NCBI RefSeq assembly: GCF_000190435.1
Contig: NC_015152.1
Location: 2,300,458 to 2,364,457 of the forward strand
Length of the DNA stretch: 64,000 bases
Origin: Sphaerochaeta globosa str. Buddy
GTDB lineage: Bacteria > Spirochaetota > Spirochaetia > Sphaerochaetales > Sphaerochaetaceae
Reading direction: 5' to 3'
Shown here: positions 1 to 64,000 of the stretch, one piece after another
How positions within the stretch are numbered: the stretch's first letter is position 1
Layout: the number at the start of each line of letters is the position of its first letter
The notes under the pieces: model-generated
Told to the model about the DNA's origin: nothing
The model's database searches: none
Seen by the model: only the letters and a program-made list of their open reading frames with translations
Position numbers and translations under genes: made by a program

Positions 1-781
1 CCACCTCGACTATCGTCATGTAAGCATAGCTTTCCTGATAGAAACGAGTAACAAACAACGTTGCAAGAAAGCCTGCAGGGACTACCAGAACAATGAACAA
101 CCCATGGACAATCAACATTTTGCCTATCCATGGGTTTTGGAAAGCGTACAAAGCCCCTTCTTTGATTTCCTTGGCCATGGACATTCCATTGGAAGGCTTG
201 CTCTGATGCACAACCGACAAGCTTGCTAGCAGGCTGATTCCGATCACCGCTGTTGCAACATCCAACAAGAGCGAGCTTCTCAGGCTTGAAAAAGTCAGGA
301 AAGCTCCTGCTACAAAGGGGGATGCAAACTGGACCAATGACGTCAGGGCGGCATACATACCGTTGAAACGCATCAGATGTTCTTGAGGAACCAGATCAGG
401 GATCATAGCCGAAACTGCAGGAACCTGCACCCCGCTGCCCAACGAACGAACCAAGGAAACAATCAAGAGTGCGGCAAAGATTGTTGCATTGGTTTTCAGC
501 AAGGGAAACAGCAGTGCAAGAGCCAGGGTAGCAAGGGCGATGAGGGCATCGCTTGCAATGATGAGGTACTTCTTGTTGTACCGGTCAGCCCAGACTCCCG
601 AGACAAACGAAATAAGAAACTGTGGGACAAAAGCACAAAGGGTGAGCGCCGACACCCATACCCCGGAAGAACTTTCCAGTGTTATGTACCAGACCAGCGC
701 AAATTGAACAATCGAAGAGCCAAACAGGGTAATCCCCTGACTTAGCAGAAACAGTACGGTTTTCAGCTTCCAACCTTGCAT
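1..781 (-). CDS. MFS transporter, C-terminal part cut off by window edge
   Basis: Integral membrane transporter of the major facilitator superfamily; the reading frame runs off the left edge, so only about 260 N-terminal codons are visible. ATG 781 is chosen because AGGAGG lies seven bases upstream. The translation alternates hydrophobic spans and short loops, and the loop between spans two and three contains GVWADRYNKK, which fits the D-R-x-x-K loop of MFS efflux proteins. It lies 41 bp downstream of a MerR-type regulator on the same strand, so regulator-controlled efflux of a drug or metabolite is likely (inference). The substrate cannot be deduced. Confidence 0.8.
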   Translation of the reverse strand, partial: MQGWKLKTVLFLLSQGITLFGSSIVQFALVWYITLESSSGVWVSALTLCAFVPQFLISFVSGVWADRYNKKYLIIASDALIALATLALALLFPLLKTNATIFAALLIVSLVRSLGSGVQVPAVSAMIPDLVPQEHLMRFNGMYAALTSLVQFASPFVAGAFLTFSSLRSSLLLDVATAVIGISLLASLSVVHQSKPSNGMSMAKEIKEGALYAFQNPWIGKMLIVHGLFIVLVVPAGFLATLFVTRFYQESYAYMTIVEV

Positions 782-821
782 GCAACATCCTCCTGATAGA
801 AATATTTTGCAAGCATACCGT

Positions 822-1592
822 TCATCCAAAGTCTGGTGGTATAGTGGAGGGTTTGGATAGTTGCATCATCGAAGGCAAGAGAGAGCGCAGGGACTTTGCA
901 TCATCAGAGGCAGCCTCCAAGGAAACGATAAGTCGGTCGCAAACCGAGATTATGTCCTCCGAGCAAGAAGGTGTGTTGAGTATCATTTCCAATGCAGGTT
1001 CTGCATCCTCATCCAACTGGTTCAGCAATCGCAAAATGGACATCAGCGAGTAACCGGCAAGCCGAAGGGTGCGGATGATGCACAACCGCCTCAAATCATC
1101 ACCATCATAGATACGGTAGCCATTCTGCTTTCGCTTGGTATGGATCAGACCATTCAACTCCCAGTTTCTTAGGGTGTCCAAGGTAACGCCGATCTGCGTT
1201 GCCGCTTGTTTTCTGGTAAGGGTGAAGTCTCGCTCATGATGCTTGCTGTTGAGAATCGCCTGTACATCGCTGATGGCGGACCTGGCACGTACCAGTTCCT
1301 CCTCGATACTGGATAGGTACCTATCCACGGCCTTCATGGCCCCTTGAAAATCCAATCCGGCACAGAGCCGTATGATACACAGTGCCTGATCTCTCAGCCC
1401 ATGGTGCAAGACTTCGCTACGAAGTGCCAATCGCGCGAACCGAATCTGCAATACCTGCAACTCAGTGAATACCCGATACCCGTTCTCTTTTCTGTTGGCT
1501 TGGGTGATGAATTGTAATTTCTCATAGAGGCGTACCGTATTGGGATGCACTCCTGTCAAAACAGCCAACTCTTGTGTCCTGTAGGTTTGCAT
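822..1592 (-). CDS. Tandem-domain MerR family transcriptional regulator
   Basis: DNA-binding regulator with two MerR-type winged helix-turn-helix domains in one chain. The first covers about residues 3-70 (YRTQELAVLTGVHPNTVRLYE), the second about residues 125-190 (LTRKQAATQIGVTLDTLRNWE), each followed by the G-Y-R-x-Y/F wing (NGYRVF, NGYRIY). The usual single C-terminal effector domain is absent; a helical linker joins the two DNA-binding units. ATG 1592 has GGGGAGG upstream; an upstream start at 1619 is possible but lacks such a site. It precedes the MFS gene in the same orientation and probably controls it. The effector is unknown. Confidence 0.8.
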   Translation of the reverse strand: MQTYRTQELAVLTGVHPNTVRLYEKLQFITQANRKENGYRVFTELQVLQIRFARLALRSEVLHHGLRDQALCIIRLCAGLDFQGAMKAVDRYLSSIEEELVRARSAISDVQAILNSKHHERDFTLTRKQAATQIGVTLDTLRNWELNGLIHTKRKQNGYRIYDGDDLRRLCIIRTLRLAGYSLMSILRLLNQLDEDAEPALEMILNTPSCSEDIISVCDRLIVSLEAASDDAKSLRSLLPSMMQLSKPSTIPPDFG

Positions 1593-1650
1593 CAAGGCCC
1601 TCCCCAAGCAAGCTATCATCAGAGGAAGAACACATCAAGCGATTGACCGT

Positions 1651-1689
1651 AAAAAAAGCTGTCCAGAGGGTTTCCCTGAAACAGCTTTA
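1651..1689 (-). terminator. Rho-independent terminator after alaS
   Basis: On the minus strand the bases AAAGCTGT and ACAGCTTT form a stem around an inner AGGG/CCCT hairpin and are followed by a run of T. It lies about 30 bp past the alaS stop codon and separates alaS from the MerR gene. Confidence 0.8.
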
Positions 1690-1717
1690 GTAAAAAACGT
1701 ATGGCAGCTAGCGCTGG

Positions 1718-3514
1718 TTACTTTTCCAAAATTGCCTTGATTCTTCTCACCCCGGCAGAGGAAGACTGTTCCTTGAGAATCTTGAAATGTCCCATCTGCG
1801 AAGTATTCTCAACATGGGGTCCACCACACACTTCCTTGGAATAGTCTCCGATCGAGTAGACTTTGACTTGCTCGCCGTACTTGCTGTCGAAGAAGGCAAT
1901 GGCTCCCTGAGCCTTGGCTTCATCGAGAGTCATAGTCTCGCATTTCACCGCAAGGTTTCGGTCTATGGCTTCATTGACCATATCCTCTACCTTCTGGATC
2001 TCTTCAGCTGACATGGGAGAATGATGCGTAAAGTCAAAGCGAAGCCGTTCGATGGTGATGTTTGAGCCCTTCTGGCCGACATGCTCACCCAAAACGGTAC
2101 GCAGTGCCTGATGCAGCATATGGGTTGCCGTATGCAAGGCTGTGGTTTTGTCACTGTGGTCGGCAAGGCCGCCCTTGAACTGCTGCTCAGAACCGCTTCG
2201 GCTGATTTCCTGGTGCTTCTCAAACGCTTCCTTGAACCCTGCCTCATCCACGGTAAAATCGTGCTCGGCGGCAAGTTCCTTGGTCAGTTCAATGGGATAG
2301 CCATAGGTATCGTATAGCTTGAAGGCGGTACGACCGCTGATTTGGCGGCTGTTTCCTTTCAAGAGGTTGGGAAGCATTTTCTCAAACTCACGCTCACCCT
2401 TTGCCAGGGTTTCAGAGAACTTTGCTTCTTCCTGTGCGAGTTCCTTCAGGACAAACTCACGATTCTCCACAAGCTCAGGATAGGGCTTGCCATAAAGCTC
2501 AAGTACGATGAGTGCAAGATCTCCGAGGAAAGCTCCCTCGATACCAAGCTTGTGACCATGGCGTACGGCCCGTCTGATCAGGCGTCTGAGAATGTAACCC
2601 TGCCCCACGTTTGAGGGAGCAACACCCCGCTGGTCGCCCAAAATGAAAACGCTGGTACGGATGTGGTCTGCAAGAATCCGGATGGAGATGTCAATATCCT
2701 CGTTATCGCCGTAGTGTTTCTGGGACAGATTCTCAATGCCTGCGATGATGGGTGCAAATACTTCAGTCTCATAGACCGATTTCTTGCCCTGCAGGATGGC
2801 TATCGTACGCTCGATACCCATGCCGGTATCAACGCACTTTCGGCTCATTTCCTCATAGGTGCCATCGCTGTTCTTCTTGTAGCCCATGAATACGTCGTTC
2901 CAAATCTCGAAGTACTTGCCGCAGGAACACCCCGGGCGACAATCGGGACCGCAGGAAGGACGACCGGTGTCGATGAACATCTCACTGTCAGGACCGCAGG
3001 GACCGGTTTCTCCGGCAGGCCCCCACCAGTTGTCCTCACGGGGAAGGAAGTAAATGCGCTCACGGGGAATGCCGAAGCTCTCCCAAGTCTGAGCGGCTTC
3101 GTCGTCACGGGCAACCAGCTCGTCACCGGCAAACACGGTAACCGAAAGCTGAGAAATATCAAGGTTCAGCCATGCAGTGAGAAACTCAAAGCTGTAGGCG
3201 ATTGCCTCTTTCTTGAAGTAGTCACCCAAGGACCAGTTACCGAGCATCTCAAAGAATGTGAGATGGTGGGGATCGCCTACCGCCTCAATATCACCGGTAC
3301 GAATGCACTTCTGATAGTCGGTGAGACGCTTTCCGCTCGGATGGTCGCTGCCCAGGATATAGGGTACCAGGGGATGCATGCCTGCGGTGGTAAAAAGAAC
3401 CGTAGGATCGTTCTCGGGGATCAGGGAAGCACCACTGATCTGCACATGGTCTTTAGACACAAAGAAGTCAATGAATTTTTGCCGTAATTCGTTGGCGGTC
3501 AGCTGTTTTTTCAT
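1718..3514 (-). CDS. alaS: Alanyl-tRNA synthetase lacking the C-Ala domain
   Basis: Class II aminoacyl-tRNA synthetase that charges tRNA-Ala in the cytoplasm. The catalytic core is recognisable from FTTAGMHPLVPYILG, CIRTGDIEAVG and TFFEMLGNWS near the N-terminus. A Cys-rich insert (CGPDCRPGCSCG, about residues 190-205) probably binds zinc. The editing domain is present, with HTATH and CGGPH as the four metal ligands. The protein ends at about 598 residues straight after the editing domain, whereas most bacterial AlaRS are about 870 and carry a C-terminal DHHA1/C-Ala domain. Short AlaRS is a known trait of spirochaetes such as Borrelia and Treponema. ATG 3514 gives the normal MKKQLTANELR start; a TTG further upstream is less likely. 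Confidence 0.95.
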   Translation of the reverse strand: MKKQLTANELRQKFIDFFVSKDHVQISGASLIPENDPTVLFTTAGMHPLVPYILGSDHPSGKRLTDYQKCIRTGDIEAVGDPHHLTFFEMLGNWSLGDYFKKEAIAYSFEFLTAWLNLDISQLSVTVFAGDELVARDDEAAQTWESFGIPRERIYFLPREDNWWGPAGETGPCGPDSEMFIDTGRPSCGPDCRPGCSCGKYFEIWNDVFMGYKKNSDGTYEEMSRKCVDTGMGIERTIAILQGKKSVYETEVFAPIIAGIENLSQKHYGDNEDIDISIRILADHIRTSVFILGDQRGVAPSNVGQGYILRRLIRRAVRHGHKLGIEGAFLGDLALIVLELYGKPYPELVENREFVLKELAQEEAKFSETLAKGEREFEKMLPNLLKGNSRQISGRTAFKLYDTYGYPIELTKELAAEHDFTVDEAGFKEAFEKHQEISRSGSEQQFKGGLADHSDKTTALHTATHMLHQALRTVLGEHVGQKGSNITIERLRFDFTHHSPMSAEEIQKVEDMVNEAIDRNLAVKCETMTLDEAKAQGAIAFFDSKYGEQVKVYSIGDYSKEVCGGPHVENTSQMGHFKILKEQSSSAGVRRIKAILEK

Positions 3515-3564
3515 AATATGCAGATAGTAGTCTCGTCGGCAATCGTATGTCAAGGAGACGCGAG

Positions 3565-4503
3565 TCAGAAGAGGTCCAGTTGCAGATTCTTTTCTTTGGG
3601 TTTCCCCACTCCCTCCCGTGTCTTTTTTGCTTGATTGAGCAACCTCGGAAGGTCTTGGCTCTTCTTGATCACGAACACCCTGCTCTGATTGGCGAACTGC
3701 CTTGGCCAGAGGACACTATGGTTGTCCACACTCCCCTGATAGATGAATAGGTACTTTTTTTGCTCCAAGGCAAACGCCGCTTGCCTTACTGCACCACCAC
3801 CATCGCGGTCCTCCACCACCACCGAGGCATCGCTGAGGGCACTCATCAGGCGGTTGCGCAGCAAAAAATGCCATTTCTGGGTAACCGTTGCAGGCGAAAA
3901 CCTGCTGACCACCGCGCCTACCTTTGCAATTTCCTGCTGCAATGCACAGTGCTCGGGGGGATAGTAGGCATTGATCGGGGTGCCGATAACCGCTATGGTC
4001 GGATATCCTGCTGCCAAGGCAGCTTTATGAGCCACACCGTCAATACCCAAGGCCAAACCACTTGCCACCACATATCCGGCTTTTCCCAGTGCCTGGGCAC
4101 AGGAAAGAGCAAGCTGCTTTCCCTCCAAGGAAGGAGTGCGGGTTCCGATGACCGAAACCGAGTTTTGCTTCAGCAGCTGTACATTACCCTGCACATAAAG
4201 GAATCTCGGACGGAAGGCGAAAGAGTCAACCTGTTTCGGCCAGAGAGGGCTGTCCCAACCCAGAATGGAAACAGAAGTATCCATTGCTTCAAAGAGCGGG
4301 CGGATTTTGTAGTAAGCATCGCTGATTGCCGCAGCTTCCACACCCAGCAATTGTGCATAGGTCTGGGCATGCAAAACAAGGCTCTCACCGATGATCGAGC
4401 ATTCCAAAGCCTTCTCATACGCATAGGAAGCCTTAGCCTCGGAGCCATTGGCTGCCTTGAGCAAGGATTCATAATGCAAGGCCTGAAGCTGTATGCTGTC
4501 CAT
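3565..4503 (-). CDS. dprA: DNA processing protein DprA/Smf
   Basis: Rossmann-fold protein that in transformable bacteria loads RecA on incoming single-stranded DNA; in others its role is less clear. DprA motifs are VIGTRTPSLEGKQLA, VASGLALGIDGVAHKAAL and FLLRNRLMSALSD, spanning about residues 115-245 of 312. The last residues read LQLDLF, which matches the QLxLF consensus for binding the DNA polymerase sliding clamp; this is visible, its use is inference. The gene sits 51 bp upstream of alaS on the same strand. No Shine-Dalgarno sequence precedes ATG 4503; a TGT-GATACC box lies seven bases upstream, so the mRNA may be leaderless. Confidence 0.9.
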   Translation of the reverse strand: MDSIQLQALHYESLLKAANGSEAKASYAYEKALECSIIGESLVLHAQTYAQLLGVEAAAISDAYYKIRPLFEAMDTSVSILGWDSPLWPKQVDSFAFRPRFLYVQGNVQLLKQNSVSVIGTRTPSLEGKQLALSCAQALGKAGYVVASGLALGIDGVAHKAALAAGYPTIAVIGTPINAYYPPEHCALQQEIAKVGAVVSRFSPATVTQKWHFLLRNRLMSALSDASVVVEDRDGGGAVRQAAFALEQKKYLFIYQGSVDNHSVLWPRQFANQSRVFVIKKSQDLPRLLNQAKKTREGVGKPKEKNLQLDLF

Positions 4504-4606
4504 GGCTTATGGTATCACAAGCATCGAGTAAAGCGCAATCAAAGCCAACTGACACCAATGTACCCAAAAGCCATGAAAAGTATGTGGCTTCCCAGAAAGT
4601 TTGCGC

Positions 4607-4619
4607 TATACTCAGCCTA
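4607..4619 (+). promoter_or_regulatory. -10 box of probable leaderless AlkA-like gene
   Basis: TATACT occupies 4607-4612, followed by six bases and then ATG 4619. Initiation about seven bases after the box would put +1 on the A of ATG. The -35 region is weak, and no Shine-Dalgarno sequence is present. Confidence 0.5.
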
Positions 4620-5218
4620 TGCAGAACGAAACACTACAGTTGGCCATTGAAACACTGAAGCAATCCGATCCGAAGTTGCATCAGGTAATTGAGAAGGTTG
4701 GACAGCTTCAGTATGAGGCGGAGCAAGACGGTTTTGCTTTTTTGGTGCAAGTAATCATCGGACAAATGCTGTCGGCAAAGGCTGCTGATACCATCTATGC
4801 CCGTCTTGTGGCCAGATTGGGAAAAGACATCGATGCAGCAAGCATTTCCGGCCTCGATGAAGATCTTCTGAGAAGCTTGGGAATCGCCCGTAGAAAGGCT
4901 CAAACCATTCTTGCTCTTGCCGCCATGGTAGAAAAAAATCCTACCTTGCTTGCTTCGCTGGCTTCTCTTGGCGACAAAGAATGCATGGCAAGCCTCTGCC
5001 AATACAAAGGCATCGGACCATGGACGGCAAAGATGTACCTCATATTCGTATTGGACCGAAACGATATACTTCCGCTGGAGGATGGAGCATTCCTGCAAGC
5101 CTACCGATACCTCTACGGTGATGAGGATATAGAAACAAGGGCCTCCGTTTGGAAGCCCTATCGTTCACTTGCTGCACGGTATCTCTACCGCTTTCTCGAC
5201 CTTGGATACTGTTCTTAA
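4619..5218 (+). CDS. DNA-3-methyladenine glycosylase II family (AlkA-like, HhH-GPD)
   Basis: Base-excision repair glycosylase of the HhH-GPD superfamily, about 199 residues, which removes alkylated purines. The helix-hairpin-helix is CQYKGIGPWTAKMYLIF near residue 135, and the catalytic Asp is probably in ILPLEDGAFLQAY. The N-terminal part (FAFLVQVIIGQMLSAKAADTIYARL) fits the glycosylase helical core. It lacks the N-terminal TBP-like domain of E. coli AlkA, as do many short homologues. ATG 4619 is preferred over the TTG at 4601. The gene converges on fprA and the two stop codons overlap in a shared TTAA. Confidence 0.85.
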   Translation: MQNETLQLAIETLKQSDPKLHQVIEKVGQLQYEAEQDGFAFLVQVIIGQMLSAKAADTIYARLVARLGKDIDAASISGLDEDLLRSLGIARRKAQTILALAAMVEKNPTLLASLASLGDKECMASLCQYKGIGPWTAKMYLIFVLDRNDILPLEDGAFLQAYRYLYGDEDIETRASVWKPYRSLAARYLYRFLDLGYCS

Positions 5219-6402
5219 GCCAACAGAGCTTTTGCAAGCTGTTGCATCTCGGACAGGTTTTGCTCCGTTGGATTCCAGTTCACCTTGACCTGTGGATCCA
5301 CTACAGTAAAGCCCGACTTCTTCAGCTCCTCACACAGGATGGTATTTCCCTCTCCGCTCCAGCCATAACAGCCATAGACTGCAGCCTTCTTGCCCTTGAA
5401 CTGTAGTTCTGAAAGGAAATGGAGCCAACCGCCGACAGAGGAGAGTATGGACTTGCCCACTGTCGGGGAACCCACGGCTATTGCCTTTGACTTGAATACC
5501 TGGGTCATGATGTCATTCTTGTCAGTCTGGCTGATGTTGAATACCTTGACCTTGGTCTGGGGGCTTTGTGCCTGAATCTGGGCAGCCAGGGCATGGGACA
5601 GTTGTTTCGTCCCGTCCCACATTGTATCGTAGACGATGGTGATCTGGTCTTCCTGATACGCATCGGCCCAAGCGGCATACTGCTGAACAATCTGCAAGGG
5701 GTTGTCCCGCCAGATGGCCCCGTGGCTCGGTGCAATAATGTCGATCGGCAGGTTCAGCGCGACAATCTCTTCTATCTTGCGTTTAACCAGAGAGGAGAAC
5801 GGGGTGAGGATGTTCGCATAGTACTTGATTGCTTCCTCGGCAAGCAGACATTGGTCGGCCTTATCGTTGAAGAGTTCCTCAATGCCATAGTGCTGCCCAA
5901 AGGCGTCATTGGAGAACAGGATGTTATCCCCTGTCAGGTAGGTTGCCATGCTGTCCGGCCAGTGGAGCATGCGCATTTCCACAAAAACCAGTTTCTTACC
6001 ATTTCCCACGTCTACACTGTCGCCGGTCTTTACGACCTTGAAGTTCCATTCGGGATGGTGATATTGACCTACCAGAGACTTCACCGCATTGGCAGTGCAA
6101 TAGATCGGGGTCTGAGGAATCTTCTCCATCAGATACGGCAAAGCACCGCTATGGTCCACCTCCCCGTGGTTGATAACGATGAAGTCGATGTCCCCAAGCT
6201 TGATTTCCTTCTCCAGATTATCCCGGAATTCCTTTTCATAGGGTTTCCAAATCGTGTCGATGAGAACGGTTTTTTCCTCCTCGACCAGATAGGCATTCTG
6301 ACTCGACCCATGGTTGACCGAGTAGTCATCACCATGAAACTTCTTCAGTTCCCAGTCGATTCTTCCAACCCAAGAGACGTTGTTCTTGATACTCCGTTTC
6401 AT
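5215..6402 (-). CDS. fprA: A-type flavoprotein FprA (flavo-diiron NO/O2 reductase)
   Basis: Cytoplasmic flavo-diiron protein that reduces oxygen to water or nitric oxide to nitrous oxide in anaerobes. The N-terminal metallo-beta-lactamase domain carries the diiron ligands HGEVDH (H-x-E-x-D-H), LHWPDS and SHGAIW. From about residue 255 comes the flavodoxin domain (ITIVYDTMWDGTKQLSHAL, the FMN phosphate loop). At 395 residues it has no C-terminal rubredoxin domain, so it differs from E. coli NorV. AAGGAG lies eight bases before ATG 6402. A consensus FNR box lies upstream, so expression is probably controlled by oxygen or NO through the adjacent regulator. Confidence 0.92.
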   Translation of the reverse strand: MKRSIKNNVSWVGRIDWELKKFHGDDYSVNHGSSQNAYLVEEEKTVLIDTIWKPYEKEFRDNLEKEIKLGDIDFIVINHGEVDHSGALPYLMEKIPQTPIYCTANAVKSLVGQYHHPEWNFKVVKTGDSVDVGNGKKLVFVEMRMLHWPDSMATYLTGDNILFSNDAFGQHYGIEELFNDKADQCLLAEEAIKYYANILTPFSSLVKRKIEEIVALNLPIDIIAPSHGAIWRDNPLQIVQQYAAWADAYQEDQITIVYDTMWDGTKQLSHALAAQIQAQSPQTKVKVFNISQTDKNDIMTQVFKSKAIAVGSPTVGKSILSSVGGWLHFLSELQFKGKKAAVYGCYGWSGEGNTILCEELKKSGFTVVDPQVKVNWNPTEQNLSEMQQLAKALLA

Positions 6403-6502
6403 GCATTCACTCCTTTTCCATTATTTCGTATCCAAAGCTCCCGGGTACTGTGCAAGTAAATGGTACAACCCATGGAGCACCTTGTTCCTTGTATCATTGT
6501 CC

Positions 6503-6551
6503 TGTACTAAGCATACACCGCATATAAGCAAACTAATATGATTCAAATCAA
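6503..6551 (-). promoter_or_regulatory. FNR-type class II promoter of fprA
   Basis: On the minus strand TTGAT-TTGA-ATCAT (6551-6538) matches the FNR consensus TTGAT-N4-ATCAA at nine of ten positions. A -10 box TATGCT (6515-6510) lies downstream. If +1 is 6503, the box centre falls at -41.5, the classical class II activator position. The site lies between the regulator gene and fprA. Confidence 0.65.
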
Positions 6552-6566
6552 TGTAGGAACTTTTTT

Positions 6567-7262
6567 TCAAAAAGCGAGTTCTTTGAGTGTATCCAAGTCA
6601 AGGATAATGATTTTCTTCTTTCCGGCAATCCGTAGCATCCCTTGTTCCTGCAGGACTGATAGTTTGCGGTTCACCGTCTCCTTGGTGAGGTGGATGGCAT
6701 TGCCGATGTCCTCCTGGGAAAGAAGCAATTCCAAACTTGCACTACGCGTCGACCGCTGATAGAGATACATGCAAAGGCGCTTGGTGACATCCTTGGTGGA
6801 AAGCATTTCCAGCTGCTGACGGTACTGTTCCAGCTTGGTGTTGAAATACTCCATGACTTTAAGCGAAATGGAAGGATCGCTTAGCATCAAAAGCTTAAGT
6901 TCTTTTCCTTGTATCGTACAAATACCGCATTTTTGCTCGGCAATAGCACTTTCTTGCACAGTCCCTGGAGCAAACAAGCCATCACTGCCATAGAAGTCGC
7001 CGGGAAACAGGGTATCCAGCAGAAACTCCTTACCGTCATTCGAGTAGCGAACCAGCTTCAATGAGCCTGTGCGTACGATGTAGAGGTTTACACAAGCATC
7101 CCCCTCATGGAACAGTACCTCATTTGCTTCGAGCTCCCGCTGGATGATGAGTTTCTGCACCCGCTTGATCTCTGTCGGGTCAAGATGTTGGAAGATAGGA
7201 ACATTATGCAGACAGGGGGATGTCCCATTTGCACAGGCACTACATTGCATCATCGCTTTCAA
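6567..7262 (-). CDS. Crp/Fnr family regulator with probable Fe-S cluster cysteines
   Basis: Transcription factor with a cyclic-nucleotide-binding fold (about residues 20-140) and a C-terminal winged helix (SQEDIGNAIHLTKETVNRKL). The N-terminus has cysteines in a C-x2-C-x6-C pattern (QCSACANGTSPC) and another in EQKCGIC, an arrangement like the [4Fe-4S] ligands of FNR. Oxygen or NO sensing is therefore likely but unproven. The start is uncertain: TTG 7262 overlaps the previous stop codon (TTGA), while ATG codons at 7253 and 7250 are alternatives. It is co-transcribed with the small upstream gene. The likely target is the FNR box before fprA. Confidence 0.88.
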   Translation of the reverse strand: MKAMMQCSACANGTSPCLHNVPIFQHLDPTEIKRVQKLIIQRELEANEVLFHEGDACVNLYIVRTGSLKLVRYSNDGKEFLLDTLFPGDFYGSDGLFAPGTVQESAIAEQKCGICTIQGKELKLLMLSDPSISLKVMEYFNTKLEQYRQQLEMLSTKDVTKRLCMYLYQRSTRSASLELLLSQEDIGNAIHLTKETVNRKLSVLQEQGMLRIAGKKKIIILDLDTLKELAF

Positions 7263-7609
7263 TCGTCCTCATAGAGCTCGTTCACCACAGCCCATGCATC
7301 ACCGTCACTTACGCGTAAGCCGCAAAGCAGTTCATATTGGTTGAGCAACGTCAAAAGATGCTTTTCCTTTACTTCAGCCGCACCCGAGAGGCCGATGACT
7401 GCTTTCAATTCCTCGCTGTCATCAGGAAGCTTTCTCACACGGTCAAATTCTTTAAGCATGTCTTTTTTCGTGTACTGGAAGAAGTTCGGAACCGAGAGAA
7501 TCAAAACAGGCATAAACTGCCTGCGGGCCAAGGCTTCAGCAGTAAGATTGATTTGCTCGTCTGTCGCATCAGGGCCCAATGCCTCATAGGCTGCTTTCAA
7601 TTCGTCCAT
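7259..7609 (-). CDS. Small hypothetical protein, first gene of the FNR-like regulator operon
   Basis: I do not recognise this 116-residue protein. It is soluble, acidic, rich in Leu and Glu, without cysteine pairs or a signal peptide, and is predicted mostly helical. A central LILSVPNFFQYTKKDMLKEFD stretch is its only aromatic patch. A strong Shine-Dalgarno sequence (AGGAGG) precedes ATG 7609, and a good promoter lies at 7630-7658, so it is probably a real gene. Its stop codon overlaps the start of the Crp/Fnr gene, suggesting translational coupling and a role linked to that regulator. Confidence 0.7.
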   Translation of the reverse strand: MDELKAAYEALGPDATDEQINLTAEALARRQFMPVLILSVPNFFQYTKKDMLKEFDRVRKLPDDSEELKAVIGLSGAAEVKEKHLLTLLNQYELLCGLRVSDGDAWAVVNELYEDD

Positions 7610-7629
7610 TCACCGTGCCTCCTTTCTCT

Positions 7630-7658
7630 ATTATACTCAACGTACAAGGAAAAAGCAA
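7630..7658 (-). promoter_or_regulatory. Promoter of the hypothetical/FNR-like operon
   Basis: On the minus strand TTGCTT (7658-7653) and a perfect TATAAT (7635-7630) are separated by 17 bp. The start codon is about 20 bases downstream, with AGGAGG between. Confidence 0.75.
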
Positions 7659-7860
7659 AATGAATGAATTTTGTTGCAAATATGCAATAAATCAGGTGTT
7701 TTTGCACTTTTTCCAATATTTATACATTTACACAGCAACAGGTTATGTCATTCTTGATAAAAATGTTAAAAAATTGATGCATATTTCTGTAATATTTGTT
7801 AATATTTGAGCAGGGGTTGGAATTTTTATTACACACTTCAACCACGAAGGGGAGGCAGTC
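7659..7860. other. AT-rich divergent intergenic region
   Basis: About 200 bp, strongly AT-rich, between the divergent hypothetical gene and rpiR. It holds repeated AATATTTG units (7791-7808) and a GGGGAGG ribosome site before rpiR. A promoter for the rpiR-dpp operon must lie here, but I cannot single out one -35/-10 pair. Confidence 0.5.
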
Positions 7861-8730
7861 ATGATCAGAGAGAGGATTCGGGAAAATCTTGGCAGCATGT
7901 CCCCGTCCTTTCAGGAAATCGGGCGTTGGCTTTTGGACAACTACGACGCTATCGGTTTTTCCTCAGTGCATGACCTCAGTAAAACCATCGGAGTCAGCAA
8001 TGCTTCCTTGGTTCGCTATACCCAGGCCCTCGGCTTTAAGGGATACAAGCAGTTCAGGGAAGCAGTTCAGGAAGAGGTGAAAACAAAGCTTCACCCCGAC
8101 TCGGCGGTCACCCTCAATGAACTGGATCTGCTGCCGGTCAAGAAACAGTTGCAAAGGCTTGCTGACAACGAAATCAACAACCTAAGTAAAACGCTGAAGG
8201 ACATCAGCGTACCCTCGCTGCTCGAAATGGTTGAAGGAGTTTTTTCCAGCAATCGAGTTTTCATCAGCGGCTTCGGCGTCAGCAAGAACATCATGCAGAT
8301 TTTTGAGTATGCCTTGACTTGTCTGCAAATCAAAGATGTGCATGGCATTACCGGTTCCATCAGCGACTATAGTCCCAAGCTTCGCAATATCACCGTCAAT
8401 GACAGCCTTTTCATCCTGACCATGCCTCCCTACTCCCCCGAGGCCATCCATGTAGCCACACAAGCTAAAAAACAGGGTGCGCAAGTCTTTTTATTCACTG
8501 ATTCAGCAAACTGCCCGATCTACCCCATTGCAAAGGCCGTGGTTCGTTGCGCAAACAACTCACTGCTGCTCACCAACTCCTATGTGGGTATGATTGCAGT
8601 CATCCAGGTATTCATCAACATGCTTCTGCTCTCCAGCAAAGGCAGCCTCATAACCCATATGAAGGAAATTTATCATTCAGAACAACAGGGCTACTCATTC
8701 CTGAAAGCCCAGAAGGAAGGCTTATTGTGA
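7861..8730 (+). CDS. RpiR/MurR family transcriptional regulator
   Basis: Regulator with an N-terminal HTH_6 domain (about residues 1-80; IGRWLLDNYDAIGFSSVHDLSKTIGVSNASLVRYTQ) and a C-terminal SIS sugar-phosphate-binding domain (about residues 120-260; VFISGFGVSKNIMQIFE, LTMPPYSPEAIHVATQAKKQGA). Family members sense phosphosugars; MurR, for example, senses MurNAc-6-P. It is the first gene of a co-directional run that encodes a D-aminopeptidase and a peptide importer, so it probably regulates that operon. GGGGAGG precedes ATG 7861. Its TGA stop overlaps the next start as GTGA. The actual ligand is unknown. Confidence 0.88.
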   Translation: MIRERIRENLGSMSPSFQEIGRWLLDNYDAIGFSSVHDLSKTIGVSNASLVRYTQALGFKGYKQFREAVQEEVKTKLHPDSAVTLNELDLLPVKKQLQRLADNEINNLSKTLKDISVPSLLEMVEGVFSSNRVFISGFGVSKNIMQIFEYALTCLQIKDVHGITGSISDYSPKLRNITVNDSLFILTMPPYSPEAIHVATQAKKQGAQVFLFTDSANCPIYPIAKAVVRCANNSLLLTNSYVGMIAVIQVFINMLLLSSKGSLITHMKEIYHSEQQGYSFLKAQKEGLL

Positions 8731-9548
8731 AGATATTTATTTCAACAGACATGGAAGGCATCGAAGGCATCTCTTCTTGGAATGAGATGACCACCAAGGA
8801 AGCTTGGTGTGCAGGTCTTTTGAAACAGGAACTTACCTATGTAATCTCAACGCTCCTGAAGAACGCTGATATCCAGGAAATCTGTATCTGCGATTCCCAC
8901 AGCCGGGGAGAGAACCTGCTGTATGGTTCATTCGGTGATGAACGGGTCACCCATGTGAAGGGCTATCCACGTCGCAATTACATGATGGAAGGCTTGGATG
9001 AGAGCTTTGATGCCGTATTCTTGCTGGGCTACCATGCAAGCATCGGAACACTGAACGGTGGCATGGACCACTCCTACAGCTCATCGTGCATCTACCGGGT
9101 GCGCCTCAATGGGAAGGAAGTGGGGGAAGTGGAGATCAATGCCTATTATGCGGGCTTGTTCGGTGTTCCTATCGCCCTCATCAGCGGCGATGACATTCTT
9201 GAAGAACAAATGAAAGAGTTCCTGCCGGTCCCCTATGTACGGACCAAGGAAGGTATGGGCCGCTATGCTGCCAAAATGTACAGCCCCGAGCGGGTGCAGA
9301 AAGCCTTTGAGTCACAGGTGCAGGCGTTCCTTAAGCAAGATGACTTTGAGGTGAAACGTCTAGAGGGCGAGGTAACCCTGGAAGTGGATTTGGCTACGAC
9401 TGTCATTGCCGATGCCGTTTCCATAGTCCCGGGCATCACGCGCCTCGACGGCAGGACTGTGCAGTACAAGAGCAGCAACTACACCGATATTTTCCACATG
9501 ATCCTGACCATTGCCATGCTTGGTGGCAAATTCGCCCAATACACATAA
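8727..9548 (+). CDS. D-aminopeptidase, M55 family (DppA-like)
   Basis: Zinc peptidase that removes N-terminal D-amino acids from short peptides, named after Bacillus DppA. The metal ligands of family M55 are visible: DMEG near the N-terminus, DSH around residue 60, GYHA around 105, and EINA around 135. Length (about 273 residues) is normal. Translation probably starts at GTG 8727, which overlaps the rpiR stop codon, giving the family's usual VKIFISTDMEG start; an upstream extension would run through rpiR. Placement directly before a Dpp-type importer suggests trimming of imported D-Ala-containing peptides, such as peptidoglycan stem fragments (inference). Confidence 0.88.
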   Translation: MKIFISTDMEGIEGISSWNEMTTKEAWCAGLLKQELTYVISTLLKNADIQEICICDSHSRGENLLYGSFGDERVTHVKGYPRRNYMMEGLDESFDAVFLLGYHASIGTLNGGMDHSYSSSCIYRVRLNGKEVGEVEINAYYAGLFGVPIALISGDDILEEQMKEFLPVPYVRTKEGMGRYAAKMYSPERVQKAFESQVQAFLKQDDFEVKRLEGEVTLEVDLATTVIADAVSIVPGITRLDGRTVQYKSSNYTDIFHMILTIAMLGGKFAQYT

Positions 9549-9574
9549 GCAGAGCACGTGAGAGAGGAAGAGGT

Positions 9575-10552
9575 ATGGGAAAGTATATAGTACGACGTTT
9601 GCTCATGATGATACCGGTACTCCTAGGAGTCACCTTCATTGTATTCTTCATCATGTCCTTGACGCCCGGCGATCCGGCGGCCATCATTCTGGGCGATCAG
9701 GCCAGTGCAGAGTCCCTCGCCCTGAAGCGGATTGAATTGGGCTTGGATAAACCGTTGCTTTTCAGGTATGCAACCTACATGGGAAACCTATTCCGTGGGG
9801 ACCTGGGGACGAGTTACCGAAACCAGTTGTCGGTGGCTGAACAGGTGTGGGATAAATTTCCCAACACTGCCCTTTTAGCCATCGCCGGCATTCTCGTGGC
9901 CCTTATGATCGGCATTCCTGTAGGAATTCTTTCAGCGAAAAAACAATACACCTTCATGGACAACTCTTCGATGGTACTCTCGCTCATCGGGGTCTCGATG
10001 CCGAACTTCTGGCTCGGCTTGTTGCTTTCGCTTCTCTTCGCACTCAAACTGGGGTGGTTGCCATCACAAGGCATGGGAAGCGGATTTTGGGGGTTGCTCA
10101 GGTCCCTGATATTACCGGCTATCACGTTGGGGACGGGAGTTGCTGCAACGGTGGTGCGTATGACCCGCTCCTCCATGCTGGAAGTCATCCGGCAGGACTA
10201 TATTTCCACAGCCCGTGCAAAAGGCATCACAGAAAAGCAGGTAACTAACAAGCACATGCTCAAGAACGCCCTGATTCCCATCGTAACCGCAGTCGGTTTG
10301 CAGTTCGGACACCTGCTTGGAGGCGCCATGCTCACTGAGACCATTTTCTCCTGGCCGGGTCTTGGCCGTCTGATGGTCGATTCCATCACCAGCAAGGATA
10401 TTCCCATGGTACTAGGTGCTGTAATTTTCATGGCAGTCATGTTCAGTTTCGTCAATCTTTTGGTCGACATCCTCTATGCCTTCCTCGACCCACGCATCAA
10501 AAGCCAATACAAGGGTAAAAAGGCAGCCAGCAAAAGGGAGGTCACCGTATGA
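9575..10552 (+). CDS. dppB: Oligopeptide/dipeptide ABC transporter permease, DppB type
   Basis: Inner-membrane permease of a peptide importer, 325 residues with about six spans. It begins with MGKYIVRRLLMMIPVLLGVT, the conserved DppB/OppB start. The coupling-helix region is DYISTARAKGITEKQV, matching the E-A-A-x3-G loop of binding-protein-dependent permeases. GAGGAAGAGG precedes the ATG. Its stop overlaps the dppC start by four bases. Confidence 0.93.
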   Translation: MGKYIVRRLLMMIPVLLGVTFIVFFIMSLTPGDPAAIILGDQASAESLALKRIELGLDKPLLFRYATYMGNLFRGDLGTSYRNQLSVAEQVWDKFPNTALLAIAGILVALMIGIPVGILSAKKQYTFMDNSSMVLSLIGVSMPNFWLGLLLSLLFALKLGWLPSQGMGSGFWGLLRSLILPAITLGTGVAATVVRMTRSSMLEVIRQDYISTARAKGITEKQVTNKHMLKNALIPIVTAVGLQFGHLLGGAMLTETIFSWPGLGRLMVDSITSKDIPMVLGAVIFMAVMFSFVNLLVDILYAFLDPRIKSQYKGKKAASKREVTV

Positions 10553-11439
10553 AGACATCAGAGGTCAAGAAACAGCGCACCCTTGCATCTGAAACCTGGA
10601 GACGTTTCAGAAAGAACAAACTTGCCCTTACCGGCATGATTGTCCTGGTCTCACTGGTCCTTATCGCATTAAGCACCATAGTCATCGACTTGGTGACTGA
10701 CAATGCAATCTACAACAACTATGTGATCAAGCAGAACTTGCGCTTGAGGCTGCAAGGCCCGAGCAAAGCCCATATTTTCGGTCTCGATGAGTTTGGACGT
10801 GATATTTTCATGCGCATGGTCTGGGCTGTGCGATACTCGCTGTTCATGGGAACGATTGCCATCGCTCTTTCGACCACCGTCGGTGTCATTCTCGGTTCCA
10901 TTGCCGGCTACTACGGCAAGGTTACCGACAACGTCATCATGCGCTTCATGGATGTGTTGCTTGCCATCCCGTCCATGCTGCTGGCAACTGCAATTGTAGC
11001 TGCCTTGGGTACCAGCCTGACCAACGTGTTGATTGCGATCGCCATCAGCTATGTGCCCACTTTCGCCAGAACCGTCCGTGCTTCCGTACTGACCATCAAG
11101 GACCAGGAGTTCATCGAGGCCGCCCGTGCAATGGGTGCCAGTGATTTCCGCATTATCTTCAAGTACATCCTTCCCAATTCCATGGCTCCGCTTATCGTGC
11201 AGGCAACCTTGGGTGTTGCCGGTGCAATACTTTCCATAGCCGGACTCTCGTTTCTCGGTTTGGGCATCCAACCGCCCACCCCAGAATGGGGTTCGATGCT
11301 CTCCTCGGCTAGGTCCTACATCCGAGAGGGCTGGCACATTACCGTTATTCCCGGCTTGGGAATCATGATTACCATCCTCGCTCTCAATGTTATGGGTGAT
11401 GGCCTCAGGGATGCTCTGGATCCCCGACTGAAGAATTAG
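10549..11439 (+). CDS. dppC: Oligopeptide/dipeptide ABC transporter permease, DppC type
   Basis: Second membrane subunit of the peptide importer, 296 residues. It has the N-terminal OppC_N helix (WRRFRKNKLALTGMIVL), the characteristic FGLDEFGRDIFMRMVWAVRYSL loop, and the EAA motif FIEAARAMGASDFRIIFKYILPN. The C-terminus (GDGLRDALDPRLKN) is typical of the family. It forms a heterodimer with the preceding DppB. Confidence 0.93.
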   Translation: MKTSEVKKQRTLASETWRRFRKNKLALTGMIVLVSLVLIALSTIVIDLVTDNAIYNNYVIKQNLRLRLQGPSKAHIFGLDEFGRDIFMRMVWAVRYSLFMGTIAIALSTTVGVILGSIAGYYGKVTDNVIMRFMDVLLAIPSMLLATAIVAALGTSLTNVLIAIAISYVPTFARTVRASVLTIKDQEFIEAARAMGASDFRIIFKYILPNSMAPLIVQATLGVAGAILSIAGLSFLGLGIQPPTPEWGSMLSSARSYIREGWHITVIPGLGIMITILALNVMGDGLRDALDPRLKN

Positions 11440-11447
11440 GAGCAAGC

Positions 11448-12437
11448 ATGAGTAAAACAGAAGAGCTGATACGCATAGAAGATTTGACGGTTCATTACGA
11501 AACCGATGACGGTATCGTCAATGCGCTGAACGATGTCTCCCTATCCATGCTCAAAGGTGAGACACTGGGGCTGGTCGGTGAAACCGGAGCAGGAAAAACA
11601 ACGCTTGCCCGCAGTATTCTCCGCTTGATCCCCTCCCCTCCGGGAGTCATTAAGTCGGGTAAGATTTTCTTCGAAGACAAGGACCTGCTCTCACTGAGTG
11701 AAAATCAAATGCGTGCCATTCGCGGCAACAGTATTTCCATGATTTTCCAGGACCCTATGACCAGCCTCAATCCGGTTATGTCGGTGGGCGACCAAATCAT
11801 GGAGGTGGTGGAAGCCCACAATAAGAACCTGAGCAAGGAAGAGATGGAAAAACAGGCTCTTTCGATGCTGGAAATGGTCGGCATACCTTCATCTCGAAGC
11901 CATGAGTATCCCCACCAGTTCTCAGGCGGGATGAAGCAGCGGGTAATCATCGCCATTGCCTTGGCATGCAATCCCACGCTTCTCATCGCCGACGAGCCGA
12001 CTACGGCCTTGGATGTGACCATCCAAGCCCAAGTGCTCGATATGATAACCGCCCTGAAAAACAGACTCAACACCGCCATGTTGCTCATCACCCATGACTT
12101 GGGGGTTGTAGCGCAGAATTGTGACCGCGTGGCAATCATCTATGCCGGTCAGGTCATTGAGCTGGGAACGCTCCAGGATATATTCAAACGACCCACCCAC
12201 CCCTACACCAAGGGATTGCTTGGCTCCATTCCTTCCTTGACCAAGGAAGTCAAAAGGCTCAGCCCCATCAAGGGTATGATGCCCGATCCGACCGACCTGC
12301 CAGCGGGTTGTAAGTTTGCACCCCGCTGCCAGTTTGCAACGGAGGTCTGCAAACAGGCTGTCCCGCCGTCCTATCAGGTAAGCGCCACCCATCAGGTGCG
12401 CTGCATCCTTGCCAATGTGGAGGTACAAAATGGCTGA
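11448..12437 (+). CDS. dppD: Peptide ABC transporter ATPase, DppD type
   Basis: Cytoplasmic ATPase that powers peptide import. Walker A is GETGAGKTT, the signature is QFSGGMKQRV, Walker B is LLIADEPTTALD, and the switch His lies in LLITHDLGVV. After about residue 260 comes the oligopeptide-transporter C-terminal domain with the cysteine pattern CKFAPRCQFATEVC, which in related proteins can hold an Fe-S cluster. Length (329) is normal. The last eight bases overlap the dppF start. Confidence 0.93.
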   Translation: MSKTEELIRIEDLTVHYETDDGIVNALNDVSLSMLKGETLGLVGETGAGKTTLARSILRLIPSPPGVIKSGKIFFEDKDLLSLSENQMRAIRGNSISMIFQDPMTSLNPVMSVGDQIMEVVEAHNKNLSKEEMEKQALSMLEMVGIPSSRSHEYPHQFSGGMKQRVIIAIALACNPTLLIADEPTTALDVTIQAQVLDMITALKNRLNTAMLLITHDLGVVAQNCDRVAIIYAGQVIELGTLQDIFKRPTHPYTKGLLGSIPSLTKEVKRLSPIKGMMPDPTDLPAGCKFAPRCQFATEVCKQAVPPSYQVSATHQVRCILANVEVQNG

Positions 12438-13383
12438 ACCCTTGCTCAAGGTCGAACACCTGAAAAAATATTTTCATACAAACCATGGCACCCTGCATGC
12501 TGTCGACGATGTATCCTTCACCCTGAACAAGGGGGAGACTCTGGGCGTCGTCGGTGAATCGGGCTGCGGCAAGTCAACCCTTGGCAGAACCATTCTACGA
12601 CTGCATGAGCCTACCGATGGCAAGGTGTTTTTTGATGGAAAGGAAATTACCGCGCTTACCAAGCACGAGATGAAAGAAATCCGACGGGATATGCAAATCA
12701 TCTTCCAAGACCCCTTTGCTTCGCTCAACCCCCGCATGACAGTCAGTGAGACCATTGCAGAAAGTCTGCTCATCCAAAGGTTATACACCCGTAAGCAAGC
12801 TGTACAGTTAAGAAAGCGTGTAGTTGAGCTGATGGACTTTGTCGGTTTGTCGGCCAGGTTGGTCAACAGCTATCCTCATGAACTCGATGGGGGGAGAAGA
12901 CAACGCATCGGTATCGCCCGCACCCTTGCCCTCGATCCGAAGTTCATCGTCTGCGACGAACCGGTGTCGGCCCTGGATGTTTCCATCCAGGCGCAGATTT
13001 TGAATCTCATGCAGGATTTACAGGATGAGTTCGGCTTGACGTACCTGTTCATCACGCATGACCTATCGGTGGTGAAGCACCTTTCCAATACGATAGCCGT
13101 CATGTATCTGGGACAGGTTGTTGAGCATGCACCCTCGCGTTCCCTCTTTGAGAAACCGCTGCATCCCTATACCCAGGCACTGCTATCCGCCATACCCGTT
13201 CCCGATCCCGATTATGAGGTCGACCGCGTCCTGTTGCATGGCGAGTTGACCAGTCCGGTCAATCCGGTACCGGGTTGCAGGTTTGCCAAGCGCTGTCCGT
13301 ATGTCTCTGATGCTTGCAGAAAGGCCGATATTCCGCTGAAGGAAGTGGAGCCTGGTCACTTTGTTGCTTGTGTTTTGGTGTAA
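12430..13383 (+). CDS. dppF: Peptide ABC transporter ATPase, DppF type
   Basis: Second ATPase of the peptide importer. Walker A is GESGCGKST, Walker B FIVCDEPVSALD, and the switch region FITHDLSVV. The ABC signature reads ELDGGRRQRIG, so the Ser of the usual LSGGQ is Asp; this variant occurs in other DppF/AppF proteins. The C-terminal Cys motif is CRFAKRCPYVSDAC. ATG 12430 is chosen because GGAGG lies six bases upstream and it overlaps the dppD end. Confidence 0.93.
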   Translation: MAEPLLKVEHLKKYFHTNHGTLHAVDDVSFTLNKGETLGVVGESGCGKSTLGRTILRLHEPTDGKVFFDGKEITALTKHEMKEIRRDMQIIFQDPFASLNPRMTVSETIAESLLIQRLYTRKQAVQLRKRVVELMDFVGLSARLVNSYPHELDGGRRQRIGIARTLALDPKFIVCDEPVSALDVSIQAQILNLMQDLQDEFGLTYLFITHDLSVVKHLSNTIAVMYLGQVVEHAPSRSLFEKPLHPYTQALLSAIPVPDPDYEVDRVLLHGELTSPVNPVPGCRFAKRCPYVSDACRKADIPLKEVEPGHFVACVLV

Positions 13384-13432
13384 CTCGTTGTTCCTGCCAA
13401 AGGGGCATCGAAAGAAAATAGGAGAAAAGACC

Positions 13433-14962
13433 ATGAAAAAGATGCTGACCGTGCTACTCGTTTTGTTCTGCAGCGCAGCCCTCTTCGCTGGCGGATCCTC
13501 AGAATCGTCCACTGCAGCCGTAACCGGCTACAAGGATACGATTACTGTTGGACAGGGGGCGGATGTCACCTCGTTCGATCCCCACATCGGTAAAGAGACC
13601 CCCGCTGTCGCAGTGACCAACCACATCTTTGACACGCTGGTGGATACCAATCCTGCTACAGGTGAAGTCATTCCCCAGATCGCTGAGAAGTGGGAGGTAG
13701 TATCCCCTACTTCGTACCGGTTCTTCATTCGCAAAGGCCTCACATTCCACAACGGTGAAGCCTTGGATGCCGATGACGTCAAGTTCTCCCTCGACCGTGC
13801 CATTGCAAGTGCTTCGGTCTCCTACATCGTCGACTTCATCAAGGAAGTCAAGATTGAGGACCAGTATACGGTGCTGGTAACCACCAAGGCTCCGTATGGA
13901 CCGACGCTGCGCAACCTCGCAGTTCCGTTTGCAGCCATTGTTCCCAAGGACTATGTCTCTGCAAACCCGGACATCCTGAAGACCAAACCCGTCGGAACCG
14001 GTCCCTACAAGTTCGTTTCGTGGACCCAGAACGACAATGCCAAGCTTGAGGCATTCGACCAGTACTACAAGGGAGCTCCCCAGACCAAGAATCTGATCGT
14101 CAAGGTCATTCCTGAAGCTTCCCAGAGAACCATTGCCTTGGAGACCGGAGAGCTGGATATCGTGTACGACATCCTTGTTTCCGACCTCAAGCGTGTAAGG
14201 GAAAACAAGAACCTCACCCTTTTGGAAGCTCCTTCGTTGACTTGTTTCTATATCTCTTTCAATACGCGCAAGGCTCCCTTCGACAACCAGTTGGTTCGTC
14301 AGGCCATCAACATGGCAATCGATCGCCAGCTGCTTGTTGACACCGTCAATAGTGGCACCGGCTCCGCCGCCGACGAAATCATCGCCCCGGCTGTATACGG
14401 CTACTACTCCACCGGTGTATGGGAATACAATCCCACCAAGGCAAAAGCAATGCTTGCCCAGGCCGGCTATCCCAATGGTTTCAATGCAACGCTGTGGGTG
14501 AACAACAACCAGAGCCGTGTTGAGATGTGTCAGGCTATCCAGGAAATGCTCCGAGAAATCGGCATCACGGTAAAGGTAGAGGTAATGGAATTCGGTACCT
14601 TCATCAGCCGCACGACCGCCGGTGAGCACGACATGGGATACTTTGGCTGGGTAACCTCAACCAAGGATGCTGACTACTCTTACTACTCGCTTGAGCACAG
14701 CTCACAGCAGGGTGCTCCCGGAAACCGTTCCTTCATCGCCGATCCCGAAGTTGACCGCTTGGTCATGCTCGGACGCACCAGTGCCGATACCAAGGTTCGT
14801 GATGCTGCCTATAAGGATTTGGCTATCAGGCTGAAGGAAGTCGCAAACAACGCTCCGATCATTTACACCGCCATCACCGCCGGTGCAAACAAGAAGACCG
14901 AGGGCTTCGTCCTCGACCCGATCGGATACCACAGATTGGAAACCGTCAAGGTTGCCAAGTAA
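13433..14962 (+). CDS. dppE: Peptide ABC transporter substrate-binding protein (SBP_bac_5)
   Basis: Exported binding protein of about 509 residues that delivers peptides to DppBCDF. The signal peptide is MKKMLTVLLVLFCSAALFAG followed by GSSES; no good lipobox Cys follows, so it may be released or retained otherwise. The SBP_bac_5 core includes DVTSFDPHIGKETPAV and PTSYRFFIRKGLTFHNGE near the start and DELDIVYD-like segments centrally. GGAG precedes ATG 13433. The binding protein is last in the transporter operon, ahead of a large hairpin, and is usually the most highly expressed subunit. Confidence 0.92.
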   Translation: MKKMLTVLLVLFCSAALFAGGSSESSTAAVTGYKDTITVGQGADVTSFDPHIGKETPAVAVTNHIFDTLVDTNPATGEVIPQIAEKWEVVSPTSYRFFIRKGLTFHNGEALDADDVKFSLDRAIASASVSYIVDFIKEVKIEDQYTVLVTTKAPYGPTLRNLAVPFAAIVPKDYVSANPDILKTKPVGTGPYKFVSWTQNDNAKLEAFDQYYKGAPQTKNLIVKVIPEASQRTIALETGELDIVYDILVSDLKRVRENKNLTLLEAPSLTCFYISFNTRKAPFDNQLVRQAINMAIDRQLLVDTVNSGTGSAADEIIAPAVYGYYSTGVWEYNPTKAKAMLAQAGYPNGFNATLWVNNNQSRVEMCQAIQEMLREIGITVKVEVMEFGTFISRTTAGEHDMGYFGWVTSTKDADYSYYSLEHSSQQGAPGNRSFIADPEVDRLVMLGRTSADTKVRDAAYKDLAIRLKEVANNAPIIYTAITAGANKKTEGFVLDPIGYHRLETVKVAK

Positions 14963-14975
14963 CATGTATTAGGTT

Positions 14976-15056
14976 CCAGGCCGGTGGCAGCACAAGCGGA
15001 CATACTTACAAAACTGTACACCTTTGAGTTTTCTTGTGGTGCCCCTGCCTGGTTTT
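14976..15056 (+). terminator. Large stem-loop terminator after dppE
   Basis: CCAGGC (14976) pairs with GCCTGG (15047-15052) and GCACAAG with CTTGTGGTGC, enclosing a loop of roughly 35 bases, followed by TTTT. The loop is longer than in ordinary terminators. It may end part of the dpp transcript before the M42 gene. Confidence 0.6.
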
Positions 15057-15089
15057 ACTCAAAATTCCTCATCCTAAAGGATATAGTCC

Positions 15090-16166
15090 ATGAATACGCA
15101 AGACCTCATTCAAAGCATCAAACGCATCAGCGATGCCAACGGCATCAGCGGATTTGAAGATGAAGTGCTTTCTGTAATTCGAGAAGAAGGAGCCGATTTG
15201 GGAACCTTCACCGAAGATCGAATTCGCAACCTCTACCTCTACCGACATGAGAATAAAACCGGTCTTCCCATCGTACAGCTCAATTCCCACACCGATGAGG
15301 TCGGTTTCATGGTGAAGGCGATCAGGCCTGATGGAATGATTGAATTCATAACCATCGGAGGTTGGATTCCAACCAACGTGCCTGCCCACATGGTTCGCAT
15401 CCGCAACAAGGATGGCGTGTATATTCCCGCTGTCGTTGCAAGTAAGCCGCCACACTTCATGAGTGAGGCTGAGAAGAAGGCTCCGCTTGAGATTACCAAC
15501 TTGGTACTCGATGTAGGGGCCAGCAGCAGCGATGAGGTCATTCATGACTATCGAATCGGCATCGCAGCTCCGGTAGTTCCTGAGGTAACCTGCACCTATG
15601 ATGAAAAGCATGGCCTCTTCATCGGCAAGGCTTTTGACTGCCGTATCGGTTGTGCAAGCACCCTTGCCACACTCAAGGATTTGCAGGGAACCGAATTGAA
15701 GGTAAACCTTGTAGGCGACTTCTCCAGCCAAGAGGAGGTGGGAACCCGTGGTTCCATCGTCAGTGCAAATACAATCAAAGCGGATTTGGCTATCGTGTTT
15801 GAAGGGTGTCCTGCCGACGATACGGTCGTTCCAGCATATCAGGCGCAAACGTGTCTGAAGAAAGGTCCGATGCTGCGCCATATCGACTCCCGCATGATCA
15901 CCAACCCGCGCTTCCAACGGTATGCCCTCGACCTTGCAGAGCAACTCGGTATTCCGGTACAGGAAGCCGTTCGCAGTGCAGGGGCAACCAATGGAGCACC
16001 GATTCACTTGGCCAACGACGGTATTCCCGCCATTGTCATTGGAGTTCCTGTGCGGTATGCGCATACCCACTATGGAATCAGCGCTCTCTATGATGTAGAG
16101 CAAGCGGTGCGCCTAGCCAAAGAAATTCTTTTGAGAATGGACAATCAGATCATCCGGAGTTTCTAA
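15090..16166 (+). CDS. M42 family metallopeptidase (glutamyl aminopeptidase-like)
   Basis: Cytoplasmic dodecameric-type aminopeptidase of clan MH that trims oligopeptides. The family's metal ligands are visible: His in LNSHTDEVG, Asp in AFDCRIG, Glu-Glu in SSQEEVGTRG, Asp/Glu in FEGCPADDT, and His in VRYAHTHYG near the C-terminus. Length (358) is usual. Downstream of a peptide importer it would complete peptide breakdown. The start is MNTQDLIQSI with AAAGGAT upstream, a modest ribosome site. Confidence 0.9.
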   Translation: MNTQDLIQSIKRISDANGISGFEDEVLSVIREEGADLGTFTEDRIRNLYLYRHENKTGLPIVQLNSHTDEVGFMVKAIRPDGMIEFITIGGWIPTNVPAHMVRIRNKDGVYIPAVVASKPPHFMSEAEKKAPLEITNLVLDVGASSSDEVIHDYRIGIAAPVVPEVTCTYDEKHGLFIGKAFDCRIGCASTLATLKDLQGTELKVNLVGDFSSQEEVGTRGSIVSANTIKADLAIVFEGCPADDTVVPAYQAQTCLKKGPMLRHIDSRMITNPRFQRYALDLAEQLGIPVQEAVRSAGATNGAPIHLANDGIPAIVIGVPVRYAHTHYGISALYDVEQAVRLAKEILLRMDNQIIRSF

Positions 16167-16167
16167 T

Positions 16168-17226
16168 ATGAGAATGCGCATCGGATCCATGTTCACCCTC
16201 CAAGAGCCAAGTCAGTGTTCAAGTTCATACTTCACGGCCCTTGGAGCGGATGTTCAATCCTTCCTCTCGGGCCGATGCGCACTGTATGCCTGTTTGTTGG
16301 ATTGTGCCAACGCGAGCAGGCCAAAGCTTGCCTACGTTCCTGCCTATACGTGTGAGACGGTGCTTAGCAGCTACGAAAAGGCAGGCTACGCCCTGCGTTT
16401 CTACGATGTCGACCAAGCGGAACTCAAGCCAATTTTCAAGTATGAGGACCTAGCGGATGTCTCGGTACTGAACCTCTGCGGCTACTACGGGTTCAGCCGA
16501 TACGACAAGGCCTTCCTTGAGGTCTGCAGGCAGAATGGAATCACCATTATCCAGGACACCACCCATAGCCTTTTTTCTCAAGATGGACACTATCCCAATG
16601 CAGACTACTATGCAGGTAGTGTCCGAAAATGGCTGGGTATTGCCAGCGGCGGTGTAGCCGTCAAGAGAAAAGAAAGCTTTTCCGTTGAGCCCTTGAAAGC
16701 TGACGAAGAGCACCTGATGGGCCGCTATAAGGCGATGGAGTATCAAAAACTGGCCAATAAGTCGGGAAACGACACCTATGCCGAACAGGCCTCATCCATC
16801 TTCTGGGAAACGGAGATGCGCCTCAGGCACATGTTCGATGCCTTTGCAGGTGATGAGAAGTCCAAGACCATTCTCAACTCGCTCGATCCAACACACATGA
16901 TTGAGAAGCGTAGGGAAAACTACCAAACAGTTCTCAACGCACTCACACCCTCCCCGCAATGCCAGCCGATTTTCAAGAGCCTGGATGAGGCAACCTGCCC
17001 AAGTCACTTCACCTTCTATAGTGAAGACAGGCAGAGAGCCCAACAGCAATTGGAAAGGCAAAGCATCAAGAGCACAGTCTATTGGCCGCTGCCTCCGATG
17101 CTGACCAACAAGGAACAGTTTCCTCATGCCCTCTGGATTTATGACCATGTGATGAGCATTCAGATAGACCAGCGATACAGCAAAGAGGATATGGAGTACT
17201 TGGGTAAGGCGTTGGCTGGGTTGTAG
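16168..17226 (+). CDS. DegT/DnrJ/EryC1-like PLP-dependent aminotransferase fold protein
   Basis: Fold-type I PLP protein of 352 residues. Features shared with DegT aminotransferases are the YVPAYTCETVL start of the large domain, IIQDTTHSLFSQ around residue 130 (the Asp that contacts the PLP nitrogen), and GSVRKWLGIASGG around residue 155, whose Lys is the likely Schiff-base residue. The N-terminal part is divergent, and I cannot assign a substrate. The gene starts one base after the M42 stop codon, so it is the last member of the peptide operon; a role in amino-acid processing is inference. Confidence 0.72.
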   Translation: MRMRIGSMFTLQEPSQCSSSYFTALGADVQSFLSGRCALYACLLDCANASRPKLAYVPAYTCETVLSSYEKAGYALRFYDVDQAELKPIFKYEDLADVSVLNLCGYYGFSRYDKAFLEVCRQNGITIIQDTTHSLFSQDGHYPNADYYAGSVRKWLGIASGGVAVKRKESFSVEPLKADEEHLMGRYKAMEYQKLANKSGNDTYAEQASSIFWETEMRLRHMFDAFAGDEKSKTILNSLDPTHMIEKRRENYQTVLNALTPSPQCQPIFKSLDEATCPSHFTFYSEDRQRAQQQLERQSIKSTVYWPLPPMLTNKEQFPHALWIYDHVMSIQIDQRYSKEDMEYLGKALAGL

Positions 17227-17294
17227 AAATCCAAACCATTCTCTTTAAGTCTCACTTCTTTGTAAATCATCAGTACAAGTCGAATGTGTTCTTG

Positions 17295-17351
17295 TTGCAT
17301 TCTTGTTTGTTTATGGCTATAGTATAGCTGTATTAGTTCGTATTTTACGAA
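17295..17351 (+). promoter_or_regulatory. Promoter with operator dyad for the AAA-Toprim module
   Basis: TTGCAT (17295-17300) and TATAGT (17318-17323) are separated by exactly 17 bp. Just downstream of the expected +1 lies the perfect inverted repeat TTCGTA-TTT-TACGAA (17337-17351). AAGGAG and ATG 17370 follow. The layout suggests repression of the module by a dyad-binding protein. Confidence 0.7.
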
Positions 17352-17369
17352 ATAAACAAGGAGAGTTCT

Positions 17370-18476
17370 ATGATTGTCATGCGATTGAAGCTGGACAATG
17401 TGTTTGCTTTCAATAATTTTGAAATTATGCTGACTTACCCAAAAAAGATTGTGGGGTCCATAATTGAGCATGAAGTTCTTTCAGGTAGAAACAATTTCCG
17501 GTACAAAAAGCTGATAGTTCTTATGGGAGCTAATGCCTCAGGCAAAACAACCTTGGGAAAAGCTTTCATGGCCATTTTTAATAGCATCTATAATAAAAGC
17601 CTTATCCCGGTCTGTAATACTATCAATGACACATCCAAGAAAGCGTCATTTACCATCGAATTTGTGGCAAAAGCAAAGAGGCTCTATCGGGTGGAAGCCC
17701 TTATAAGCCCCCCAGTTACTCCCGGCTCGTATGATGAAGGTGATATGGAAGTTACAGTAAAGTCAGTTCCTATCGCTCTTTCAGATAGTTATGAGATGTG
17801 TGCCTCGAAACTGGACAACTTGATCGTTGAAAGAGAGTCATGCAGCAAAGCACTGGAATCTATTGAAAACTTCGGATGGCTTTTTACCTATCCAAGTATC
17901 GAAGAAAAAATACCTACCTTCCAGGAATTGGATAAGAATGGCTTGCTAGAAATTCTTAATATTGTTCTCTCTGTCTTGGACCCTTCTATTCAGGAAATTA
18001 TCAAGGCGAGGGATATTAAGAATTCTTATGTTATCAAGGTGGGTAATCATGATGTAATCATCCAAGATGGAAAAGTACTGAATGGAGAAATTCTCTCCAG
18101 CGGAACAAAATCTGGGATTGGAATCGCATCCATGTTGGCTGCCATTCTGGCAAAACAGAATGGTTTTTACTACTGCGATGAGAAATTCTCATATATACAC
18201 AGTGATATAGAACGAGAAATTCTTGCCAAAATGGTTGAAAAATTGGGAGAGGATGAACAGCTTTTCTTTACTACCCATACTACTGATATTTTGGATATGT
18301 CTTTTCCCAAACACTCATATTGTTTTCTAAAAAAGGAGCAGTTAGGGAAAACATGCACAATCCGTTGTATCAATGCTGATGACTTTCTCAAGCGAAATAC
18401 CGATTCACTTAAGCGTGCAGTTGAGAACGATCTCTTCTCAACATCCCCTGATGTGAGTCGCATTGCTACGTTGTGA
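17370..18476 (+). CDS. AAA family ATPase (OLD/ABC-like), putative defence ATPase
   Basis: A 368-residue ATPase of the SMC/OLD-like AAA_15/AAA_21 type. Walker A is GANASGKTT (about 53-61), the ABC-type signature region is SSGTKSGIGIA, Walker B is FYYCDEKF, and a switch motif FFTTHTTDILD follows. The long middle segment would be the lid or coiled insert. Such ATPases occur with Toprim nucleases in phage-defence modules (OLD, Gabija, PARIS). Here a Toprim-like gene starts 15 bp downstream. Base composition is clearly more AT-rich than the flanks, which suggests acquisition by transfer. Activity and target are unknown. Confidence 0.8.
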   Translation: MIVMRLKLDNVFAFNNFEIMLTYPKKIVGSIIEHEVLSGRNNFRYKKLIVLMGANASGKTTLGKAFMAIFNSIYNKSLIPVCNTINDTSKKASFTIEFVAKAKRLYRVEALISPPVTPGSYDEGDMEVTVKSVPIALSDSYEMCASKLDNLIVERESCSKALESIENFGWLFTYPSIEEKIPTFQELDKNGLLEILNIVLSVLDPSIQEIIKARDIKNSYVIKVGNHDVIIQDGKVLNGEILSSGTKSGIGIASMLAAILAKQNGFYYCDEKFSYIHSDIEREILAKMVEKLGEDEQLFFTTHTTDILDMSFPKHSYCFLKKEQLGKTCTIRCINADDFLKRNTDSLKRAVENDLFSTSPDVSRIATL

Positions 18477-18490
18477 AGTGAGGATATTTG

Positions 18491-19024
18491 ATGCAACACT
18501 ACTATCAATATTTTGTTGAAGGGGAAACCGAAGCAAAGCTGGTACAGGTCCTAAAGACTGATTTTAGATGCATCTGTGCAGGAAAAGTAAGAATTCATAC
18601 TGTAGTAGAGAAATTACTAACAAGAGGTTCTCTCTCATCGTTGCGGTTCAATACTACTGTAATTCTGATTTTTGATACTGACACCAATGATGCCACTCTC
18701 TTGCATGAAAATATTAAAATGCTGAATTCTCAGCCAATGATTAAGCGCGTACTTTGCATCCCTCAGGTAAAAAACCTTGAACAATAATTGATAAGAAGCT
18801 GCGGCCTCCATAGAATCAAAGAATTACTATCCAGCAAAGCAGACAAGGATTTCAAAACAGATTTTTGCAAGTGCAATGGATTAATAGGAGCATTGCAAAA
18901 CCATCATTTTGATTTCTCTCTATTCTGGGCTTCAACACCATCAGGGTCATTTACAGGAATTCCAAATAATTCCTCCAAGATAGCAATACCTTCAAATCAT
19001 GCAGGGAAGCTAGCTAAGAACTGA
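18491..19024 (+). pseudogene. Toprim-like protein gene interrupted by an in-frame TAA
   Basis: The frame from ATG 18491 (GAGGA six bases upstream) encodes about 98 residues, meets TAA at 18785-18787, and continues open in the same frame to TGA at 19024, for about 177 codons in total. The first part has the Toprim hallmarks: the acidic EGETEAK near the N-terminus and DTDTND at about residue 60. The second part (IKELLSSKADKDFKTDF, FDFSLFWAS) looks like the natural continuation. It is best read as one gene with a nonsense mutation, or less likely a read-through stop. It is paired with the upstream AAA ATPase. An active Toprim nuclease would need the full chain. Confidence 0.7.
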
Positions 19025-19086
19025 GTCGCTACCTTCAATCCATTTTTAATGACAGAATTGTACTACACTAATTACCCCCCTACAAA

Positions 19087-19120
19087 GCAAAACTCCCCTT
19101 CCCGTAAGGGAGGAGGAGTC
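19087..19120 (-). terminator. Terminator after tRNA-Phe
   Basis: On the minus strand GACTCC..CCC and GGG..GGGGAGT form an imperfect GC-rich stem around TTAC, followed by TTTTG. It lies about 15 bp past the tRNA 3' end. Confidence 0.7.
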
Positions 19121-19132
19121 TTCTCTGTTTAG

Positions 19133-19205
19133 TGCCGCCTCGCAGAATTGAACTGCGGACACAAGGATTTTCAGTCCTTTGCTCTACCAACTGAGCTAAA
19201 GCGGC
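19133..19205 (-). tRNA. tRNA-Phe (GAA)
   Basis: The minus strand folds as a cloverleaf: acceptor GCCGCTT/AGGCGGC with discriminator A, D arm GCTCAGTTGGTAGAGC, anticodon stem AAGGA/TCCTT with loop CTGAAAA (anticodon GAA), and T arm CGCAG-TTCAATT-CTGCG. CCA is not encoded. Confidence 0.97.
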
Positions 19206-19329
19206 GTCAACGTCCTCTTGTATACCCTAATTGATGATTTCTTGTCAACACCTTTCTAGAAAAACGCAAAATCTTGCACCAATTTCAAGGTGGTTTTATG
19301 GTATAGTCCCATCGAGGGAGGGACAGTAT

Positions 19330-19932
19330 ATGATCAAAGTCTGCATGTTTGATATGGGTGGGGTACTGGTAAGGAACTTTATGGTTGCACCCAAGCTTCT
19401 AGCCTTCCTAGGTCGCAAAGAATCGTCGTTTTCTAAAATATCTCCCATCGTAAATAATGCTTTGACCTCTCACAGCGAAGGGATAATCAGTGAAGACGAG
19501 TTCTGGGAAGTATATGAACGGGAAACAGAGTCCACTGTAGTCAACCATGAAGGCAGTCTGCTCGGAAAGTTTTTTGAACCGACTCTAGACCAGCCTACCT
19601 TGAAAGTGCTCTCTGAACTCAAACAGAACGGCTATAGAGTCATCTGCGGCACAAACGTCAACGATGCTCACTTCACTATGCATCACCGTTTGCATCAATA
19701 TGACATATTCGATCACGTATACGCCTCTCACCGTATGCATATTTCAAAACCGAAAGGCTCATTTTTCCAAACAATCATCAAAGAGGAGCACTTGTTACCG
19801 AACGAAGTCTTCTTCACCGACGACATGCAACAAAACGTTCTCAGTGCCCAAGAGCAGGGGTTAAAAGCCTATCTGTATACAGATGCCACCCAGTTGCGAT
19901 TGCAATTGAAGAACTTGGAGCTCCTTGCCTAA
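19330..19932 (+). CDS. HAD superfamily hydrolase (subfamily IA)
   Basis: Haloacid-dehalogenase-type phosphatase of 200 residues. Motif I is FDMGGVLV, where the Gly in place of the second Asp is the form seen in the YihX/FMN-phosphatase branch. Motif II is ICGTN (about residue 105), the conserved Lys lies in HISKPKGSFF, and the acidic motif is VFFTDDMQQN. The cap is small and helical. ATG 19330 follows GGGAGGGACA and a TATAGT box. The substrate is probably a small phosphomonoester but cannot be named. Directly downstream on the opposite strand lies a decayed cat gene. Confidence 0.85.
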   Translation: MIKVCMFDMGGVLVRNFMVAPKLLAFLGRKESSFSKISPIVNNALTSHSEGIISEDEFWEVYERETESTVVNHEGSLLGKFFEPTLDQPTLKVLSELKQNGYRVICGTNVNDAHFTMHHRLHQYDIFDHVYASHRMHISKPKGSFFQTIIKEEHLLPNEVFFTDDMQQNVLSAQEQGLKAYLYTDATQLRLQLKNLELLA

Positions 19933-20330
19933 AACGCATCCAAACGTTTCTGAATCGAGTAAGCAAGCTTTCCAATAGGAATCCCATCCACAAAGGAATG
20001 ATGCGCTTGTACCGTAAACACAAGCATCCACCTCCCTTGCCGTTTAACGTATTTTCCCCAATCAAACAAGGGAGTAGCTGCATCCTTTTTTCCAGAAATT
20101 GTATACGACACAGGGGTGTACGAAATCCCCGGCATAGGTGATAGTTGTATTGATCGTTGTATAGAGAACAACCTTTCCATCGAGAATGTACATGTGACTC
20201 CCAACAAGAAAATGTGTGGCATCATGCTCGAAGCTCCCCGCATACGAGCTTTCTCCTTACTCACGGAATACCTGGCAGTGAACAGCCCGTTTCCAGGTAG
20301 CCATATCAACGAATGTATAGGCTAAAGCGA
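19929..20330 (-). pseudogene. Decayed chloramphenicol acetyltransferase-like gene
   Basis: The C-terminal part reads SYTPVSYTISGKKDAATP, WGKYVKRQGRWML and FTVQAHHSFVDGIPIG, matching the CAT family end; the active-site signature is normally Q-x-H-H-x-x-x-D-G, and here both His and D-G remain. A separate frame upstream gives FVDMATWKRAVHCQVFRE, equivalent to the CAT N-terminus, then a stop. Another short frame gives MYILDGKVVLYTTINTTITYAG, the middle of the protein. Roughly half of the 215-residue family length is missing, and the frames do not join. It is a remnant from past acquisition and not a working resistance gene. Confidence 0.7.
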
Positions 20331-20368
20331 TAGAACAGAAAGCAATCTGATTGTAAACCATTCAAACC

Positions 20369-20397
20369 TTGTCCAAAGCAAAAGCCTCTGGTACAGT
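20369..20397 (+). promoter_or_regulatory. Promoter of ecfA, near-leaderless
   Basis: TTGTCC (20369-20374) and TACAGT (20392-20397) are 17 bp apart. ATG 20406 lies eight bases after the -10 box, and there is no Shine-Dalgarno sequence between. Confidence 0.6.
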
Positions 20398-20405
20398 CTG
20401 AACAC

Positions 20406-21167
20406 ATGACTGAAGCAAGCTCACCGATCCTTTGTGTCCGAAACCTCAGCTTCTCCTTTGAACGGGACAAACCCATTCTCAAGGACCTTACCTTCTCTAT
20501 ACCCAAAGGGTCCTTCACGTTGGTAACAGGGCCCAATGGATCGGGCAAAAGCCTCTTGCTCCGCTGTCTCAAGGGACTGCTGCAACCCAATTGCGGACAG
20601 ATTCATCTCTTGAGTGAAGATTTGACCCAGAAGGCCAAGCAACGCATGCAGGCCATCGGATTGGTCTTTCAGGATGCAGAGACGCAGATAGTCGGCCAAA
20701 CGGTGGAGAAGGACATACGCTTCGGCATGGAAAATATTGGATTGTCCATGCAAGAGCAAGAAACCAGACTACAAGAAGTACTCACACTTCTGGATCTGCA
20801 CAAACAAAAAAACCAACGGCCCCGCACGCTCAGCGGCGGAGAAAAGCGGCGCCTCGCCATCGCAGGAGTGCTGGTCATGGATCCCAAACTGTTGGTACTG
20901 GACGAACCCTTTGCGAACCTCGATTACCGATCGGTGGTCAGCGTCCTGTCCACCCTGCTGCGGCTGCAACAAGAAGGCCATACCATAATCCTCGTAAGCC
21001 ACGAGGTAGATAAAACCCTCGCACACGCTGACCACGTGCTGCTGCTCGACGATGGAGTGCTGGTACAAAGCGGTACTGCCGCCGAGGTGTATCCATACCT
21101 ACAGGCGCATGGCATCTACCTGCCATCCTCGGCTGGCATAAAGGACCTCTCATGGCTGAAGCGCTGA
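20406..21167 (+). CDS. ecfA: ECF transporter ATP-binding subunit (EcfA/CbiO/BioM-like)
   Basis: ATPase of an energy-coupling-factor vitamin or metal importer, 253 residues. Walker A is GPNGSGKSLLL, the Q-loop VFQDAETQIVGQTVEKDIRFG is the form typical of ECF ATPases, the signature is LSGGEKRRLAI, and Walker B is LLVLDEPFANLD. Only one A subunit is encoded, so the complex would be of the BioM homodimer type or share a second A subunit. The substrate-specific S component is not in the window. The gene overlaps ecfT by 16 bases. Confidence 0.9.
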   Translation: MTEASSPILCVRNLSFSFERDKPILKDLTFSIPKGSFTLVTGPNGSGKSLLLRCLKGLLQPNCGQIHLLSEDLTQKAKQRMQAIGLVFQDAETQIVGQTVEKDIRFGMENIGLSMQEQETRLQEVLTLLDLHKQKNQRPRTLSGGEKRRLAIAGVLVMDPKLLVLDEPFANLDYRSVVSVLSTLLRLQQEGHTIILVSHEVDKTLAHADHVLLLDDGVLVQSGTAAEVYPYLQAHGIYLPSSAGIKDLSWLKR

Positions 21168-21859
21168 TATTCCACTATCGACAGCAAAACACCATCCTCT
21201 GCAAAGCAAACCCGCTGACCAAGGTAGCCACCACCATCGCCATCTGCCTGGTGATTCTCTCGATCTCCCTTAATGGCTTACTCTTGGTGAGTGCATCCTT
21301 GCTTATAGCCACACATGTTCAAAAGCTTCCCTGGGGCCGCTACAAGCGGGAACTGAAGTACTTCGCATTCCTGTTGCTACTCATCCTCATCACCGAATAC
21401 CTCGCTACACAGAGCTATGTTGCAGCAACTGCAGCCTTCACCCGTTTTGTCTGCATCATCCTGTGCGGCCTGCTCATTGCCGACAGCACCGCACCCGATG
21501 ACCTGGCTCGCTCCCTTGGGGGTATTCTTGAGAGAATTCCCTTCATCCATGGCTGGGAAGTAGCCAGCAGCATTGAATTGACCCTCTCCATACTCCCCAT
21601 GATCTTCGATGCAACACTGGAAGTAGTAACGGCCAGAAAAGCGCGGCTACAGCGAAACCGCAATCCCTTAGGCTCACTCACCTCACTGGTATCAGGCATC
21701 TTCAATTTGCTGTTGGACAAGGCAGAAGACCTCTCCCTTGCCCTGGAGGCAAGGCAATTCGACCCAGCCCGCCCGAGGCCAAGACTGCCCTACACATACG
21801 TAGACGTATTGCTTTTCACCCTCGTTCTCGTACTGCTTGTAGTCGCATCTGTGCTATAG
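21152..21859 (+). CDS. ecfT: ECF transporter transmembrane subunit (EcfT/CbiQ/BioN-like)
   Basis: Membrane coupling subunit of 235 residues with about five spans. The two coupling-helix motifs of EcfT are visible as TARKARLQRN and LALEARQFDP (A-R-x type, near residues 155 and 195). It pairs with the preceding ATPase. A 5-formyl-THF cyclo-ligase gene follows seven bases later, which hints at folate as the transported vitamin, but without an S component this is only a guess. Confidence 0.88.
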   Translation: MAEALIFHYRQQNTILCKANPLTKVATTIAICLVILSISLNGLLLVSASLLIATHVQKLPWGRYKRELKYFAFLLLLILITEYLATQSYVAATAAFTRFVCIILCGLLIADSTAPDDLARSLGGILERIPFIHGWEVASSIELTLSILPMIFDATLEVVTARKARLQRNRNPLGSLTSLVSGIFNLLLDKAEDLSLALEARQFDPARPRPRLPYTYVDVLLFTLVLVLLVVASVL

Positions 21860-21867
21860 TTCAGCCA
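21855..21867 (+). promoter_or_regulatory. Extended -10 box of probable leaderless fau
   Basis: TGC-TATAGT (box at 21855-21860) lies inside the end of ecfT. Exactly six bases separate the box from ATG 21867, and no Shine-Dalgarno sequence is present. Confidence 0.5.
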
Positions 21868-22415
21868 TGGATGTCAAACACGTGTTACGCAAAGAACTGA
21901 GAAACCAAGCAAAGCTTCATACTTTGGATGACTTCATGCAAGAAGACAAACTCAGTTGTGATGCATTGCTGCAAAGCCATGCGTATAAGACTGCCGATCG
22001 GGTCTTCGCCTTCATGCCACTGGCCTCAGAGGTGAACATCAAAGAGATACTGGAGCATTGTATCGCAGACAAGCATCTCGCCTTGCCCGTATGCAATGAG
22101 GACACAAGTCTAAGCTTCTATGAGGTTAAACATCTTGATGCATTGAGCTTAGGACGCCATGGCATCCTTGCACCAGAAACGACGCAAGTGGCAGTACCCA
22201 CTGAAAAGGATATCCTGATTGTCCCGGCCCTCGCGTACACTCGTACAGGTGACCGCCTTGGACGTGGTAAAGGCTACTACGACCGCTACCTGAGTACCTA
22301 TCCAACCATACTGAGTATTGGGATGTGTCGCACCTACCAGCTGCTACAGAGCATCCCCACCGAGGCCTGGGACATTCGGGTTTCAAAGGTTTTGTGTGCC
22401 GGTGTCTTTTATTGA
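21867..22415 (+). CDS. fau: 5-formyltetrahydrofolate cyclo-ligase
   Basis: ATP-dependent enzyme that converts 5-formyl-THF to 5,10-methenyl-THF, returning a storage form of folate to one-carbon metabolism. The N-terminal KELRNQAK is the ATP-contacting basic helix, and the C-terminal signature RLGRGKGYYDRYL binds the phosphates. Length (182) is standard. It overlaps the converging PTS EIIA gene by seven bases. One-carbon units made here feed the two formyl-transfer steps of the purine operon. Confidence 0.92.
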   Translation: MDVKHVLRKELRNQAKLHTLDDFMQEDKLSCDALLQSHAYKTADRVFAFMPLASEVNIKEILEHCIADKHLALPVCNEDTSLSFYEVKHLDALSLGRHGILAPETTQVAVPTEKDILIVPALAYTRTGDRLGRGKGYYDRYLSTYPTILSIGMCRTYQLLQSIPTEAWDIRVSKVLCAGVFY

Positions 22416-22900
22416 GTGTCTTTACAGAACCAGATAAATCGCTGCAAAGCCATCATGGAGAAAAACCTTTGGCAAGCCTCGTCTGACTTGCTTTGGTGTA
22501 TATCCATGAGGTGAGTACGCATCTCTTCGGTGCGCACACTACGCAAAATTGCACTCAAGGAACCAAGATACTCCATTTGGATTGAAGGTGAGGAGGCGAT
22601 GACAAAAAGCAAGTGCACCGGCATACCGTCGGCACTACCGTACTCGATCCCATCCCTGCTGATGCCCAAGGCAATGTGCACCTCGTTCAAACCAAGAATC
22701 TTTCCATGGGCAATAGCCACCCCATGTCCGATTCCTGTCGTCTGCGCACGCTCACGACGAAGCACCCCGCGTTTGAAGCGTTCGAGATCGGGAAGAGAGG
22801 AAAATATATTGCAGGAATCTATCACTTCCAGAATGGCCTGGGTTTTATCAGTAGACTGAAGCTGACAGATTACCGATCGGCAATCATTACGAATATTCAC
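22409..22900 (-). CDS. PTS EIIA type-2 domain protein (PtsN/fructose EIIA-like)
   Basis: Phosphocarrier of the fructose/mannitol EIIA fold, about 163 residues. The active-site His is in GIGHGVAIAHGK (the second His). The C-terminal half carries the usual HLLFVIASSPS strand. No EIIB or EIIC partner is nearby, so it may be a regulatory PtsN-type protein or serve a distant permease. GTG 22900 is chosen because a good promoter lies just upstream; an ATG at 22969 would place that promoter within the coding sequence. Confidence 0.82.
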   Translation of the reverse strand: MNIRNDCRSVICQLQSTDKTQAILEVIDSCNIFSSLPDLERFKRGVLRRERAQTTGIGHGVAIAHGKILGLNEVHIALGISRDGIEYGSADGMPVHLLFVIASSPSIQMEYLGSLSAILRSVRTEEMRTHLMDIHQSKSDEACQRFFSMMALQRFIWFCKDTQ

Positions 22901-22906
22901 TACGAT

Positions 22907-22935
22907 ACTATACACAAACAAGAAATGAGCTTCAA
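22907..22935 (-). promoter_or_regulatory. Promoter of leaderless EIIA gene
   Basis: On the minus strand TTGAAG (22935-22930) and TATAGT (22912-22907) are 17 bp apart. Six bases then separate the box from GTG 22900. Confidence 0.65.
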
Positions 22936-22975
22936 GGCGGTGGACCTGAACCACTTCAGGCCCACCCATTGAGCG

Positions 22976-24463
22976 TTACAGAGCAGAGAGATACGAATTC
23001 ATCGCCTTTGCTGCCTTACGGCCCTGCCCCATGGCAAGAATGACCGTTGCAGCACCCAAAACGATATCACCACCCGCATAGACACCCTTCAGGGTTGTCT
23101 CACACGTCTCCTCGTTCACAAGGAAGTTGCCCCTGCGATTGACCTCGATACCATCGGTGGTAGCCTTGATCAAAGGATTGCTGTCGTTTCCGATAGCAAC
23201 AATGACCGTATCATAGTCGTACATTGTTTCACTACCGGCAATCTCAACCGGACTGCGTCGTCCCGAAGCATCGGGCTCACCCAGCTCGCAGGTGATCAAC
23301 TCCACCCCGTTTACCCTTCCCTTATCGTTGGCGGTAATCTTCAAAGGAGCATGCAGGTACAAGAACTGTACGCCCTCTTCCTTGGCATGTTGGACTTCTT
23401 CCTTACGGGCGGGCATCTCCACCTCGGTACGGCGGTAGACAATCGTCACTTCCTCGGCTCCCAAACGCTTTGCAGTTCGAGCCGCATCCATGGCCACGTT
23501 GCCACCACCAAAAACTGCGACCTTGTGTGAATCAAAAAGCGGAGTCAACGCCTCCCCGACAGCGTAAGCCTTCATCAGATTACTGCGTGTCAGGTACTCA
23601 TTGGCGGAGAACACCCCGATATAATTCTCACCCTCGATGTTCATAAACTTGGGAAGTCCGGCACCGGAGCCGACAAACACAGCATCAAAGCCGTCTTTTT
23701 CCATCAAGTCAGAAATTTTTCGGGTCTTGCCAACCAAGTAGTTCCTGCGAATCTCCACTCCCATGGCGACCAGATTGTTCAATTCATGCTCGACAATCTT
23801 CTTGGGCAAGCGGAACTCGGGAATACCATATACCAGCACTCCACCAGCTTTATGCAACGCCTCAAACATCACTACTTCATGGCCTTCCCTTCTCAGGTCT
23901 GCAGCGGCAGAAATACTTGCAGGACCGGTCCCGACGACCGCCACACGCTTGCCGGTCGGCTTGCCAACCTGGGGAATCGTCTCCAGCTCGTGTTCGCGGG
24001 CATAGTCGGCGACAAAGCGCTCGATACGGCCGATCGATACCGATTGGTCAATATCCTTGTGCATCTTGCCGACCGTGCAATAGAGCTGGCACTGACTTTC
24101 CTGAGGACACACACGTCCACAGATGGAGGGGAGCAGACTACTCTGCTTGATGACCTCAACCGACTTGGCAAAGTTACCCTGTGCAGCCTCGGCGATAAAA
24201 GCGGGAATATCGATGGCAACAGGGCAACCTGCGATACAGGGCTTGTTCTTGCACTGCAGACAGCGCATGGCCTCCACTTTCACCTGGCTTTCCGTATAGC
24301 CGATTGCTACTTCCTGCATATTCTTCACCCGCACCTCAGCAAACTGGGTAGGCATTTCCTGGAGGGGAATCTGGGCGCGGTCCTTGGGTGTCAATTTCTT
24401 TTCTGCATATTGGACCAACAATGCTTGTGCCTGTGCATCCAACTCTTCTCTTGTAGCATGCAT
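22976..24463 (-). CDS. nfnB: NADPH-binding subunit of ferredoxin:NADP+ oxidoreductase (NfnB, GltD-like)
   Basis: Large subunit of the electron-bifurcating NADH-dependent ferredoxin:NADP+ oxidoreductase, a cytosolic enzyme of anaerobes. About residues 60-150 hold two [4Fe-4S] motifs, CLQCKNKPCIAGC and CGRVCPQESQC. Then follow an FAD-binding GTGPASISAA and an NADPH-binding GGGNVAMDAART segment. Homology alone also fits the small subunit of glutamate synthase, but the adjacent NfnA-type gene and the absence of a large GltB support NfnB. It starts six bases after nfnA, in the same operon. Confidence 0.9.
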   Translation of the reverse strand: MHATREELDAQAQALLVQYAEKKLTPKDRAQIPLQEMPTQFAEVRVKNMQEVAIGYTESQVKVEAMRCLQCKNKPCIAGCPVAIDIPAFIAEAAQGNFAKSVEVIKQSSLLPSICGRVCPQESQCQLYCTVGKMHKDIDQSVSIGRIERFVADYAREHELETIPQVGKPTGKRVAVVGTGPASISAAADLRREGHEVVMFEALHKAGGVLVYGIPEFRLPKKIVEHELNNLVAMGVEIRRNYLVGKTRKISDLMEKDGFDAVFVGSGAGLPKFMNIEGENYIGVFSANEYLTRSNLMKAYAVGEALTPLFDSHKVAVFGGGNVAMDAARTAKRLGAEEVTIVYRRTEVEMPARKEEVQHAKEEGVQFLYLHAPLKITANDKGRVNGVELITCELGEPDASGRRSPVEIAGSETMYDYDTVIVAIGNDSNPLIKATTDGIEVNRRGNFLVNEETCETTLKGVYAGGDIVLGAATVILAMGQGRKAAKAMNSYLSAL

Positions 24464-24468
24464 AACGC

Positions 24469-25317
24469 TTATGCCTCCCCTTCGGTGATATGTAAGCCAA
24501 CATGACAGCGGTGATGAGCCTCTTGTTCCTTACTCTTATACGTGCCCAAGCGGAGCAACATATTGTCCCAGTCTACCAGATGGCCGTCAAACTCAGGACC
24601 ATCGACGCAGACGAATTTGGTCTTTCCCCCGATGGTTACCCTGCAACCACCGCACATGCCCGTTCCATCAATCATAATGGTGTTCAGACTGACAATGGTA
24701 TGAATGCCGTAGGGCTTGGTGGTAAGTGCTGCAAACTTCATCATGATCGGAGGACCGATGATGACAACGCAGTCGGGCTTGTAGGTCTCGCACAGCTCCT
24801 TCAGCGGCTCGGTGACCAAAGCCTTGCGACCATAGGATCCGTCGTCGGTTACAACAATAACCTCATCGGCTGTAGCCTTCATATCATCTTCCATGATCAA
24901 GAGGTCCTTGTTCCTGGCCCCCATGATCACCTTAACCTCGTTACCGGCCATCTTCATGCCCTGTACGATGGGAAATAGCGGAGCAACCCCGATGCCTCCT
25001 CCCACGCAGACAACCTTGCCGTACTTTTTGATGTCGGTAGGTCTGCCCAGAGGTCCCAGCAGGTTTTCAATAAAGTCGCCTTTCTCAAGCAGGGCAAGAC
25101 GATGAGTCGTCTCTCCAACTGCCTGGAATATCAGGGTAATGGAACCTTTAGCAGGATCGGCATCGGCAATCGTCAACGGGATGCGCTCGCCAAAATCCCC
25201 GCCCATCTGCAGAATGATGAACTGTCCGGGCTTTCTTGCCTCGGCAATCTCCTTGGCCTCGATCTCCATTCTGAAAACCTCGGCCGAAAGCCGCTGCTTT
25301 GAAAGAATCGTATTCAT
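24469..25317 (-). CDS. nfnA: NfnA-type ferredoxin-NADP+ reductase subunit
   Basis: FAD- and [2Fe-2S]-containing subunit of about 282 residues that accepts electrons from NADH. The FAD motif is ERIPLTIADAD, the NAD-binding segment is VCVGGGIGVAPLFPIV, and the iron-sulfur ligands are in GTGMCGGCRV and FVCVDGPEFDG. The fold is that of dihydroorotate dehydrogenase electron-transfer subunit PyrK. With nfnB it would equilibrate NADH, NADPH and ferredoxin. The gene is preceded by a roughly 90-base leader that can fold. Confidence 0.92.
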   Translation of the reverse strand: MNTILSKQRLSAEVFRMEIEAKEIAEARKPGQFIILQMGGDFGERIPLTIADADPAKGSITLIFQAVGETTHRLALLEKGDFIENLLGPLGRPTDIKKYGKVVCVGGGIGVAPLFPIVQGMKMAGNEVKVIMGARNKDLLIMEDDMKATADEVIVVTDDGSYGRKALVTEPLKELCETYKPDCVVIIGPPIMMKFAALTTKPYGIHTIVSLNTIMIDGTGMCGGCRVTIGGKTKFVCVDGPEFDGHLVDWDNMLLRLGTYKSKEQEAHHRCHVGLHITEGEA

Positions 25318-25345
25318 GTCATCTCCTCAACTCTAGTTTTGGCGT

Positions 25346-25445
25346 ATGCACAACCCATCACCCTGACCTAAAGAAAGGTCAAACATGCGTATATAACAAC
25401 TGTGCATGATAGTGTTAGTATTAAATTCTGAGCACCGAGTGTCAA
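25346..25445 (-). promoter_or_regulatory. nfnAB promoter and foldable 5' leader
   Basis: On the minus strand TTGACA (25445-25440) and AATACT (25422-25417) are 17 bp apart, giving +1 near 25410. The leader begins with ATGCACA (25407-25401), which pairs with TGTGCAT (25352-25346), and encloses a TGACCT-N6-AGGTCA hairpin (25381-25364). It matches no riboswitch class I know. Confidence 0.6.
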
Positions 25446-25500
25446 GTCTATCTTGCCCAAGAAGGCACATGCTGGCAAACTAGGGAAAGGAGGGTCAACC

Positions 25501-25845
25501 ATGATCAAGAAAGAGCAGGAGATGAAGAGCGTCATCAAGCAGAAGATGCGCGAAGGTACCGGACAGGTGGTGGTAAAATCACTGATGGATGAGGGGACTG
25601 TATCGCACAGTCGGTTGTTCGCTGAGTTGGTCATCGAAAAAGGCTGCTCCATCGGCAAGCACGACCATGTCAATGAAACGGAATATTACTGGATTACCGA
25701 AGGCAAAGGCATCGTTACCGAAGCCGATGGCGAGAAAGTCGTCCAGAAGGGAGACCTTGTCATCACCGGAGGCGGAGCCAGCCATGCAATCCGCAACGAC
25801 GAGGACGAAACTTTGAAACTGATGGCTCTCATCATTCTCGAGTAG
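25501..25845 (+). CDS. Cupin domain protein
   Basis: Small single-domain cupin of 114 residues. The metal-binding motif 1 is recognisable as GKHDHVNETEYYWITEGKG (H-x-H-x3-E pattern) and motif 2 as GDLVITGGGASHAIRN. Single cupins bind small metabolites or act as isomerases or dioxygenases; the function here cannot be assigned. AAAGGAGG precedes ATG 25501. The gene stands alone and converges on hsp20. Confidence 0.85.
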   Translation: MIKKEQEMKSVIKQKMREGTGQVVVKSLMDEGTVSHSRLFAELVIEKGCSIGKHDHVNETEYYWITEGKGIVTEADGEKVVQKGDLVITGGGASHAIRNDEDETLKLMALIILE

Positions 25846-25856
25846 AGAAACGACAG

Positions 25857-25880
25857 GAGCCTGCAGAATTCTGCAGGCTC
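25857..25880. terminator. Perfect 24-base palindrome between convergent genes
   Basis: GAGCCTGCAGAA is followed directly by its reverse complement TTCTGCAGGCTC. It sits between the cupin and hsp20 stop codons and could end transcription in both directions, although neither side has a strong T-run. Confidence 0.55.
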
Positions 25881-25909
25881 TCTGGTGCAAGTGGGCGATT
25901 GATCGATAG

Positions 25910-26332
25910 TTATTTAATCTTCACTTCAATAGTCTTGGGAAGAACTTCCTTCTTCTTAGGCAGGGTGATGGTCAGAACACCATCGGAAAATTCGCCTTCA
26001 ATATTCTCCTCATCGATGCCTTCGGGAAGGCTGAAGGAGCGCTCGAACTTCCTGAAATAGCGTTCACGGACCAGATTCTTTCTGCCATCGGCATCCTTGA
26101 GGGTCTCTTTGTTGCTGGACAGCTTCAAAACATGCTTGTCCACGTTGACCTGGACCTCTTCCTGCTTGTAGCCTGCAAGCTCTGCTTCGATCACATACGA
26201 CTTCTCAGTCTCATAGATGTCTACCGGGGGAATCTTGGAACGACTCGCACCCCAATCGGAGAAGAGATCGTTGAACAGTGAATCGAAGTTCGAAAGACCG
26301 TTATTCTGGTTATAGGTTACGTAATATTTCAT
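25910..26332 (-). CDS. Small heat-shock protein, Hsp20/alpha-crystallin family
   Basis: ATP-independent holdase chaperone of 140 residues. The alpha-crystallin domain runs from about residue 35 (PPVDIYETEKSYVIEAELAG) to 130, with the A-x-x-x-G-V-L-type motif FSDGVLTITLPKK and the basic RERYFRKFERSF segment. The C-terminal I-x-I/V anchor is LPKTIEVKIK. GGAGG lies seven bases before the ATG. A sigma-54 promoter precedes it, which is not the usual control for this family. It lies downstream of purL but is set apart by 260 bp of AT-rich sequence. Confidence 0.95.
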   Translation of the reverse strand: MKYYVTYNQNNGLSNFDSLFNDLFSDWGASRSKIPPVDIYETEKSYVIEAELAGYKQEEVQVNVDKHVLKLSSNKETLKDADGRKNLVRERYFRKFERSFSLPEGIDEENIEGEFSDGVLTITLPKKKEVLPKTIEVKIK

Positions 26333-26384
26333 GTTGACACCTCCACGTGTTCATTGTTGTGCTTTTTCGTTACGTAAAGCATAT

Positions 26385-26401
26385 TGCAAGAGACGTGCCA
26401 A
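26385..26401 (-). promoter_or_regulatory. Sigma-54 (-24/-12) promoter of hsp20
   Basis: The minus strand reads TTGGCACG-TCTC-TTGCA, an exact match to the RpoN consensus YTGGCACG-N4-TTGCW with GG and GC ten bases apart. Expected +1 is near 26374, about 40 bases before the start codon. TGAAAAAGT occurs at 26409-26401 and again at 26464-26456. Confidence 0.75.
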
Positions 26402-26594
26402 CTTTTTCAAAACAGTATGTATAATTTTATAATTTATTATAATATAATTATTTAAACTTTTTCATACACTACACAAACAAACTTCCATCAAACCAGACCC
26501 TTCCCTTTTGCCCCACCAAACCACAAAGGTCACTCAGAACGTATCAGAATGACACACATACGTCAAAAAGACCCGTTTTCTGCTTCCATCTGAC

Positions 26595-29500
26595 TCAACG
26601 CACATAGCTTGCAGCACCCTTGAAGAGTGCACAATCGGCTGCAAGCGGCACATTGCGATAGATATCGCCGATGACTCGCTCGCTATGCGCCATCCTGCCG
26701 AACACCTTCCCATCGGGGGAGCTCAACGCCTCCACTGCGTACAACGACCCATTGGGATTGTGGATGGAGAAATCGGCGGCAAGGCCATTCTCATCCACAT
26801 ATTGACTTGCAATCTGCCCTGCATCGGCAAGCGCTTTCAGCGTTTCAGGGGGGGCGGTGAACCGACCCTCCCCATGGCTGATCGGCAGCAGTTGGGTAGC
26901 ACCCACCTCATATTCACTGAACCAGGGCGATAGGGTCGAACTGACCCGTGTCCTCACTATCGCAGCAATGTGCTTACCCTTACGGTTGAAATCGAGCAAG
27001 GGGTCGCGTTCTGTCGTGGTCGTAATGCGGCCATAGGGAAGCAGGCCCACCTGTACCAAGGCCTGAAAGCCGTTGCAGATGCCTCCGACCAGGCCATCGC
27101 GCTTGTCCAGCAGGTTTGCAATCTCTTCTTGGATCAAGGGATTGCGCAAGAAGGCTGCAATGAACTTTCCCGAGCCGTCAGGCTCGTCGGCTGCAGAGAA
27201 CCCTCCGCTGAGAAAGAGAATCTGTGATTGGGAAAGTGCATCCCTGAAACGCAGGATGCTTTGTTTCACCTCTCGCTCGTTTTGGGTGTTGATAACCAGC
27301 GTCTCACAATCCACATTACACAACTGCCAAGCACGTGCAACATCATATTCACAGTTGGTGCCATAAAAGACCGGAAGCAACACCTTGGGCTTTTTCACCG
27401 GATAGTGAGAACGAAGTCTCTCGCGCCCGGTATAGGACAAGGTAGGGAGAGAGGATGGGGAAGCCTGCTCTTCCATGGTTCCATATACCGATTCAAGAGG
27501 TTTTGACAAAAGTTGGTGAACCTGCTGCAAATCTCTTTGCACAGAACCCAAGCATAGCGTTGCCTTCGCTGTCGTGTGTCCGATTAGGAAGGACGGAACA
27601 GATAGTTCGTGATCAGCCTCCACCAAGAAAGAGCCATAGCGTTTGCAAAGCAGGTCCAGATCGGTTTCAACCTCACAGCCGATCTCATTGCCCAAGGCCA
27701 TTTTGGCGAGTGCTTCTGCAATACCGCCATACCCCAAAGCCCAGCAGGAGAGAACCTGTTTCGTTTTGACCAACTTGCTCACTTGCTCAAACAAACCGGG
27801 AAGAGAACGCTCATCATCCGCTTGCAGCAGCAAGAGCTTGGAGCCGGCCTGCTTGAACTCAGGACTGAGAACCTCATCCTCGGGAGCAACCGAAACCGCA
27901 AAGCTCACCAAGGTAGGGGGAACATCCAGGTCTTTGAAGGTTCCGCTCATCGAGTCCTTGCCCCCTATGGCCGCCTTGCAAAAAAGCATCTGAGCCTTGA
28001 AAGCACCTAAAAGTGCTGCAGTAACCTCGCCCCACCGCGACCGATCCTCCCCAGGCCGACCAAAATACTCCTGGAAGGTCAAATAGGTCTGGTCCCAATC
28101 CCCACCGGTTGCCACTACCTTGGCAAGGGAATGCAGTACCGATACGAAAGCTCCCTTGAAAGGATTCTGCTCCATCTCGTAGGGGTCGTAGCCCCAAGAG
28201 GCAAGACTTGCCGTATGACTGGTCGTATCACCTACCGCAATGAGGGCGGCCATCGCTTGGATGGGAGTACGCATCGTTTTCCCACCATAGGGTAAAAGCA
28301 GCGTCCCCGATCCTATGGTGTTGTCAAATAGTTGCGACAGGGCTTGTTTGCTGGCAACGTTCAAGTCCGAGAGCATGGCATCAAAGTCCAGATACCTATT
28401 GGATGCAAGCGAAGGTGCATACTGCTTGATGTGCACCGTTGCATGCTTTTTCGCCCCATTGCTATCCAGAAGCGCCCGGTCGAGCTCAACGAGGGTACGA
28501 CCTTGGTAGGTCATGTGCAATGTGGGTTCCTTGGTGACACGGGCAACGACGGTGGCCTCCAGGTTCTCCTCGTTTGCGTAGGATAAGAAGGCAGAAACAT
28601 CATCGGGGCCCACAACCATGGCCATCCGCTCCTGGCTCTCACTGATCGCCCGTTCAGTGCCATCCAGTCCCTCATATTTGGTGGGAATGGCATCCAAGTC
28701 GATGACAAGGCCTGCGGCAAGCTCGCCAATGGCTACACTCACCCCGCCGGCCCCAAAGTCGTTGCACCGCTTGATCAGCTTTGAAACCTCAGATTTGCGC
28801 AAAAGCCGCTGAATCTTGCGTTCCTCGGGAGCATTGCCCTTCTGCACTTCAGCGGCACAGGTGGCAAGCGAAGCGGTATCGTGGCTCTTGGAGGAGCCGG
28901 TAGCCCCACCGCAACCATCCCGGCCGGTCCTTCCACCGACGAGAATCACCAAATCACCCTCTTTCGGCCTCTCTCTTCTGACTTGGCTCTGTAGTGCTGC
29001 TGCAATGACAAAGCCCAGCTCCAGATGCTTGGCGACAAATCGTGGATGATAGATTTCCTCCACAATGCCGGTGGCAAGCCCCACCTGGTTGCCGTAGGAA
29101 CTGTAGCCGAGGGCTGAACGCTGGGCGATCACGCGCTGGGGCAGTTTGCCCTCCAGGGTTTGGGAAAAGGGGGTGCGGGGATCGGCACAGCCGCTGATGC
29201 GCATCGCTTGGTATACGTAGGCACGCGAAGAAAGCGGGTCTCGAATGGCTCCACCGATGCACGTGGCAGCCCCACCGAAAGGCTCGATTTCAGTCGGATG
29301 GTTGTGTGTCTCATTCTTGAACAACACAAGACAGGCCTTCGGCCCGTTGTCGGTTTGCACCTCCACGGTAACAGAACAGGCGTTTATCTCCTCACTGACT
29401 TCCATGCGGTTAAGCTTTCCTTGTTTTCTCAGCTGCTTGGCGGCCAAGGTTGCAAGGTCCATCAGGCAAATCGGCTTGGTACTATGCAACGACCTGCGCG

Positions 29501-30242
29501 TCTCCAGGTAGGAGGCAAACGTCGTGAGAACCTCGGGATCCTCGATGCAAATCTGATCGAGTTCAGTCAGGAACGTGGTATGGCGGCAGTGATCGGACCA
29601 ATAGGTATCGATTACTTTCAACTCGGTGAGGAAGGGATCTCTTTTTTTGTCTGCAAAATAACGCTGTACCACCATCAGGTCGGCGCAATCCATGGCAAGA
29701 GAATACTCTTGTATCAATTCGTTCAGGTCGGTACGAGAGCAGAAACCGGTAAGCTGATCAGAAAAAGCCGGAACAAAGGTACTTTCACCAAGGTGCTCGG
29801 CAAGCTTGGGGGAGGCTTCCCTTGCCTCCACAGGGTTGATCAGGTAGGTCCTGATGCGCTTCTGTTCCTCCTCATCCAGCTGTGAGCTGAAACAGTAGAA
29901 GGTGGCACAGCGTACAGAAACAGAGCGGTGCGGGTAGACAAGCTGAATGCACATTCTGGTTGAGTCGGAGCGCTGGTCGAACTGGCCCGGGTGCATTTCA
30001 ACTCCCAAGGTCCAAGAACAGGCAGGAATTTGTGCAAGCACCTCATCCCGCTGCACCATGCTCAAAATTGAACGAGAAACATAGGCTGCCTCCAGTTCGT
30101 CCAAGCCTTCAATGTCATAGCGGTAGCAGATAGCCACGCAAGCCGGGGTTTTGAGTGCCAACAACGAAGTGAGGGAAGTCGACAAAGCCTGTTCAGAGCT
30201 GCGAAATCCTTGTTTGCGCCGTACCCAGATTCGCTGTACCAT
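26595..30242 (-). CDS. purL: Phosphoribosylformylglycinamidine synthase, single-chain PurL
   Basis: Fourth step of purine synthesis: FGAR plus glutamine and ATP gives FGAM. This is the long one-chain type, about 1215 residues. The synthetase half contains DTYWSDHCRHTTFLTEL, LFKNETHNHPTEIEPFGGAATCIGG and NDFGAGGVSVAIGELA. The C-terminal glutaminase domain has the nucleophile in GGICNGFQALV and the His-Glu pair in SHGEGRF. The length and sequence style resemble clostridial PurL. ATG 30242 (AAGGAG upstream) overlaps purD by 50 bases. It is the last gene of the operon. Confidence 0.95.
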   Translation of the reverse strand: MVQRIWVRRKQGFRSSEQALSTSLTSLLALKTPACVAICYRYDIEGLDELEAAYVSRSILSMVQRDEVLAQIPACSWTLGVEMHPGQFDQRSDSTRMCIQLVYPHRSVSVRCATFYCFSSQLDEEEQKRIRTYLINPVEAREASPKLAEHLGESTFVPAFSDQLTGFCSRTDLNELIQEYSLAMDCADLMVVQRYFADKKRDPFLTELKVIDTYWSDHCRHTTFLTELDQICIEDPEVLTTFASYLETRRSLHSTKPICLMDLATLAAKQLRKQGKLNRMEVSEEINACSVTVEVQTDNGPKACLVLFKNETHNHPTEIEPFGGAATCIGGAIRDPLSSRAYVYQAMRISGCADPRTPFSQTLEGKLPQRVIAQRSALGYSSYGNQVGLATGIVEEIYHPRFVAKHLELGFVIAAALQSQVRRERPKEGDLVILVGGRTGRDGCGGATGSSKSHDTASLATCAAEVQKGNAPEERKIQRLLRKSEVSKLIKRCNDFGAGGVSVAIGELAAGLVIDLDAIPTKYEGLDGTERAISESQERMAMVVGPDDVSAFLSYANEENLEATVVARVTKEPTLHMTYQGRTLVELDRALLDSNGAKKHATVHIKQYAPSLASNRYLDFDAMLSDLNVASKQALSQLFDNTIGSGTLLLPYGGKTMRTPIQAMAALIAVGDTTSHTASLASWGYDPYEMEQNPFKGAFVSVLHSLAKVVATGGDWDQTYLTFQEYFGRPGEDRSRWGEVTAALLGAFKAQMLFCKAAIGGKDSMSGTFKDLDVPPTLVSFAVSVAPEDEVLSPEFKQAGSKLLLLQADDERSLPGLFEQVSKLVKTKQVLSCWALGYGGIAEALAKMALGNEIGCEVETDLDLLCKRYGSFLVEADHELSVPSFLIGHTTAKATLCLGSVQRDLQQVHQLLSKPLESVYGTMEEQASPSSLPTLSYTGRERLRSHYPVKKPKVLLPVFYGTNCEYDVARAWQLCNVDCETLVINTQNEREVKQSILRFRDALSQSQILFLSGGFSAADEPDGSGKFIAAFLRNPLIQEEIANLLDKRDGLVGGICNGFQALVQVGLLPYGRITTTTERDPLLDFNRKGKHIAAIVRTRVSSTLSPWFSEYEVGATQLLPISHGEGRFTAPPETLKALADAGQIASQYVDENGLAADFSIHNPNGSLYAVEALSSPDGKVFGRMAHSERVIGDIYRNVPLAADCALFKGAASYVR

Positions 30243-31515
30243 CAGATCTCTCCTTGAGCAAGGCTTTCTTTCCGATATCCTTGCGATACTGCATTCCTGC
30301 AAATGAAATCGAGTCAACGGCACAGTAAGCCTGCTCGATGGCCGAATTAAGCGTTTTTGAGCGGGCAACCACATGCAGCACCCTGCCCGAAGAGGTAATC
30401 AGGTTCCCCTTTTCATCGAAAGCAGTACCGGCGTGCAACACGTCGACACCTTCGCTAAGAGGGCCGATAAGAATCTGCTTTCCCACCTCGTAGGCAAGCG
30501 GGTACCCTCCACTTGCAAGGGCGATGCTGCAGGCACAATCATCGGCGAAATGAACAGGCACCTTGTGAAGCGTCTGGTTTGTACAGCTAAGAAGGATGTC
30601 CGACAAGTCACTGTCCAACAAGCTGAGTACCGCTTCAGCTTCGGGATCACCGAAGCGACAATTGTATTCGATGACAACCGGGCCTTCTTGGGTAAGCATC
30701 AGGCCGAAGAAGAGGCAGCCGGTGAAAAGATGACCTTCCTGGCGCATCCCTCTGAGGGTTGGTTCAATGATGGTTCTTTCACACAGTGCAGCAATCTCTG
30801 GTGTATACCAGGGATTGGGGGCGATTACTCCCATGCCACCGGTGTTTGGCCCACTGTCGTCATCAAAGGCACGCTTATGGTCCATTGCACTTACCATCGG
30901 CTTGGCGGTGTTCCCATCGCTGAAAACCAACAGCGAAACTTCCGCTCCTGAGACATATTCTTCGATGACTACCGTTTGCCCGCTGGTCCCAAATTGATTG
31001 TTGACCATCATCTGCTGTACGGCCTCACAGGCAGTCTCCCTGTCGAAGGCAATAACCACGCCTTTGCCGAGGGCAAGACCGTCGGCTTTCACCACCACAG
31101 GAACCGGACAGCGCTGGAGATAGGTAACAGCCTCTCTATAGTCGGTGAAAACTTGGTAGGAAGGAGTAGGAATCTGATGGCGTTGCATGAAAGCTTTGGC
31201 AAACGACTTGCTGCCTTCCAACCTTGCCGCTTCCTTGGATGGGCCGAAACAGGGAATATGGCATGCCCGAAACACATCCGCAAGACCGCATACCAACGGT
31301 TCATCGGGCCCGATGACCACCAAGTCGATAGCCTTCGTGCGGGCATAGTCGACTAACGCAGGGGGATCTGAGAGTGCAAGGGGGGCCATGGTGCACAATG
31401 CCTGCATACCGGCATTCCTGCCGATTGCAAACAACTCAATCGCTTGCTTCGATCTCTTGAGAGCCTTTGCCAATGCGTGTTCACGGCCGCCGCCCCCGAT
31501 GATGAGGATGCGCAT
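30193..31515 (-). CDS. purD: Phosphoribosylamine--glycine ligase
   Basis: GAR synthetase, the second purine step, joining glycine to phosphoribosylamine with ATP. It is an ATP-grasp protein of 440 residues. It begins MRILIIGGGGREHALA, and further signatures are VKADGLALGKGVVIA and NTGGMGVIAPNPWYTP; the metal site lies in IEYNCRFGDPEAE. The end of the gene overlaps the purL start, so translation is probably coupled. Confidence 0.95.
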   Translation of the reverse strand: MRILIIGGGGREHALAKALKRSKQAIELFAIGRNAGMQALCTMAPLALSDPPALVDYARTKAIDLVVIGPDEPLVCGLADVFRACHIPCFGPSKEAARLEGSKSFAKAFMQRHQIPTPSYQVFTDYREAVTYLQRCPVPVVVKADGLALGKGVVIAFDRETACEAVQQMMVNNQFGTSGQTVVIEEYVSGAEVSLLVFSDGNTAKPMVSAMDHKRAFDDDSGPNTGGMGVIAPNPWYTPEIAALCERTIIEPTLRGMRQEGHLFTGCLFFGLMLTQEGPVVIEYNCRFGDPEAEAVLSLLDSDLSDILLSCTNQTLHKVPVHFADDCACSIALASGGYPLAYEVGKQILIGPLSEGVDVLHAGTAFDEKGNLITSSGRVLHVVARSKTLNSAIEQAYCAVDSISFAGMQYRKDIGKKALLKERSDGTANLGTAQTRISQL

Positions 31516-31516
31516 A

Positions 31517-32674
31517 TCAGTGGTGGAAGAGGCGAATGCCGTTGGTGATCATAACCATGCCGTACGCATCGCACGCTTGGATAACCTCGTCGTCCCTGAG
31601 AGACCCCCCGCTTTGCACGATGTAGGAGACACCGCTTTGGAAAGCACGATCGATATTGTCCCTGAACGGGAAGAAGGCATCGCTTGCAAGACTTACGTTG
31701 TGCACTTCAGAAAGAAAAGCCCGCTTTACATCCTCATGCAGAGGTTGTACTTCCCTGCTCAAAAAACGCTGGCATTGCTGCATCTCTGAACGAAGGAACA
31801 ACTCAACAGCGTTATCCTTGTCATTGCGGCTCAGCTGCGGCAGAAAGGGAAGAGAAAGTACGGATTCACTCTGTCTGAGGTGCCACAGATCGGCCTTATC
31901 ACCGGCAAGGCGCGTGCAGTGAATCCTGGACTGCTGACCGGCCCCCACCCCGATCGTCTGACCGCGTTTTGCATAGCAAACCGAGTTCGATTGGGTATAC
32001 TTCAGCGTATTGAGAGCAACCAGCAAATCCAGCTGGGCCTCTGCACTGAGTGTTGTATTGATTGTGACAATCGGCGTGAGGACCGACCTATCAAGCACCT
32101 GGGTGTTTCGCATCTGCTTGAAGGTAATGCCGAACACAGAGCGTTCTTCCAACAGCGGAGGCTCATACGCCGGATCTATTTGCAGGATGGTGTAGGAACC
32201 GCCTTTCTTCTTCTTCAACACCTCCAGGGCTTCCTTGCTGTAGGAAGGAGCGATGACACCGTCGGAGACCTCGCTTTTGATAATCTGGGCGGTAGACAGG
32301 TCGCATTCACCACTGAGGCTGATAAAATCCCCGAAGCTTGACATACGGTCGGCTCCACGCGCCCTCACATAGGCGGTGGCAAGCTCGCTGAGAGTGGTCT
32401 TCTCTGAGATGAAATACATGAGCCGTTCTCCCTCGTTGAGGGGAAGACCTACCGCCGCTCCGGCGGGACTGACATGTTTGAAGGAAGCGGCGCTTGCAAG
32501 GCCGGTTGCCTTCGAAAGGGAATTGACCAACTGCCAGCCGTTGAGGGCATCGAGTAAATTGATGTACCCCACCTTGCCATTGAGCACAGTCAAAGGAAGC
32601 TTGCCCTCATGCATAGAGATGCTTGCCATCTGCTGGTTGGGATTACAGCCATACTTCAGTTCAATACAGTCCAT
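31517..32674 (-). CDS. Stand-alone AICAR transformylase (PurH C-terminal domain only)
   Basis: Ninth purine step: transfer of a formyl group from 10-formyl-THF to AICAR. At 385 residues it contains only the AICARFT part of PurH, with no MGS-like IMP cyclohydrolase domain. Signatures are ASFKHVSPAGAAVGLPL, RARGADRMSSFGDFI, TLKYTQSNSVCYAK, GVGAGQQSRIHCTRL and a C-terminal NGIRLFHH. The same short form occurs in Clostridia. AAGGAG precedes ATG 32674, which overlaps the end of the purN/O gene. The missing cyclohydrolase is provided by the fusion gene just upstream. Confidence 0.92.
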   Translation of the reverse strand: MDCIELKYGCNPNQQMASISMHEGKLPLTVLNGKVGYINLLDALNGWQLVNSLSKATGLASAASFKHVSPAGAAVGLPLNEGERLMYFISEKTTLSELATAYVRARGADRMSSFGDFISLSGECDLSTAQIIKSEVSDGVIAPSYSKEALEVLKKKKGGSYTILQIDPAYEPPLLEERSVFGITFKQMRNTQVLDRSVLTPIVTINTTLSAEAQLDLLVALNTLKYTQSNSVCYAKRGQTIGVGAGQQSRIHCTRLAGDKADLWHLRQSESVLSLPFLPQLSRNDKDNAVELFLRSEMQQCQRFLSREVQPLHEDVKRAFLSEVHNVSLASDAFFPFRDNIDRAFQSGVSYIVQSGGSLRDDEVIQACDAYGMVMITNGIRLFHH

Positions 32675-33956
32675 TACTCGCTCCTTGCCTGATCACAAGA
32701 TTTGTTGCATTGCTTGTCAAATCGATTTCCTTGACGCATACACAGACCCGGTATTCCTTGTCCAACAGGGACCACAGATGGTCTGCAAACTCCCCGGCAT
32801 TACCCTTGATGCGTACAAGTGGGGGTTCCCCCTGAAAGCTGGGAAGTGGATTGCCATCCCCTTCATAGGTATGTATCAGGTGCGCTTGCCCCTTGCTGCA
32901 AGCAGAATGTGAGTAGTAGGAGCGGTCGCAACTGCCATCGCCAGCCCTTCTGAGAATGGAGAGCGTATACGAAGGGTCGGTACCAAGATGGAAGAGAGCG
33001 CTGATGCGGGGGGTGAAGTTGGGCTCATCCGGTTCAAAGGTGCGGCTTGCAAGCGATGCCTGCATGGTGATTCCCCTCCCTAAACCTTCGAGAATTGTAT
33101 CACTCTGGTCGCCGTTGGCCACAACGACAGCACTGCCTTGCCTGTCCATCGCCCGATAGATGATCAGCGAAGGATCGACGAGCAAGCTTTCATCCAAAGC
33201 TTTGGTGCGTACAGTCTCGCCTTCGACCACCAGACAACGATTCTTGCTGTGAAGGCTGCGGGCTGTGATGAAATAGGCGATTATGGCATTGCCTTGTTCA
33301 TTCAAGCCGCACACAATGCCTCTGCCCGGGTACCGAATCGATGACAGCCTTTGCTCTAAATCCATGCTTTTCTCCATACATCGGCAGTAGGAGGCTACTG
33401 TCTTTGGAAGCAGCTTCCACTCCACCTGCTCTAAAATTCGTTGTCCCAGAGAATCTGGAGTGTCATCGTCCAGGACATCAATCGCTTGCTGGGCGAGAAT
33501 CGGACCGCCATCGGCAACCTCATCGACAAGGTGCACCGTAGCTCCGCTTATCTTCACCCCACGCTCGAGGGCTGCCTGATGGACACGCAACCCATAATAC
33601 CCTTTTCCGCAAAAGCTGGGTATCAGGGAGGGATGGATGTTGATGATTCGCTTTGGATAGCGGGCGATCACCTCACTGGAAAGGATGGTTAAAAAGCCGG
33701 CCAACACGACCAGGTCAATATTTTTCTGCACAAGCAAGGCGAGCAACTGTGTTTCAAACGCCTTCTTTCCCAAGGCCGACCTATCCAACAGGACAGCACT
33801 CACCCCCCTATTCTCCACCCGCTTCAAGGCCGAGGCCTGACGGTCGCTTACCACCAGGACGATGCTCCCACACGAAAGTTCGTTCTTTTCTTGGGCGTCC
33901 AGAAGGGCTTGCAGATTGGTTCCCCCACCGCTGACCAGCACTGCAATACGAATCAT
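32661..33956 (-). CDS. purN: PurN-PurO fusion: GAR transformylase plus IMP cyclohydrolase
   Basis: Residues 1 to about 190 are PurN (GAR formyltransferase, third step): MIRIAVLVSGGGTNLQALL, the catalytic Asn-His-Asp region NIHPSLIPSF and HLVDEVADGGPILAQ. From about residue 195 the chain continues without a break into a PurO-type IMP cyclohydrolase: RYPGRGIVCGLNE, DPSLIIYRAMD, VVVANGDQSDTI, RTFEPDEPNFTPRIS and HTYEGDGNPLPSFQGEPP. PurO performs the last step, FAICAR to IMP, and is best known from archaea and some Clostridia, where it is a separate protein. The two active sites catalyse non-consecutive steps (3 and 10). The start overlaps the purM stop as ATGA. Confidence 0.9.
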   Translation of the reverse strand: MIRIAVLVSGGGTNLQALLDAQEKNELSCGSIVLVVSDRQASALKRVENRGVSAVLLDRSALGKKAFETQLLALLVQKNIDLVVLAGFLTILSSEVIARYPKRIINIHPSLIPSFCGKGYYGLRVHQAALERGVKISGATVHLVDEVADGGPILAQQAIDVLDDDTPDSLGQRILEQVEWKLLPKTVASYCRCMEKSMDLEQRLSSIRYPGRGIVCGLNEQGNAIIAYFITARSLHSKNRCLVVEGETVRTKALDESLLVDPSLIIYRAMDRQGSAVVVANGDQSDTILEGLGRGITMQASLASRTFEPDEPNFTPRISALFHLGTDPSYTLSILRRAGDGSCDRSYYSHSACSKGQAHLIHTYEGDGNPLPSFQGEPPLVRIKGNAGEFADHLWSLLDKEYRVCVCVKEIDLTSNATNLVIRQGASNGLY

Positions 33957-34987
33957 AAAAGCTCCAATTCCTTGTCGCTTGCCACGACCTCACCCAGTAT
34001 ATACGAGCCATCCACCATGCCCAGGGCTTGCAATGCCTCTTCCTTATTCACAATAAGGACCATGCCGACCCCCATGTTGAAGGTGTTGAACATGTCCCGT
34101 TCATCGACTGCGCCTTGGCGTTGCAACAGGGAGAATACGGGGAGGACCCGCACATCGTTTTTGCGTATCCTGGCCCCAAGGCCGGCAGGAAGGGCACGGG
34201 GTATATTCTCAAAGAACCCTCCCCCGGTGATATGCGAGGCCCCCTTGATGGTGATGCTTCGAGCAAGAGAGAGCACATCCTTGACATAGATGCGGGTGGG
34301 AGTGAGCAACTCATCGCCCAAGGTTTTCCCTAGTTCCGGGTAGAATATCGACAGGTTCTCAGATTTGGCATCCAGATTGAAAATCTGACGTACCAAGGAG
34401 AAGCCGTTGGAATGCAACCCGCTGGAGGGCAGTGCAACCAAAACGTCCCCTTCGACGATACTTGCATTGTTGAAGATTTTGGTCTTCTCCACCACCGCGG
34501 TACAAAAGCCTGCCAGATCATATTCACCTTGCTGATACAGGCCGGGCATTTCGGCGGTCTCTCCTCCGATGAGGGCGCAGTCCGCCTGTTTGCACCCTTG
34601 GGCAACACCTTTGACAATCTGCTCCACCTTGGTCGGCTCAAGCCGGCCCAAGGCGATGTAATCCAGGAATACCTGTGGCTTTGCCCCGCAGCAGATGACA
34701 TCGTTGACGCTCATCGCCACACAATCGATACCGATGGTGTCATGTTTGTCGAGGGCGAAGGCAAGCTTGAGCTTGGTGCCCACCCCATCGGTACCGCAAA
34801 CCAGTACGGGATGGGGAGTCTGGCTCAAATCGAGCTCGAACAAACCGCCGAAGCCGCCCAAATCGGAGAGGACACCCTTGGTGAAGGTGGAGGCTACATG
34901 TTTTTTCATCAACTCGACCGCTTCATAGCCGCGCCTGATATCCACACCAGCCTGTTCATACCGATTGCTGAAACTCTCATTATGCAT
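33953..34987 (-). CDS. purM: Phosphoribosylformylglycinamidine cyclo-ligase
   Basis: AIR synthetase, the fifth purine step, an ATP-dependent ring closure. The PurM fold signatures are SDLGGFGGLFEL, VCGTDGVGTKLKLAF, DCVAMSVNDVICCGAKP, LIGGETAEMPGLY and HITGGGFFENIPRAL. Length (344) is standard. AAAGGAG lies just before ATG 34987, which overlaps the purF stop codon by eight bases; a more upstream start would run far into purF. Confidence 0.95.
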   Translation of the reverse strand: MHNESFSNRYEQAGVDIRRGYEAVELMKKHVASTFTKGVLSDLGGFGGLFELDLSQTPHPVLVCGTDGVGTKLKLAFALDKHDTIGIDCVAMSVNDVICCGAKPQVFLDYIALGRLEPTKVEQIVKGVAQGCKQADCALIGGETAEMPGLYQQGEYDLAGFCTAVVEKTKIFNNASIVEGDVLVALPSSGLHSNGFSLVRQIFNLDAKSENLSIFYPELGKTLGDELLTPTRIYVKDVLSLARSITIKGASHITGGGFFENIPRALPAGLGARIRKNDVRVLPVFSLLQRQGAVDERDMFNTFNMGVGMVLIVNKEEALQALGMVDGSYILGEVVASDKELELL

Positions 34988-36380
34988 TGCTCGCTCCTTT
35001 GGGTACTGCAGTAGGATAGACGCCGGTGAAACAGGCGCTGCAAAATCCGATGCCCTGATGGTCGCTGAGTTTGACAACCTGCTCGGGTAGCAAAAAGCCC
35101 AGTGAATCGACATCCAGTATGTCCATCATTTGCTGATGGTCATACTTGCAGGCAAACAGGTCCTTGCGCGAATCGATATCCGTCCCATAGTAACAGGGAT
35201 GGAGAAAGGGAGGAGCAGATGAGCGCAGATGCACCTCTTTGGCTCCCGCCTCCCTGAGCAGGCGGACGATTCGCTTACTGGTAGTCCCCCTGACGATGGA
35301 GTCGTCGATAAGCACCACGCGCTTACCGCGAACCGTGGAGGCAATCGGGTTGAGCTTGATGCGCACCCCGCTCTCCCTATCCCCGGCCTTGGGTTGGATG
35401 AAGGTCCTTCCGATGTACTTGTTCTTGATGAAGCCGATACCGTAGGGAATACCCGACTGCCGGGAGTAGCCGATAGCAGCATCGATGCCGCTATCGGGAA
35501 CCCCGATGACCACATCGGCTTGGCAGGGGTGTTCAAGGGCCAAAAACGAGCCGCTTCTGATGCGTGCCTGATGGACGCTGATGGTGTCGATGACGCTGTC
35601 GGGCCGTGCAAAGTAAATCAACTCAAAGACGCATAGGCTACTCTTTATCGCATTGCAATGCACAAGGGAACTGGTCAAACTCTGGTCAGCCTTATCGACA
35701 ATACATAGTTCACCAGGCTGAAGGTCACGGACAAAAACCGCCCCTACCGCATCCAAGGCACAGCTTTCACTGGCAAACACGTAGCCATCGTCCAGCTTTC
35801 CCAGACACAACGGCCGAAAACCGTTTGGATCACGTACAGCGATCAAAAGGGATGAAGTCATAATCAAGAGCGAATAGGCTCCTTCAAGCTCATCCATCGC
35901 CAGTTCGATCGCCTTATGGATATCGCCTGTTGCCAGACGATGCTTGCAGATCAGATAGGCAATCACCTCGGTATCACTGGTGGTATGAAACAAACACCCT
36001 TCTTTTTCGAATCGACAGCGAAGGGCCGCATCGTTGGTCAAGTTGCCATTGTGAGCAATTGCCATACTGCCCATATGATGGCGGAACAGCAAAGGCTGTA
36101 CATTCTCACGTGAGCGTTCGCCACTCGTTCCGTACCGGGTGTGGGCGATCGCCATCCGGGTGTGTTCCTCGTCAACGCTCAAGGCTCGGGGAAACACCTC
36201 GTTGACCAGACCCAAGTCCTTGTGCACCGAGAGCTCCCCCTCGGTATTCAGGGCAATACCGCACCCCTCCTGACCGCGATGCTGCAGGGCATACAGGCCA
36301 TAATGGCAGGCAAAGCCTATCGGTTCCTTGTGTGCTGAACTGATGCCGAACAAGCCGCAGGCCTCCTTGATGGCAGCCAT
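34980..36380 (-). CDS. purF: Amidophosphoribosyltransferase
   Basis: Committed first step of purine synthesis: PRPP plus glutamine gives phosphoribosylamine. The catalytic Cys becomes N-terminal after removal of a short propeptide (MAAIKEA|CGLFGI). The glutaminase part includes LQHRGQEGCGIAL and HTRYGTSGERS. The PRTase PRPP loop is VVLIDDSIVRGTTSKRI. The cysteines CSACFTG near the C-terminus fit the Fe-S cluster-binding PurF group found in Bacillus. It starts two bases after purC ends. Confidence 0.95.
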   Translation of the reverse strand: MAAIKEACGLFGISSAHKEPIGFACHYGLYALQHRGQEGCGIALNTEGELSVHKDLGLVNEVFPRALSVDEEHTRMAIAHTRYGTSGERSRENVQPLLFRHHMGSMAIAHNGNLTNDAALRCRFEKEGCLFHTTSDTEVIAYLICKHRLATGDIHKAIELAMDELEGAYSLLIMTSSLLIAVRDPNGFRPLCLGKLDDGYVFASESCALDAVGAVFVRDLQPGELCIVDKADQSLTSSLVHCNAIKSSLCVFELIYFARPDSVIDTISVHQARIRSGSFLALEHPCQADVVIGVPDSGIDAAIGYSRQSGIPYGIGFIKNKYIGRTFIQPKAGDRESGVRIKLNPIASTVRGKRVVLIDDSIVRGTTSKRIVRLLREAGAKEVHLRSSAPPFLHPCYYGTDIDSRKDLFACKYDHQQMMDILDVDSLGFLLPEQVVKLSDHQGIGFCSACFTGVYPTAVPKGASNA

Positions 36381-36382
36381 GA

Positions 36383-37096
36383 TCAGGCTCTCCCCAAAAG
36401 ACGCTGCATCACTTCGTGATACGCCTCTTCCACATCCCCGAGGTCTCGGCGGAACCGATCCTTATCCAGTTTTTTTCCGGTCTTGATATCCCAGAAACGG
36501 CAGGTATCACTGCTGATCTCGTCGGCGAGTACCAGCTCTCCCTCAGATGTGATACCAAACTCCAGCTTGAAATCAATCAAGGCTATGCCGACTTCCACCA
36601 GGTAGGCCGAGAGTATGTCATTGATTTTGAGGCTGTATTTGGTGATGAGCTCAAGCTGCTGCTCAGTGGCAAGGCCGAGGGCCTTGATATGGCTGTTGTT
36701 TACCAACGGGTCGTTCAGGTCATCACGCTTGTAGCAGAATTCTATGACGGTGCTTGCCAGCTTGGTTCCCTCTTTAAGGCCCAACCGCTCGGACAGTGAG
36801 CCTGCAGCGATGCTGCGAACAATAACCTCCAGTGGTACGATTCGCACAGCCTTGACCGCCGTCTCCGTCTCGGAAAGCTGAGCCACAAAGTGGGTGGGAA
36901 TCCCTTCCTTGGAAAGCAGCTGCATCAGATGATTGGTAACTTGGTTGTTGATCGCTCCCTTGCCCAGGATCGAGCCTTTTTTCTTACCGTTGAACGCTGT
37001 AGCATCATCTTTGTATGAAACAATATAGACACCCTTCTGGTCAGTTTCATACACCCGTTTCGCTTTTCCTTCATAGAGCATGGCTAGCTTTTGCAT
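36383..37096 (-). CDS. purC: SAICAR synthetase
   Basis: Seventh purine step: CAIR plus aspartate and ATP gives SAICAR. The 237-residue protein has MLYEGKAKRVYET, the nucleotide-binding strand typical of PurC, and the two PROSITE-type regions LEVIVRSIAAGSLSERLG and LIDFKLEFG followed by LADEISSDTCRFWD. ATG 37096 has AGGGGG upstream; an in-frame ATG-like start at 37114 is less likely. A terminator hairpin lies between purE and this gene. Confidence 0.94.
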   Translation of the reverse strand: MQKLAMLYEGKAKRVYETDQKGVYIVSYKDDATAFNGKKKGSILGKGAINNQVTNHLMQLLSKEGIPTHFVAQLSETETAVKAVRIVPLEVIVRSIAAGSLSERLGLKEGTKLASTVIEFCYKRDDLNDPLVNNSHIKALGLATEQQLELITKYSLKINDILSAYLVEVGIALIDFKLEFGITSEGELVLADEISSDTCRFWDIKTGKKLDKDRFRRDLGDVEEAYHEVMQRLLGRA

Positions 37097-37118
37097 CGCT
37101 TCCCCCTGTTGCAATAAA

Positions 37119-37146
37119 AAAAGAGCCTTATCTACATAAAGCTCTT
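37119..37146 (-). terminator. Intra-operon terminator between purE and purC
   Basis: On the minus strand AAGAGCTTTAT-GTAG-ATAAGGCTCTT makes an 11-bp stem with a tetraloop, followed by seven T. It includes the purE stop codon and ends about 20 bases before purC. Some read-through must occur if the later genes depend on the purE promoter. Confidence 0.8.
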
Positions 37147-37632
37147 CGCAATTCGACTATCGGCTTCGCGCACAGCCTCTTGGCCTGCCTTTCTTCTCTC
37201 TTCGAGCCGCGTAAGCAGGTCACAGTCGGACAAGGCCAGTATTTGGGCCGCAAGCAAGGCCGCATTGGCGGCCCCATCTATGGCTACCGTGGCCACCGGA
37301 TACCCACTGGGCATTTGGACTGTTGAAAACAAGGCATCGAGGCCTCCGAGGGAGGTGGACAGGGGAAGTCCGATAACCGGCAGAAGGGTTCTGCTTGCCA
37401 GGGTGCCTGCAAGGTGGGCTGCTTTTCCTGCAGCCGCTATGAGGACCCCGAACCCTTCGGCTCTTGCATTGCTGGCAAACCGGCAGGCTTCATCACCAAG
37501 GCGGTGTGCTGAAAGGATTCGTACAGAATGGGGAATATCCAGTTCTTTTAGAGTGCTGATCGCCGCCTGTACCAGGCTTAGGTCGTTCTCACTTCCGAGG
37601 AGGATGGCAACACGTTGTTGGACTGTCTGCAT
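37132..37632 (-). CDS. purE: N5-carboxyaminoimidazole ribonucleotide mutase, PurE
   Basis: Converts N5-CAIR, or AIR plus CO2 in class II enzymes, to CAIR. The 166-residue protein has the PurE motifs VAILLGSENDLSLVQAA, SAHRLGDEACRFA and IAAAGKAAHLAGTLAS. In the first motif Glu-Asn replaces the common Ser-Asp-Trp, and AAGKAAHL resembles class II (AIR carboxylase) PurE, which fits the absence of purK in this operon. No Shine-Dalgarno sequence precedes ATG 37632. It is the first gene of the purine operon. Confidence 0.9.
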   Translation of the reverse strand: MQTVQQRVAILLGSENDLSLVQAAISTLKELDIPHSVRILSAHRLGDEACRFASNARAEGFGVLIAAAGKAAHLAGTLASRTLLPVIGLPLSTSLGGLDALFSTVQMPSGYPVATVAIDGAANAALLAAQILALSDCDLLTRLEERRKAGQEAVREADSRIAKSFM

Positions 37633-37638
37633 AGGCGT

Positions 37639-37680
37639 ACGATAGCCAAATATGCATACTTATGCAAGTACATATGCAAC
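37639..37680 (-). promoter_or_regulatory. Purine operon promoter with TGCATA repeats, leaderless
   Basis: On the minus strand TTGCAT (37667-37662) and TATCGT (37644-37639) are 17 bp apart, and ATG 37632 follows after six bases. TGCATA occurs three times across the -35 and spacer, together with TACTT-GCAT-AAGTA, which could bind a repressor. Confidence 0.65.
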
Positions 37681-37721
37681 AAAATCTGCACCAAATTGCC
37701 AAGTATGTTGTACTAAAGCTT

Positions 37722-38147
37722 TTATCTATCCGCTTCCTTCACTTTTTGCAACAATTTATGCACCATACGTACAGAATCTTCTACACATCCATCACAAGAA
37801 CGCAACACGACACCGGTTTCGTCACCCAGGATTTCCTTGCATACTGAACTACCGTTCTTCTGAAAAAACTCGGAAACAATGGCCGCCGTTCGTGCGTAAG
37901 TAAGGCTTTTCGTCCCACCTTGAACACTGCCTTTGCTGGTCACCATGCTGACGATGGCAACAGCACCGCTTACCGCCCCGCACGTCCCCTGGTGAGCACC
38001 CATCCCCCCGCCGAATCCTTCCATCAGGGAAAAGAGCGTCTGTTCACTCATCCCCACCTCATCGGCAAATACGCAGGCCACCGACTGGGCGCAGTTGTAC
38101 CCCTTGCTGCGAAGCTCCATCGCTTTGTTTACATAGTCTTGTTCCAC
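37722..38147 (-). CDS. C_GCAxxG_C_C family protein
   Basis: Small Cys-rich protein of 141 residues in the family named for its C-GCAxxG-C-C motif. The visible motif elements are GYNCAQSVACVF, EGFGGGMGAHQGTCGAVSGA, and two further cysteine sites, SSVCKEILGD and RSCDGCVED. Members are thought to bind a metal or Fe-S cluster and often lie near redox genes; the function is unknown. GTG 38147 has AGGAGG upstream. It follows the ABC-F gene at 14 bp and is probably co-transcribed. Confidence 0.85.
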   Translation of the reverse strand: MEQDYVNKAMELRSKGYNCAQSVACVFADEVGMSEQTLFSLMEGFGGGMGAHQGTCGAVSGAVAIVSMVTSKGSVQGGTKSLTYARTAAIVSEFFQKNGSSVCKEILGDETGVVLRSCDGCVEDSVRMVHKLLQKVKEADR

Positions 38148-38161
38148 ACTATCCTCCTTCT

Positions 38162-39781
38162 CTACTCCCTGCCCGACTTGTGCAGATAGTAGGCATAATC
38201 ACCTTCATAGATATTGAGCACCGCTTTGTCCAATTCGAACACACGATTGGCCAGGTGCTTGAGAAAGTATCGGTCATGGCTGACGATCATCAGTGTTCCT
38301 TCAAAACGTGAAAGCGCATCCAGCAGGACCTCACGGCTTTGGATGTCCAAATGGTTGGTCGGCTCGTCCAGCACCAGGAAATTGACCGGAAGGGCGAGCA
38401 TGCAGGCAAGCATCACCCTGCTCTTCTCACCACCGCTGAGATTCCCGATCTTTTTGTCGACATCATCGCCGCTGAAGAGAAACGATCCAAGCATCGAACG
38501 GATGATGGGAATGGTGGACATCGGAACGCGTTCGGAAACTTCCTCAAAGATAGTCTTATTTGGATCCAGGACATCGGATGAGTATTGACTGAAGTACCCC
38601 AGATTCACACTCGCTCCCAGGCTTGCCTCTCCGCTTGTGGGCTGGGTGAGTCCGACGATGACTTTCAACAGGGTCGACTTTCCCGCCCCGTTTATGCCGG
38701 TCAGTGCAATCTTGTTGCCACGCATGACTGTTGCGCTGATATTCTCAAACACAGTATGCTGACCACCCTGTGCCATGGGCCAGCGCTTGGTCAAATCTTT
38801 CATGACCACCACCTGATCTCCACTTCGTGTACAGGGGGTGAATTGAACTTGCATGATTTTCGATTCAGGGGGAAGGGTGATCCGCTCGATCTTCTCCAGT
38901 GCCTTGATGCGCGACTGCACCAAGGATGCATGACTGGCACGGGCGGCAAACTTTGCGATGAACTCCTCATCCTTGGCAAACCTTGCCTGCTGCCGGTTGA
39001 AGGTAGCAATCAACTGCTGCCGCCGTATCTCCCGTTCTCGGATGTAGAAATCATAGTCGCCACTGTAACTGGTCACCTGGCCGTTTGCCACTTCAACAGT
39101 ACGGAAGCAGATACGGGTCATGAATTGGCGGTCGTGACTGGTCATCACCACATCGCCCTTGAAGCTGGAAAGCCAAGACTCGAGATAGATGATTGACTCC
39201 AAATCCAAGTGGTTGGTGGGTTCGTCCATCAAGAGCACATCGGGATTCAGGGCAAGAATCTTTGCCAAGGCGATACGCATTTTCCAACCACCGCTGAAAT
39301 GCTCAACCGGTTCATGAAAGCGGTCGGGCCCTATGCCCAACCCGGTGAGAATCTCTTCACTGCGTTGGGTCAAATCATACCCGTCGCGAGCCAGGAATTC
39401 AGTCTGCAAGTGACCATAGCGATCCATGTCAGCATCGCTGAAAACTTGGCTGGTATCAGCCATGCGATGCTCCAAAGCTTCAAGTTCCAACCCGATCTCA
39501 TAGACCGAGCCCGAACCGGCAATAACCTCCATGAGAGCGCTACGACCTTGCATTTCGCCCACATTCTGGCTGAAATATCCGATGACGGTCCCGCTGTCGA
39601 TGAGTGCTTGGCCGCTATCGGCATGTTCCTCTGAAGCCAACACGCGCAAAAGCGTCGTTTTTCCGGCACCGTTGGGGCCTACAAGCCCGATTCTATCTCC
39701 ACTTTTTATCAGGAAATCTGCATCCTTGAGGATGAAACGATCCCCATAGGCCACAGTAACATTACTCAGTTTAACCACCAC
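38162..39781 (-). CDS. ABC-F family ATPase (ribosome-associated type)
   Basis: Soluble protein with two ABC domains and no membrane part, 539 residues. Walker A sites are GPNGAGKTTLL and GINGAGKSTLL; signatures are FSGGWKMRIALA and LSGGEKSRVMLA; both Walker B motifs read LLMDEPTNHLD or LVLDEPTNHLD. The linker between them (RQQLIATFNRQQARFAKDEE) is the charged P-site tRNA-interaction motif. ABC-F factors act on the ribosome as translation factors (EttA, YbiT, Uup) or confer antibiotic protection; the short linker favours a housekeeping role. The likely start is GTG 39781 with GAGGAG upstream. Confidence 0.92.
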   Translation of the reverse strand: MVVKLSNVTVAYGDRFILKDADFLIKSGDRIGLVGPNGAGKTTLLRVLASEEHADSGQALIDSGTVIGYFSQNVGEMQGRSALMEVIAGSGSVYEIGLELEALEHRMADTSQVFSDADMDRYGHLQTEFLARDGYDLTQRSEEILTGLGIGPDRFHEPVEHFSGGWKMRIALAKILALNPDVLLMDEPTNHLDLESIIYLESWLSSFKGDVVMTSHDRQFMTRICFRTVEVANGQVTSYSGDYDFYIREREIRRQQLIATFNRQQARFAKDEEFIAKFAARASHASLVQSRIKALEKIERITLPPESKIMQVQFTPCTRSGDQVVVMKDLTKRWPMAQGGQHTVFENISATVMRGNKIALTGINGAGKSTLLKVIVGLTQPTSGEASLGASVNLGYFSQYSSDVLDPNKTIFEEVSERVPMSTIPIIRSMLGSFLFSGDDVDKKIGNLSGGEKSRVMLACMLALPVNFLVLDEPTNHLDIQSREVLLDALSRFEGTLMIVSHDRYFLKHLANRVFELDKAVLNIYEGDYAYYLHKSGRE

Positions 39782-39825
39782 TCACTCCTCGAAAAGTCGA
39801 GTGTAGCAGAAAATGGTTGTGTATG

Positions 39826-40788
39826 TCAGGATGGCCAACGACCGTAGATTGCATGACCGCACGTACTGCATTTGCCTGCGAGCAAGGCCTTGTCACAATG
39901 AATCGGGCTATAGCGTCTGTCCGATACCAGCAGGGTATGACACTGTGGGCAATAGGTGGCCTGTTTCTGTTCGGAATTGCCGGCATACACATAAGGAATC
40001 CCCGAACAAGAGAGCATCGAAACCATCCCCGCAAGATAGGATTCGCTTGTTGCACTGTCGGTACACAGGTATCGGGGGAAGTAGCGACTCAGGTGCCAGA
40101 CCTGCACCTTGCGCTTGGCAAGCTGATCGGACAGCCCGAGCATCTGAGCCTTGTCATGCTGCCCTTGCATAACCATGGTGGTAACTTCCACGTGCAAAAA
40201 CTTGGCTACAAGGTACTCGATCGCATCCAAAACAGGCTTGGCGCTGCCTTTGCAGAGTCGACGGTAAAAAGCTTCATCACCTTTGAGGTCGATGTTGTAG
40301 GCATCGATATGATCAGATATCCTTGCCAGGGCTTGCTCGCTGAAGGTTCCATTGGTCACCATAATGGTGGCAAGACCTTTCTGTTTTGCCAGCTTTGCAA
40401 CCTCGATCATATAGTCCTGCCATACCAACGGTTCGCTATAGGTGAAGCTGATCGAGGGGCATTTGCGTTCCAAGGCAAGACCGACCAAGTCCGAGGCTTC
40501 AAAGGTCTCGGCCTGTTGGCTCTGCACGTACTCATGCTGACTGATGGTATAATTCTGACAGAACTCGCAGCCAAGGTTGCACCCAAACATCGCCAGTGAC
40601 AGGGTCTTGCTGCCGGGAAGGAAGTGATACAGCGGTTTCTTCTCAACCGGGTCCACGGCTAAGGCGACAAGCTGGCCATACCCTTTAGTAACCAACCTGC
40701 CCCCCTCTACCGCCCTGACCGAACAGATGCCGCTCTGTCCTTCTATAAGGGAACATCGATGATAGCAAAAGTCACAACGTAGGCTCAC
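39826..40788 (-). CDS. amrS: AmmeMemoRadiSam system radical SAM enzyme
   Basis: Radical SAM protein of about 320 residues. The [4Fe-4S]/SAM motif is GCNLGCEFCQN (C-x3-C-x2-C). Further cysteines occur at the N-terminus (RCDFCYHRC) and the C-terminus (CPQCH, CSTCG), the latter pair resembling a zinc ribbon. It belongs to the family linked with pyruvate-formate-lyase-activating enzymes and found with AMMECR1 and Memo. The reaction is not established. GTG 40788 with GGAGG upstream is preferred; it overlaps amrA by 17 bases. Confidence 0.9.
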   Translation of the reverse strand: MSLRCDFCYHRCSLIEGQSGICSVRAVEGGRLVTKGYGQLVALAVDPVEKKPLYHFLPGSKTLSLAMFGCNLGCEFCQNYTISQHEYVQSQQAETFEASDLVGLALERKCPSISFTYSEPLVWQDYMIEVAKLAKQKGLATIMVTNGTFSEQALARISDHIDAYNIDLKGDEAFYRRLCKGSAKPVLDAIEYLVAKFLHVEVTTMVMQGQHDKAQMLGLSDQLAKRKVQVWHLSRYFPRYLCTDSATSESYLAGMVSMLSCSGIPYVYAGNSEQKQATYCPQCHTLLVSDRRYSPIHCDKALLAGKCSTCGHAIYGRWPS

Positions 40789-41332
40789 CGAACACCTCCG
40801 CCTGGAATACCTCAAAGTGGCACGCTGCATCCTGATAGGCATTCGGCCAGAGACCTGCCTTGGTGGAGAGGTTGCTCAAGAGGGTCGGTAAATCCCACCC
40901 CTGTTCGGTCGCCACTTGCGGAAGGAACACGGAACGGTGATAACCGTGAGTCAACAGCACCCCGTCCCTTCCAAGGCGGATGGCAGACCAATCATCAATA
41001 CTTTGCATGCTGCTCAGTAGCGAGATATCAATACACAGCGAAGCAAGCTCATCCTTGGCAACCGGATGGAAGCGGGGATCACTGAATGCAGCCTGGAGAG
41101 CCAGGGAAGGCACTTCCTGATAGAGAGGGCCTCTACCCCATAAATTGCCGATGCATCCCCTCAATGCCCCACCTTTTGTCTTCAGGGTCACAAACAAACC
41201 CATTTCAAGCGTATAGGGTATTCGGTTTTCGTCCTTCAGCCTATCGGCAAGCGGTGTCGCTTCACTCAGTAATGCACTTTGGATTGCCTCGCGGGCGAGT
41301 TCAAGCAGTGTTTTCTGCACCATGCTTTCCAT
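40772..41332 (-). CDS. amrA: AmmeMemoRadiSam system protein A (AMMECR1 domain)
   Basis: AMMECR1-domain protein of 186 residues. The family hallmark is GALRGCIGNLWGRGPLYQEV (L-R-G-C-I-G), the conserved core of human AMMECR1, followed by FSDPRFHPVAKDEL and a late FLPQVATEQGW. The biochemical function is unknown; the conserved Cys may be catalytic or a modification site. GGAGG precedes ATG 41332. It lies between amrB and amrS and is tightly linked to both. Confidence 0.93.
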   Translation of the reverse strand: MESMVQKTLLELAREAIQSALLSEATPLADRLKDENRIPYTLEMGLFVTLKTKGGALRGCIGNLWGRGPLYQEVPSLALQAAFSDPRFHPVAKDELASLCIDISLLSSMQSIDDWSAIRLGRDGVLLTHGYHRSVFLPQVATEQGWDLPTLLSNLSTKAGLWPNAYQDAACHFEVFQAEVFGEPTL

Positions 41333-41335
41333 GCA

Positions 41336-42184
41336 TCACCTCCACAAAATCGTCGAATAGGCGACAAAATTGGCATCCGGCGAAGAACTTATATCCAAGG
41401 ATGTGTAGTAATCGGCAACCCACCCCCGGCTCTGGTTGTGATGTGCGATATAGCTGACCACCATAGCGGGAGCATAACCGCATACGGTGCTTCTTTTTGA
41501 AGAGCAAAAGGCAAAAGCCTCTTCGATCCGTCCTTCGCAGAGCAGGTGGGAAAGGGCCAGGTCATCTTCCCTGACCTTCAAGGGAGCCCCGCTTTGGTAG
41601 GGGGTATAGCCGAAGCGCGGTCCATAATGGGTGAAATCACTACTGGCAATAAGGGCAGTCCTGCCAGCTTGTATCTCTTGCTCTCCCAGTTCGGCAACCA
41701 GTGCATCTGCGATGGTCTTCACCGCTTGCGGCTGGGAGAAGTGGCTGACCAAGGCCAAGGTGACCGTAGGCGGCCGAGAAAGACTGGCAATATAGGGGAG
41801 GACCATCTCCAAGGCGTGTTCACTCTGGATTGCCGAGAAATACTTGGCTTGGGCACTACTAAGATTCTGGCTCTCGAGCATTCCCAGCGGTGTCTCAATG
41901 CCATCCAGAGGGGCGCTGACCAAAGCATCCTGGCTTAGGTTTGCATAGTGGCTCGGGGCAAGGACAACCAGACGCTGTACGTTGGAAAGGTCGGCAGCGA
42001 AAAATGGGGCGATGCCTGCCTTGGAGTAGAAAAGTCCTGCATGGGGAAGAACGGCAAATCGATAGGGACAGTGTTGATAGGTGGTATTCTTGAGGACAAC
42101 CTCAATCGATTCGTTGATCAAAGCCCTGAGCGTCTGTTTATCAGCGGGATACCAAGACCCTGCAAAGTGTGCTTTTCGTATCAT
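41336..42184 (-). CDS. amrB: AmmeMemoRadiSam system protein B (Memo family)
   Basis: Memo-family protein of 282 residues, related to class III extradiol dioxygenases and to human MEMO1. The putative metal ligands are His in LPHAGLFYSKAG, His in LAPSHYANL and a His in SSDFTHYGPRFGYTPY. It begins MIRKAHFAGSWYPAD, a conserved start for the family; ATG 42184 has GGAGGAGC upstream. Human MEMO1 has been reported to bind copper or iron, but the bacterial role is undefined. First gene of the trio. Confidence 0.92.
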   Translation of the reverse strand: MIRKAHFAGSWYPADKQTLRALINESIEVVLKNTTYQHCPYRFAVLPHAGLFYSKAGIAPFFAADLSNVQRLVVLAPSHYANLSQDALVSAPLDGIETPLGMLESQNLSSAQAKYFSAIQSEHALEMVLPYIASLSRPPTVTLALVSHFSQPQAVKTIADALVAELGEQEIQAGRTALIASSDFTHYGPRFGYTPYQSGAPLKVREDDLALSHLLCEGRIEEAFAFCSSKRSTVCGYAPAMVVSYIAHHNQSRGWVADYYTSLDISSSPDANFVAYSTILWR

Positions 42185-42265
42185 TGTAGTCGGCTCCTCC
42201 AATACCCACCTCCTATCATAGTCCACCCATTCTAAAATGCAAGGTTGTCGACCACCCAAGAAAAG

Positions 42266-42347
42266 AGGCAACCTGCCTGATCGCGTGACCTATCAGACAA
42301 GTTGCCAAACGTGGAGGTAAATACAGGAAACAAAAAGGAGAATCAGG
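42266..42347 (-). repeat. Dispersed terminator-like repeat, copy 1
   Basis: Minus strand: TCCTGATTCTCC (42347-42336), then GGCAACTTGT (42305-42296) pairing with GCAGGTTGCC (42275-42266) around an inner stem, then a T-rich tract. The second copy is at 51696-51758. The TGA stop codon of the GH3 gene falls inside TCCTGATTCTCC. Confidence 0.65.
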
Positions 42348-44700
42348 ACAGAGAAACTATCGAGGAAGAGGAAAGACAGCGCCAGGAATTGGAAAGCACT
42401 TTGTCCTCCCCAAGAATTGAGAGCTCGTTCGTAAATACAATATCGTCACAACTTTTACCAACAAAGAGTTCATAGCTTCCGCTTTCAAGCACTCGTTCCA
42501 TCCGCTCTCCGATAAACGAGAACAATTCTGCAGGCAGGGAGAACACCACTTTCTTCTTCTCCCCCGGTTTGAGACTCACTCGTGCAAACGCCTTCAATTC
42601 CTTTACCGGACGGACGAGTGAAGCAACCTTGTCGTGGATGTAAAGCTCAACCACTTCATCACCTGCAACAGTACCGCTGTTCTGCACCTGCAGACTAATC
42701 TTGAATTCACCAGTATTGGTAATCTGGCTTTGTTCAACCTGAAAGTCCGACCAAGTAAAGCTGGTATAGGACAGTCCGTGTCCGAAGGGATACAGCGTTC
42801 CAAACTGCTTTTGGACAGGTAGGCCTCCAGCCTTCTTGGTATGGTTGTAGAAATACGGCATCGAGCCTACCGATTTGGGGAAGGAAAGCGGTGTTTTTCC
42901 GCTGGGATTATTCAAACCGACCAACGTTCTGGCTATCGCCTCACCCCCTCCCTCTCCTGGAAGCCAGGTGCAGAGAATGGCACGTGCATCGGTCACCGCT
43001 TTGTCCAAGGTATAGGGTCTTCCGCTGACAAGGACGACCACTACGGGTTTTCCCGTTTGCAGAACCTCTTGCATCAACTGTTCCTGCACCCCCGGAAGAG
43101 TGAAACTTGCGGCATCAGAGCCCTCACCCACTGTTCCTTGGCCAAACAAACCAGCCAGATCGCCGACTACAAGAACGGTAACATCGGCCTTGCGGCTTGC
43201 CTCACAGGCCAGTTTAATCCTGCTGACATCGCTGCTCAGTTCATGAACCTGCGTCCCCTGCCCTTCCTGGACATCGCCGGGGAAAAATACTGCGCGTTCA
43301 ACGTTGCTCTCATACAGCATACACCCGGGCTCAAAAAGTACCTGTTCGTTTCCAAGTACGTCCTGCAAGGCTGTCTTTATGGTCTTAGCCAACACAGGAA
43401 CCGTCTCCTCAGGTCCATGGGAACCTTGCAGGTGCACCGGCGGCGCATACCCGCCGAACATTGCATAGGGATGGTCGGCCAAAGCACCGATGAGTGCAAC
43501 CTTCAACCCTTTTTTCAAGGGCAACGTACCATCATTCTTAAGAAGAACCAGCGACTTCTCAGCCACTTCCCTGGCAAGGATGTGGTTCTTTTCCGATCCT
43601 AGGTCTATTGCTTCCTCACGGATATAGGGATTCTCAAACAAGCCCAGGCGCAGCTTCTCTTGCAGTATCTTGAGAACCGACTGGTCCAGGGCTTCATCGG
43701 TCACCAAGCCACGATACAGAGCCTCAATGAGTCCTTCCTTGAAGACAGTGAATCCAGGAAGCTCGATATCCATGCCTGCATTGAACGCCAAAGCGGCGGC
43801 TTCGGCCATATCGTTTGCTACTTGATGGTCATTGACCAGCTGCACAATTGCTTCATAATCGGCCACTATCAGGCCGTCAAAACCCCACTGCTTCTTTAAA
43901 AGGTCGGTGACCAAGCTGTGGTTGCTGGTACAGGGAATGCCATCAATGTCGTGGTAGGCTGGCATGACGGCAGCGGGATGGGCGTTGCGCACAACCATTT
44001 CAAAAGGAAGGGCGAAGGTATTGCGGATCTCCCGCATTCCACAATGGACCGGTGCATGGTTGCGTGCGCCTTCACTGAACGAGTGGCCGACAAAGTGTTT
44101 CAGGGTTGCGAGCGGCGACTGTTTTGCCCCTTGCAGACCCTTCACGTAGCCGATACCCATCACACCGCAAAGATAGGGGTCTTCACCGAAGGTCTCCTCC
44201 AAGCGGCCCCAACGTGCATCGCGGGCAACATCCAGTACCGGAGCAAGTCCCTGATGAATGCCCAAACTCCTGAGCTCATCACCGATGGCCGAGGCCGCCC
44301 GGCCGATCAAGGCAGGGTCCCAAGTAGAGCCATAGTTCAACGCTGAGGGAAAAATCGTAGCACCCTTGACCATCGCCCCGGTCAAGCACTCCTCGTGCAA
44401 CATGGCTGGAATTTTCAGGCGAGTCTCTGTGACCAAATAGTGTTGGAGTTTATTGATGGCTTTGGCTTGCTTATGCGGATCATTGGCCATAGTCCCAAAA
44501 GGCCTGGTAAGCTGGCCGATGCCCTTTCCCAGCACTTCCTGATACAAATTGCCGTTACGATGGTCTTTATGTCCATATTCACGGATAGAAAAAGAACCAT
44601 CCTCCTGTATTTCCAACCAGGCAGACACTAGCTGGGCCACCTTTTCCTCGATGGTCATGCTGTGCAAGAGCTGTTCCGCCCGTTCCCTATTCTGTTGCAT
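42343..44700 (-). CDS. bglX: Glycoside hydrolase family 3 beta-glucosidase-like enzyme
   Basis: GH3 beta-glycosidase of 785 residues without a signal peptide, so it acts on imported sugars in the cytoplasm. The N-terminal barrel has APVLDVARDARWGRLEETFGEDP, LATLKHFVGHS, and GLIVADYEA, which holds the likely nucleophile Asp. The second domain contains VLVVGDLAGLFGQG and GEGGGEAIARTLVG. A fibronectin III-like domain follows (about 640-750). The last 16 residues (SNSWRCLSSSSIVSLS) are low-complexity and look like a tail created by the repeat that supplies the stop codon. It is the last gene of the sugar transport operon. Confidence 0.9.
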   Translation of the reverse strand: MQQNRERAEQLLHSMTIEEKVAQLVSAWLEIQEDGSFSIREYGHKDHRNGNLYQEVLGKGIGQLTRPFGTMANDPHKQAKAINKLQHYLVTETRLKIPAMLHEECLTGAMVKGATIFPSALNYGSTWDPALIGRAASAIGDELRSLGIHQGLAPVLDVARDARWGRLEETFGEDPYLCGVMGIGYVKGLQGAKQSPLATLKHFVGHSFSEGARNHAPVHCGMREIRNTFALPFEMVVRNAHPAAVMPAYHDIDGIPCTSNHSLVTDLLKKQWGFDGLIVADYEAIVQLVNDHQVANDMAEAAALAFNAGMDIELPGFTVFKEGLIEALYRGLVTDEALDQSVLKILQEKLRLGLFENPYIREEAIDLGSEKNHILAREVAEKSLVLLKNDGTLPLKKGLKVALIGALADHPYAMFGGYAPPVHLQGSHGPEETVPVLAKTIKTALQDVLGNEQVLFEPGCMLYESNVERAVFFPGDVQEGQGTQVHELSSDVSRIKLACEASRKADVTVLVVGDLAGLFGQGTVGEGSDAASFTLPGVQEQLMQEVLQTGKPVVVVLVSGRPYTLDKAVTDARAILCTWLPGEGGGEAIARTLVGLNNPSGKTPLSFPKSVGSMPYFYNHTKKAGGLPVQKQFGTLYPFGHGLSYTSFTWSDFQVEQSQITNTGEFKISLQVQNSGTVAGDEVVELYIHDKVASLVRPVKELKAFARVSLKPGEKKKVVFSLPAELFSFIGERMERVLESGSYELFVGKSCDDIVFTNELSILGEDKVLSNSWRCLSSSSIVSLS

Positions 44701-44733
44701 ACATCCGTACTCCTTGTTTCGGTCGAGAGGTTC

Positions 44734-45579
44734 CTACTCTTTCAGTGCTCCTAGTGCAACACCAGCAATGATGTATTTGCTGAGCAGGAAGTAGACAATG
44801 AAGAGCGGTAATACCGTAAGGGCCAAGCCCAGATACACCGAACCGTATTCGGTTTTATAAATATCACCACGAAGCAGACTGACCATGATCGGCATGGTGT
44901 ACTTTTCTCTTCGGGTCAGGATAATCGTCGGAATGAACAAGTTGTTCCAGTTTGTGACAAACGTAAAAATTGCTTGTGTTGCCATTGCAGGCTTCATAAT
45001 CGGCAGAATAATGCGGTTGAAAGTGAAAAACTCCCCTGCCCCATCGATACGAGCCGAATTGACAATATCAAGCGACAGCGTCGCCATGAGGTACTGACGC
45101 ATGAAGAAGACCATTGCAGGCGCGGCAATCGAAGGAAGAATCAACGGCCAGAGGCTGTTGACCCAACCAATGCGATACATCATCTGATAAAAACCTACGC
45201 CTGTAATCTGGGCGGGAATCATCATGACGGCTAGAATAAAGGTAAAGAACGGCTGGCGCAGTTTCCAGACATAGGCAACCAGGGCATAGGCAGTCAGGCT
45301 GGAGAAGTAGACGGCGCACAGTGTGGCTCCGCTGCTGACCAGCATTGAGTTCATGAAGCCGACTGCTGCATTGAACGTCTTGCCATTGAGAATCTTCCAG
45401 TTGCTGAGCAGATAGGTGGAAGGAAACAAGGCGACAGAGTCCTGCTGGATCTGATAGGTACTTCTGGTAGCATTCACGAACATGGTCCAGAATGGGAAGA
45501 TGCTCAGAACTGAGAGAAATATACATACGATATAAATAATTGTCTTGGTAATATTGGTTGATGCTTTCAAGCTTTTCAT
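44734..45579 (-). CDS. Sugar ABC transporter permease, MalG type
   Basis: Carbohydrate permease of about 281 residues with six spans. The EAA coupling loop is NSARIDGAGEFFTFNRIILPIMKP; the early loop SIFPFWTMFVNATRS and late SKYIIAGVALGALKE are typical of MalG proteins. ATG 45579 with GGGAGG upstream overlaps the stop of the preceding permease as ATGA. The GH3 gene follows 33 bp downstream. The transported sugar is probably a beta-glucoside or related oligosaccharide (inference from the GH3 partner). Confidence 0.92.
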   Translation of the reverse strand: MKSLKASTNITKTIIYIVCIFLSVLSIFPFWTMFVNATRSTYQIQQDSVALFPSTYLLSNWKILNGKTFNAAVGFMNSMLVSSGATLCAVYFSSLTAYALVAYVWKLRQPFFTFILAVMMIPAQITGVGFYQMMYRIGWVNSLWPLILPSIAAPAMVFFMRQYLMATLSLDIVNSARIDGAGEFFTFNRIILPIMKPAMATQAIFTFVTNWNNLFIPTIILTRREKYTMPIMVSLLRGDIYKTEYGSVYLGLALTVLPLFIVYFLLSKYIIAGVALGALKE

Positions 45580-46538
45580 ACTGATGCCTCCCGCTTCAAG
45601 GCTCGTTTCAAAGCCCGTTCCTGTCTTCGCAATTTTTGCTCGCCTCTGTCGCGCATGAGATAGAACATGGCAATGGAGAGAACGACAATGATCAGGAACA
45701 TCAGCATGCTTGCAGCTGCTGCACGATTGTAGAGATAACTGCCGCTGAATGCTTGGTTGTGGATGAAGAGGTTTGCCGTGAGAGTAGAGTTGTCCGGTCC
45801 TCCCCATAGGTAGAGCTTGGGGATATCGTACATCTGAAGTCCGCCGACCATACTGGTGATCAGGACGTACAGCAGAATGGTTTTCAATCGGGGAAGTGTA
45901 ATCCTGAAGAAAATCTGGGTCGGGGTGGCACCATCCACCTCGGCAGCCTCAAAGAGGGTTGGGTCAATCCCGAGCACTCCTGCAATGAGTACAATCATGG
46001 AGTTTCCATACCACATCCAGAACTGGATAAAGGCAACAACACCTTTGGAGGTCCAAACCTGCATATGGAAATATTTCGGTTCGTCCAGAAATCCGAGCTT
46101 GACCAACAGGTCATTGATCGGACCTATCGGAAAGGCGAACATGGAGTTGAACAAAATGGCAATGGTGGCAGCGGTGATGATGTTGGGCATATAAATCAGC
46201 ACTTTGAACAGGCCTTGTCCCTTGACTTTGAAACGACGGCTGGTGAACCAGGCCGTAAGAAGCAAAGCTAACAAAATTTGGGGAATGAAGTTCATAATCC
46301 AAATGACGAACGTATTCGCTACTGATTTCTTGAATGTATCGTTGCTCAGAATCAATTTGAAGTTCTCAAAGGGATCAGCAAGAATCTTAATGTCTGTCCG
46401 GCCAAGACCTCGTAGGTCGGTGAATCCGATAAAGGTCGTATAGATGATCGGATAAAGCGAGAAAATTAGATAGGCAAGCACAAATGGGATGGAAAAGTAA
46501 TACCCATACTTTGCATAGTTGATGCCTTTCTTGCGCAT
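45576..46538 (-). CDS. Sugar ABC transporter permease, MalF type
   Basis: Second permease of the sugar importer, 320 residues. The N-terminus YGYYFSIPFVLAYLIFSLYPI is the conserved first span of MalF-like permeases, and the coupling loop is FEAAEVDGATPTQIFFRITLPRLK. The C-terminus is strongly basic. It follows the binding-protein gene after a 135-bp gap that contains a stable hairpin. Confidence 0.92.
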   Translation of the reverse strand: MRKKGINYAKYGYYFSIPFVLAYLIFSLYPIIYTTFIGFTDLRGLGRTDIKILADPFENFKLILSNDTFKKSVANTFVIWIMNFIPQILLALLLTAWFTSRRFKVKGQGLFKVLIYMPNIITAATIAILFNSMFAFPIGPINDLLVKLGFLDEPKYFHMQVWTSKGVVAFIQFWMWYGNSMIVLIAGVLGIDPTLFEAAEVDGATPTQIFFRITLPRLKTILLYVLITSMVGGLQMYDIPKLYLWGGPDNSTLTANLFIHNQAFSGSYLYNRAAAASMLMFLIIVVLSIAMFYLMRDRGEQKLRRQERALKRALKREASV

Positions 46539-46628
46539 GGTGTTGTCCTCCAGTAAGTGTCAGAGCGTACATCGAAGCGAGCATGAATCGAGAATTTCCA
46601 TCCGAGCAATGCTGCATGGCAGAAGAAT

Positions 46629-46658
46629 CCAGGTGCAGGCTGGAAAGCCCGCACCTGG
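46629..46658 (-). promoter_or_regulatory. Stem-loop between binding-protein and permease genes
   Basis: On the minus strand CCAGGTGCGGGC and GCCTGCACCTGG form a strong stem, followed by ATTCTTCT. Such hairpins after a binding-protein gene usually stabilise the upstream mRNA or reduce read-through, keeping the binding protein in excess over the permeases. Confidence 0.65.
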
Positions 46659-46673
46659 AAGTCAACGTTCCCC

Positions 46674-48026
46674 TTACAGGGCGCTGATAGCGAGGTTGTC
46701 GGAAACCAGCTTCTTGAACTCAGCAATTGCTTCAGAGCGAGTCTTGTTTCCTGCAGCGTAGGAACGAACCTGATCACGCCAGTACTGGTTGATGGTTTCA
46801 TCATACTGGGTCTTGTTCTTACCGGTAGCAAAAGCGCCGGCGGGTACGAATACGTCAAACATATTCTGACCACCGAGGAATGCTACGGCTCCGTCACTCT
46901 TGCTCATGACAGTACCGGAAGCAACGGTATCCTTGGTTCCGCCGGGCCCGTTGAGGGTGCCGTTGGCCCACAGATACTGAAGACCGGTCTCGGAGGTGTC
47001 GAGGGTGATCCATTCGATGATCTTTCCAACTGCTTCCTTAACAGGGCTGTTGTTGTTTGCAATAACCCACGTGCCGCCCCAGAAGAATCCTACGGGAGGT
47101 TCGCACACGGCCCAGTCACCAAAGGTGCCTTCGCCGGGCTTGGTTCCACCGCTGTTGCCAGCCATGACGTAGTTGATGAGCCATGCGGGACCGAAGAAAC
47201 CGAACACCTTCTTGGCACCGGCATCTTTCATGTCGGCAAACCAACCATCTTCCCAGTCACGGGTCTGGTTGCTGTATCCGTTGTCAACAATCATCTTTGC
47301 GATGTCAAGGAAATCCTCACGGGTCTTGTCGATGAAGAGCTTGCCGTCGATAATCCATCCCTTCGGGGAGGAGCCTTCGATGGCGTGCCAGATGTCTCCG
47401 TCACCGCTCATGATTGCATAGCCTTTCTTGTTCAAGTCGGCTGCAGCCTGGAAGAACTTCTCCCAACCCGGCCCTATCTTGGTCTTGATTACTGCAGGAT
47501 CATCGGTTCCCCAAGTAGCCTTGGCAAGTGAACGGCGATAAATGAAAGCGCCGCCGGTTGCCTGATAGCCCAAGCCAACCAGTTCACCCTTGCTGTTGGA
47601 TCCGATATCAACGGTATACGGAGCGATATCGGCATCCTTGAGCTTCTTGTCTACATCAATGCCCAAGGACTTGTAGGGAGCTGCGTATTGAGCGGCATCA
47701 CCCTTGGTGTACTTCAGAACGAATGCTGCCTCTGCACAGTAGAGGTCGGGAGCATTGTCTCCACCAGATGCCAAAGCCTGGTCAAGAGCCGGCTGATAGG
47801 CACCGTCGGTGGTGGCGACGATTGTGGTGTTGATTTCATAATCGAAATCAGGATTGAGAGCCTTGAATTTCTCGAGCATCTTGGGGACTTCATCGGTGAA
47901 GGTCCAAAGATTGATGACCTTTCTAGCAGGGGCCTTTGCGGCTTCACTCTGGCCGGCGGCGAACAGAGAGAGACTCATGCAGGCGACCAGCAGCAAACTG
48001 ACGACGATACGCATGTTCCGTTTCAT
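46674..48026 (-). CDS. Sugar ABC transporter substrate-binding protein (MalE-like)
   Basis: Exported binding protein of 450 residues (SBP_bac_1). The signal peptide is MKRNMRIVVSLLLVACMSLS followed by LFAAGQSEA; the Cys in LVACMS could be a weak lipobox, but the position within the hydrophobic core favours simple cleavage near FAAG. The mature part starts with INLWTFTDEVPKMLEKFKALNPDF, the usual beta-strand and helix of sugar-binding proteins, and has GTWVIANNN near residue 320. AAGGAGG precedes ATG. First gene of the sugar operon and probably under the two-component system just upstream. Confidence 0.92.
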   Translation of the reverse strand: MKRNMRIVVSLLLVACMSLSLFAAGQSEAAKAPARKVINLWTFTDEVPKMLEKFKALNPDFDYEINTTIVATTDGAYQPALDQALASGGDNAPDLYCAEAAFVLKYTKGDAAQYAAPYKSLGIDVDKKLKDADIAPYTVDIGSNSKGELVGLGYQATGGAFIYRRSLAKATWGTDDPAVIKTKIGPGWEKFFQAAADLNKKGYAIMSGDGDIWHAIEGSSPKGWIIDGKLFIDKTREDFLDIAKMIVDNGYSNQTRDWEDGWFADMKDAGAKKVFGFFGPAWLINYVMAGNSGGTKPGEGTFGDWAVCEPPVGFFWGGTWVIANNNSPVKEAVGKIIEWITLDTSETGLQYLWANGTLNGPGGTKDTVASGTVMSKSDGAVAFLGGQNMFDVFVPAGAFATGKNKTQYDETINQYWRDQVRSYAAGNKTRSEAIAEFKKLVSDNLAISAL

Positions 48027-48047
48027 ACAGATTCCTCCTTACATTGT

Positions 48048-48204
48048 ATATGTCCAAGACATATGAACGATTCCGATGTAGGTTACCCCGCTTTCGTACA
48101 ACGCTTGTACTGAACAGAGCTTCCCACAACCATCATACTAGAAGAGGTTTTGCGAGAATGACACTAGGTGTTTGTCTTGACTTAGGCTAGGACATTTGTC
48201 CTAG
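48048..48204 (-). promoter_or_regulatory. Dyad-rich control region of the sugar operon
   Basis: Two perfect inverted repeats lie between the response-regulator gene and the binding-protein gene: ATATGTC-CAA-GACATAT (48048-48064) and CTAGGACA-TT-TGTCCTAG (48187-48204). Both share GACA/TGTC half-sites. They are candidates for NarL-type regulator binding; the second could also be part of a terminator of the regulator gene. Confidence 0.5.
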
Positions 48205-48210
48205 GCTGAC

Positions 48211-48867
48211 TCAACGTTCATTGCTTTTCACCCATTGGATTGCAAACCTACGCAACGAGCCAGCGTCGCCGATGGACAACTTGTGGCGGATATTATCACG
48301 GTATACATTGATTGTCTTGACCGATAGATTGAGGTTTTGGGCAATCTCGGAAACGCCAAAACCCTGCCCCAACAAACGCAGGACTTCCATCTCCCTGATG
48401 CTGAGCAGTTTGACGGGGTCGATTTCCTCCCGCGAGTCCTGCAGCAACATGGTATCCAGCATCCGCTCGCGCATATCCTTGGATAAGTAGATTTTTCCCT
48501 TGAGCACGTGCTCGATCGCATCGAGCAGTGATGAAGCCGCCTCCTGCTTCATCACATACCCCTTCGCCCCGGCCTTCAGGGCACTGGAGGCATAAATGAT
48601 TTCATCGTACATCGATACTACGATTGAGGAAATCTCCGGGTGTGTGGATTTCAACGTCTTTACCAGCTCCAGTCCGTTCTCCTGTTGCAACGAAATGTCA
48701 ACCAAGGCTACATCCACCGTGATGGATTCCAATAAGGAGAGCGCTTGGGCGATGGTAGTCGCCTCGGCAGTAACCTTGTAACGGCGGACATTCTCAATAA
48801 CGCTGGCCAGACCTTGCCTGAACAGGGGGTGGTCATCCACCAAGAGGAATCGAACGGTATGGTTCAT
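48211..48867 (-). CDS. Response regulator, NarL/LuxR (FixJ-type HTH) family
   Basis: Two-component response regulator of 218 residues. The receiver domain has FLLVDDHPLFRQG, the phospho-acceptor Asp in VALVDISLQ, and the conserved Lys in GAKGYVMKQ. The C-terminal LuxR-type HTH is LSIREMEVLRLLGQGFGVSEIAQNLNLSVKTINVYRDNI. Its ATG overlaps the kinase stop as ATGA, so they are a cognate pair. It lies directly upstream of the sugar ABC operon on the same strand, the probable target. Confidence 0.93.
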   Translation of the reverse strand: MNHTVRFLLVDDHPLFRQGLASVIENVRRYKVTAEATTIAQALSLLESITVDVALVDISLQQENGLELVKTLKSTHPEISSIVVSMYDEIIYASSALKAGAKGYVMKQEAASSLLDAIEHVLKGKIYLSKDMRERMLDTMLLQDSREEIDPVKLLSIREMEVLRLLGQGFGVSEIAQNLNLSVKTINVYRDNIRHKLSIGDAGSLRRFAIQWVKSNER

Positions 48868-51218
48868 ACATGCGTCTCCTTGAGTTGTACGCTCACAATT
48901 GTACCTTCCTCACTGCTTTGTATGGAAAGCTCAGCATCGGCCATGACTGCACGGTTACGCATGATCCTCAAGCCAAGTCCACGCTTTTGCAGTTTCTTGG
49001 GCAATCCGGTTCCGTCATCGCTGACAGTAAGGCACAGCATGGATTCTCCTTGCTTGTTCTCGGATTTGGACGATGAGATTTCTATATGGCTTGCATGGGA
49101 GTGCTTGATGGCATTGGTAAGCGCTTCTTGTACGATACGGAAGAGATTGAGCTCCCGGTTGGCATCCTGGATATGGAACGCGGGATCGACATTCACATCT
49201 ATCTCCACCTCGGCATACCGCAGACTGTCCGCAACCAAGGCCTCAAGCCGCTTCTGGAAACTGGACGGTTCGAGGTCCAGCGGCATCAGGCCGCGGCTTA
49301 TCGTCTTGATTTTGGTTATCGCCTCATTCAAGTGCTTGCTGATGCTCTCCAGCTCTTCGGCAATAGGTCCTTCCTTGTGGTTGAGTCGTTGCCTGGCAGA
49401 AGAAGCGAGCAAGGAAATTCCCAGAAGGTACTGGCACAAGTCGTCGTGCAAGTCCTGGCCGATTCGCTCCATGGTCTTGGTTGAAATCTCCATCACTTCC
49501 TGCTCAAGCTCGGTCCTGCGACGAATCTCTGAGAGCAGGTCCTGGGTCCTGAGTTTCACCTGCTCCTCCAGATTCTTCTCATGCTTGCGGATCTGGGTGA
49601 GCAGCAGCGAGCCTTTGAGCGTACTGGAAACCTGTTCCTGTAGTACATCATAGAGCGCGGGCATTACCATGCCGAAGGGAACAAGGAGATAGCCTAGCGG
49701 CTCATCCATATAGACAAGCGGCAGGAGGACCCAGCGATGCTGCTTCCACTGCTTGCCAAGGACCGGAGGAAGGATTTCCAATGCAGCAAAGGCTGAGTTG
49801 AAGGCTTCCGATTTGTCGAGATCCTGAACGGTCATCATCAGCTGAACCTGTTGGGAACGACCAAGAAACCGTACCAAATACCCCTCATGAATGCCGAACA
49901 AGTGCAAGCTTTGCTTGAGGTTGACCATCAACTGCTCAAGTTCGAAGGTGCCGCTGAGCATTGCACTTACTTTACGCAGGGAATCGAAAGAACATTCCAC
50001 CGCCACACGTTTTGCTGCTTGGAAGCGTCCGATTTTATCTCCAACCAAGGCACGGGCTGCTCCCATGAGCATTGCCTGTGTCTTTGCACTAAGGTCACTT
50101 TCCACATTCGATTTGTACTCAATCACTGAAAGGTACTCGTTCCAACGGTGCATCGAGCCGCTTTCGCTTGCGGTGGCATCCAAGGCCCTGTTGAGTCTGA
50201 AAATCATTTGATGATAGTCGCCCAGACGCATCAAGCGCAGCAGATCCTGAACGGCATTTCGTTCTTGGGCTGTTGCGTAGCTTGGCAGTTCATGCAATCC
50301 CGGAGTATAGCTGACATGGGGATTGCAGCCGCATGATTCCCTGATCACCGCTGTGCAAGCAAGGGTAATGTGCTCCTCTTGCCCGCCTGCCATAATGCGA
50401 TCCAGGACATCGATGGCCATCACTCCCATCTCATAGAGGGGCTGAACGACAGTAGTCAGAGGCGGCAAGGTATACCGGGAAGGATCCAACCCATCAAAGC
50501 CGATGACCGACACCTCGTCGGGCACCCGGATTCCCAATGCTGAAAGTTCTTCCAAGGCTCCTTGTGCCATCCAGTCATTCAGGCAGATAAGGCTGTCGAA
50601 CGGCAAATGGTTGTCCACCAAATACCGAACAGCATCCCTGCCCGCCACATCGGTGAAGGTTCCGGGCCTGATCATGTCTTCATCGATCTCGATGGCATTG
50701 GCTTTAAGCACTTCTTTGCAGGCACTCAGCCTGCGTATCGACTCTTCGTGCGTTTCAGGTCCTTTGAGAATGGCGAATTGGCTGCGGTGGTGCACCCTGA
50801 TCAAATGTTCCACCAAAGAGGCAATACCTTCCTCCCCTTCGACGGTGATATCGCTCATTCCCTGCATTCGCATCCCGATCGACACCCGGGGAAGATCCGA
50901 CCAGGGAGCAAAAAACTTATTCAGGTCAACCGTGGTGAAAAATGTTGCCAGGGACGAGGCAATGATAATCAGTCCGTCTACATTCTGGGACCCAGCCATA
51001 TGATACGCAAGGTTTGAGGAAGCCTCACTGGCAATCGGGGATCCCAGACGCGAACCGATGAAGGAGATGGTACCCAGATTGCGCTTCTTGGCTTCCTGCT
51101 CCAGGGCATGCCACAGCGTGGACTGATACTCATCGTCCAGGCTGGCAGTAAAAATTCCGATACAACGATGCTTAAGCGGCAAAAGAGGCTCCTTACCTGA
51201 TGGCTTTTCTTTCATCAT
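48864..51218 (-). CDS. Cytoplasmic sensor histidine kinase with LacI-type sugar-binding domain
   Basis: A 784-residue kinase with no signal peptide or membrane span. Residues about 17-305 form a LacI-like periplasmic-binding-protein fold (CIGIFTASLDDEYQSTLWHAL, VDGLIIIASS, DSLICLNDWMAQGALEELSALGIRVPDEVSVIGFDG) ending in RESCGCNP, but lack the LacI HTH. A GAF-like region (about 400-540) and a coiled coil (LEEQVKLRTQDLLSEIRRR) follow. The HisKA_3 dimerisation domain carries the phospho-His in GQDLHDDLCQYL, and the ATPase domain has NAIKHSHA, DDGTGLP and GLGLRIMRNR. It probably senses a cytoplasmic sugar and signals to the adjacent regulator. Confidence 0.9.
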   Translation of the reverse strand: MMKEKPSGKEPLLPLKHRCIGIFTASLDDEYQSTLWHALEQEAKKRNLGTISFIGSRLGSPIASEASSNLAYHMAGSQNVDGLIIIASSLATFFTTVDLNKFFAPWSDLPRVSIGMRMQGMSDITVEGEEGIASLVEHLIRVHHRSQFAILKGPETHEESIRRLSACKEVLKANAIEIDEDMIRPGTFTDVAGRDAVRYLVDNHLPFDSLICLNDWMAQGALEELSALGIRVPDEVSVIGFDGLDPSRYTLPPLTTVVQPLYEMGVMAIDVLDRIMAGGQEEHITLACTAVIRESCGCNPHVSYTPGLHELPSYATAQERNAVQDLLRLMRLGDYHQMIFRLNRALDATASESGSMHRWNEYLSVIEYKSNVESDLSAKTQAMLMGAARALVGDKIGRFQAAKRVAVECSFDSLRKVSAMLSGTFELEQLMVNLKQSLHLFGIHEGYLVRFLGRSQQVQLMMTVQDLDKSEAFNSAFAALEILPPVLGKQWKQHRWVLLPLVYMDEPLGYLLVPFGMVMPALYDVLQEQVSSTLKGSLLLTQIRKHEKNLEEQVKLRTQDLLSEIRRRTELEQEVMEISTKTMERIGQDLHDDLCQYLLGISLLASSARQRLNHKEGPIAEELESISKHLNEAITKIKTISRGLMPLDLEPSSFQKRLEALVADSLRYAEVEIDVNVDPAFHIQDANRELNLFRIVQEALTNAIKHSHASHIEISSSKSENKQGESMLCLTVSDDGTGLPKKLQKRGLGLRIMRNRAVMADAELSIQSSEEGTIVSVQLKETHV

Positions 51219-51272
51219 ACTGTATGGAACAAAGATTGCAAGGATAGTGTTGTCGCTGGAACAAAGCTAAAG

Positions 51273-51629
51273 TTATTGGTGTTTCTTGCCGGTAATCATA
51301 TCATAGCTAAGGGTGAGGGATGCTTTCTGGTCACCTTTGTACAGAACCAAGTGTGATCCTTCAAGCTTGCAGCAGCTCAGAAGCAGTTTCCCGTTGGGAC
51401 CCTTCAAGGAAATACCTTGTATCAGAGACTCAACATCCTCACTACTTTTACCCACTCGTTTGCCGGTAAACGGGCAATATATTGGGTGAATGTGGACGGA
51501 AGAGAACACCGAATCATCGTTCTCCAGTGATATCGTGAGGCGCATGTCCATGTGGTAGGAATAGGCATATACAGAGAGGTTGTGCTTGGCATCCACTGCC
51601 AGCTCAAGCACAGGTGTGTTTTCGTCCAT
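51273..51629 (-). CDS. Hypothetical protein with consensus promoter
   Basis: I do not recognise this 118-residue protein. It appears beta-rich and soluble, with HIHPIYCPFTGKRVGKSSED in the middle and a paired Cys-Cys in LLLSCCKLEG. There is no signal peptide or known motif; IYCPFTGKR is a possible single-Cys metal or redox site. Its promoter matches consensus almost perfectly, which argues for a real and highly transcribed gene. No ribosome site precedes ATG 51629. It lies between the histidine kinase and the initiator tRNA gene. Confidence 0.68.
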   Translation of the reverse strand: MDENTPVLELAVDAKHNLSVYAYSYHMDMRLTISLENDDSVFSSVHIHPIYCPFTGKRVGKSSEDVESLIQGISLKGPNGKLLLSCCKLEGSHLVLYKGDQKASLTLSYDMITGKKHQ

Positions 51630-51637
51630 AATCTGAT

Positions 51638-51666
51638 ATTATATCGAAATAGTTGGGGAGTGTCAA
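51638..51666 (-). promoter_or_regulatory. Consensus sigma-70 promoter of the hypothetical gene
   Basis: On the minus strand TTGACA (51666-51661) and TATAAT (51643-51638) are both perfect and 17 bp apart. ATG follows after eight bases, leaving a leader of zero to two bases. Confidence 0.8.
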
Positions 51667-51695
51667 AGAGGGGGACCCCCTTATAAAAAAAGGAA

Positions 51696-51758
51696 GGCAA
51701 CCCGCCATGTGACCATTGTCACCTTAACAAGTTGCCCAAAAGCTTGGGAGAATCAGGA
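51696..51758 (-). repeat. Dispersed terminator-like repeat, copy 2
   Basis: Minus strand: TCCTGATTCTCC (51758-51747), then GGCAACTTGT pairing with GCGGGTTGCC around an inner GTGAC/GTCAC stem (51736-51696), then TTCC and seven T. It lies downstream of tRNA-fMet and probably terminates its transcript. Confidence 0.7.
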
Positions 51759-51816
51759 ATCACCGTCCTGCTGTGTACCTTTGTACATTCAACAGTCCAT
51801 TCATCAGCCAACTATT

Positions 51817-51889
<73 letters not shown>

Positions 51890-52100
51890 TCGAATTTCTT
51901 ACCAACTATAGGAGAAATGGAAAATCTTGTCAACTAGAACTAGAAATTAATCCTAGGTATTTCCTATGATTATGCTTTATAATGAAATAGCTTTCAGTAA
52001 ATTTTGTAAAATACGAGGTCTTTTGCTTTTAGGCAGGTTCTGGTATCATCATTGATTAGCATCACAGTTTCCCAGGAGTTGGGAAAGCAAGGAGCTGGAT

Positions 52101-53456
52101 ACGAGCAAGAAGGTAATTATCCTGGGAGCAGGTAGACGCGGGTTGGGTTTGGCAAAGCAGCTGATCGTTGATGGAAAGGATGTGGTTATCATCGACAGTT
52201 CCCATGAGCGAATTGAAAGCGCTGTTTCCAAACAAGATTGTCTTGGCATACTAGGCAACGGCACCGATATTGCAAAACTGATGGAAGCCGACGTGGAACA
52301 CGCTGAGGCTTTCATTGCAGTAACCAACAGCGACGAGATCAACCTGGTCTCCTGCGGTCTGGTCTCCTCGACCTATCCCCATGTAAAAACAGTTGCAGCT
52401 ATCCGCTCACTGATTTATACCGGCGTTGACGGTCTGAAAGAAGGGCTGTTGGGTATCGATTACATCGTCAACCCCAATGCAGAAACTGCCAAATCCATCT
52501 ACAATACTATCGAACAGGGAGTCAACGGCAATGTATTGGGTTTTACCAATTCCAAACTGCTGCTGTACAACTTCTACATTGAGCCTTTCAGCTCCTATGT
52601 CGGTTCAACCGTCATGGAGATGAGAAACAAGCTGCAAGCTGAATTTGTCATAGCTTCGATTAATCGCAGGGGTTTGGTAATCGTGCCTTCAGGCAATACG
52701 ACCATTCAGGCACAGGACACCCTTTCAATCGTCGCCAACTCGGAAGAGGTCACCGATATCCTTAAAACCGTGGGACAGCTGCAAAAGCGGCCGAGCAACA
52801 TGGTCTTGGTCGGAGCAAGCAAAATAACACGGGCCCTGCTTAACCGCATGAGTCCCGCCATGCGCTCCAAAGTGGCTGTAGTCGACCAGGATGCAGAAGT
52901 CTGCAGAGCTTTCAGCGAGCGTTTTCGTGAGATACTGGTCATCAAGGCCGACATTACCGATGAGGATATTATGGCTGAGGAGCAGTTAGGCTCCTACGAC
53001 CTGCTTGTGGCACTAACCGACAATGATGAATTAAACATAATCACAGCCAGTTATGCAAAACGCATAGGGGTGGAACGCTCGATCGCTTTGATCAAGCAAA
53101 ACAACAACTATACACGTATGGCAAGCTACCTCGATATCGACGTGGTCATTTCCACCACTGATACCACGGTGGAGTCATTGCTTCGCTATCTCAGGGGTAC
53201 CAATGTCACCAGCATCCATTCTTTGTTCAACGGTCAGTTGGAAGTGTATGAGTTTGTCATCCATGCAGAGAACATGGTCTGCAACAAGCAGTTGAAGGAT
53301 ATCAATATGCGTAAGAAGGCCATTGTTGCCGGTGTTACCGACCACCAAGGGAAAAGCATTATCCCAACCGGATTAACCACCCTCAAGGAAGGGGACACCG
53401 CCTTGGTGGCAGTCATGCGGGACTCCTCCGACTTCATACAAAAGCTCTTCGGGTAA
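52101..53456 (+). CDS. trkA: Trk potassium uptake regulator TrkA, apparent ACG start
   Basis: Cytoplasmic NAD(H)-binding gating subunit of a Trk/Ktr potassium channel, about 451 residues with two RCK_N/RCK_C repeats. The first Rossmann motif is KKVIILGAGRRGLGLAKQL, and the second begins NMVLVGASKITRALLNRM. No ATG, GTG or TTG lies in frame upstream of the first Rossmann glycines. AAGGAG ends six bases before ACG 52101, which would give the family's normal start (M)SKKVIILGAG. TTG 52143 is open but would delete the glycine motif. CTG 52095 is a further candidate. The gene is six bases upstream of trkH. Confidence 0.85.
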   Translation, partial: TSKKVIILGAGRRGLGLAKQLIVDGKDVVIIDSSHERIESAVSKQDCLGILGNGTDIAKLMEADVEHAEAFIAVTNSDEINLVSCGLVSSTYPHVKTVAAIRSLIYTGVDGLKEGLLGIDYIVNPNAETAKSIYNTIEQGVNGNVLGFTNSKLLLYNFYIEPFSSYVGSTVMEMRNKLQAEFVIASINRRGLVIVPSGNTTIQAQDTLSIVANSEEVTDILKTVGQLQKRPSNMVLVGASKITRALLNRMSPAMRSKVAVVDQDAEVCRAFSERFREILVIKADITDEDIMAEEQLGSYDLLVALTDNDELNIITASYAKRIGVERSIALIKQNNNYTRMASYLDIDVVISTTDTTVESLLRYLRGTNVTSIHSLFNGQLEVYEFVIHAENMVCNKQLKDINMRKKAIVAGVTDHQGKSIIPTGLTTLKEGDTALVAVMRDSSDFIQKLFG

Positions 53457-53462
53457 CAGCAT

Positions 53463-54920
53463 ATGATAAACTGGAAACTTGACCTTCGTCTGCTTGCGTT
53501 CATCGAACTCTTCATCGGCTTTCTCATGCTCATCCCAACTGCCCTGTCTTTCAGGTACCAGGAAGCCGATGCAATGCGTGGGTTTCTCATTGCATACCTG
53601 GGGATCGCCATTTTCTGTTCGATTACCCTGATTCTCATCGGCAAACCTAAAACCAAGACAATGTATGCCCGTGACGGCTATCTGGTCGTTACCCTGACTT
53701 GGGTAATTGCGACTGCGTTCTCTGCCATCCCGTTGGCTGCAAGCGGCGCATATGTCGATTATAGCAGTGCTTATTTTGAAATCATGAGCGGTTTCACCAC
53801 AACCGGGGCAACTGTTTTGCCTGAGATCGAGAGTCTTCCCAAGTCAATCCTGTTCTGGCGGTCGCAGACCAACTGGCTTGGCGGCATGGGAATCGTCGTA
53901 CTTTTTGTGGCGTTGCTTCCTGCGTTGGGTGTCAGCGGCTCGCTGCTGGTCGGAGCAGAGTCGGTAGGTCCTACCAAAGACAAACTCACACCGAAAATCA
54001 AAAATACAGCAATCATCCTCTGGTCCATCTACATCGGGTTCTCCTTTCTGCAGACTATCCTGCTCGTATTCGGTGGGCTCAACTGGTATGATGCCATAAC
54101 TGTTACGTTTTCCACCATGGCTGCAGCAGGATTCTGTGTAAAGAATTCCTCCATCGGGGCATTCGGCAGTGCGTATGTTGATATCGTGGTCACTTTTTTC
54201 ATGCTGGTCAGCGGAGCAAACTTCGCTCTCTATTACAAGGCACTCAGCGGAAAAATCTCATCGGTATTCAAAGATGGGGAACTGAGGGTCTACCTCGGTA
54301 TATGGGCGTTTGTTTCTGTGTTTGCAGCGCTTCAGCTCTCGTTTTCCAGTACCTATGGCTCATTTTTCGAATCACTTCGCTACAGCGCATTTCAGACAGC
54401 ATCCATTCTTACCACCACCGGTTTTGCTACCGCCAATTATGTTCATTGGCCTGCGTTTTCCCAAGCCCTGCTCTTTCTGCTCTTCTTCATTGGAGGGTCG
54501 GCAGGTTCAGCCGGAGGCGGCGTGAAGGTCATCCGCATCGTGGCACTCATTAAAATGGGAAGGGCACAACTCAAACAGAGAATCCACCCAAGGGGAGTCT
54601 TCCAAGTACGAGTTGGGCAAACCACCTTCCGAGAGGATTTGCTGGTTTCCATTGCTACGTTTTTTGGTGTGTACATACTCACCGGTGTGGTTGGGGCAGT
54701 GGTAATTTCACTAAGCGGAGCTGATCTGATAACTAGTTTTTCAGCTTCCTTCCTCTGTTTGGGCAATATCGGTATCGGCTTTGGTGAAGTTGGTCCCACC
54801 GGGAATTTCGCATTCCTTCCTTCCTGGATCAAATGGTTCTGTTCCTTTCTGATGCTCGTCGGCCGATTGGAACTCTTTACCGTATATGTCCTCTTCTCAA
54901 AACACTTCTGGAAGCACTGA
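53463..54920 (+). CDS. trkH: Trk potassium uptake membrane protein TrkH
   Basis: Membrane pore of the K+ uptake system, 485 residues with four pore repeats. Selectivity-filter segments can be seen as FTTTGATVL, FSTMAAAGFC, ILTTTGFAT and LGNIGIGFG. The loop NWLGGMGIVVLFVALLPALG and the gate-region GGSAGSAGGGVKVIR are typical. The protein ends VGRLELFTVYVLFSKHFWKH. It forms the transporter with TrkA encoded immediately upstream. A 3' remnant of a second copy lies at 56.96 kb. Confidence 0.95.
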   Translation: MINWKLDLRLLAFIELFIGFLMLIPTALSFRYQEADAMRGFLIAYLGIAIFCSITLILIGKPKTKTMYARDGYLVVTLTWVIATAFSAIPLAASGAYVDYSSAYFEIMSGFTTTGATVLPEIESLPKSILFWRSQTNWLGGMGIVVLFVALLPALGVSGSLLVGAESVGPTKDKLTPKIKNTAIILWSIYIGFSFLQTILLVFGGLNWYDAITVTFSTMAAAGFCVKNSSIGAFGSAYVDIVVTFFMLVSGANFALYYKALSGKISSVFKDGELRVYLGIWAFVSVFAALQLSFSSTYGSFFESLRYSAFQTASILTTTGFATANYVHWPAFSQALLFLLFFIGGSAGSAGGGVKVIRIVALIKMGRAQLKQRIHPRGVFQVRVGQTTFREDLLVSIATFFGVYILTGVVGAVVISLSGADLITSFSASFLCLGNIGIGFGEVGPTGNFAFLPSWIKWFCSFLMLVGRLELFTVYVLFSKHFWKH

Positions 54921-54977
54921 TACCAACCCTATTCTTCTCCAAAAAAAACGAAGTATGCACCTAACCGATTGACACGT

Positions 54978-55009
54978 TTGCACAATAATATTACTTATGT
55001 TATATAACA
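54978..55009 (+). promoter_or_regulatory. Promoter and palindromic operator of tetR-hydrolase pair
   Basis: TTGCAC (54978-54983) and TATATA (55001-55006) are 17 bp apart. The perfect palindrome TGTTATATAACA (54998-55009) covers the whole -10 box, as expected for repression by the TetR protein encoded downstream. Confidence 0.6.
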
Positions 55010-55022
55010 ATCGATTTTAATC

Positions 55023-55601
55023 ATGGATGAGGTACAAACCATGGCACCAAAACAGAAAATCACCAAGGAGATGATACTCGAAGCCACGTTCCACATCACC
55101 AGGGAGCACGGTTACGAGAACGTGAACGCCCGCAGCCTAGCTTCCATGCTAGGATGTTCGACACAACCCATTTTCAGCCGCTTCGCAAGTATGGAGGAGT
55201 TGAAGAAAGTCTTCCATGCCTACGCAGGCAAATATTTCGATCGCTATGCCGCAGAGGCGATGCAAGGGGGCGATTCCTTTAGAAAACTTGGCGAGTGCTA
55301 TATCAATTTCGCCCGAAATGAAAGTAATCTGTTCCGCCTCCTGTTCATGTCCGAGGTGATGGATCTACACGGCTTTGCCGACATGTACGATGATCCAGAG
55401 AATCTTGAGGTTGCACAAACGCTCTCTTCTACTATGGGCATCAGCTTTGATTCTGCGAAACGGTTCTATATGAAAATGTTCATTTTTACTCATGGCATTG
55501 CAGCAATGCTTGCCTCCAAATTCGTCCACTTGGAACCAGGTGAGGCGGAAACAATGCTAGGTGAAGCGCAACGAGCATTCGCGGCCCAACATACGACTTG
55601 A
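55023..55601 (+). CDS. TetR family transcriptional regulator
   Basis: One-component repressor of about 192 residues. The N-terminal HTH is ITKEMILEATFHITREHGYENVNARSLASMLGCSTQPIFSRFASMEEL, the TetR pattern with a final S-x-F-x-S/R-F. The helical C-terminus is a variable ligand domain of the TetR_C type seen with WHG-containing regulators. Start 55023 is used, but ATG 55041 (MAPKQKITKEM) with TGAGG upstream is equally possible. It is coupled to the hydrolase gene 14 bp downstream and probably represses both. Confidence 0.87.
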   Translation: MDEVQTMAPKQKITKEMILEATFHITREHGYENVNARSLASMLGCSTQPIFSRFASMEELKKVFHAYAGKYFDRYAAEAMQGGDSFRKLGECYINFARNESNLFRLLFMSEVMDLHGFADMYDDPENLEVAQTLSSTMGISFDSAKRFYMKMFIFTHGIAAMLASKFVHLEPGEAETMLGEAQRAFAAQHTT

Positions 55602-55615
55602 TCAAGGGAGCTTTG

Positions 55616-56938
55616 ATGATGGCTATCGGTATTTTTATTGGCTTGTGTACCGTGGAAGTGGCATTGTTTGCCCGCTTCGCAAAGAAAAAGGGATTCGATA
55701 GACGCGAATCATCGTTTACAAGGATTATTCTCCTTGTGGTCTTTCTGATACTTTGCGTTGCAGGGATCATCGATTGGGGAATGAAATGGTATGCCCTGAC
55801 TCTGCTGCTGGGAATCAAGGCTTTGATTGGAATCGTATCATTACTCAGAAAAAAAGCACCTATTGACTCTATAAAAAGCAAGGCGGTTCGTAGGCTCATC
55901 GGCAGTATTGCCCTTGTTGTCCTGGTAATGATACCGCCTCTGGTGTTCCCCGGGTATGCACAACTCAAACCTACTGGGAGCCATAGCGTCGGTACGACGG
56001 TATTTACCTGGACAGATGCAAGCCGACAAGACGGTTTCACCGTAGAAGAGGACCGACGCAAGGTGACGGTACAGTTTTGGTATCCGCTTGCCCAAGGGGG
56101 AGACAATACTGGGGCTCTCGAGGGTCGTTTCCCCTTGATTGTTTTTTCCCATGGTGCTTTCGGCTTTCGTATGAGCAACCACTCCACGTTCATGGAACTG
56201 GCAAGCAACGGCTATATCGTGGCAAGCATCGATCATACCCATCAAGCCTTTATGACCAAAGAGGCTGATGGAACAACAATTCTCGGAGATAGGGGATTCA
56301 TCAACACTGCCATGCAAGTGGAAAATGGGACTATCCAAGGCGAGGAGCTGTATCACATCCAAGAAGAATGGATGGCTTTGCGAAGCGCTGACATGGCGTT
56401 TGTGCTGGATCAAATCCGACAGCAGGTTGCATCACCAACTTCCAAGGATCTCTTCCATCAAATAGATAGTGAACGCATCGGGGTGCTTGGGCACTCGATG
56501 GGTGGGGCAACAGCAGCCTGGATCGGTCGCCAAGACGATGCAATCGATGCAGTAATCGTACTTGATGGTACGTTGATGGGCGAAATTATTGGGTTTGAGA
56601 ACGGCAAGGAAGTGCTTACCAACGTGCCATATCCAAAACCGATATTGAACCTGTTCAACGAGAAGCATTACCAGGATGGGAAAGCAATGGGCTTGGAATA
56701 TGCCAATATGCTGATGCATGCAAATGCTTCAAAGTCGTTCCAGCTGGTGGTGGAGGGTTCCGGGCATCTGAATTTCACCGATCTCCCTCTTGTTTCCCCT
56801 TTCCTTGCCGGTTTATTGGGTACGGGAACGGTGGATCCTTTCTCCTGTATGGAAACCACCAATGCGGCGGTTCTCCAGTTCATGGATTACTACCTCAAAG
56901 ACAAAGGCAATTCCATTCCAGCGTTCAGAATGCTTTAG
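55616..56938 (+). CDS. Membrane-anchored alpha/beta hydrolase (PAF-acetylhydrolase-like)
   Basis: Protein of about 440 residues with an N-terminal membrane part of three to four spans (first 115 residues, IGIFIGLCTVEVALFARF, IILLVVFLILCVAGIIDWG, LIGSIALVVLVMIPPLVF) and a C-terminal alpha/beta hydrolase domain. The nucleophile elbow is GVLGHSMGGATAA, the oxyanion region is PLIVFSHGAFGFR, and a candidate catalytic His is in VVEGSGHLNF. The fold resembles the platelet-activating factor acetylhydrolase or dienelactone hydrolase branch. The substrate is unknown. ATG 55616 has GGGAG five bases upstream. Confidence 0.85.
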   Translation: MMAIGIFIGLCTVEVALFARFAKKKGFDRRESSFTRIILLVVFLILCVAGIIDWGMKWYALTLLLGIKALIGIVSLLRKKAPIDSIKSKAVRRLIGSIALVVLVMIPPLVFPGYAQLKPTGSHSVGTTVFTWTDASRQDGFTVEEDRRKVTVQFWYPLAQGGDNTGALEGRFPLIVFSHGAFGFRMSNHSTFMELASNGYIVASIDHTHQAFMTKEADGTTILGDRGFINTAMQVENGTIQGEELYHIQEEWMALRSADMAFVLDQIRQQVASPTSKDLFHQIDSERIGVLGHSMGGATAAWIGRQDDAIDAVIVLDGTLMGEIIGFENGKEVLTNVPYPKPILNLFNEKHYQDGKAMGLEYANMLMHANASKSFQLVVEGSGHLNFTDLPLVSPFLAGLLGTGTVDPFSCMETTNAAVLQFMDYYLKDKGNSIPAFRML

Positions 56939-56958
56939 CACAGTACTTTGGACAGACA

Positions 56959-57045
56959 GTGTTTTGTTCTTTTCTGATGCATATCGGCTGGTTGCAGCTC
57001 TTTGCTGTGTACGTGCTCTTTTCAAACCTCTTCTGTAAGCACTAA
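56959..57045 (+). pseudogene. 3' remnant of a second trkH copy
   Basis: Twenty-eight codons, VFCSFLMHIGWLQLFAVYVL then FSNLFCKH and TAA, align with the end of the intact TrkH (WFCSFLMLVGRLELFTVYVL then FSKHFWKH). The DNA is also clearly alike. The rest of this copy is gone; it abuts the hydrolase gene 20 bp after its stop codon. The TetR-hydrolase pair therefore lies between an intact trkH end and a trkH-end remnant. Confidence 0.8.
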
Positions 57046-57119
57046 AAAAACCAAGACATTAACCCTTCTCATTATGCCTTTGGGTGATATACTGGATAAA
57101 AACCATGAGGAGGTTGTAC

Positions 57120-58496
57120 ATGTCTGGAATAGCGTTGATTATCACCTTTGTAATCGCCATTGCTATTATGATCGTTGCCATCTCGAGGTGGAACGTCCAC
57201 CCGTTCCTCGCCTTGATGGGAGTCTCCCTGCTGCTTGCCATTTTCATCGGACTGCCCTTAAAAGATATTCCTGGTGTCATAGGTTCAGGCTTCAGTGGAA
57301 TTTTCAGCAGCATCGGTATCGTCATTATCCTTGGAGCCCTGATCGGCACCATATTGGAGAAGACGGGGGCTGCACTGAAGCTTGCTGAAATGGTGGTTCG
57401 GCTGGTAGGCCGCAAACACCCCCAACTTGCCATGGAAATCATGGGCTGGGTTGTCTCCATTCCCGTATTCTGCGACAGTGGTTTTGTCATTCTCGACCCT
57501 ATCCGAAAAGCCCTTCGCAAAAAGACCCAGTTCTCGTCCGTTGCAATGACCGTTGCCCTCTCTGCCGGTCTTTACACCAGTCATGTACTCATTCCACCTA
57601 CCCCGGGCCCGATTGCCGCCGCAGGAACCTTAGGCATCGGTGACAATCTCTTTATGGTAATAGTCATCGGTACGCTCTGCTCCATTCCTTCGTTGGTGGT
57701 CGCCTATTTTTATGCCAACTATATCGGCAAGAAAATAAAGAGCGGAGAAGATTTGGGAGAAGAGGAAGAAGGGGTCGATTACGACACGCTGCTGAAGAGT
57801 TTTGGGGACCTTCCCAATGGATTCCTCTCCCTCGCCCCGATTCTCATGCCGATTCTCGCCATGGCCCTCGGTTCGCTTTCAGCTGCTTTGAAATGGAAAG
57901 GCGCTCTTGCCAGCCTGTTTTCCTTTACAGGAACACCGATCATAGCTTTGACCATCGGCTTGTTGTTCGGCATCCTGCTACTCATTCAACGCAGTGAGAT
58001 GAAGTACTTCAATACCATGACTACCGATACCCTGAAGGTTGTCGGTCCCATCCTGTTCATAACCGCAGCCGGCGGCGTATTGGGAAAAGTCATCGCAAGT
58101 GCAGGCTTTGTAGCGTTCATGCAGGAACATGCCTCGGTTCTGGCTGCAGTCGGTATTTTCTTCCCCTTCCTGATTTCAGCCATCTTGAAGACGGCCCAAG
58201 GTTCTTCGACAGTCGCCATTACCACCACTGCAGGTATTATGGGCAGTATTGCTGAAAGTTCGTCGATGATGACCGCCCTCGGTCTTGCCAGCCCTATGGC
58301 AGCCGTTTTGACAGTCATGGCGATCGGAGCCGGCTCCATGACGGTATCCCATGCAAATGACAGCTATTTCTGGGTGGTAACCAACTTCGGAAAACTGAAG
58401 CCTGAGGATGGATATAAGACGCAAACCATGGTCACCTTGCTGCAAGGTTTGGCCAGTATCATTTTCATCTGGCTTTTCTCCCTCATTTTGCTGTAA
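57120..58496 (+). CDS. GntP family permease (gluconate/glycerate-type)
   Basis: Secondary transporter of the GntP family, about 458 residues with around twelve hydrophobic spans. Conserved segments are MGWVVSIPVFCDSGFVIL, LYTSHVLIPPTPGPIAAAG and LKTAQGSSTVAITTTAG. Family substrates are gluconate, idonate, or other sugar acids. Glycerate kinase is the next gene, so D-glycerate is the likely substrate (inference). ATG 57120 has AGGAGG six bases upstream. Confidence 0.92.
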   Translation: MSGIALIITFVIAIAIMIVAISRWNVHPFLALMGVSLLLAIFIGLPLKDIPGVIGSGFSGIFSSIGIVIILGALIGTILEKTGAALKLAEMVVRLVGRKHPQLAMEIMGWVVSIPVFCDSGFVILDPIRKALRKKTQFSSVAMTVALSAGLYTSHVLIPPTPGPIAAAGTLGIGDNLFMVIVIGTLCSIPSLVVAYFYANYIGKKIKSGEDLGEEEEGVDYDTLLKSFGDLPNGFLSLAPILMPILAMALGSLSAALKWKGALASLFSFTGTPIIALTIGLLFGILLLIQRSEMKYFNTMTTDTLKVVGPILFITAAGGVLGKVIASAGFVAFMQEHASVLAAVGIFFPFLISAILKTAQGSSTVAITTTAGIMGSIAESSSMMTALGLASPMAAVLTVMAIGAGSMTVSHANDSYFWVVTNFGKLKPEDGYKTQTMVTLLQGLASIIFIWLFSLILL

Positions 58497-58512
58497 TATA
58501 CTGATACTACGG

Positions 58513-58528
58513 GGGCTTCGGCCCCCAC
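58513..58528 (+). terminator. GC-rich hairpin between permease and glycerate kinase
   Basis: GGGGGC-TTCG-GCCCCC is a very stable UUCG tetraloop stem without a T-run. It probably blocks 3' decay or partly attenuates transcription between the two genes; it is not a full terminator. Confidence 0.55.
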
Positions 58529-58546
58529 ATCAGTGAGGAGCCCGCG

Positions 58547-59680
58547 ATGAAGAACATCCTATTAATCCCCGATTCCTTCAAAGGAACCATGAGTTCCGAA
58601 CAAATCTGTTCCATCATGGACAGAGCTATCAAGCAACACTATCCTGACGCCCAGGTCACCAGTATTCCTGTAGCCGATGGTGGAGAAGGTAGTGTCGACG
58701 CGTTCCTGCAAGCTCTCGGAGGCGAAAGAAGAAGTCTTACCGTCCAAGGCCCTTATGCATTTCCCATGGAAAGTTTTTACGGGGTGATCAAGAAAACCAC
58801 CGCAGTTGTAGAGATGGCGGCCTGTGCAGGTCTTCCTTTGGTTGGCGATGAACTCCATCCTGATCTCACCACCACCTACGGAGTCGGCGAGTTGATTCTT
58901 GACGCGGCAAAGACTGGTTGCACGACCATTATTGTGGGTCTTGGTGGCAGTGCCACCAACGATGGTGGATGTGGAGCAGCAGCCGCCTGCGGCGTTGTCT
59001 TCCGTGACAAGGACGGAAAAGCCTTTGTTCCCACCGGAGGGACGCTTGGCAAGGTCGAGAGCATCGACACCTCTTCTTTGGACCCTGCTCTTAAGAATGT
59101 AACCATCACAACCATGTGTGATATCGACAATCCGTATTACGGACCTACCGGGGCAGCCCACATTTTTGGACCGCAAAAGGGAGCCACCCCCGAAATGGTC
59201 AAGATTCTTGATGCCAATATGCAGAAGCTTGCAAAGGTTATCGAGCGGGACTGCAAAATCGACGTGCAGGCTATTGCAGGCAGCGGTGCTGCCGGCGGCA
59301 TGGGCGGCGGCATGGCAGCCTTCTTCGGCAGTCAGTTGCAGATGGGCATCGAGACAGTACTGGAGACCGTAAACTTCGACAAACTCCTAACCAAAGCCGA
59401 CCTGGTACTTACCGGTGAGGGCAAGATTGACGGGCAGAGCCTCAGGGGCAAGGTTGTTATCGGGGTTGCAAGGCGGGCAAAGAAAGTCAATGTACCGGTA
59501 GTTGCCATCGTCGGTGACATCGGAGACGATGTTGAAGGCGCATACAATGAAGGGGTGAGTGCAATCTTCTCGATCAACCGTCTGGCCATCGACTTCAAGG
59601 CTGCCAAACCTCGTGCTCCCCACGATATGGAAAAGACCATGGACAATTTGATGCGCTTCATCAAGCGCATGGGTCTTTGA
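58547..59680 (+). CDS. glxK: Glycerate kinase (GarK/GlxK type)
   Basis: Phosphorylates D-glycerate, giving 2-phosphoglycerate in this family, with ATP. The 377-residue protein has all GarK features: IPDSFKGTMSSEQIC at the N-terminus, ADGGEGSVDAFL, GLGGSATNDGGCGAAAACG and VLTGEGKIDGQSLRGK. It follows a GntP permease, making an uptake and phosphorylation pair that feeds lower glycolysis. The TGA stop overlaps the TTG start of the next gene. Confidence 0.94.
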   Translation: MKNILLIPDSFKGTMSSEQICSIMDRAIKQHYPDAQVTSIPVADGGEGSVDAFLQALGGERRSLTVQGPYAFPMESFYGVIKKTTAVVEMAACAGLPLVGDELHPDLTTTYGVGELILDAAKTGCTTIIVGLGGSATNDGGCGAAAACGVVFRDKDGKAFVPTGGTLGKVESIDTSSLDPALKNVTITTMCDIDNPYYGPTGAAHIFGPQKGATPEMVKILDANMQKLAKVIERDCKIDVQAIAGSGAAGGMGGGMAAFFGSQLQMGIETVLETVNFDKLLTKADLVLTGEGKIDGQSLRGKVVIGVARRAKKVNVPVVAIVGDIGDDVEGAYNEGVSAIFSINRLAIDFKAAKPRAPHDMEKTMDNLMRFIKRMGL

Positions 59681-60372
59681 ACCAGAACGAATTACGACGA
59701 AGGCTCAGCGAGATGGCTGAGCCATCGTATCGTGCCTTCAGTGAGAAACTCAAGGTATCCGATAGACCCATCTATGGGGTACGGACACCCATGATCCAGA
59801 AGCTGGTCAAAGAACTTTTCAAAACCGAAGGCATCAAGGCACTTGATGATTTCTTCACCTATACCGATCCCTCCTACGAGGAGATCCAAATCAGCTATTC
59901 GCTCTTTGGCTTGCTCAAGTTGGAGGGGCAAAGCGCTTTTTCCTACCTTAACAAGCTCAGACAGTTCAATGAGAGTTGGGCAACCAATGACAACCTCAGC
60001 GGCTGTCTATCACATTTGACAGCAGAACCTTCGTTGTATCCATATTTGCTTTCCTTGCTCAAAGAAAGCAATCCGTATGACCAACGGCTGGGTATTGTTG
60101 CCTTGATGTATTACTACCTCGATGATTCTCACATCAACGAAACGCTCAGAGAGCTCGCCACGGTTACCAATCCCCACTACTATGTGGTCATGGCCCTAGG
60201 TTGGGCCTATGCCTCAGCCTTCTGCAAGAACCGTGAGGAAACCCTACCCTATCTCCAAACAGGAAGACTCCAGGAACCTGTTCGGCGCAAAGCCATCCAG
60301 AAGTGCGTTGAGTCCCTGCTGGTCAGTGCTGAGGATAAGGTACTACTTAAGCGTCTCCGCAAAGGACTCTAA
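59677..60372 (+). CDS. DNA alkylation repair protein, AlkD-like HEAT-repeat
   Basis: Helical HEAT-like protein of 231 residues related to AlkD glycosylases. Characteristic parts are IYGVRTPMIQKLVKELF (the P-x-L/I-R helix start), NDNLSGCLSHL, which corresponds to the W-x-x-x-D segment, and YVVMALGWAYASAFCKN. It resembles the family that binds alkylated DNA. The probable start is TTG 59677, overlapping the kinase stop (TTGA); ATG 59713 is an alternative. Its end overlaps the convergent dipeptidase gene by 26 bp. Confidence 0.82.
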   Translation: MNQNELRRRLSEMAEPSYRAFSEKLKVSDRPIYGVRTPMIQKLVKELFKTEGIKALDDFFTYTDPSYEEIQISYSLFGLLKLEGQSAFSYLNKLRQFNESWATNDNLSGCLSHLTAEPSLYPYLLSLLKESNPYDQRLGIVALMYYYLDDSHINETLRELATVTNPHYYVVMALGWAYASAFCKNREETLPYLQTGRLQEPVRRKAIQKCVESLLVSAEDKVLLKRLRKGL

Positions 60373-61267
60373 GGGCATTTTCCGACCAAAGTCCTTCCAA
60401 TTCTGAAGCAGTGAATCCACTATGTTCCAAAGCCTGCCACAACAAAGGCAAGCTGTCATAATGCGGTATGGCAAGCTCACCGGTAATGCCATCGTAATCG
60501 GTACCCAATGCCAATACTGAGCTCCCCCCAACCTTCTTCAGATGGAGAGCATGACGCACCATGGCCTCGAGGCTGCTGGAGTGCCAGTCCTCGGAGAGAA
60601 AGGAGGGGCAGAAATTCAGCCCTATCACCCCACCGCTTTCGGCGATGGTGCGGATCATCCGGTCGCTGAGGTTCCGGCTGTGATTGGTTATATACCGGCA
60701 ATTTGAGTGACTTGCAATAAGGGGCTTCCGAGCAACCGATGCGACATCAAAAAATCCATCGTCGTTGAGGTGGGAGACATCCACGAGAATATTGTTTTGT
60801 TCCAGGGCCTCTACTGCTGCAAACCCAAAGGACTTCAAGCCTCCCCTCTGATGGTGAGGGAAACCCAAGTCGTTCTCATAATTCCATGTCAGGGTTGCAA
60901 GACGCACCCCCCAGGAGGAGAGTGTTTGGATACGATCCAGCTTTCCTTCCAGAATCTGCAGCTCCTCGCAGCTGAGTATCGCCCCATGCTTGAAGCTAGT
61001 GGCAAGTTCAACTGCTTGAGAAACCGGTATGATCCTATCCTGGTTGAGACGCATTTCACGAAGGAAGCGCTCATGTAAAGCTTGGGCCTGATGCCAAGCA
61101 GAAACGCATTGCTTTGTATCAACAAATAGGGCAAAACAGGTGGTTACTTTTCCCGCCTTGTCCATCCAGCGAAGCGAGGTATGACCCTTGTTTTCTGCCA
61201 AGGAGCCTTCTTTCTGATACTCCAGCTCATAGATGGTGTCACAATGCAGATCGATCACTGGATACAT
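60347..61267 (-). CDS. Membrane dipeptidase family (M19) protein
   Basis: Zinc dipeptidase of the renal dipeptidase family, 306 residues, without a signal peptide and therefore cytoplasmic. The metal ligands are HCD in VIDLHCDTIYE, Glu in ILSCEELQIL, His in ASHSNC and His near the centre in VDVSHLNDDG; GTDYDG closes the active site. Such enzymes hydrolyse dipeptides, including some with D-residues. ATG 61267 has GGGAG nine bases upstream. Together with the D-aminopeptidase and M42 enzyme, it adds to the peptide-degrading set of this window. Confidence 0.9.
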   Translation of the reverse strand: MYPVIDLHCDTIYELEYQKEGSLAENKGHTSLRWMDKAGKVTTCFALFVDTKQCVSAWHQAQALHERFLREMRLNQDRIIPVSQAVELATSFKHGAILSCEELQILEGKLDRIQTLSSWGVRLATLTWNYENDLGFPHHQRGGLKSFGFAAVEALEQNNILVDVSHLNDDGFFDVASVARKPLIASHSNCRYITNHSRNLSDRMIRTIAESGGVIGLNFCPSFLSEDWHSSSLEAMVRHALHLKKVGGSSVLALGTDYDGITGELAIPHYDSLPLLWQALEHSGFTASELEGLWSENALRVLCGDA

Positions 61268-61339
61268 AAAAAAGTACTCCCAAGTAGTTGCCGTTAGCAA
61301 ATAAAAGTAGTAATGTATCTATACGATATAAGAATTCAC

Positions 61340-61354
61340 CTGTATAGTATACAG
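61340..61354 (+). promoter_or_regulatory. Perfect operator dyad upstream of trxA
   Basis: CTGTATA-G-TATACAG is a perfect 15-base inverted repeat ending 16 bases before the trxA start codon. It contains a TATAGT box, so a bound regulator would block initiation or elongation. Confidence 0.55.
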
Positions 61355-61370
61355 TAAAGAGGAGCACAGA

Positions 61371-61685
61371 ATGATTAAACATGTTAATAAGAGCACATAT
61401 GAAGCTGAAGTTTTGAAGAGCACCGTACCCGTAGTTGTCGATTTCTGGGCCGCTTGGTGTGGACCGTGTCGCATGCAGGGAACCATTCTCGAGCAATTGG
61501 ACAAGGAAATCACTGCCGATCAGGCAAAGATTGTGAAGGTCAACGTAGACGAGGAAGGCGAACTGGCAGGCACGTTTGGTGTACAGTCCATCCCCACCCT
61601 TCTGTTCTACAAGGACGGCAAGGTAGTGAATAAGGCCGTTGGCGTACGCGATGCAGCCGCCCTGAGAAAGTCTTTGGGAATCTAA
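61371..61685 (+). CDS. trxA: Thioredoxin
   Basis: Small thiol-disulfide oxidoreductase of 104 residues. The active site is FWAAWCGPCRMQG, and the cis-proline is in VQSIPTLLFYKDGK. Length and fold are standard for thioredoxin 1. GAGGAG lies just before ATG 61371. It is a single-gene transcript ended by a strong terminator; no thioredoxin reductase is nearby. Confidence 0.95.
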   Translation: MIKHVNKSTYEAEVLKSTVPVVVDFWAAWCGPCRMQGTILEQLDKEITADQAKIVKVNVDEEGELAGTFGVQSIPTLLFYKDGKVVNKAVGVRDAAALRKSLGI

Positions 61686-61710
61686 ATTCCCTTACATCTT
61701 CAGGAGCAAG

Positions 61711-61744
61711 CCCACAGGATTAGTATATTCTGTGGGTTTTTTTT
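61711..61744 (+). terminator. Rho-independent terminator of trxA
   Basis: CCCACAG (61711-61717) pairs with CTGTGGG (61730-61736), followed by eight T. Confidence 0.92.
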
Positions 61745-61822
61745 CGAAAAATTTGAAAAGTACACAAGGATTCGAGCAATCCTGTATTCTTTTTTGGGTG
61801 TTTTATAGACAACATGAAAAAT

Positions 61823-61885
61823 GTTTCTTTTTATAGAAACTTTATTGTGGTTTTTTGTTGACACAATGTTTCTACCTATAGTAAC
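61823..61885 (+). promoter_or_regulatory. Tandem operator-like sites upstream of trpB
   Basis: GTTTCTTTTTATAGAAAC (61823-61840) and GTTTCTACCTATAGTAAC (61868-61885) share the pattern GTTTCT-N3-TATAG-N-AAC and are 45 bp apart centre to centre. TTGACA (61858-61863) sits between them, so the second site covers the expected -10 region. The regulator is unknown. Confidence 0.6.
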
Positions 61886-61910
61886 ATCGGAACCCAAGAA
61901 GGAGTACCCT

Positions 61911-63194
61911 ATGCAGAACGCACTTACTAAAGAAATAAACACAACCAATCTTCCCACCAAGGAAGGACGCTTCGGAGAGTTTGGAGGTTCGTATATCCCT
62001 CCCCAATTGCAAGCAGTTATGGACGAGATCACCCAAGCCTATGAGCAGATAGTCCAAGACCCGGCATTCCTGAATGAACTCTCAGACCTCCAAAAACACT
62101 ATGTCGGCCGCCCTTCGCCGGTCTACCATGCGAAGCGTCTGTCCGATGCAGTTGGTGGAGCTCAGATTTACCTTAAGCGGGAAGACCTGAACCATACCGG
62201 AGCCCATAAGATCAACCACTGCATCGGAGAGGTGCTGCTCGCCAAAAAACTGGGCAAGAAAAAAGTAATTGCTGAGACAGGCGCCGGTCAACACGGTGTT
62301 GCACTCGCCACCGCCGCTGCATTGATGGGTCTGGAGTGTGACATTTACATGGGAGCGGTTGACATTAAGAAAGAGGCTCCAAATGTAAGCCGGATGAAAA
62401 TCCTCGGTGCTACCGTAGTCGAGGTAACCAGAGGGACCAAAACGCTCAAGGATGCCGTTGATGCAGCCTTTGAAGCCTATCTCCAAGACCCTGTAACCCA
62501 GATTTACTGCATCGGCTCGGTAGTTGGTCCCCATCCCTTCCCCATGATGGTCCGTGATTTCCAAAGTGTGGTTGGCATAGAAGCAAGAAAGCAGATTCAG
62601 GAGATGACCGGCTCCCTCCCTGATGCAATCGTGGCTTGTGTCGGCGGAGGTTCAAATGCCATGGGCATTTTCAGTGCCTTCCTCGATGACAAACTGGTCA
62701 AGCTCTATGGGGTTGAACCGGCCGGAAGAGGCTTGGACACTCCCGATCATGCAGCAACCATCACCAAGGGTAGTGTTGGCATTCTACATGGATTCAAGAG
62801 TCTGCTCCTCCAGGACGAAAAGGGAGAAGCCTTGCCGGTCTATTCAATTGCCAGTGGTCTCGATTACCCGGGTGTTGGACCACAACACAGCTACCTGCAC
62901 AGCATTGGCCGCGTTATATACGATAGTGCTACCGACCGAGAGGCGGTAGAAGCTTTCTATGGTTTGAGCAGGATGGAGGGCATTATCCCGGCTCTTGAAT
63001 CCAGCCATGCAGTAGCCCATGCCATTAAGCTGGCTCAGAAAATGAGTAAGGATGAGGTCATTTTAGTCAACCTTTCAGGAAGGGGGGACAAGGACATAGA
63101 CTTTGTCATGGAGCACTATCCTTTGGTGGAGTATGAACCGCAGGAAGGTGGTGATGGATTTGAGGAGTTCCTGGCACATATCAAGCAGAAGTAA
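61911..63194 (+). CDS. trpB: Tryptophan synthase beta chain, stand-alone
   Basis: PLP enzyme that condenses indole with serine to give tryptophan. It has the TrpB1 signatures [15 protein letters not shown], the PLP-Lys region [27 protein letters not shown], the phosphate loop [10 protein letters not shown] and [14 protein letters not shown]. About 427 residues from ATG 61911 (AAGGAG nine bases upstream), with an N-terminal extension of some 20 residues and a longer C-terminus than E. coli TrpB. No trpA or other trp gene is in the window, and a terminator follows, so it may serve indole salvage. Confidence 0.93.
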
Positions 63195-63218
63195 AAGAAA
63201 AACAATGCTGATTTCTCC

Positions 63219-63248
63219 AATGGCTGTTACAATGGTGTAGCAGCCATT
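63219..63248 (+). terminator. Terminator of trpB
   Basis: AATGGCTGTTACA pairs with TGTAGCAGCCATT (one wobble pair) across a four-base loop, followed by TCTGTTTATT. It separates trpB from the CRISPR array. Confidence 0.82.
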
Positions 63249-63273
63249 TCTGTTTATTAGTGAATATCTGGCA

Positions 63274-64000
63274 ATAAAAATTTGCCGCTGAATTTTGTTA
63301 AGATAGACCTACCCAGATGTCTGGAGGGTTATATACCCCGTTGGGGATGACCGCTGATTTTTGTTAAGATAGACCAGAAATGGCCGTGTGGAGATCAACA
63401 ACATCGTTGGGGATGACCGCTGATTTTTGTTAAGATTGACCTTGCCGCACCGATTGACGCGAAGCACGCCAGTTGGGGATGACCGCTGATTTTTGTTAAG
63501 ATTGACCATCCATAGTGGATGCCCTTCCTGTTATGCCGTTGGGGATGACCGCTGATTTTTGTTAAGATTGACCGAGCTTTCGGAGGCCAGGACAGCCCTC
63601 AAGGTTGGGGATGACCGCTGATTTTTGTTAAGATTGACCATTCCGGCCTACCAGCCGCTCTTACTTGCGGTTGGGGATGACCGCTGATTTTTGTTAAGAT
63701 TGACCCCACGTCGAAGGGATTGCCCGTCTCGGTGGGTTGGGGATGACCGCTGATTTTTGTTAAGATTGACCCTTCCTTGTCTGCCATCAGTCGTGTGGCT
63801 TGTTGGGGATGACCGCTGATTTTTGTTAAGATTGACCAATCCTACCTCCGATTATACACGATTGATTGTTGGGGATGACCGCTGATTTTTGTTAAGATTG
63901 ACCCTATAGAACGTTGGATGCTGAGTTTGGTTTGTTGGGGATGACCGCTGATTTTTGTTAAGATTGACCTACTTTCGCTATAGTCGGGCTACCGCCTAGG
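63274..64000 (+). CRISPR. CRISPR array, 36-bp repeats and 30-bp spacers, continues past window
   Basis: Eleven repeats start every 66 bases from 63274 to 63934. The intact repeat begins GTTGGGGATGACCGCTGA and ends TTTTTGTTAAGATTGACC. All eleven spacers visible are 30 bp; base 64000 is the first base of the next repeat. The first repeat (63274-63309) is degenerate in its first 11 positions, and the first two have AGATAGACC instead of AGATTGACC. The 36/30 layout and GTT start fit type II. Each repeat contains TG-T-TAAGAT, an extended -10 motif five bases before its end. No cas gene or leader is visible in the window. Confidence 0.97.

What the first reader, a model, noticed from the sequence alone, without database searches (positions are those of the whole stretch)
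17370..19024. Candidate two-gene ATPase-Toprim defence module with a nonsense-broken effector
An OLD/ABC-like AAA ATPase is followed by a small protein with Toprim acidic motifs (EGETEAK and DTDTND). Split ATPase plus Toprim pairs are known from PARIS and Gabija-like systems, but the Toprim protein here (about 177 codons) is much shorter than AriB or GajA domains. An in-frame TAA at 18785 interrupts it while the remaining 78 codons stay open with normal protein character. The patch is AT-rich, next to a tRNA gene and behind its own repressible promoter. The loss of the effector with the ATPase intact suggests toxicity or loss of selection.
Basis: partly seen in the sequence, partly recalled or inferred. 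Interest (0 to 1): 0.72.

Follow-up and report, generated by a model that had tools for sequence, protein, structure and literature searches.

The report
Phage-defence gene pair with broken nuclease
A Sphaerochaeta-like genome carries a two-gene AbiL-like phage-defence module whose nuclease gene is cut short by a stop codon; relatives in the genus have broken it repeatedly in different ways while keeping the partner ATPase, and the module carries its own palindromic control site that is conserved across bacterial phyla.

Summary
Confirmed and extended. The pair is real: a Rad50-like ATPase (368 aa; best PADLOC match AbiLi, E 2e-28) and a Toprim gene with an in-frame TAA at 18785. 43 intact relatives read through the stop position and homology continues to the end of the frame, so the stop is a lesion. 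The intact Toprim is predicted with confidence (pLDDT 95), nearest to OLD/GajA Toprims, and its invariant residues match the OLD active site; the stop removes two of them (E99, K124). In Sphaerochaeta, 5 of 6 loci with a full ATPase have a broken Toprim (nonsense, repeat insertion, tail loss); 24 of 25 phage/plasmid copies are intact. Lesions look recent. New: a dyad, TTC-N9-GAA, lies upstream of the ATPase in 65 of 74 non-redundant loci (shuffles 1.2; control ORFs 2%), from spirochaetes to Acinetobacter phages; its extended form occurs once in the window's 3.3-Mb genome, here. No third gene is shared. Best reading: an AbiL-like ATPase-sensor/Toprim-nuclease module with a module-specific operator, its costly nuclease recently switched off. 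Operator function, autoregulation and toxicity of this protein are inferred, not shown.

The parts
17318..17323 (+). -10-like hexamer TATAGT
   Evidence: best -10 candidate, 13 nt before the dyad core; weak on its own (one search found no excess of promoter-like sites).
17333..17355 (+). Conserved dyad TTAG-TTC-GTATTTTAC-GAA-ATAA, a probable operator of the module (core 17337-17351)
   Evidence: TTC-N9-GAA in 65 of 74 non-redundant ATPase upstream regions; only occurrence of the extended palindrome in the 3.3-Mb genome; paired changes at symmetric positions.
17370..18476 (+). AbiLi-like AAA/SMC-type ATPase, 368 aa, intact (Walker A GANASGKT)
   Evidence: PADLOC AbiLi E 2e-28; Pfam AAA_21 E 1e-7; AlphaFold pLDDT 89, VIA Z up to 19.9 to Rad50 and 17.5 to PtuA.
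18491..18787 (+). Toprim nuclease gene, first 98 codons and the premature TAA (18785-18787)
   Evidence: the stop lies in the column of invariant E99; the product would lack E99 and K124.
18788..19024 (+). Rest of the Toprim frame, 78 open codons, still homologous to intact relatives
19093..19112 (-). Terminator-like hairpin next to the tRNA-Phe gene; shared by relatives that lack the module
19132..19205 (-). tRNA-Phe (GAA) bordering the insertion slot

Best explanation
The locus is a horizontally mobile, AbiL-like two-gene defence module: a dyad operator, an SMC/Rad50-type ATPase (sensor and gatekeeper, inferred) and an OLD-type two-metal Toprim nuclease (effector, inferred from fold and active-site residues). 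By analogy with PARIS, the ATPase would hold or license the Toprim nuclease until a phage trigger appears; the nuclease would then cut nucleic acid (target unknown) and stop the cell. The module sits in a variable slot beside tRNA-Phe. The nuclease is costly and has been inactivated independently several times in Sphaerochaeta, here by a stop that removes part of the predicted metal-B site and the catalytic lysine, so the window's copy is most likely an ATPase with no working effector. The dyad overlaps or closely follows the transcription start and most likely serves as a module-specific repressor site, perhaps bound by a module protein.
For: ATPase: AbiLi profile E 2e-28, also the best hit for all four relatives tested. 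Toprim: AF2 pLDDT 95; VIA matches Bp OLD Z 7.1 over 144 residues, GajA Z 6.3 over 146, retron Eco2 Z 5.3 over 139. Residue map: invariant E10, D62, D64, E97, E99, K124 and near-invariant E14 against Bp OLD E400/D455/D457, E404/T506/E508, K562 (PMC7049728). Lesions. In 423 genomes searched with both genes: 7 effector-only lesions, 0 ATPase-only, 3 both; length-weighted p 3e-4. Mobility: phages NatCom_17901 and Ab105-3phi and an Acinetobacter plasmid; empty site in G013, another gene in the slot in G005. Dyad. Two genes only: no conserved third gene in 85 loci. Toxic AbiLii homologue: PMC3985639.
Against: VIA Z values for the Toprim are below 8, so the fold match alone is modest; the assignment rests on fold plus residue pattern. 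Intact Toprims match the AbiLii profile only weakly (E 0.014-0.029). The S. halotolerans and G012 truncations (about codon 144) keep all catalytic residues, and dN/dS over codons 1-144 between them is 0.07, so those two may still be functional. No evidence shows the ATPase being selected on its own after effector loss. The protein that binds the dyad is unknown. Defence was not tested.
Confidence: 0.72

Rival explanations
1. The truncated 98-aa protein is still made and has a new role, for example as a non-catalytic regulator or binding partner of the ATPase; the break was selected.
For: Metal-A residues E10, D62, D64 and the first strands are kept; ATPase and dyad are intact; truncated copies in two related species (L006, L061) show dN/dS 0.07.
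Against: Lesions in the genus fall at different places (codons 7/28, 99, 109, about 144) and are of different kinds, which fits loss of function; the window's codons after the stop have not diverged faster than the rest, so the stop is young.
Confidence: 0.15
2. Simple decay: the whole module is on its way out and the Toprim was hit first by chance.
For: Both-broken loci exist (G381, G181) and an ATPase remnant with a decaying dyad in G015.
Against: Effector-only lesions outnumber ATPase-only lesions 7 to 0 in the two-way survey and 14 to 1 overall although the ATPase is twice as long; the 14:1 figure is partly biased because one search was seeded on the ATPase.
Confidence: 0.13
3. The stop is a sequencing or assembly error.
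For: Reads were not available.
Against: Single-contig genome; independent lesions in other genomes, including the isolate S. halotolerans 4-11; repeat insertions of 155 bp are not base-call errors.
Confidence: 0.04
4. The dyad acts as an RNA hairpin (7-nt loop) controlling translation or serving as a target of the Toprim nuclease, not as a DNA operator.
For: Pairs at +/-4, +/-3 and +/-10 covary (41 of 49 Watson-Crick at +/-4 against 17.6 expected); the loop is A-rich on one strand; in Acinetobacter-type loci the ribosome-binding site lies in the repeat.
Against: No excess of G-U over A-C pairs (4 against 3 at +/-4); in about six loci the -10 box ends 2-3 nt before the core, so transcription would start inside the dyad and no full hairpin would form.
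Confidence: 0.3

Closest known systems
AbiL (abiLi/abiLii, Lactococcus lactis; toxic AbiLii of Fusobacterium nucleatum)
   Same: Two genes, ATPase then small Toprim-type protein; the ATPase matches the AbiLi profile (E 2e-28); AbiL is listed among ATPase-Toprim defence systems in PMC12409363.
   Different: ATPase aligned to about 240 of the 326 profile positions; the Toprim barely matches the AbiLii profile; effector broken in this genome; the conserved dyad is not described in the papers found here.
PARIS (AriA/AriB)
   Same: Separate ATPase and Toprim genes; probable sensor-effector logic.
   Different: AriA profile match far weaker (E 5e-8) than AbiLi; no AriB match; Toprim of about 170 aa.
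OLD nucleases and Gabija GajA
   Same: SMC/Rad50-like ATPase plus Toprim with the metal-A, metal-B and lysine pattern.
   Different: Here the two domains are separate genes, and there is no helicase partner or other conserved third gene.
Septu/retron PtuA ATPases
   Same: ATPase fold (VIA Z about 17).
   Different: Partner is a Toprim, not the HNH protein PtuB.

Membership tests
AbiL | AbiLi-type ATPase | tested here: met
   PDLC02335 E 2e-28, 97 bits; same best hit in four relatives.
AbiL | AbiLii-type protein encoded next to it | tested here: inconclusive
   Window pieces: no hit; intact relatives: E 0.014 and 0.029 to PDLC02337, others none.
AbiL | Confers abortive phage resistance | not testable with these tools
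   Needs experiment.
PARIS | AriA-type ATPase | tested here: inconclusive
   AriA models E 5e-8 and weaker, about 66 bits below AbiLi.
PARIS | AriB-type Toprim | tested here: not met
   No AriB or Pfam Toprim match for intact relatives.
OLD/Gabija | ATPase and Toprim in one polypeptide | tested here: not met
   Separate genes in the loci examined.
OLD/Gabija | Two-metal Toprim residue set E, E, D-D, (T/S/E)-E, K | tested here: met
   Family alignment against PMC7049728, by order and spacing, not by superposition; in the window's own product E99 and K124 are lost.
OLD/Gabija | GajB-type helicase next to it (Gabija only) | tested here: not met
   No conserved third gene.

The most novel reading that the evidence does not exclude
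The ATPase-Toprim pair represses itself at a dedicated dyad without any recognisable DNA-binding domain: an SMC-type ATPase or its Toprim partner reads the TTC-N9-GAA operator, so sensing phage would both free the nuclease and derepress the operon. The site has travelled with the module between phyla.
Probability: 0.35. Interest if true: 0.68.

Novelty: new variant of a known kind. Interest (0 to 1): 0.52.

Why it matters
It gives a natural series of effector-off alleles of an AbiL-like system in one genus, useful for asking what the ATPase does alone and why effectors are lost on chromosomes but kept in phages. The cross-phylum operator is a concrete handle on how ATPase-Toprim defence is kept silent, and could help to find more such systems by sequence pattern.

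Tried and rejected
Stop codon recoding or programmed readthrough: rejected; lesions in relatives differ in kind and position. Orthologues ending at the same stop: none. Divergence of broken Toprims compared with intact ones: no excess, so lesions are recent and no relaxed-selection signal can be drawn. Foldseek alone on the Toprim gave no significant hit; VIA was needed. Sequence search of the PDB found nothing useful for either gene. Plasmid searches with two distant ATPases returned only one Acinetobacter plasmid. A shared third gene: none. Pfam and NCBIfam have no model for the Toprim. One search failed on a script error and was rerun; one search was a mistake (a pair count on a protein alignment). 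Literature on AbiL regulation and effector loss: nothing found that describes the dyad; the library lacks most subscription papers, including the original AbiL paper.

Full report
Observation. The window lies in a single-contig 3.316-Mb genome whose nearest relatives for this locus are Sphaerochaeta. The ATPase ORF is 17370-18476. Fourteen bases later the Toprim frame starts at ATG 18491; it stops at TAA 18785-18787 and is then open for 78 codons to 19024. All statements of the finding about coordinates and motifs hold.

Is the stop a lesion? The ATPase has 56 relatives in genome contigs and more in virus contigs. Most are followed, within about 30 bases or with a short overlap, by a Toprim gene of about 165-178 codons. 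43 intact copies align over the full length. Homology of the window's frame continues through the stop to codon 164, and dN to L004 is the same before and after it. Hence the stop is a real interruption and a recent one.

What the Toprim is. No Pfam model matches. AlphaFold on the intact L004 protein with 43 sequences gives pLDDT 95 and pTM 0.90. The best structural matches are the OLD Toprim of Burkholderia pseudomallei (Z 7.1, 4.2 A, 144 residues), small Toprim proteins (Z 7.0), other OLD proteins, GajA (Z 6.3, 146 residues) and further down retron Eco2. Those Z values are modest, but the invariant residues E10, D62, D64, E97, E99, K124 and the near-invariant E14 repeat the order and spacing of the OLD active site: metal A E400/D455/D457, metal B E404/T506/E508, and K562 (PMC7049728). 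The assignment of E97/E99 and K124 to those positions is my inference from spacing and order; I did not superpose them. The window's product would keep the metal-A residues and E97, and lose E99 and K124.

What the ATPase is. AAA_21 in Pfam and AbiLi in PADLOC at E 2e-28, far better than AriA, PtuA or MADS models. The model (pLDDT 89) resembles Rad50, SMC heads and PtuA.

Recurrent loss of the effector. In Sphaerochaeta, six loci hold a full ATPase. One Toprim is intact (L004/G006). The others: the window, nonsense at codon 99; S. halotolerans (L006/G003), nonsense at about codon 144; G012 (L061), ends at about codon 144 with an unrelated tail; L005/G016, a stop after codon 6 and a 155-bp insertion at about codon 28; L003, an insertion at about codon 109. 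The two insertions are the same repeat family in opposite orientation, 75% identical; L005's copy has more than 30 relatives in each of three genomes and none in the window's genome. Outside the genus about 9 of about 60 chromosomal loci have a broken or missing Toprim. Among distinct phage, virus-contig and plasmid loci 24 of 25 are intact. In the genomes searched with both genes (26 Sphaerochaeta, 397 Lachnospiraceae) there are 7 effector-only lesions, 3 double lesions and no ATPase-only lesion. One ATPase-only lesion, L044, is known from the larger set. If lesions fell at random by length, 7 of 7 in the Toprim has probability 3e-4. Loci are related by descent, so this is a rough figure.

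Limits of that result. The S. halotolerans and G012 copies keep all catalytic residues, and dN/dS between them is 0.07 for the Toprim and 0.06 for the ATPase; these two may still work or may be very young truncations. I found no sign that the ATPase is under selection by itself.

The palindrome. Upstream of the ATPase, TTC-N9-GAA occurs in 65 of 74 non-redundant loci, at exactly that spacing; dinucleotide shuffles give 1.2 on average (at most 5 in any of 200 rounds) and upstream regions of 425 other ORFs in the same loci give 2%. Most of the nine others carry a near copy or another inverted repeat in the same place. The element often extends to ATTANTTC..GAANTAAT. It is found in Spirochaetota, in Bacillota and in Acinetobacter and other phages whose ATPases are only about 30% identical. 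The extended pattern occurs once in the window's genome, at this operon. Symmetric positions covary. In several loci the -10 box ends 2-3 nt before the core, which favours a DNA operator over an RNA hairpin, but the loop is A-rich on one strand and in Acinetobacter-type loci the ribosome-binding site lies within the repeat, so the question is open. No third gene is shared among 85 loci, so if the binding protein travels with the module it must be the ATPase, the Toprim or both. That step is inference.

Setting. The module occupies a slot between an aminotransferase-like gene (16168-17226) and tRNA-Phe. G013 has the two flanks about 200 bp apart with no module; G005 has an unrelated gene there; S. 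halotolerans has the module beside the same tRNA-Phe. Elsewhere it is cargo in phages, between portal and terminase genes in NatCom_17901 and in Ab105-3phi, and on an Acinetobacter plasmid. This is the usual distribution of defence genes (general knowledge).

How it probably works. By analogy with PARIS, where AriA holds AriB and releases it on a phage trigger (PMC12409363), the ATPase would sense and gate, and the Toprim would cut a nucleic acid target. F. nucleatum AbiLii slows growth of E. coli and AbiLi did not counteract it (PMC3985639), which fits a costly effector. Shown here: gene structure, homology, predicted fold, residue pattern, lesions, dyad conservation. Inferred: nuclease activity, gating, operator function, toxicity as the reason for loss.

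Verdict. The finding is right and richer than stated. As a system it is an AbiL-like variant; the dyad and the repeated effector loss are the new parts.

Noticed in passing
L190:2783-4465 (G359, Lachnospiraceae): Next to the orphan ATPase stands a second, different ATPase gene followed by a 172-aa protein with EGSAEEAI and LDSRREE motifs, possibly another ATPase-Toprim pair; its upstream also has an inverted repeat with a 7-nt loop (AAAAACG-AAAAAGC-CGTTTTT).
   Followed up: no
L005:5198-5352 and L003:5448-5605: A repeat of about 155 bp, mobile in Sphaerochaeta (more than 30 copies in G016, G003 and G021, absent from the window's genome), has inserted into the Toprim gene of two species.
   Followed up: partly
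L061 (about 1045, minus strand) and L006:5555-5557: Two related species end their Toprim within two codons of each other (about codon 144) by different sequence changes; coincidence or shared history is unclear.
   Followed up: no
L110:5600-6760: In G005 the slot beside tRNA-Phe holds an unrelated gene, probably a secreted protein.
   Followed up: no

Follow-up and report, generated by a model that had tools for sequence, protein, structure and literature searches.

A soluble histidine kinase with a LacI-type ligand-binding domain in a conserved importer–GH3 operon of Sphaerochaeta globosa

Sugar-responsive two-component systems are as a rule portrayed as monitoring the exterior of the cell. 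The HisKA_3 kinases of the NarX, NarQ, UhpB and DesK type are membrane proteins. Sensing inside the cell is represented by the xylose regulator XylR of Escherichia coli, in which a LacI-type domain is joined to an AraC helix-turn-helix (HTH) and which responds to D-xylose. Among two-component systems for hemicellulose, the hybrid systems of Bacteroides and Cellvibrio and the XuaDSR system of R. cellulolyticum are described as membrane-borne or as sensing extracellular or periplasmic glycans (PMC10766802, PMC12175519). A 2022 review names the periplasmic-binding-protein-like domain of LacI regulators among the notable putative sensory domains of c-di-GMP proteins (PMC8846402). A paper on a histidine kinase with a LacI domain was not found by title or abstract start in the open-licence PMC literature, which is weak evidence of absence. 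Here we describe such a kinase, its operon and a conserved palindrome within a window of 64,000 nucleotides from S. globosa str. Buddy (NC_015152.1, positions 2,300,458 to 2,364,457), to which all coordinates below refer.

Architecture of the sensor kinase

The kinase is encoded by an open reading frame of 784 aa at 48864..51218. An earlier note on this DNA had listed the frame with no strand; it exists and lies on the minus strand, the plus strand across 48864-51218 being interrupted by many stops. Its start is most likely the TTG at 51182, twelve codons inside the frame, which would give a protein of 772 aa, because an AAGGAG box lies upstream of this codon and orthologues start at or near the same place, two close relatives with TTG at the same position and more distant ones with ATG there or close by. 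Three Pfam domains score above their gathering thresholds, namely Peripla_BP_3 (residues 136-296, E 2.6e-26), HisKA_3 (584-648, E 2.7e-10) and HATPase_c (689-782, E 7.9e-14), and the protein is laid out as a LacI-type ligand-binding domain joined by a GAF-like linker to a complete HisKA_3/HATPase_c kinase. The AlphaFold model of the whole protein, built with 30 aligned relatives, has a mean pLDDT of 82.

In the model, residues 17-298 (50325..51170, minus strand) adopt the LacI/PurR fold, with a VIA-align Z of 28.6 against PurR and a Foldseek E value of about 1e-18 against ancestral LacI. The pocket residues H157, R163, F188, N214 and D242 are invariant among the 30 aligned relatives, and R163, N214 and D242 correspond to the ligand contacts R197, N246 and D274 of LacI. 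The domain thus has the ligand-binding fold of LacI/GalR regulators and lacks their N-terminal HTH: PF00356 has no match in the kinase frame and 20 matches elsewhere in the genome. Nor does the translation, searched with Pfam, end in an AraC HTH of the XylR kind. In ten orthologous loci an in-frame stop occurs only about 11 to 18 residues before the conserved start of the domain, which leaves no space for either an HTH or a membrane anchor.

No membrane helix was found in the kinase by hydropathy, in the AlphaFold model or by fold comparison, and it has neither the transmembrane segment nor the extracytoplasmic sensor of membrane hybrid two-component systems. Its 19-residue hydropathy maximum is 1.57, against 2.4-2.6 in the neighbouring permeases; values above 1.6 (up to 1.95) are reached in five of the 30 aligned relatives, within residues 495-514, which the model shows as two beta strands. 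The earlier note had read the protein as a soluble kinase in which a LacI-type sensor, deprived of its HTH, is fused to a HisKA_3 core, and had named membrane helices or a non-PBP fold of the N-terminal region as findings that would speak against this. The domain anatomy, with Pfam matches above cut-off, and the predicted LacI/PurR fold support that reading, and neither membrane helices nor a non-PBP fold turned up when they were looked for.

The ligand-binding domain ends in a C296-G297-C298 motif (50325..50333, minus strand), both cysteines of which are invariant in the 30-row alignment. Between this exit and the kinase core the model places a helical part, a GAF-like domain (about residues 427-545; 49584..49940, minus strand) leading into a long coiled coil, and a single long helix (521-613) that enters the phosphoacceptor region. 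The middle part folded alone has a pLDDT of 89 and gives moderate Foldseek matches to GAF-containing proteins (E 1e-5 to 1e-3, with low TM-scores); it has no Pfam match. The HisKA_3 dimerisation and phosphoacceptor domain (49275..49469, minus strand) carries H591 in the sequence HDDLCQ, and the HATPase_c catalytic domain (48873..49154, minus strand) follows it. The kinase looks active, because its catalytic residues are invariant in the 30-row alignment: H591, D592 and Q596, then N702, D734, G736, G738 and G749, so that the phosphoacceptor histidine, the N box and the G boxes are all conserved in a protein whose gene adjoins that of a NarL/FixJ-type regulator. The spacing D592-x-x-x-Q596 fits the HisKA_3 phosphatase motif.

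Origin of the ligand-binding domain

A repressor sensor module rewired to phosphorylation had been proposed for this protein, and a LacI-type domain is indeed joined to a kinase, but a recent cut from a repressor of this genome does not hold. None of the 13 repressors of the genome with an HTH and a full-length domain match has a CxC at the domain end, whereas all four large HTH-less fusions do (two more HTH proteins and one other, partly matched, were left out of this count). The XylR-like protein of the same genome (L168) has neither the LacI HTH nor the CxC. The motif is CGC in 33 of the 34 rows scanned and CSC in the last, L103; these rows were found by similarity to the family of the kinase, and the count is therefore not unbiased. 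In a tree of 41 domains, 27 HTH-less CxC rows separate from 13 HTH-bearing rows at 100/99 support, with repressors taken from one genome only, the HTH-less rows gathered by their similarity to the kinase and the XylR-like row forming a long branch. On this split we reject recent capture of the domain of a local repressor.

The outputs attached to the clade in spirochaetes are HisKA_3, HATPase_c with a weak HisKA (L109), GGDEF, MCPsignal (L116), GerE (LuxR) and AraC. Because of the tree split and these many outputs, the kinase is placed as a single branch within an older clade of sensors that lack the HTH. A broader reading, which we regard as possible rather than probable, is that the HTH-less CxC domain is a general cytoplasmic sugar-sensing module of spirochaetes with at least six outputs and that the CxC is its coupling element; the cysteine pair might then clasp neighbouring subunits, for instance through a metal or a disulfide. 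If this were true, a single allosteric device would put phosphorylation, c-di-GMP, chemotaxis and transcription under the control of imported sugars.

The operon and a conserved palindrome

The kinase gene is followed, on the same minus strand, by genes for a NarL/FixJ-type response regulator with a receiver and a LuxR/GerE HTH (48211..48867, overlapping the kinase gene by 4 bp), an ABC solute-binding protein with a signal peptide recognised by eye (46674..48026), two permeases of the BPD_transp_1 family (45576..46538 and 44734..45807, the latter probably starting, in our reading, at the internal ATG 45579) and a GH3 glycosidase, probably of the beta-xylosidase/alpha-L-arabinosidase type (42343..44700), which by eye has no signal peptide and looks cytoplasmic. 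Pfam and family models agree here with the earlier note, which had placed a cognate regulator and a sugar importer with a GH3 enzyme after the kinase. No other regulator gene was found in the operon, either in the list of reading frames or by Pfam. A perfect sigma-70 consensus is present upstream of a small open reading frame before the kinase, as would suit a sensor that is made at all times.

This order of genes is kept in orthologues of the order wherever contigs reach. Among 24 kinase loci from 23 genomes, the regulator and the binding protein lie 3' of the kinase in 23, the remaining contig ending inside the kinase; the GH3 gene, complete or truncated where the contig stops, is present in 20, and the other four contigs end before its position. 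The kinase has a match at E<=1e-40 in 28 of 139 genomes of the order, some sister-clade proteins and partial matches included. Outside the order, 392 genomes sampled evenly across the phylum yielded full-length relatives with E < 1e-220 in three genomes (G489, G479 and G485), which keep the regulator and a GH3 enzyme 49% identical; the GH3 of G384 is 47% identical. The transporters of these remote loci are different or strongly diverged, and since the GH3 is kept there and the transporter is not, the sensor-regulator pair appears to accompany the glycosidase whichever transporter is present. A search of a plasmid collection gave 11 records at E<=1e-20, none with 80% query coverage, the best being an EAL protein from Deinococcus that is similar in its N-terminal region; the whole-genome sampling of kinase relatives covered Spirochaetota.

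Just 3' of the stop codon of the regulator lies a palindrome resembling an operator, TAGGACATTTGTCCTA (48188..48203, listed without strand), with the core TAGGAYANNNRTCCTA; the binding-protein gene is the first gene after it. The core is present in the gap between the regulator and binding-protein genes in all 20 aligned species, and the mean pairwise identity of the 16-mer is 0.88, compared with 0.27-0.64 at later offsets. The perfect palindrome occurs once in the genome, at this place. A genome-wide regulon was not recovered: there is no second perfect site, and three other places match with two mismatches, against five per strand in the reversed control. The stricter pattern TAGGAYANNTRTCCTA is found in 20 of 138 genomes, once in each, 18 times in the gap between regulator and importer and twice (G079 and G111) elsewhere by coordinates. 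Its raw number is little above that of the reversed control (14 matches in 12 of the 138 genomes), and the signal therefore resides in place and conservation, not in number.

A shorter form, TAGG-N8-CCTA, for which an 8-base match is expected by chance about once per 65,000 bases, is exact in seven of eight remote loci (L122, L127, L074, L125 and L075, with L180 upstream of L123 and L181 upstream of L124) and has one mismatch in the eighth (L126). There it lies between the regulator or upstream gene and the importer or xylosidase genes, in both kinase clades. No such site was seen before the likely target genes of seven further loci, namely four with sister kinases of Sphaerochaeta-like genomes (L045, L077, L078 and L079), a Treponema-like pair (L128 and L129) and L131, and the regulator's recognition helix gives no clean division between loci that have the site and those that lack it. 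In the gap alignment a degenerate second copy may be read at 48165..48178 (again without strand; TAGGCATTTGCCTA in one relative), and a -10-like TAGTAT is found further on; the weaker second site and the TAGTAT would suggest a promoter of the activator type. A role as terminator is not favoured, given that no T run follows the palindrome in the alignment, and a terminator scan of 47900-52200 gave no candidate there. Autoregulation of the kinase through the palindrome was also rejected, no second site with up to three mismatches being present in the window. The conserved palindrome in the regulator/importer gap is new here, and we infer that it is the binding site of the regulator.

Ligand, signalling and relation to known systems

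Taken together, these features indicate that the locus probably encodes a soluble cytoplasmic two-component system for the use of xylo-oligosaccharides, which would activate the importer-GH3 operon. With the beta-xylosidase/alpha-L-arabinosidase model the GH3 enzyme reaches 802 bits, below the curated cut-off of 1050, followed by 487 for the next model and 456 for BglX, and in the PDB it is nearest to beta-xylosidases (664 bits, the next kind reaching 376). The GH3 enzymes of the remote loci are likewise closest to the beta-xylosidase type. The sister kinase clade adjoins GH52, a beta-xylosidase family, in four genomes (G077, G332, G393 and G082), of which G082 also has GH43, G077 a Xyl3A-like GH3 and G393 an alpha-xylosidase; next to the sister kinase of G077 lies an importer of the window's own type (63-73% identity). 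Because of the GH3 type, the GH52, GH43 and alpha-xylosidase neighbours and the shared importer, our best guess for the ligand is a xylo-oligosaccharide or its product, and a beta-xyloside, including xylose itself, seems likelier than a beta-glucoside.

The earlier note had proposed that the kinase detects an imported sugar and induces its own uptake. The conserved gene order and the operator-like palindrome upstream of the importer are in favour of this, but a beta-glucoside, the class that it had put forward for ligand screens, is an unlikely signal. GH3 enzymes often act on beta-glucosides, and the sole clear PDB relative of the binding protein is annotated as cellobiose-binding (8bfy, E 2.2e-11), a remote likeness that would fit cello-oligosaccharides; the sensor domain also resembles CelR with cellobiose (5ysz), which is one of many LacI structures to do so. 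However, the GH3 resembles beta-xylosidases far more than beta-glucosidases, and the sister clade, which in one case has the same importer beside it, stands next to GH52 and GH43 xylosidases. It is quite improbable that the LacI-type domain reads another state, such as redox via the CxC or a carrier in its phosphorylated form, in the way that CcpA recognises HPr-Ser46-P, with only an indirect link to sugar. In favour of this are the invariant CxC, a mark of the HTH-less clade as a whole, and the CcpA structures among the fold matches of the domain; against these stand the LacI ligand-contact positions kept as R163, N214 and D242 and a gene context that tracks one kind of sugar. We also consider it a poor prospect that the phosphorylated regulator represses, or that the palindrome serves another regulator or acts in RNA and the pair does not activate the importer, for although the direction of regulation cannot be read from sequence and a local LacI repressor could also bind the site, its short form accompanies the paired kinase and regulator genes in several families and in both clades of the kinase, the missing T run makes a terminator unlikely and the operon has no other regulator gene.

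In the system proposed here for xylo-oligosaccharides, basal expression of the importer would provide the first signal by bringing a beta-xyloside into the cell. This compound, or the xylose or arabinose released from it by the GH3 enzyme, may close the LacI-type domain of the kinase dimer, and the movement would pass through the CxC exit, the helical and GAF-like linker and the coiled coil to HisKA_3, changing the balance of kinase and phosphatase activity at H591. Phosphotransfer to the NarL-type regulator would allow it to bind the 16-bp palindrome between its own gene and that of the binding protein and to activate the importer-GH3 operon, giving more importer and more glycosidase. The kinase would thus read an already-imported sugar with the best-studied allosteric fold of gene regulation, making a switch like that of the lac repressor directly comparable with the control of a kinase. 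For such control the locus offers a defined candidate operator, a likely class of ligand and a self-contained set of genes.

Like XylR, the kinase has a cytoplasmic LacI-type sensor without the LacI HTH and would control xylose genes; unlike XylR, which binds DNA itself through its AraC part, it acts through HisKA_3 and a separate regulator, and the domain of the genome's own XylR-like protein has no CxC and stands apart from the kinase clade in the tree. With NarX, NarQ, UhpB and DesK it shares the kinase core and with their NarL-type partners the type of regulator, but its input is a soluble sugar-binding domain. The Bacteroides, Cellvibrio and XuaDSR systems, as described, resemble it in that a sensor kinase adjoins or controls the importer or enzymes for xylan sugars (PMC10766802, PMC12175519), whereas the present kinase lacks a membrane segment, which confines its sensing to the cytoplasm. 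The LacI-type GGDEF/EAL proteins have the same kind of sensor domain, GGDEF members being found in the same HTH-less clade, which in its whole breadth suggests one input module for transcription, c-di-GMP and chemotaxis; the output here is a kinase, and a ligand class and a target site are proposed for it.

Neighbours of the kinase gene in the window

Upstream of the kinase gene (48864-51218, minus strand) lies a small ORF of 118 amino acids (51273-51629), which is preceded by a perfect sigma-70 consensus (12/12 positions, 51638-51666) and has homologues in 4 of the 13 orthologous loci tested. Directly downstream of the GH3 gene (42343-44700, minus strand), AmmeMemoRadiSam genes encoding a radical SAM enzyme and a Memo-like protein occupy 39826-42271.

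Related proteins of the same genome

The genome of the window encodes a second HisKA_3 kinase with a LacI-type domain, at L045:5562-8095 (about 195.6-198.1 kb). Its partner regulator is a receiver-only protein without a LuxR HTH, as are those in the sister-clade loci L077 and L079; in L078, of the same clade, the regulator is a full-length form. The same genome also encodes a XylR-like protein (L168:1159-2295), in which the LacI-type domain is joined to an AraC-like end and the CxC Cys pair at the domain exit is absent. Its gene adjoins what we take, from sequence-derived names, to be transaldolase-like and aldo/keto-reductase-like genes.

Remote loci and other outputs of the LacI-type domain

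Two overlapping ORFs at L075:7849-10043 share a split GH52, which is a frameshift or an assembly error, and an 844-amino-acid ORF at L122:2201-4735 (minus strand) matches solely ankyrin-type repeat models, all below cut-offs.

Long ORFs carrying the LacI-type domain are frequent in the Sphaerochaetales. One protein of 1064 amino acids (L046:4878-8072) combines it with a GAF-like part, a weak HisKA and an AraC HTH, with no Pfam match for a HATPase. The proteins at L116:1381-3795 and L117:1411-3792 join the same LacI-type domain to an MCP signalling domain and may be cytoplasmic sugar chemoreceptors.

What the first reader, a model, noticed from the sequence alone, without database searches (positions are those of the whole stretch)
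63274..64000. CRISPR repeats each carry an extended -10 promoter, and the degenerate first repeat keeps only that half
Repeat positions 23-31 read TGTTAAGAT, i.e. TGn followed by a TATAAT-like hexamer, ending five bases before the spacer. Transcription would then start in the first bases of each spacer, as shown for type II-C arrays of Neisseria and Campylobacter, giving short crRNAs without repeat processing. The first repeat has lost its 5' part (mismatches at positions 8, 10 and 11 and no clear match before) but keeps the promoter. That is what selection would leave if the first repeat only needs to start transcription and not pair with a tracrRNA. This also predicts left-to-right transcription.
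Basis: partly seen in the sequence, partly recalled or inferred. Interest (0 to 1): 0.75.

Follow-up and report, generated by a model that had tools for sequence, protein, structure and literature searches.

The report
Type II-C CRISPR array with repeat promoters
This is the upstream end of an ordinary Cas9 (type II-C) bacterial immune array whose repeats each appear to carry their own small promoter and whose oldest repeat has decayed except for the promoter side; both features are already published, the promoter position for this very repeat sequence.

Summary
The window ends inside a 43-repeat array (36-nt repeats, 30-nt spacers). Past the window edge lie a tracrRNA on the same strand, then cas2, cas1 and a 1179-aa Cas9 on the opposite strand: a type II-C locus. 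TGTTAAGAT sits at repeat positions 23-31. The first repeat is unrecognisable at positions 1-11 and kept at 12-36, so it keeps more than the promoter; its "mismatch" at 32 is the ancestral base. In 20 spirochaete II-C arrays with a degenerate first repeat, mismatches are 117/360 in the 5' half, 0/180 in the -10 element and 12/180 in the rest of the 3' half. This is known biology. Pearson 2015 lists this exact repeat (Sphaerochaeta globus), notes its shifted promoter, and reports that II-C arrays degenerate in the proximal repeat. Feussner 2025 shows mutations cluster in the first 15 nt of the first repeat and says it must keep its promoter. What remains open is whether the 5-nt shift gives longer guides. 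Transcription was not measured. Interest is low.

The parts
63219..63248 (+). Intrinsic-terminator-like hairpin (13-bp stem, 4-nt loop, then TCTGTTTATT) between trpB and the array; would insulate the array from read-through
   Evidence: z = -4.6, 0 of 200 shuffles; kept in sister species L151 with a compensatory stem change
63274..63309 (+). First (transcription-proximal, oldest) repeat: positions 1-11 unrecognisable, 12-36 kept
   Evidence: 19 of 20 degenerate first repeats of spirochaete II-C arrays have more mismatches in the 5' half
63296..63304 (+). Extended -10-like element TGTTAAGAT in the first repeat (repeat positions 23-31)
63340..63375 (+). Second repeat; differs from the later consensus only by A at position 32 (ancestral base); its -10-like element is at 63362-63370
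63406..64000 (+). Repeats 3-11 of 43, identical, with 30-nt spacers; the array runs to G000:2366539, about 2.1 kb past the window

Best explanation
This is the upstream end of a type II-C CRISPR-Cas array. Each repeat carries a sigma-70 extended -10 element near its 3' end, so each spacer is transcribed from the repeat before it (inferred). The crRNA is completed by the 5' part of the repeat after the spacer, which pairs with the tracrRNA encoded just beyond the array (pairing computed). New spacers enter at the far end, next to tracrRNA and cas2 (established for other II-C systems; here inferred from perfect last repeats and ancestral bases at the left end). The first repeat is therefore the oldest. 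It needs only to start transcription of spacer 1, and its 5' part, which would only produce a spacerless extraneous crRNA, has drifted.
For: Cas9 matches TIGR01865 at 515 bits and Cas1 matches type II Cas1, with no csn2 or cas4 alongside. The tracrRNA lies at L008 3672-3754 (+): TTGACT-17-TATGAT, anti-repeat ATCTTAACAAAAACCAGCGATTATCTCTAAT, terminator hairpin. Duplex energy with the tracrRNA is -40.0 for the consensus repeat and -26.2 for the first repeat; for positions 1-18 it is -21.2 against -8.9. Over 20 degenerate first repeats of spirochaete II-C arrays, mismatches are 117/360 in positions 1-18, 0/180 in the 9-nt -10 element and 12/180 in the rest of 19-36 after removing ancestral bases (p = 2e-4). 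Intact last repeats are perfect copies. In the same first repeat of a sister species (L151), 4 of 11 bases differ in positions 1-11 and 1 of 25 in 12-36. Literature: PMC4607530, PMC12080349, PMC7038990.
Against: No RNA data for this organism. The -10 hexamer TAAGAT matches TATAAT at 4 of 6 bases and no -35 is evident. The kept part is 25 nt, so promoter-specific retention is not resolved in this promoter register: 0/45 in the promoter against 2/45 elsewhere in the 3' half, p = 0.25. Positions and arrays in the test are not fully independent.
Confidence: 0.85

Rival explanations
1. The 5' part of the first repeat was actively selected to be lost, to stop an extraneous crRNA made by read-through from trpB (ecrRNA suppression, Feussner et al. 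2025).
For: Predicted pairing of positions 1-18 with the tracrRNA falls from -21.2 to -8.9 kcal/mol. A terminator upstream gives a second barrier, as in PMC12080349.
Against: Positions 1-11 differ between two sister species at 4/11, while the 78 nt upstream differ at 12/78; this fits drift and needs no positive selection. Feussner et al. could not show positive selection either.
Confidence: 0.3
2. The 3' part of the repeat is conserved because it pairs with the long anti-repeat of the tracrRNA for RNase III processing, and the promoter-like letters are incidental.
For: The anti-repeat is complementary to TTTTTGTTAAGAT and follows the repeat in relatives.
Against: The first repeat loses the Cas9-proximal pairing part yet keeps the 3' part, the reverse of what pairing alone would protect. 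A -10-like element recurs in diverse II-C repeats at either of two registers.
Confidence: 0.1
3. The first repeat is simply an old leader-distal repeat decaying without regard to function.
For: Oldest repeats decay in most CRISPR types. Ancestral bases at 32 show that the left end is old.
Against: The decay is one-sided: 117 mismatches against 12 between halves, and none in the -10 element of 20 arrays.
Confidence: 0.1

Closest known systems
Sphaerochaeta globus (globosa) type II-C CRISPR-Cas, Pearson et al. 2015, PMC4607530
   Same: Identical 36-nt repeat, Cas9 of 1179 aa and Cas1 of 300 aa; Cas2 is listed as 108 aa, which fits a later start in the 135-aa ORF here. The paper notes a putative sigma-70 promoter moved a few bases 5' in this repeat, and degeneration of the proximal repeat in II-C systems.
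   Different: Nothing of substance; this is very likely the same locus.
Type II-C extra repeat / extraneous crRNA, Feussner et al. 2025, PMC12080349
   Same: First repeat mutated mainly in its first 15 nt, with its promoter function to be kept; acquisition at the last repeat; upstream terminators in some loci.
   Different: Their text centres on suppression of the extraneous crRNA and mentions promoter retention only as an explanation in the discussion.
Repeat-borne promoters of Neisseria, Campylobacter and Clostridium cellulolyticum (PMC7038990 and works cited there)
   Same: Extended -10 in the 3' end of each repeat; array transcribed against the cas operon.
   Different: There the element is flush with the spacer (last nine bases) and C. 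cellulolyticum guides are 23-26 nt; here it ends 5 nt earlier.

Membership tests
Type II-C CRISPR-Cas | Cas9 gene next to the array | tested here: met
   P0001, TIGR01865, 514.8 bits, cut-off 100
Type II-C CRISPR-Cas | Only cas9, cas1 and cas2; no csn2 or cas4 | tested here: met
   The ORFs flanking the trio are trpB on one side and a short-chain dehydrogenase-like ORF and transporter ORFs on the other (read by eye); cas hits
Type II-C CRISPR-Cas | tracrRNA with an anti-repeat to the repeat | tested here: met
   L008 3672-3754, duplex -40.0 kcal/mol
Type II-C CRISPR-Cas | Array transcribed against the cas operon | tested here: met
   Direction from tracrRNA complementarity, array + and cas -; not from RNA data
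Type II-C with repeat promoters | -10 element at the 3' side of each repeat | tested here: met
   TGTTAAGAT at 23-31
Type II-C with repeat promoters | crRNA 5' ends starting in the spacers | not testable with these tools
   Needs dRNA-seq
Type II-C acquisition polarity | New spacers added at the last repeat | tested here: inconclusive
   Indirect only: ancestral bases and decay at the first repeat, identical repeats at the far end

The most novel reading that the evidence does not exclude
In the Sphaerochaeta clade the repeat promoter sits 5 nt further from the spacer than in Neisseria, Campylobacter and Treponema-type II-C arrays, so crRNAs would start near spacer base 2 and carry guides of about 29 nt instead of about 24, unless they are trimmed.
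Probability: 0.4. Interest if true: 0.3.

Novelty: already known. Interest (0 to 1): 0.15.

Why it matters
It confirms, with relatives, a published picture of how type II-C arrays work without a leader promoter: transcription starts in each repeat, memory grows at the far end, and the oldest repeat survives as a promoter. It also marks Sphaerochaeta as a good place to test whether promoter position sets guide length.

Tried and rejected
(1) A hairpin GGCAA..TTGCC joining the upstream DNA and repeat 1 looked like the guide-sequestering hairpins of Feussner 2025, but 22% of shuffles fold as well, and by eye it is absent from the orthologous L151 end; rejected as chance. (2) I first read mismatches at positions 32-33 in L008 and L039 as decay just past the promoter, which gave p = 0.011 for promoter-specific sparing in this register. 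Sister species show they are ancestral bases, and the corrected test is not significant for this register. (3) No spacer matched the phage collection, so no PAM check of direction was possible. (4) Rfam found nothing at the locus, tracrRNA included. (5) A peptide-pattern scan of genome contigs with Cas9 found no relatives; whole-genome search did. (6) The first structure string counted on the array-end hairpin was mistyped; one search is the valid count. (7) First-repeat matches of 17-20 mismatches are chance extensions and were replaced by the next repeat.

Full report
The window lies in a single-contig genome of 3,316,466 bases at 2300458-2364457. The same repeat, with Cas9 of 1179 aa and Cas1 of 300 aa, is listed for Sphaerochaeta globus in Table 1 of PMC4607530, so the organism is very likely Sphaerochaeta globosa.

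Surroundings. To the left is trpB, ending near 63194, then a hairpin with a 13-bp stem and a T-rich tail at 63219-63248. To the right of the array (L008 coordinates; window = L008 + 62542) is a tracrRNA on the + strand at about 3672-3754: promoter TTGACT-17-TATGAT, anti-repeat ATCTTAACAAAAACCAGCGATTATCTCTAAT, and a terminator hairpin followed by a run of U. Then come cas2, cas1 and cas9 on the - strand. Cas9 scores 514.8 bits to TIGR01865, and Cas1 matches the type II Cas1 family.

The promoter. TGTTAAGAT at 23-31 has TG, n, and a hexamer agreeing with TATAAT at 4 of 6 bases. An equal or better match is seen in 1.7% of shuffles of this repeat. Across 13 distinct spirochaete II-C repeats the combined p is 7e-11; these repeats are related, so this overstates independence. 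The element occurs in two registers: positions 28-36, flush with the spacer (Treponema-type and several Sphaerochaetaceae loci), and positions 23-31 (this genome, L039, L040, L050, L094, L150, L151). The flush register is the one described for Neisseria and Clostridium cellulolyticum, with 23-26 nt guides in the latter (PMC7038990). The shift in this very repeat was noted in PMC4607530. With a start about 7 nt after the hexamer, the start would fall at spacer base 2.

The first repeat. Repeat 1 keeps positions 12-36 and has lost 1-11 (9 of 11 mismatched), plus position 19. The A at 32 is ancestral: repeat 2 has it, the arrays of two sister species have it as consensus, and the first repeat of L039 has it although L039's consensus is now GATGAACC. 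The sister-species array L151 lies at the same place after trpB and its hairpin. Its first repeat differs from ours at 4 of 11 bases in positions 1-11 and 1 of 25 in 12-36; the 78 nt upstream differ at 12. So the lost part drifts like the DNA between genes while the rest is held.

Relatives. I searched whole genomes of the family, the phylum and the Treponema-type family for Cas9 relatives (808 genomes counted by the tool up) and fetched loci. Of 23 non-redundant arrays with an uncut first repeat, 18 have a degenerate first repeat; two more came. Intact last repeats are perfect. Over the 20 degenerate first repeats: 117 of 360 mismatched in positions 1-18, 0 of 180 in the 9-nt -10 element, 12 of 180 in the rest of 19-36, after removing ancestral bases (p = 2e-4; 0.0018 without the near-duplicate L084). 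In the 23-31 register alone the promoter is not separable from the rest of the 3' half (0/45 against 2/45, p = 0.25). Related arrays and neighbouring positions are not independent, so these p values are descriptive.

Literature. PMC4607530 states that degeneration is common in the proximal repeat of II-C systems. PMC12080349 (Feussner 2025) analysed 364 II-C arrays: 60% of first repeats are mutated against 5% of others, mostly in the first 15 nt; acquisition is at the last repeat; [quoted passage not shown] The finding is a correct reading of a known pattern.

Not shown: transcription start sites, guide length, and whether RNase III still trims. The tracrRNA anti-repeat pairs with almost the whole consensus repeat at -40.0 kcal/mol, so processing is possible.

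Noticed in passing
loci L079-L094 and L125-L141, first 60 nt after the last repeat: In Treponema-type II-C arrays a terminator-like hairpin starts at the first base after the last repeat, i.e. at the presumed acquisition end, with a T-run after it. Over 21 sequences 17 of 19 pairs show changes on both sides and 81.7% of cells pair, far above shuffles and slid controls. It is not present in this form in the window's own array. One literature search did not turn up a description.
   Followed up: partly
L040 (G083) 7273-8853 and L049 (G019) 40-378: The array is flipped relative to tracrRNA and cas genes: tracrRNA and array are divergent, with the first repeat beside the tracrRNA promoter, and the first repeat is not degenerate.
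   Followed up: partly
L039, L042, L043 and window tracrRNA L008 3672-3754: The tracrRNA anti-repeat follows the changing repeat of each lineage, and all share the AAGAC tail after it. Rfam has no hit to the window's own tracrRNA.
   Followed up: partly
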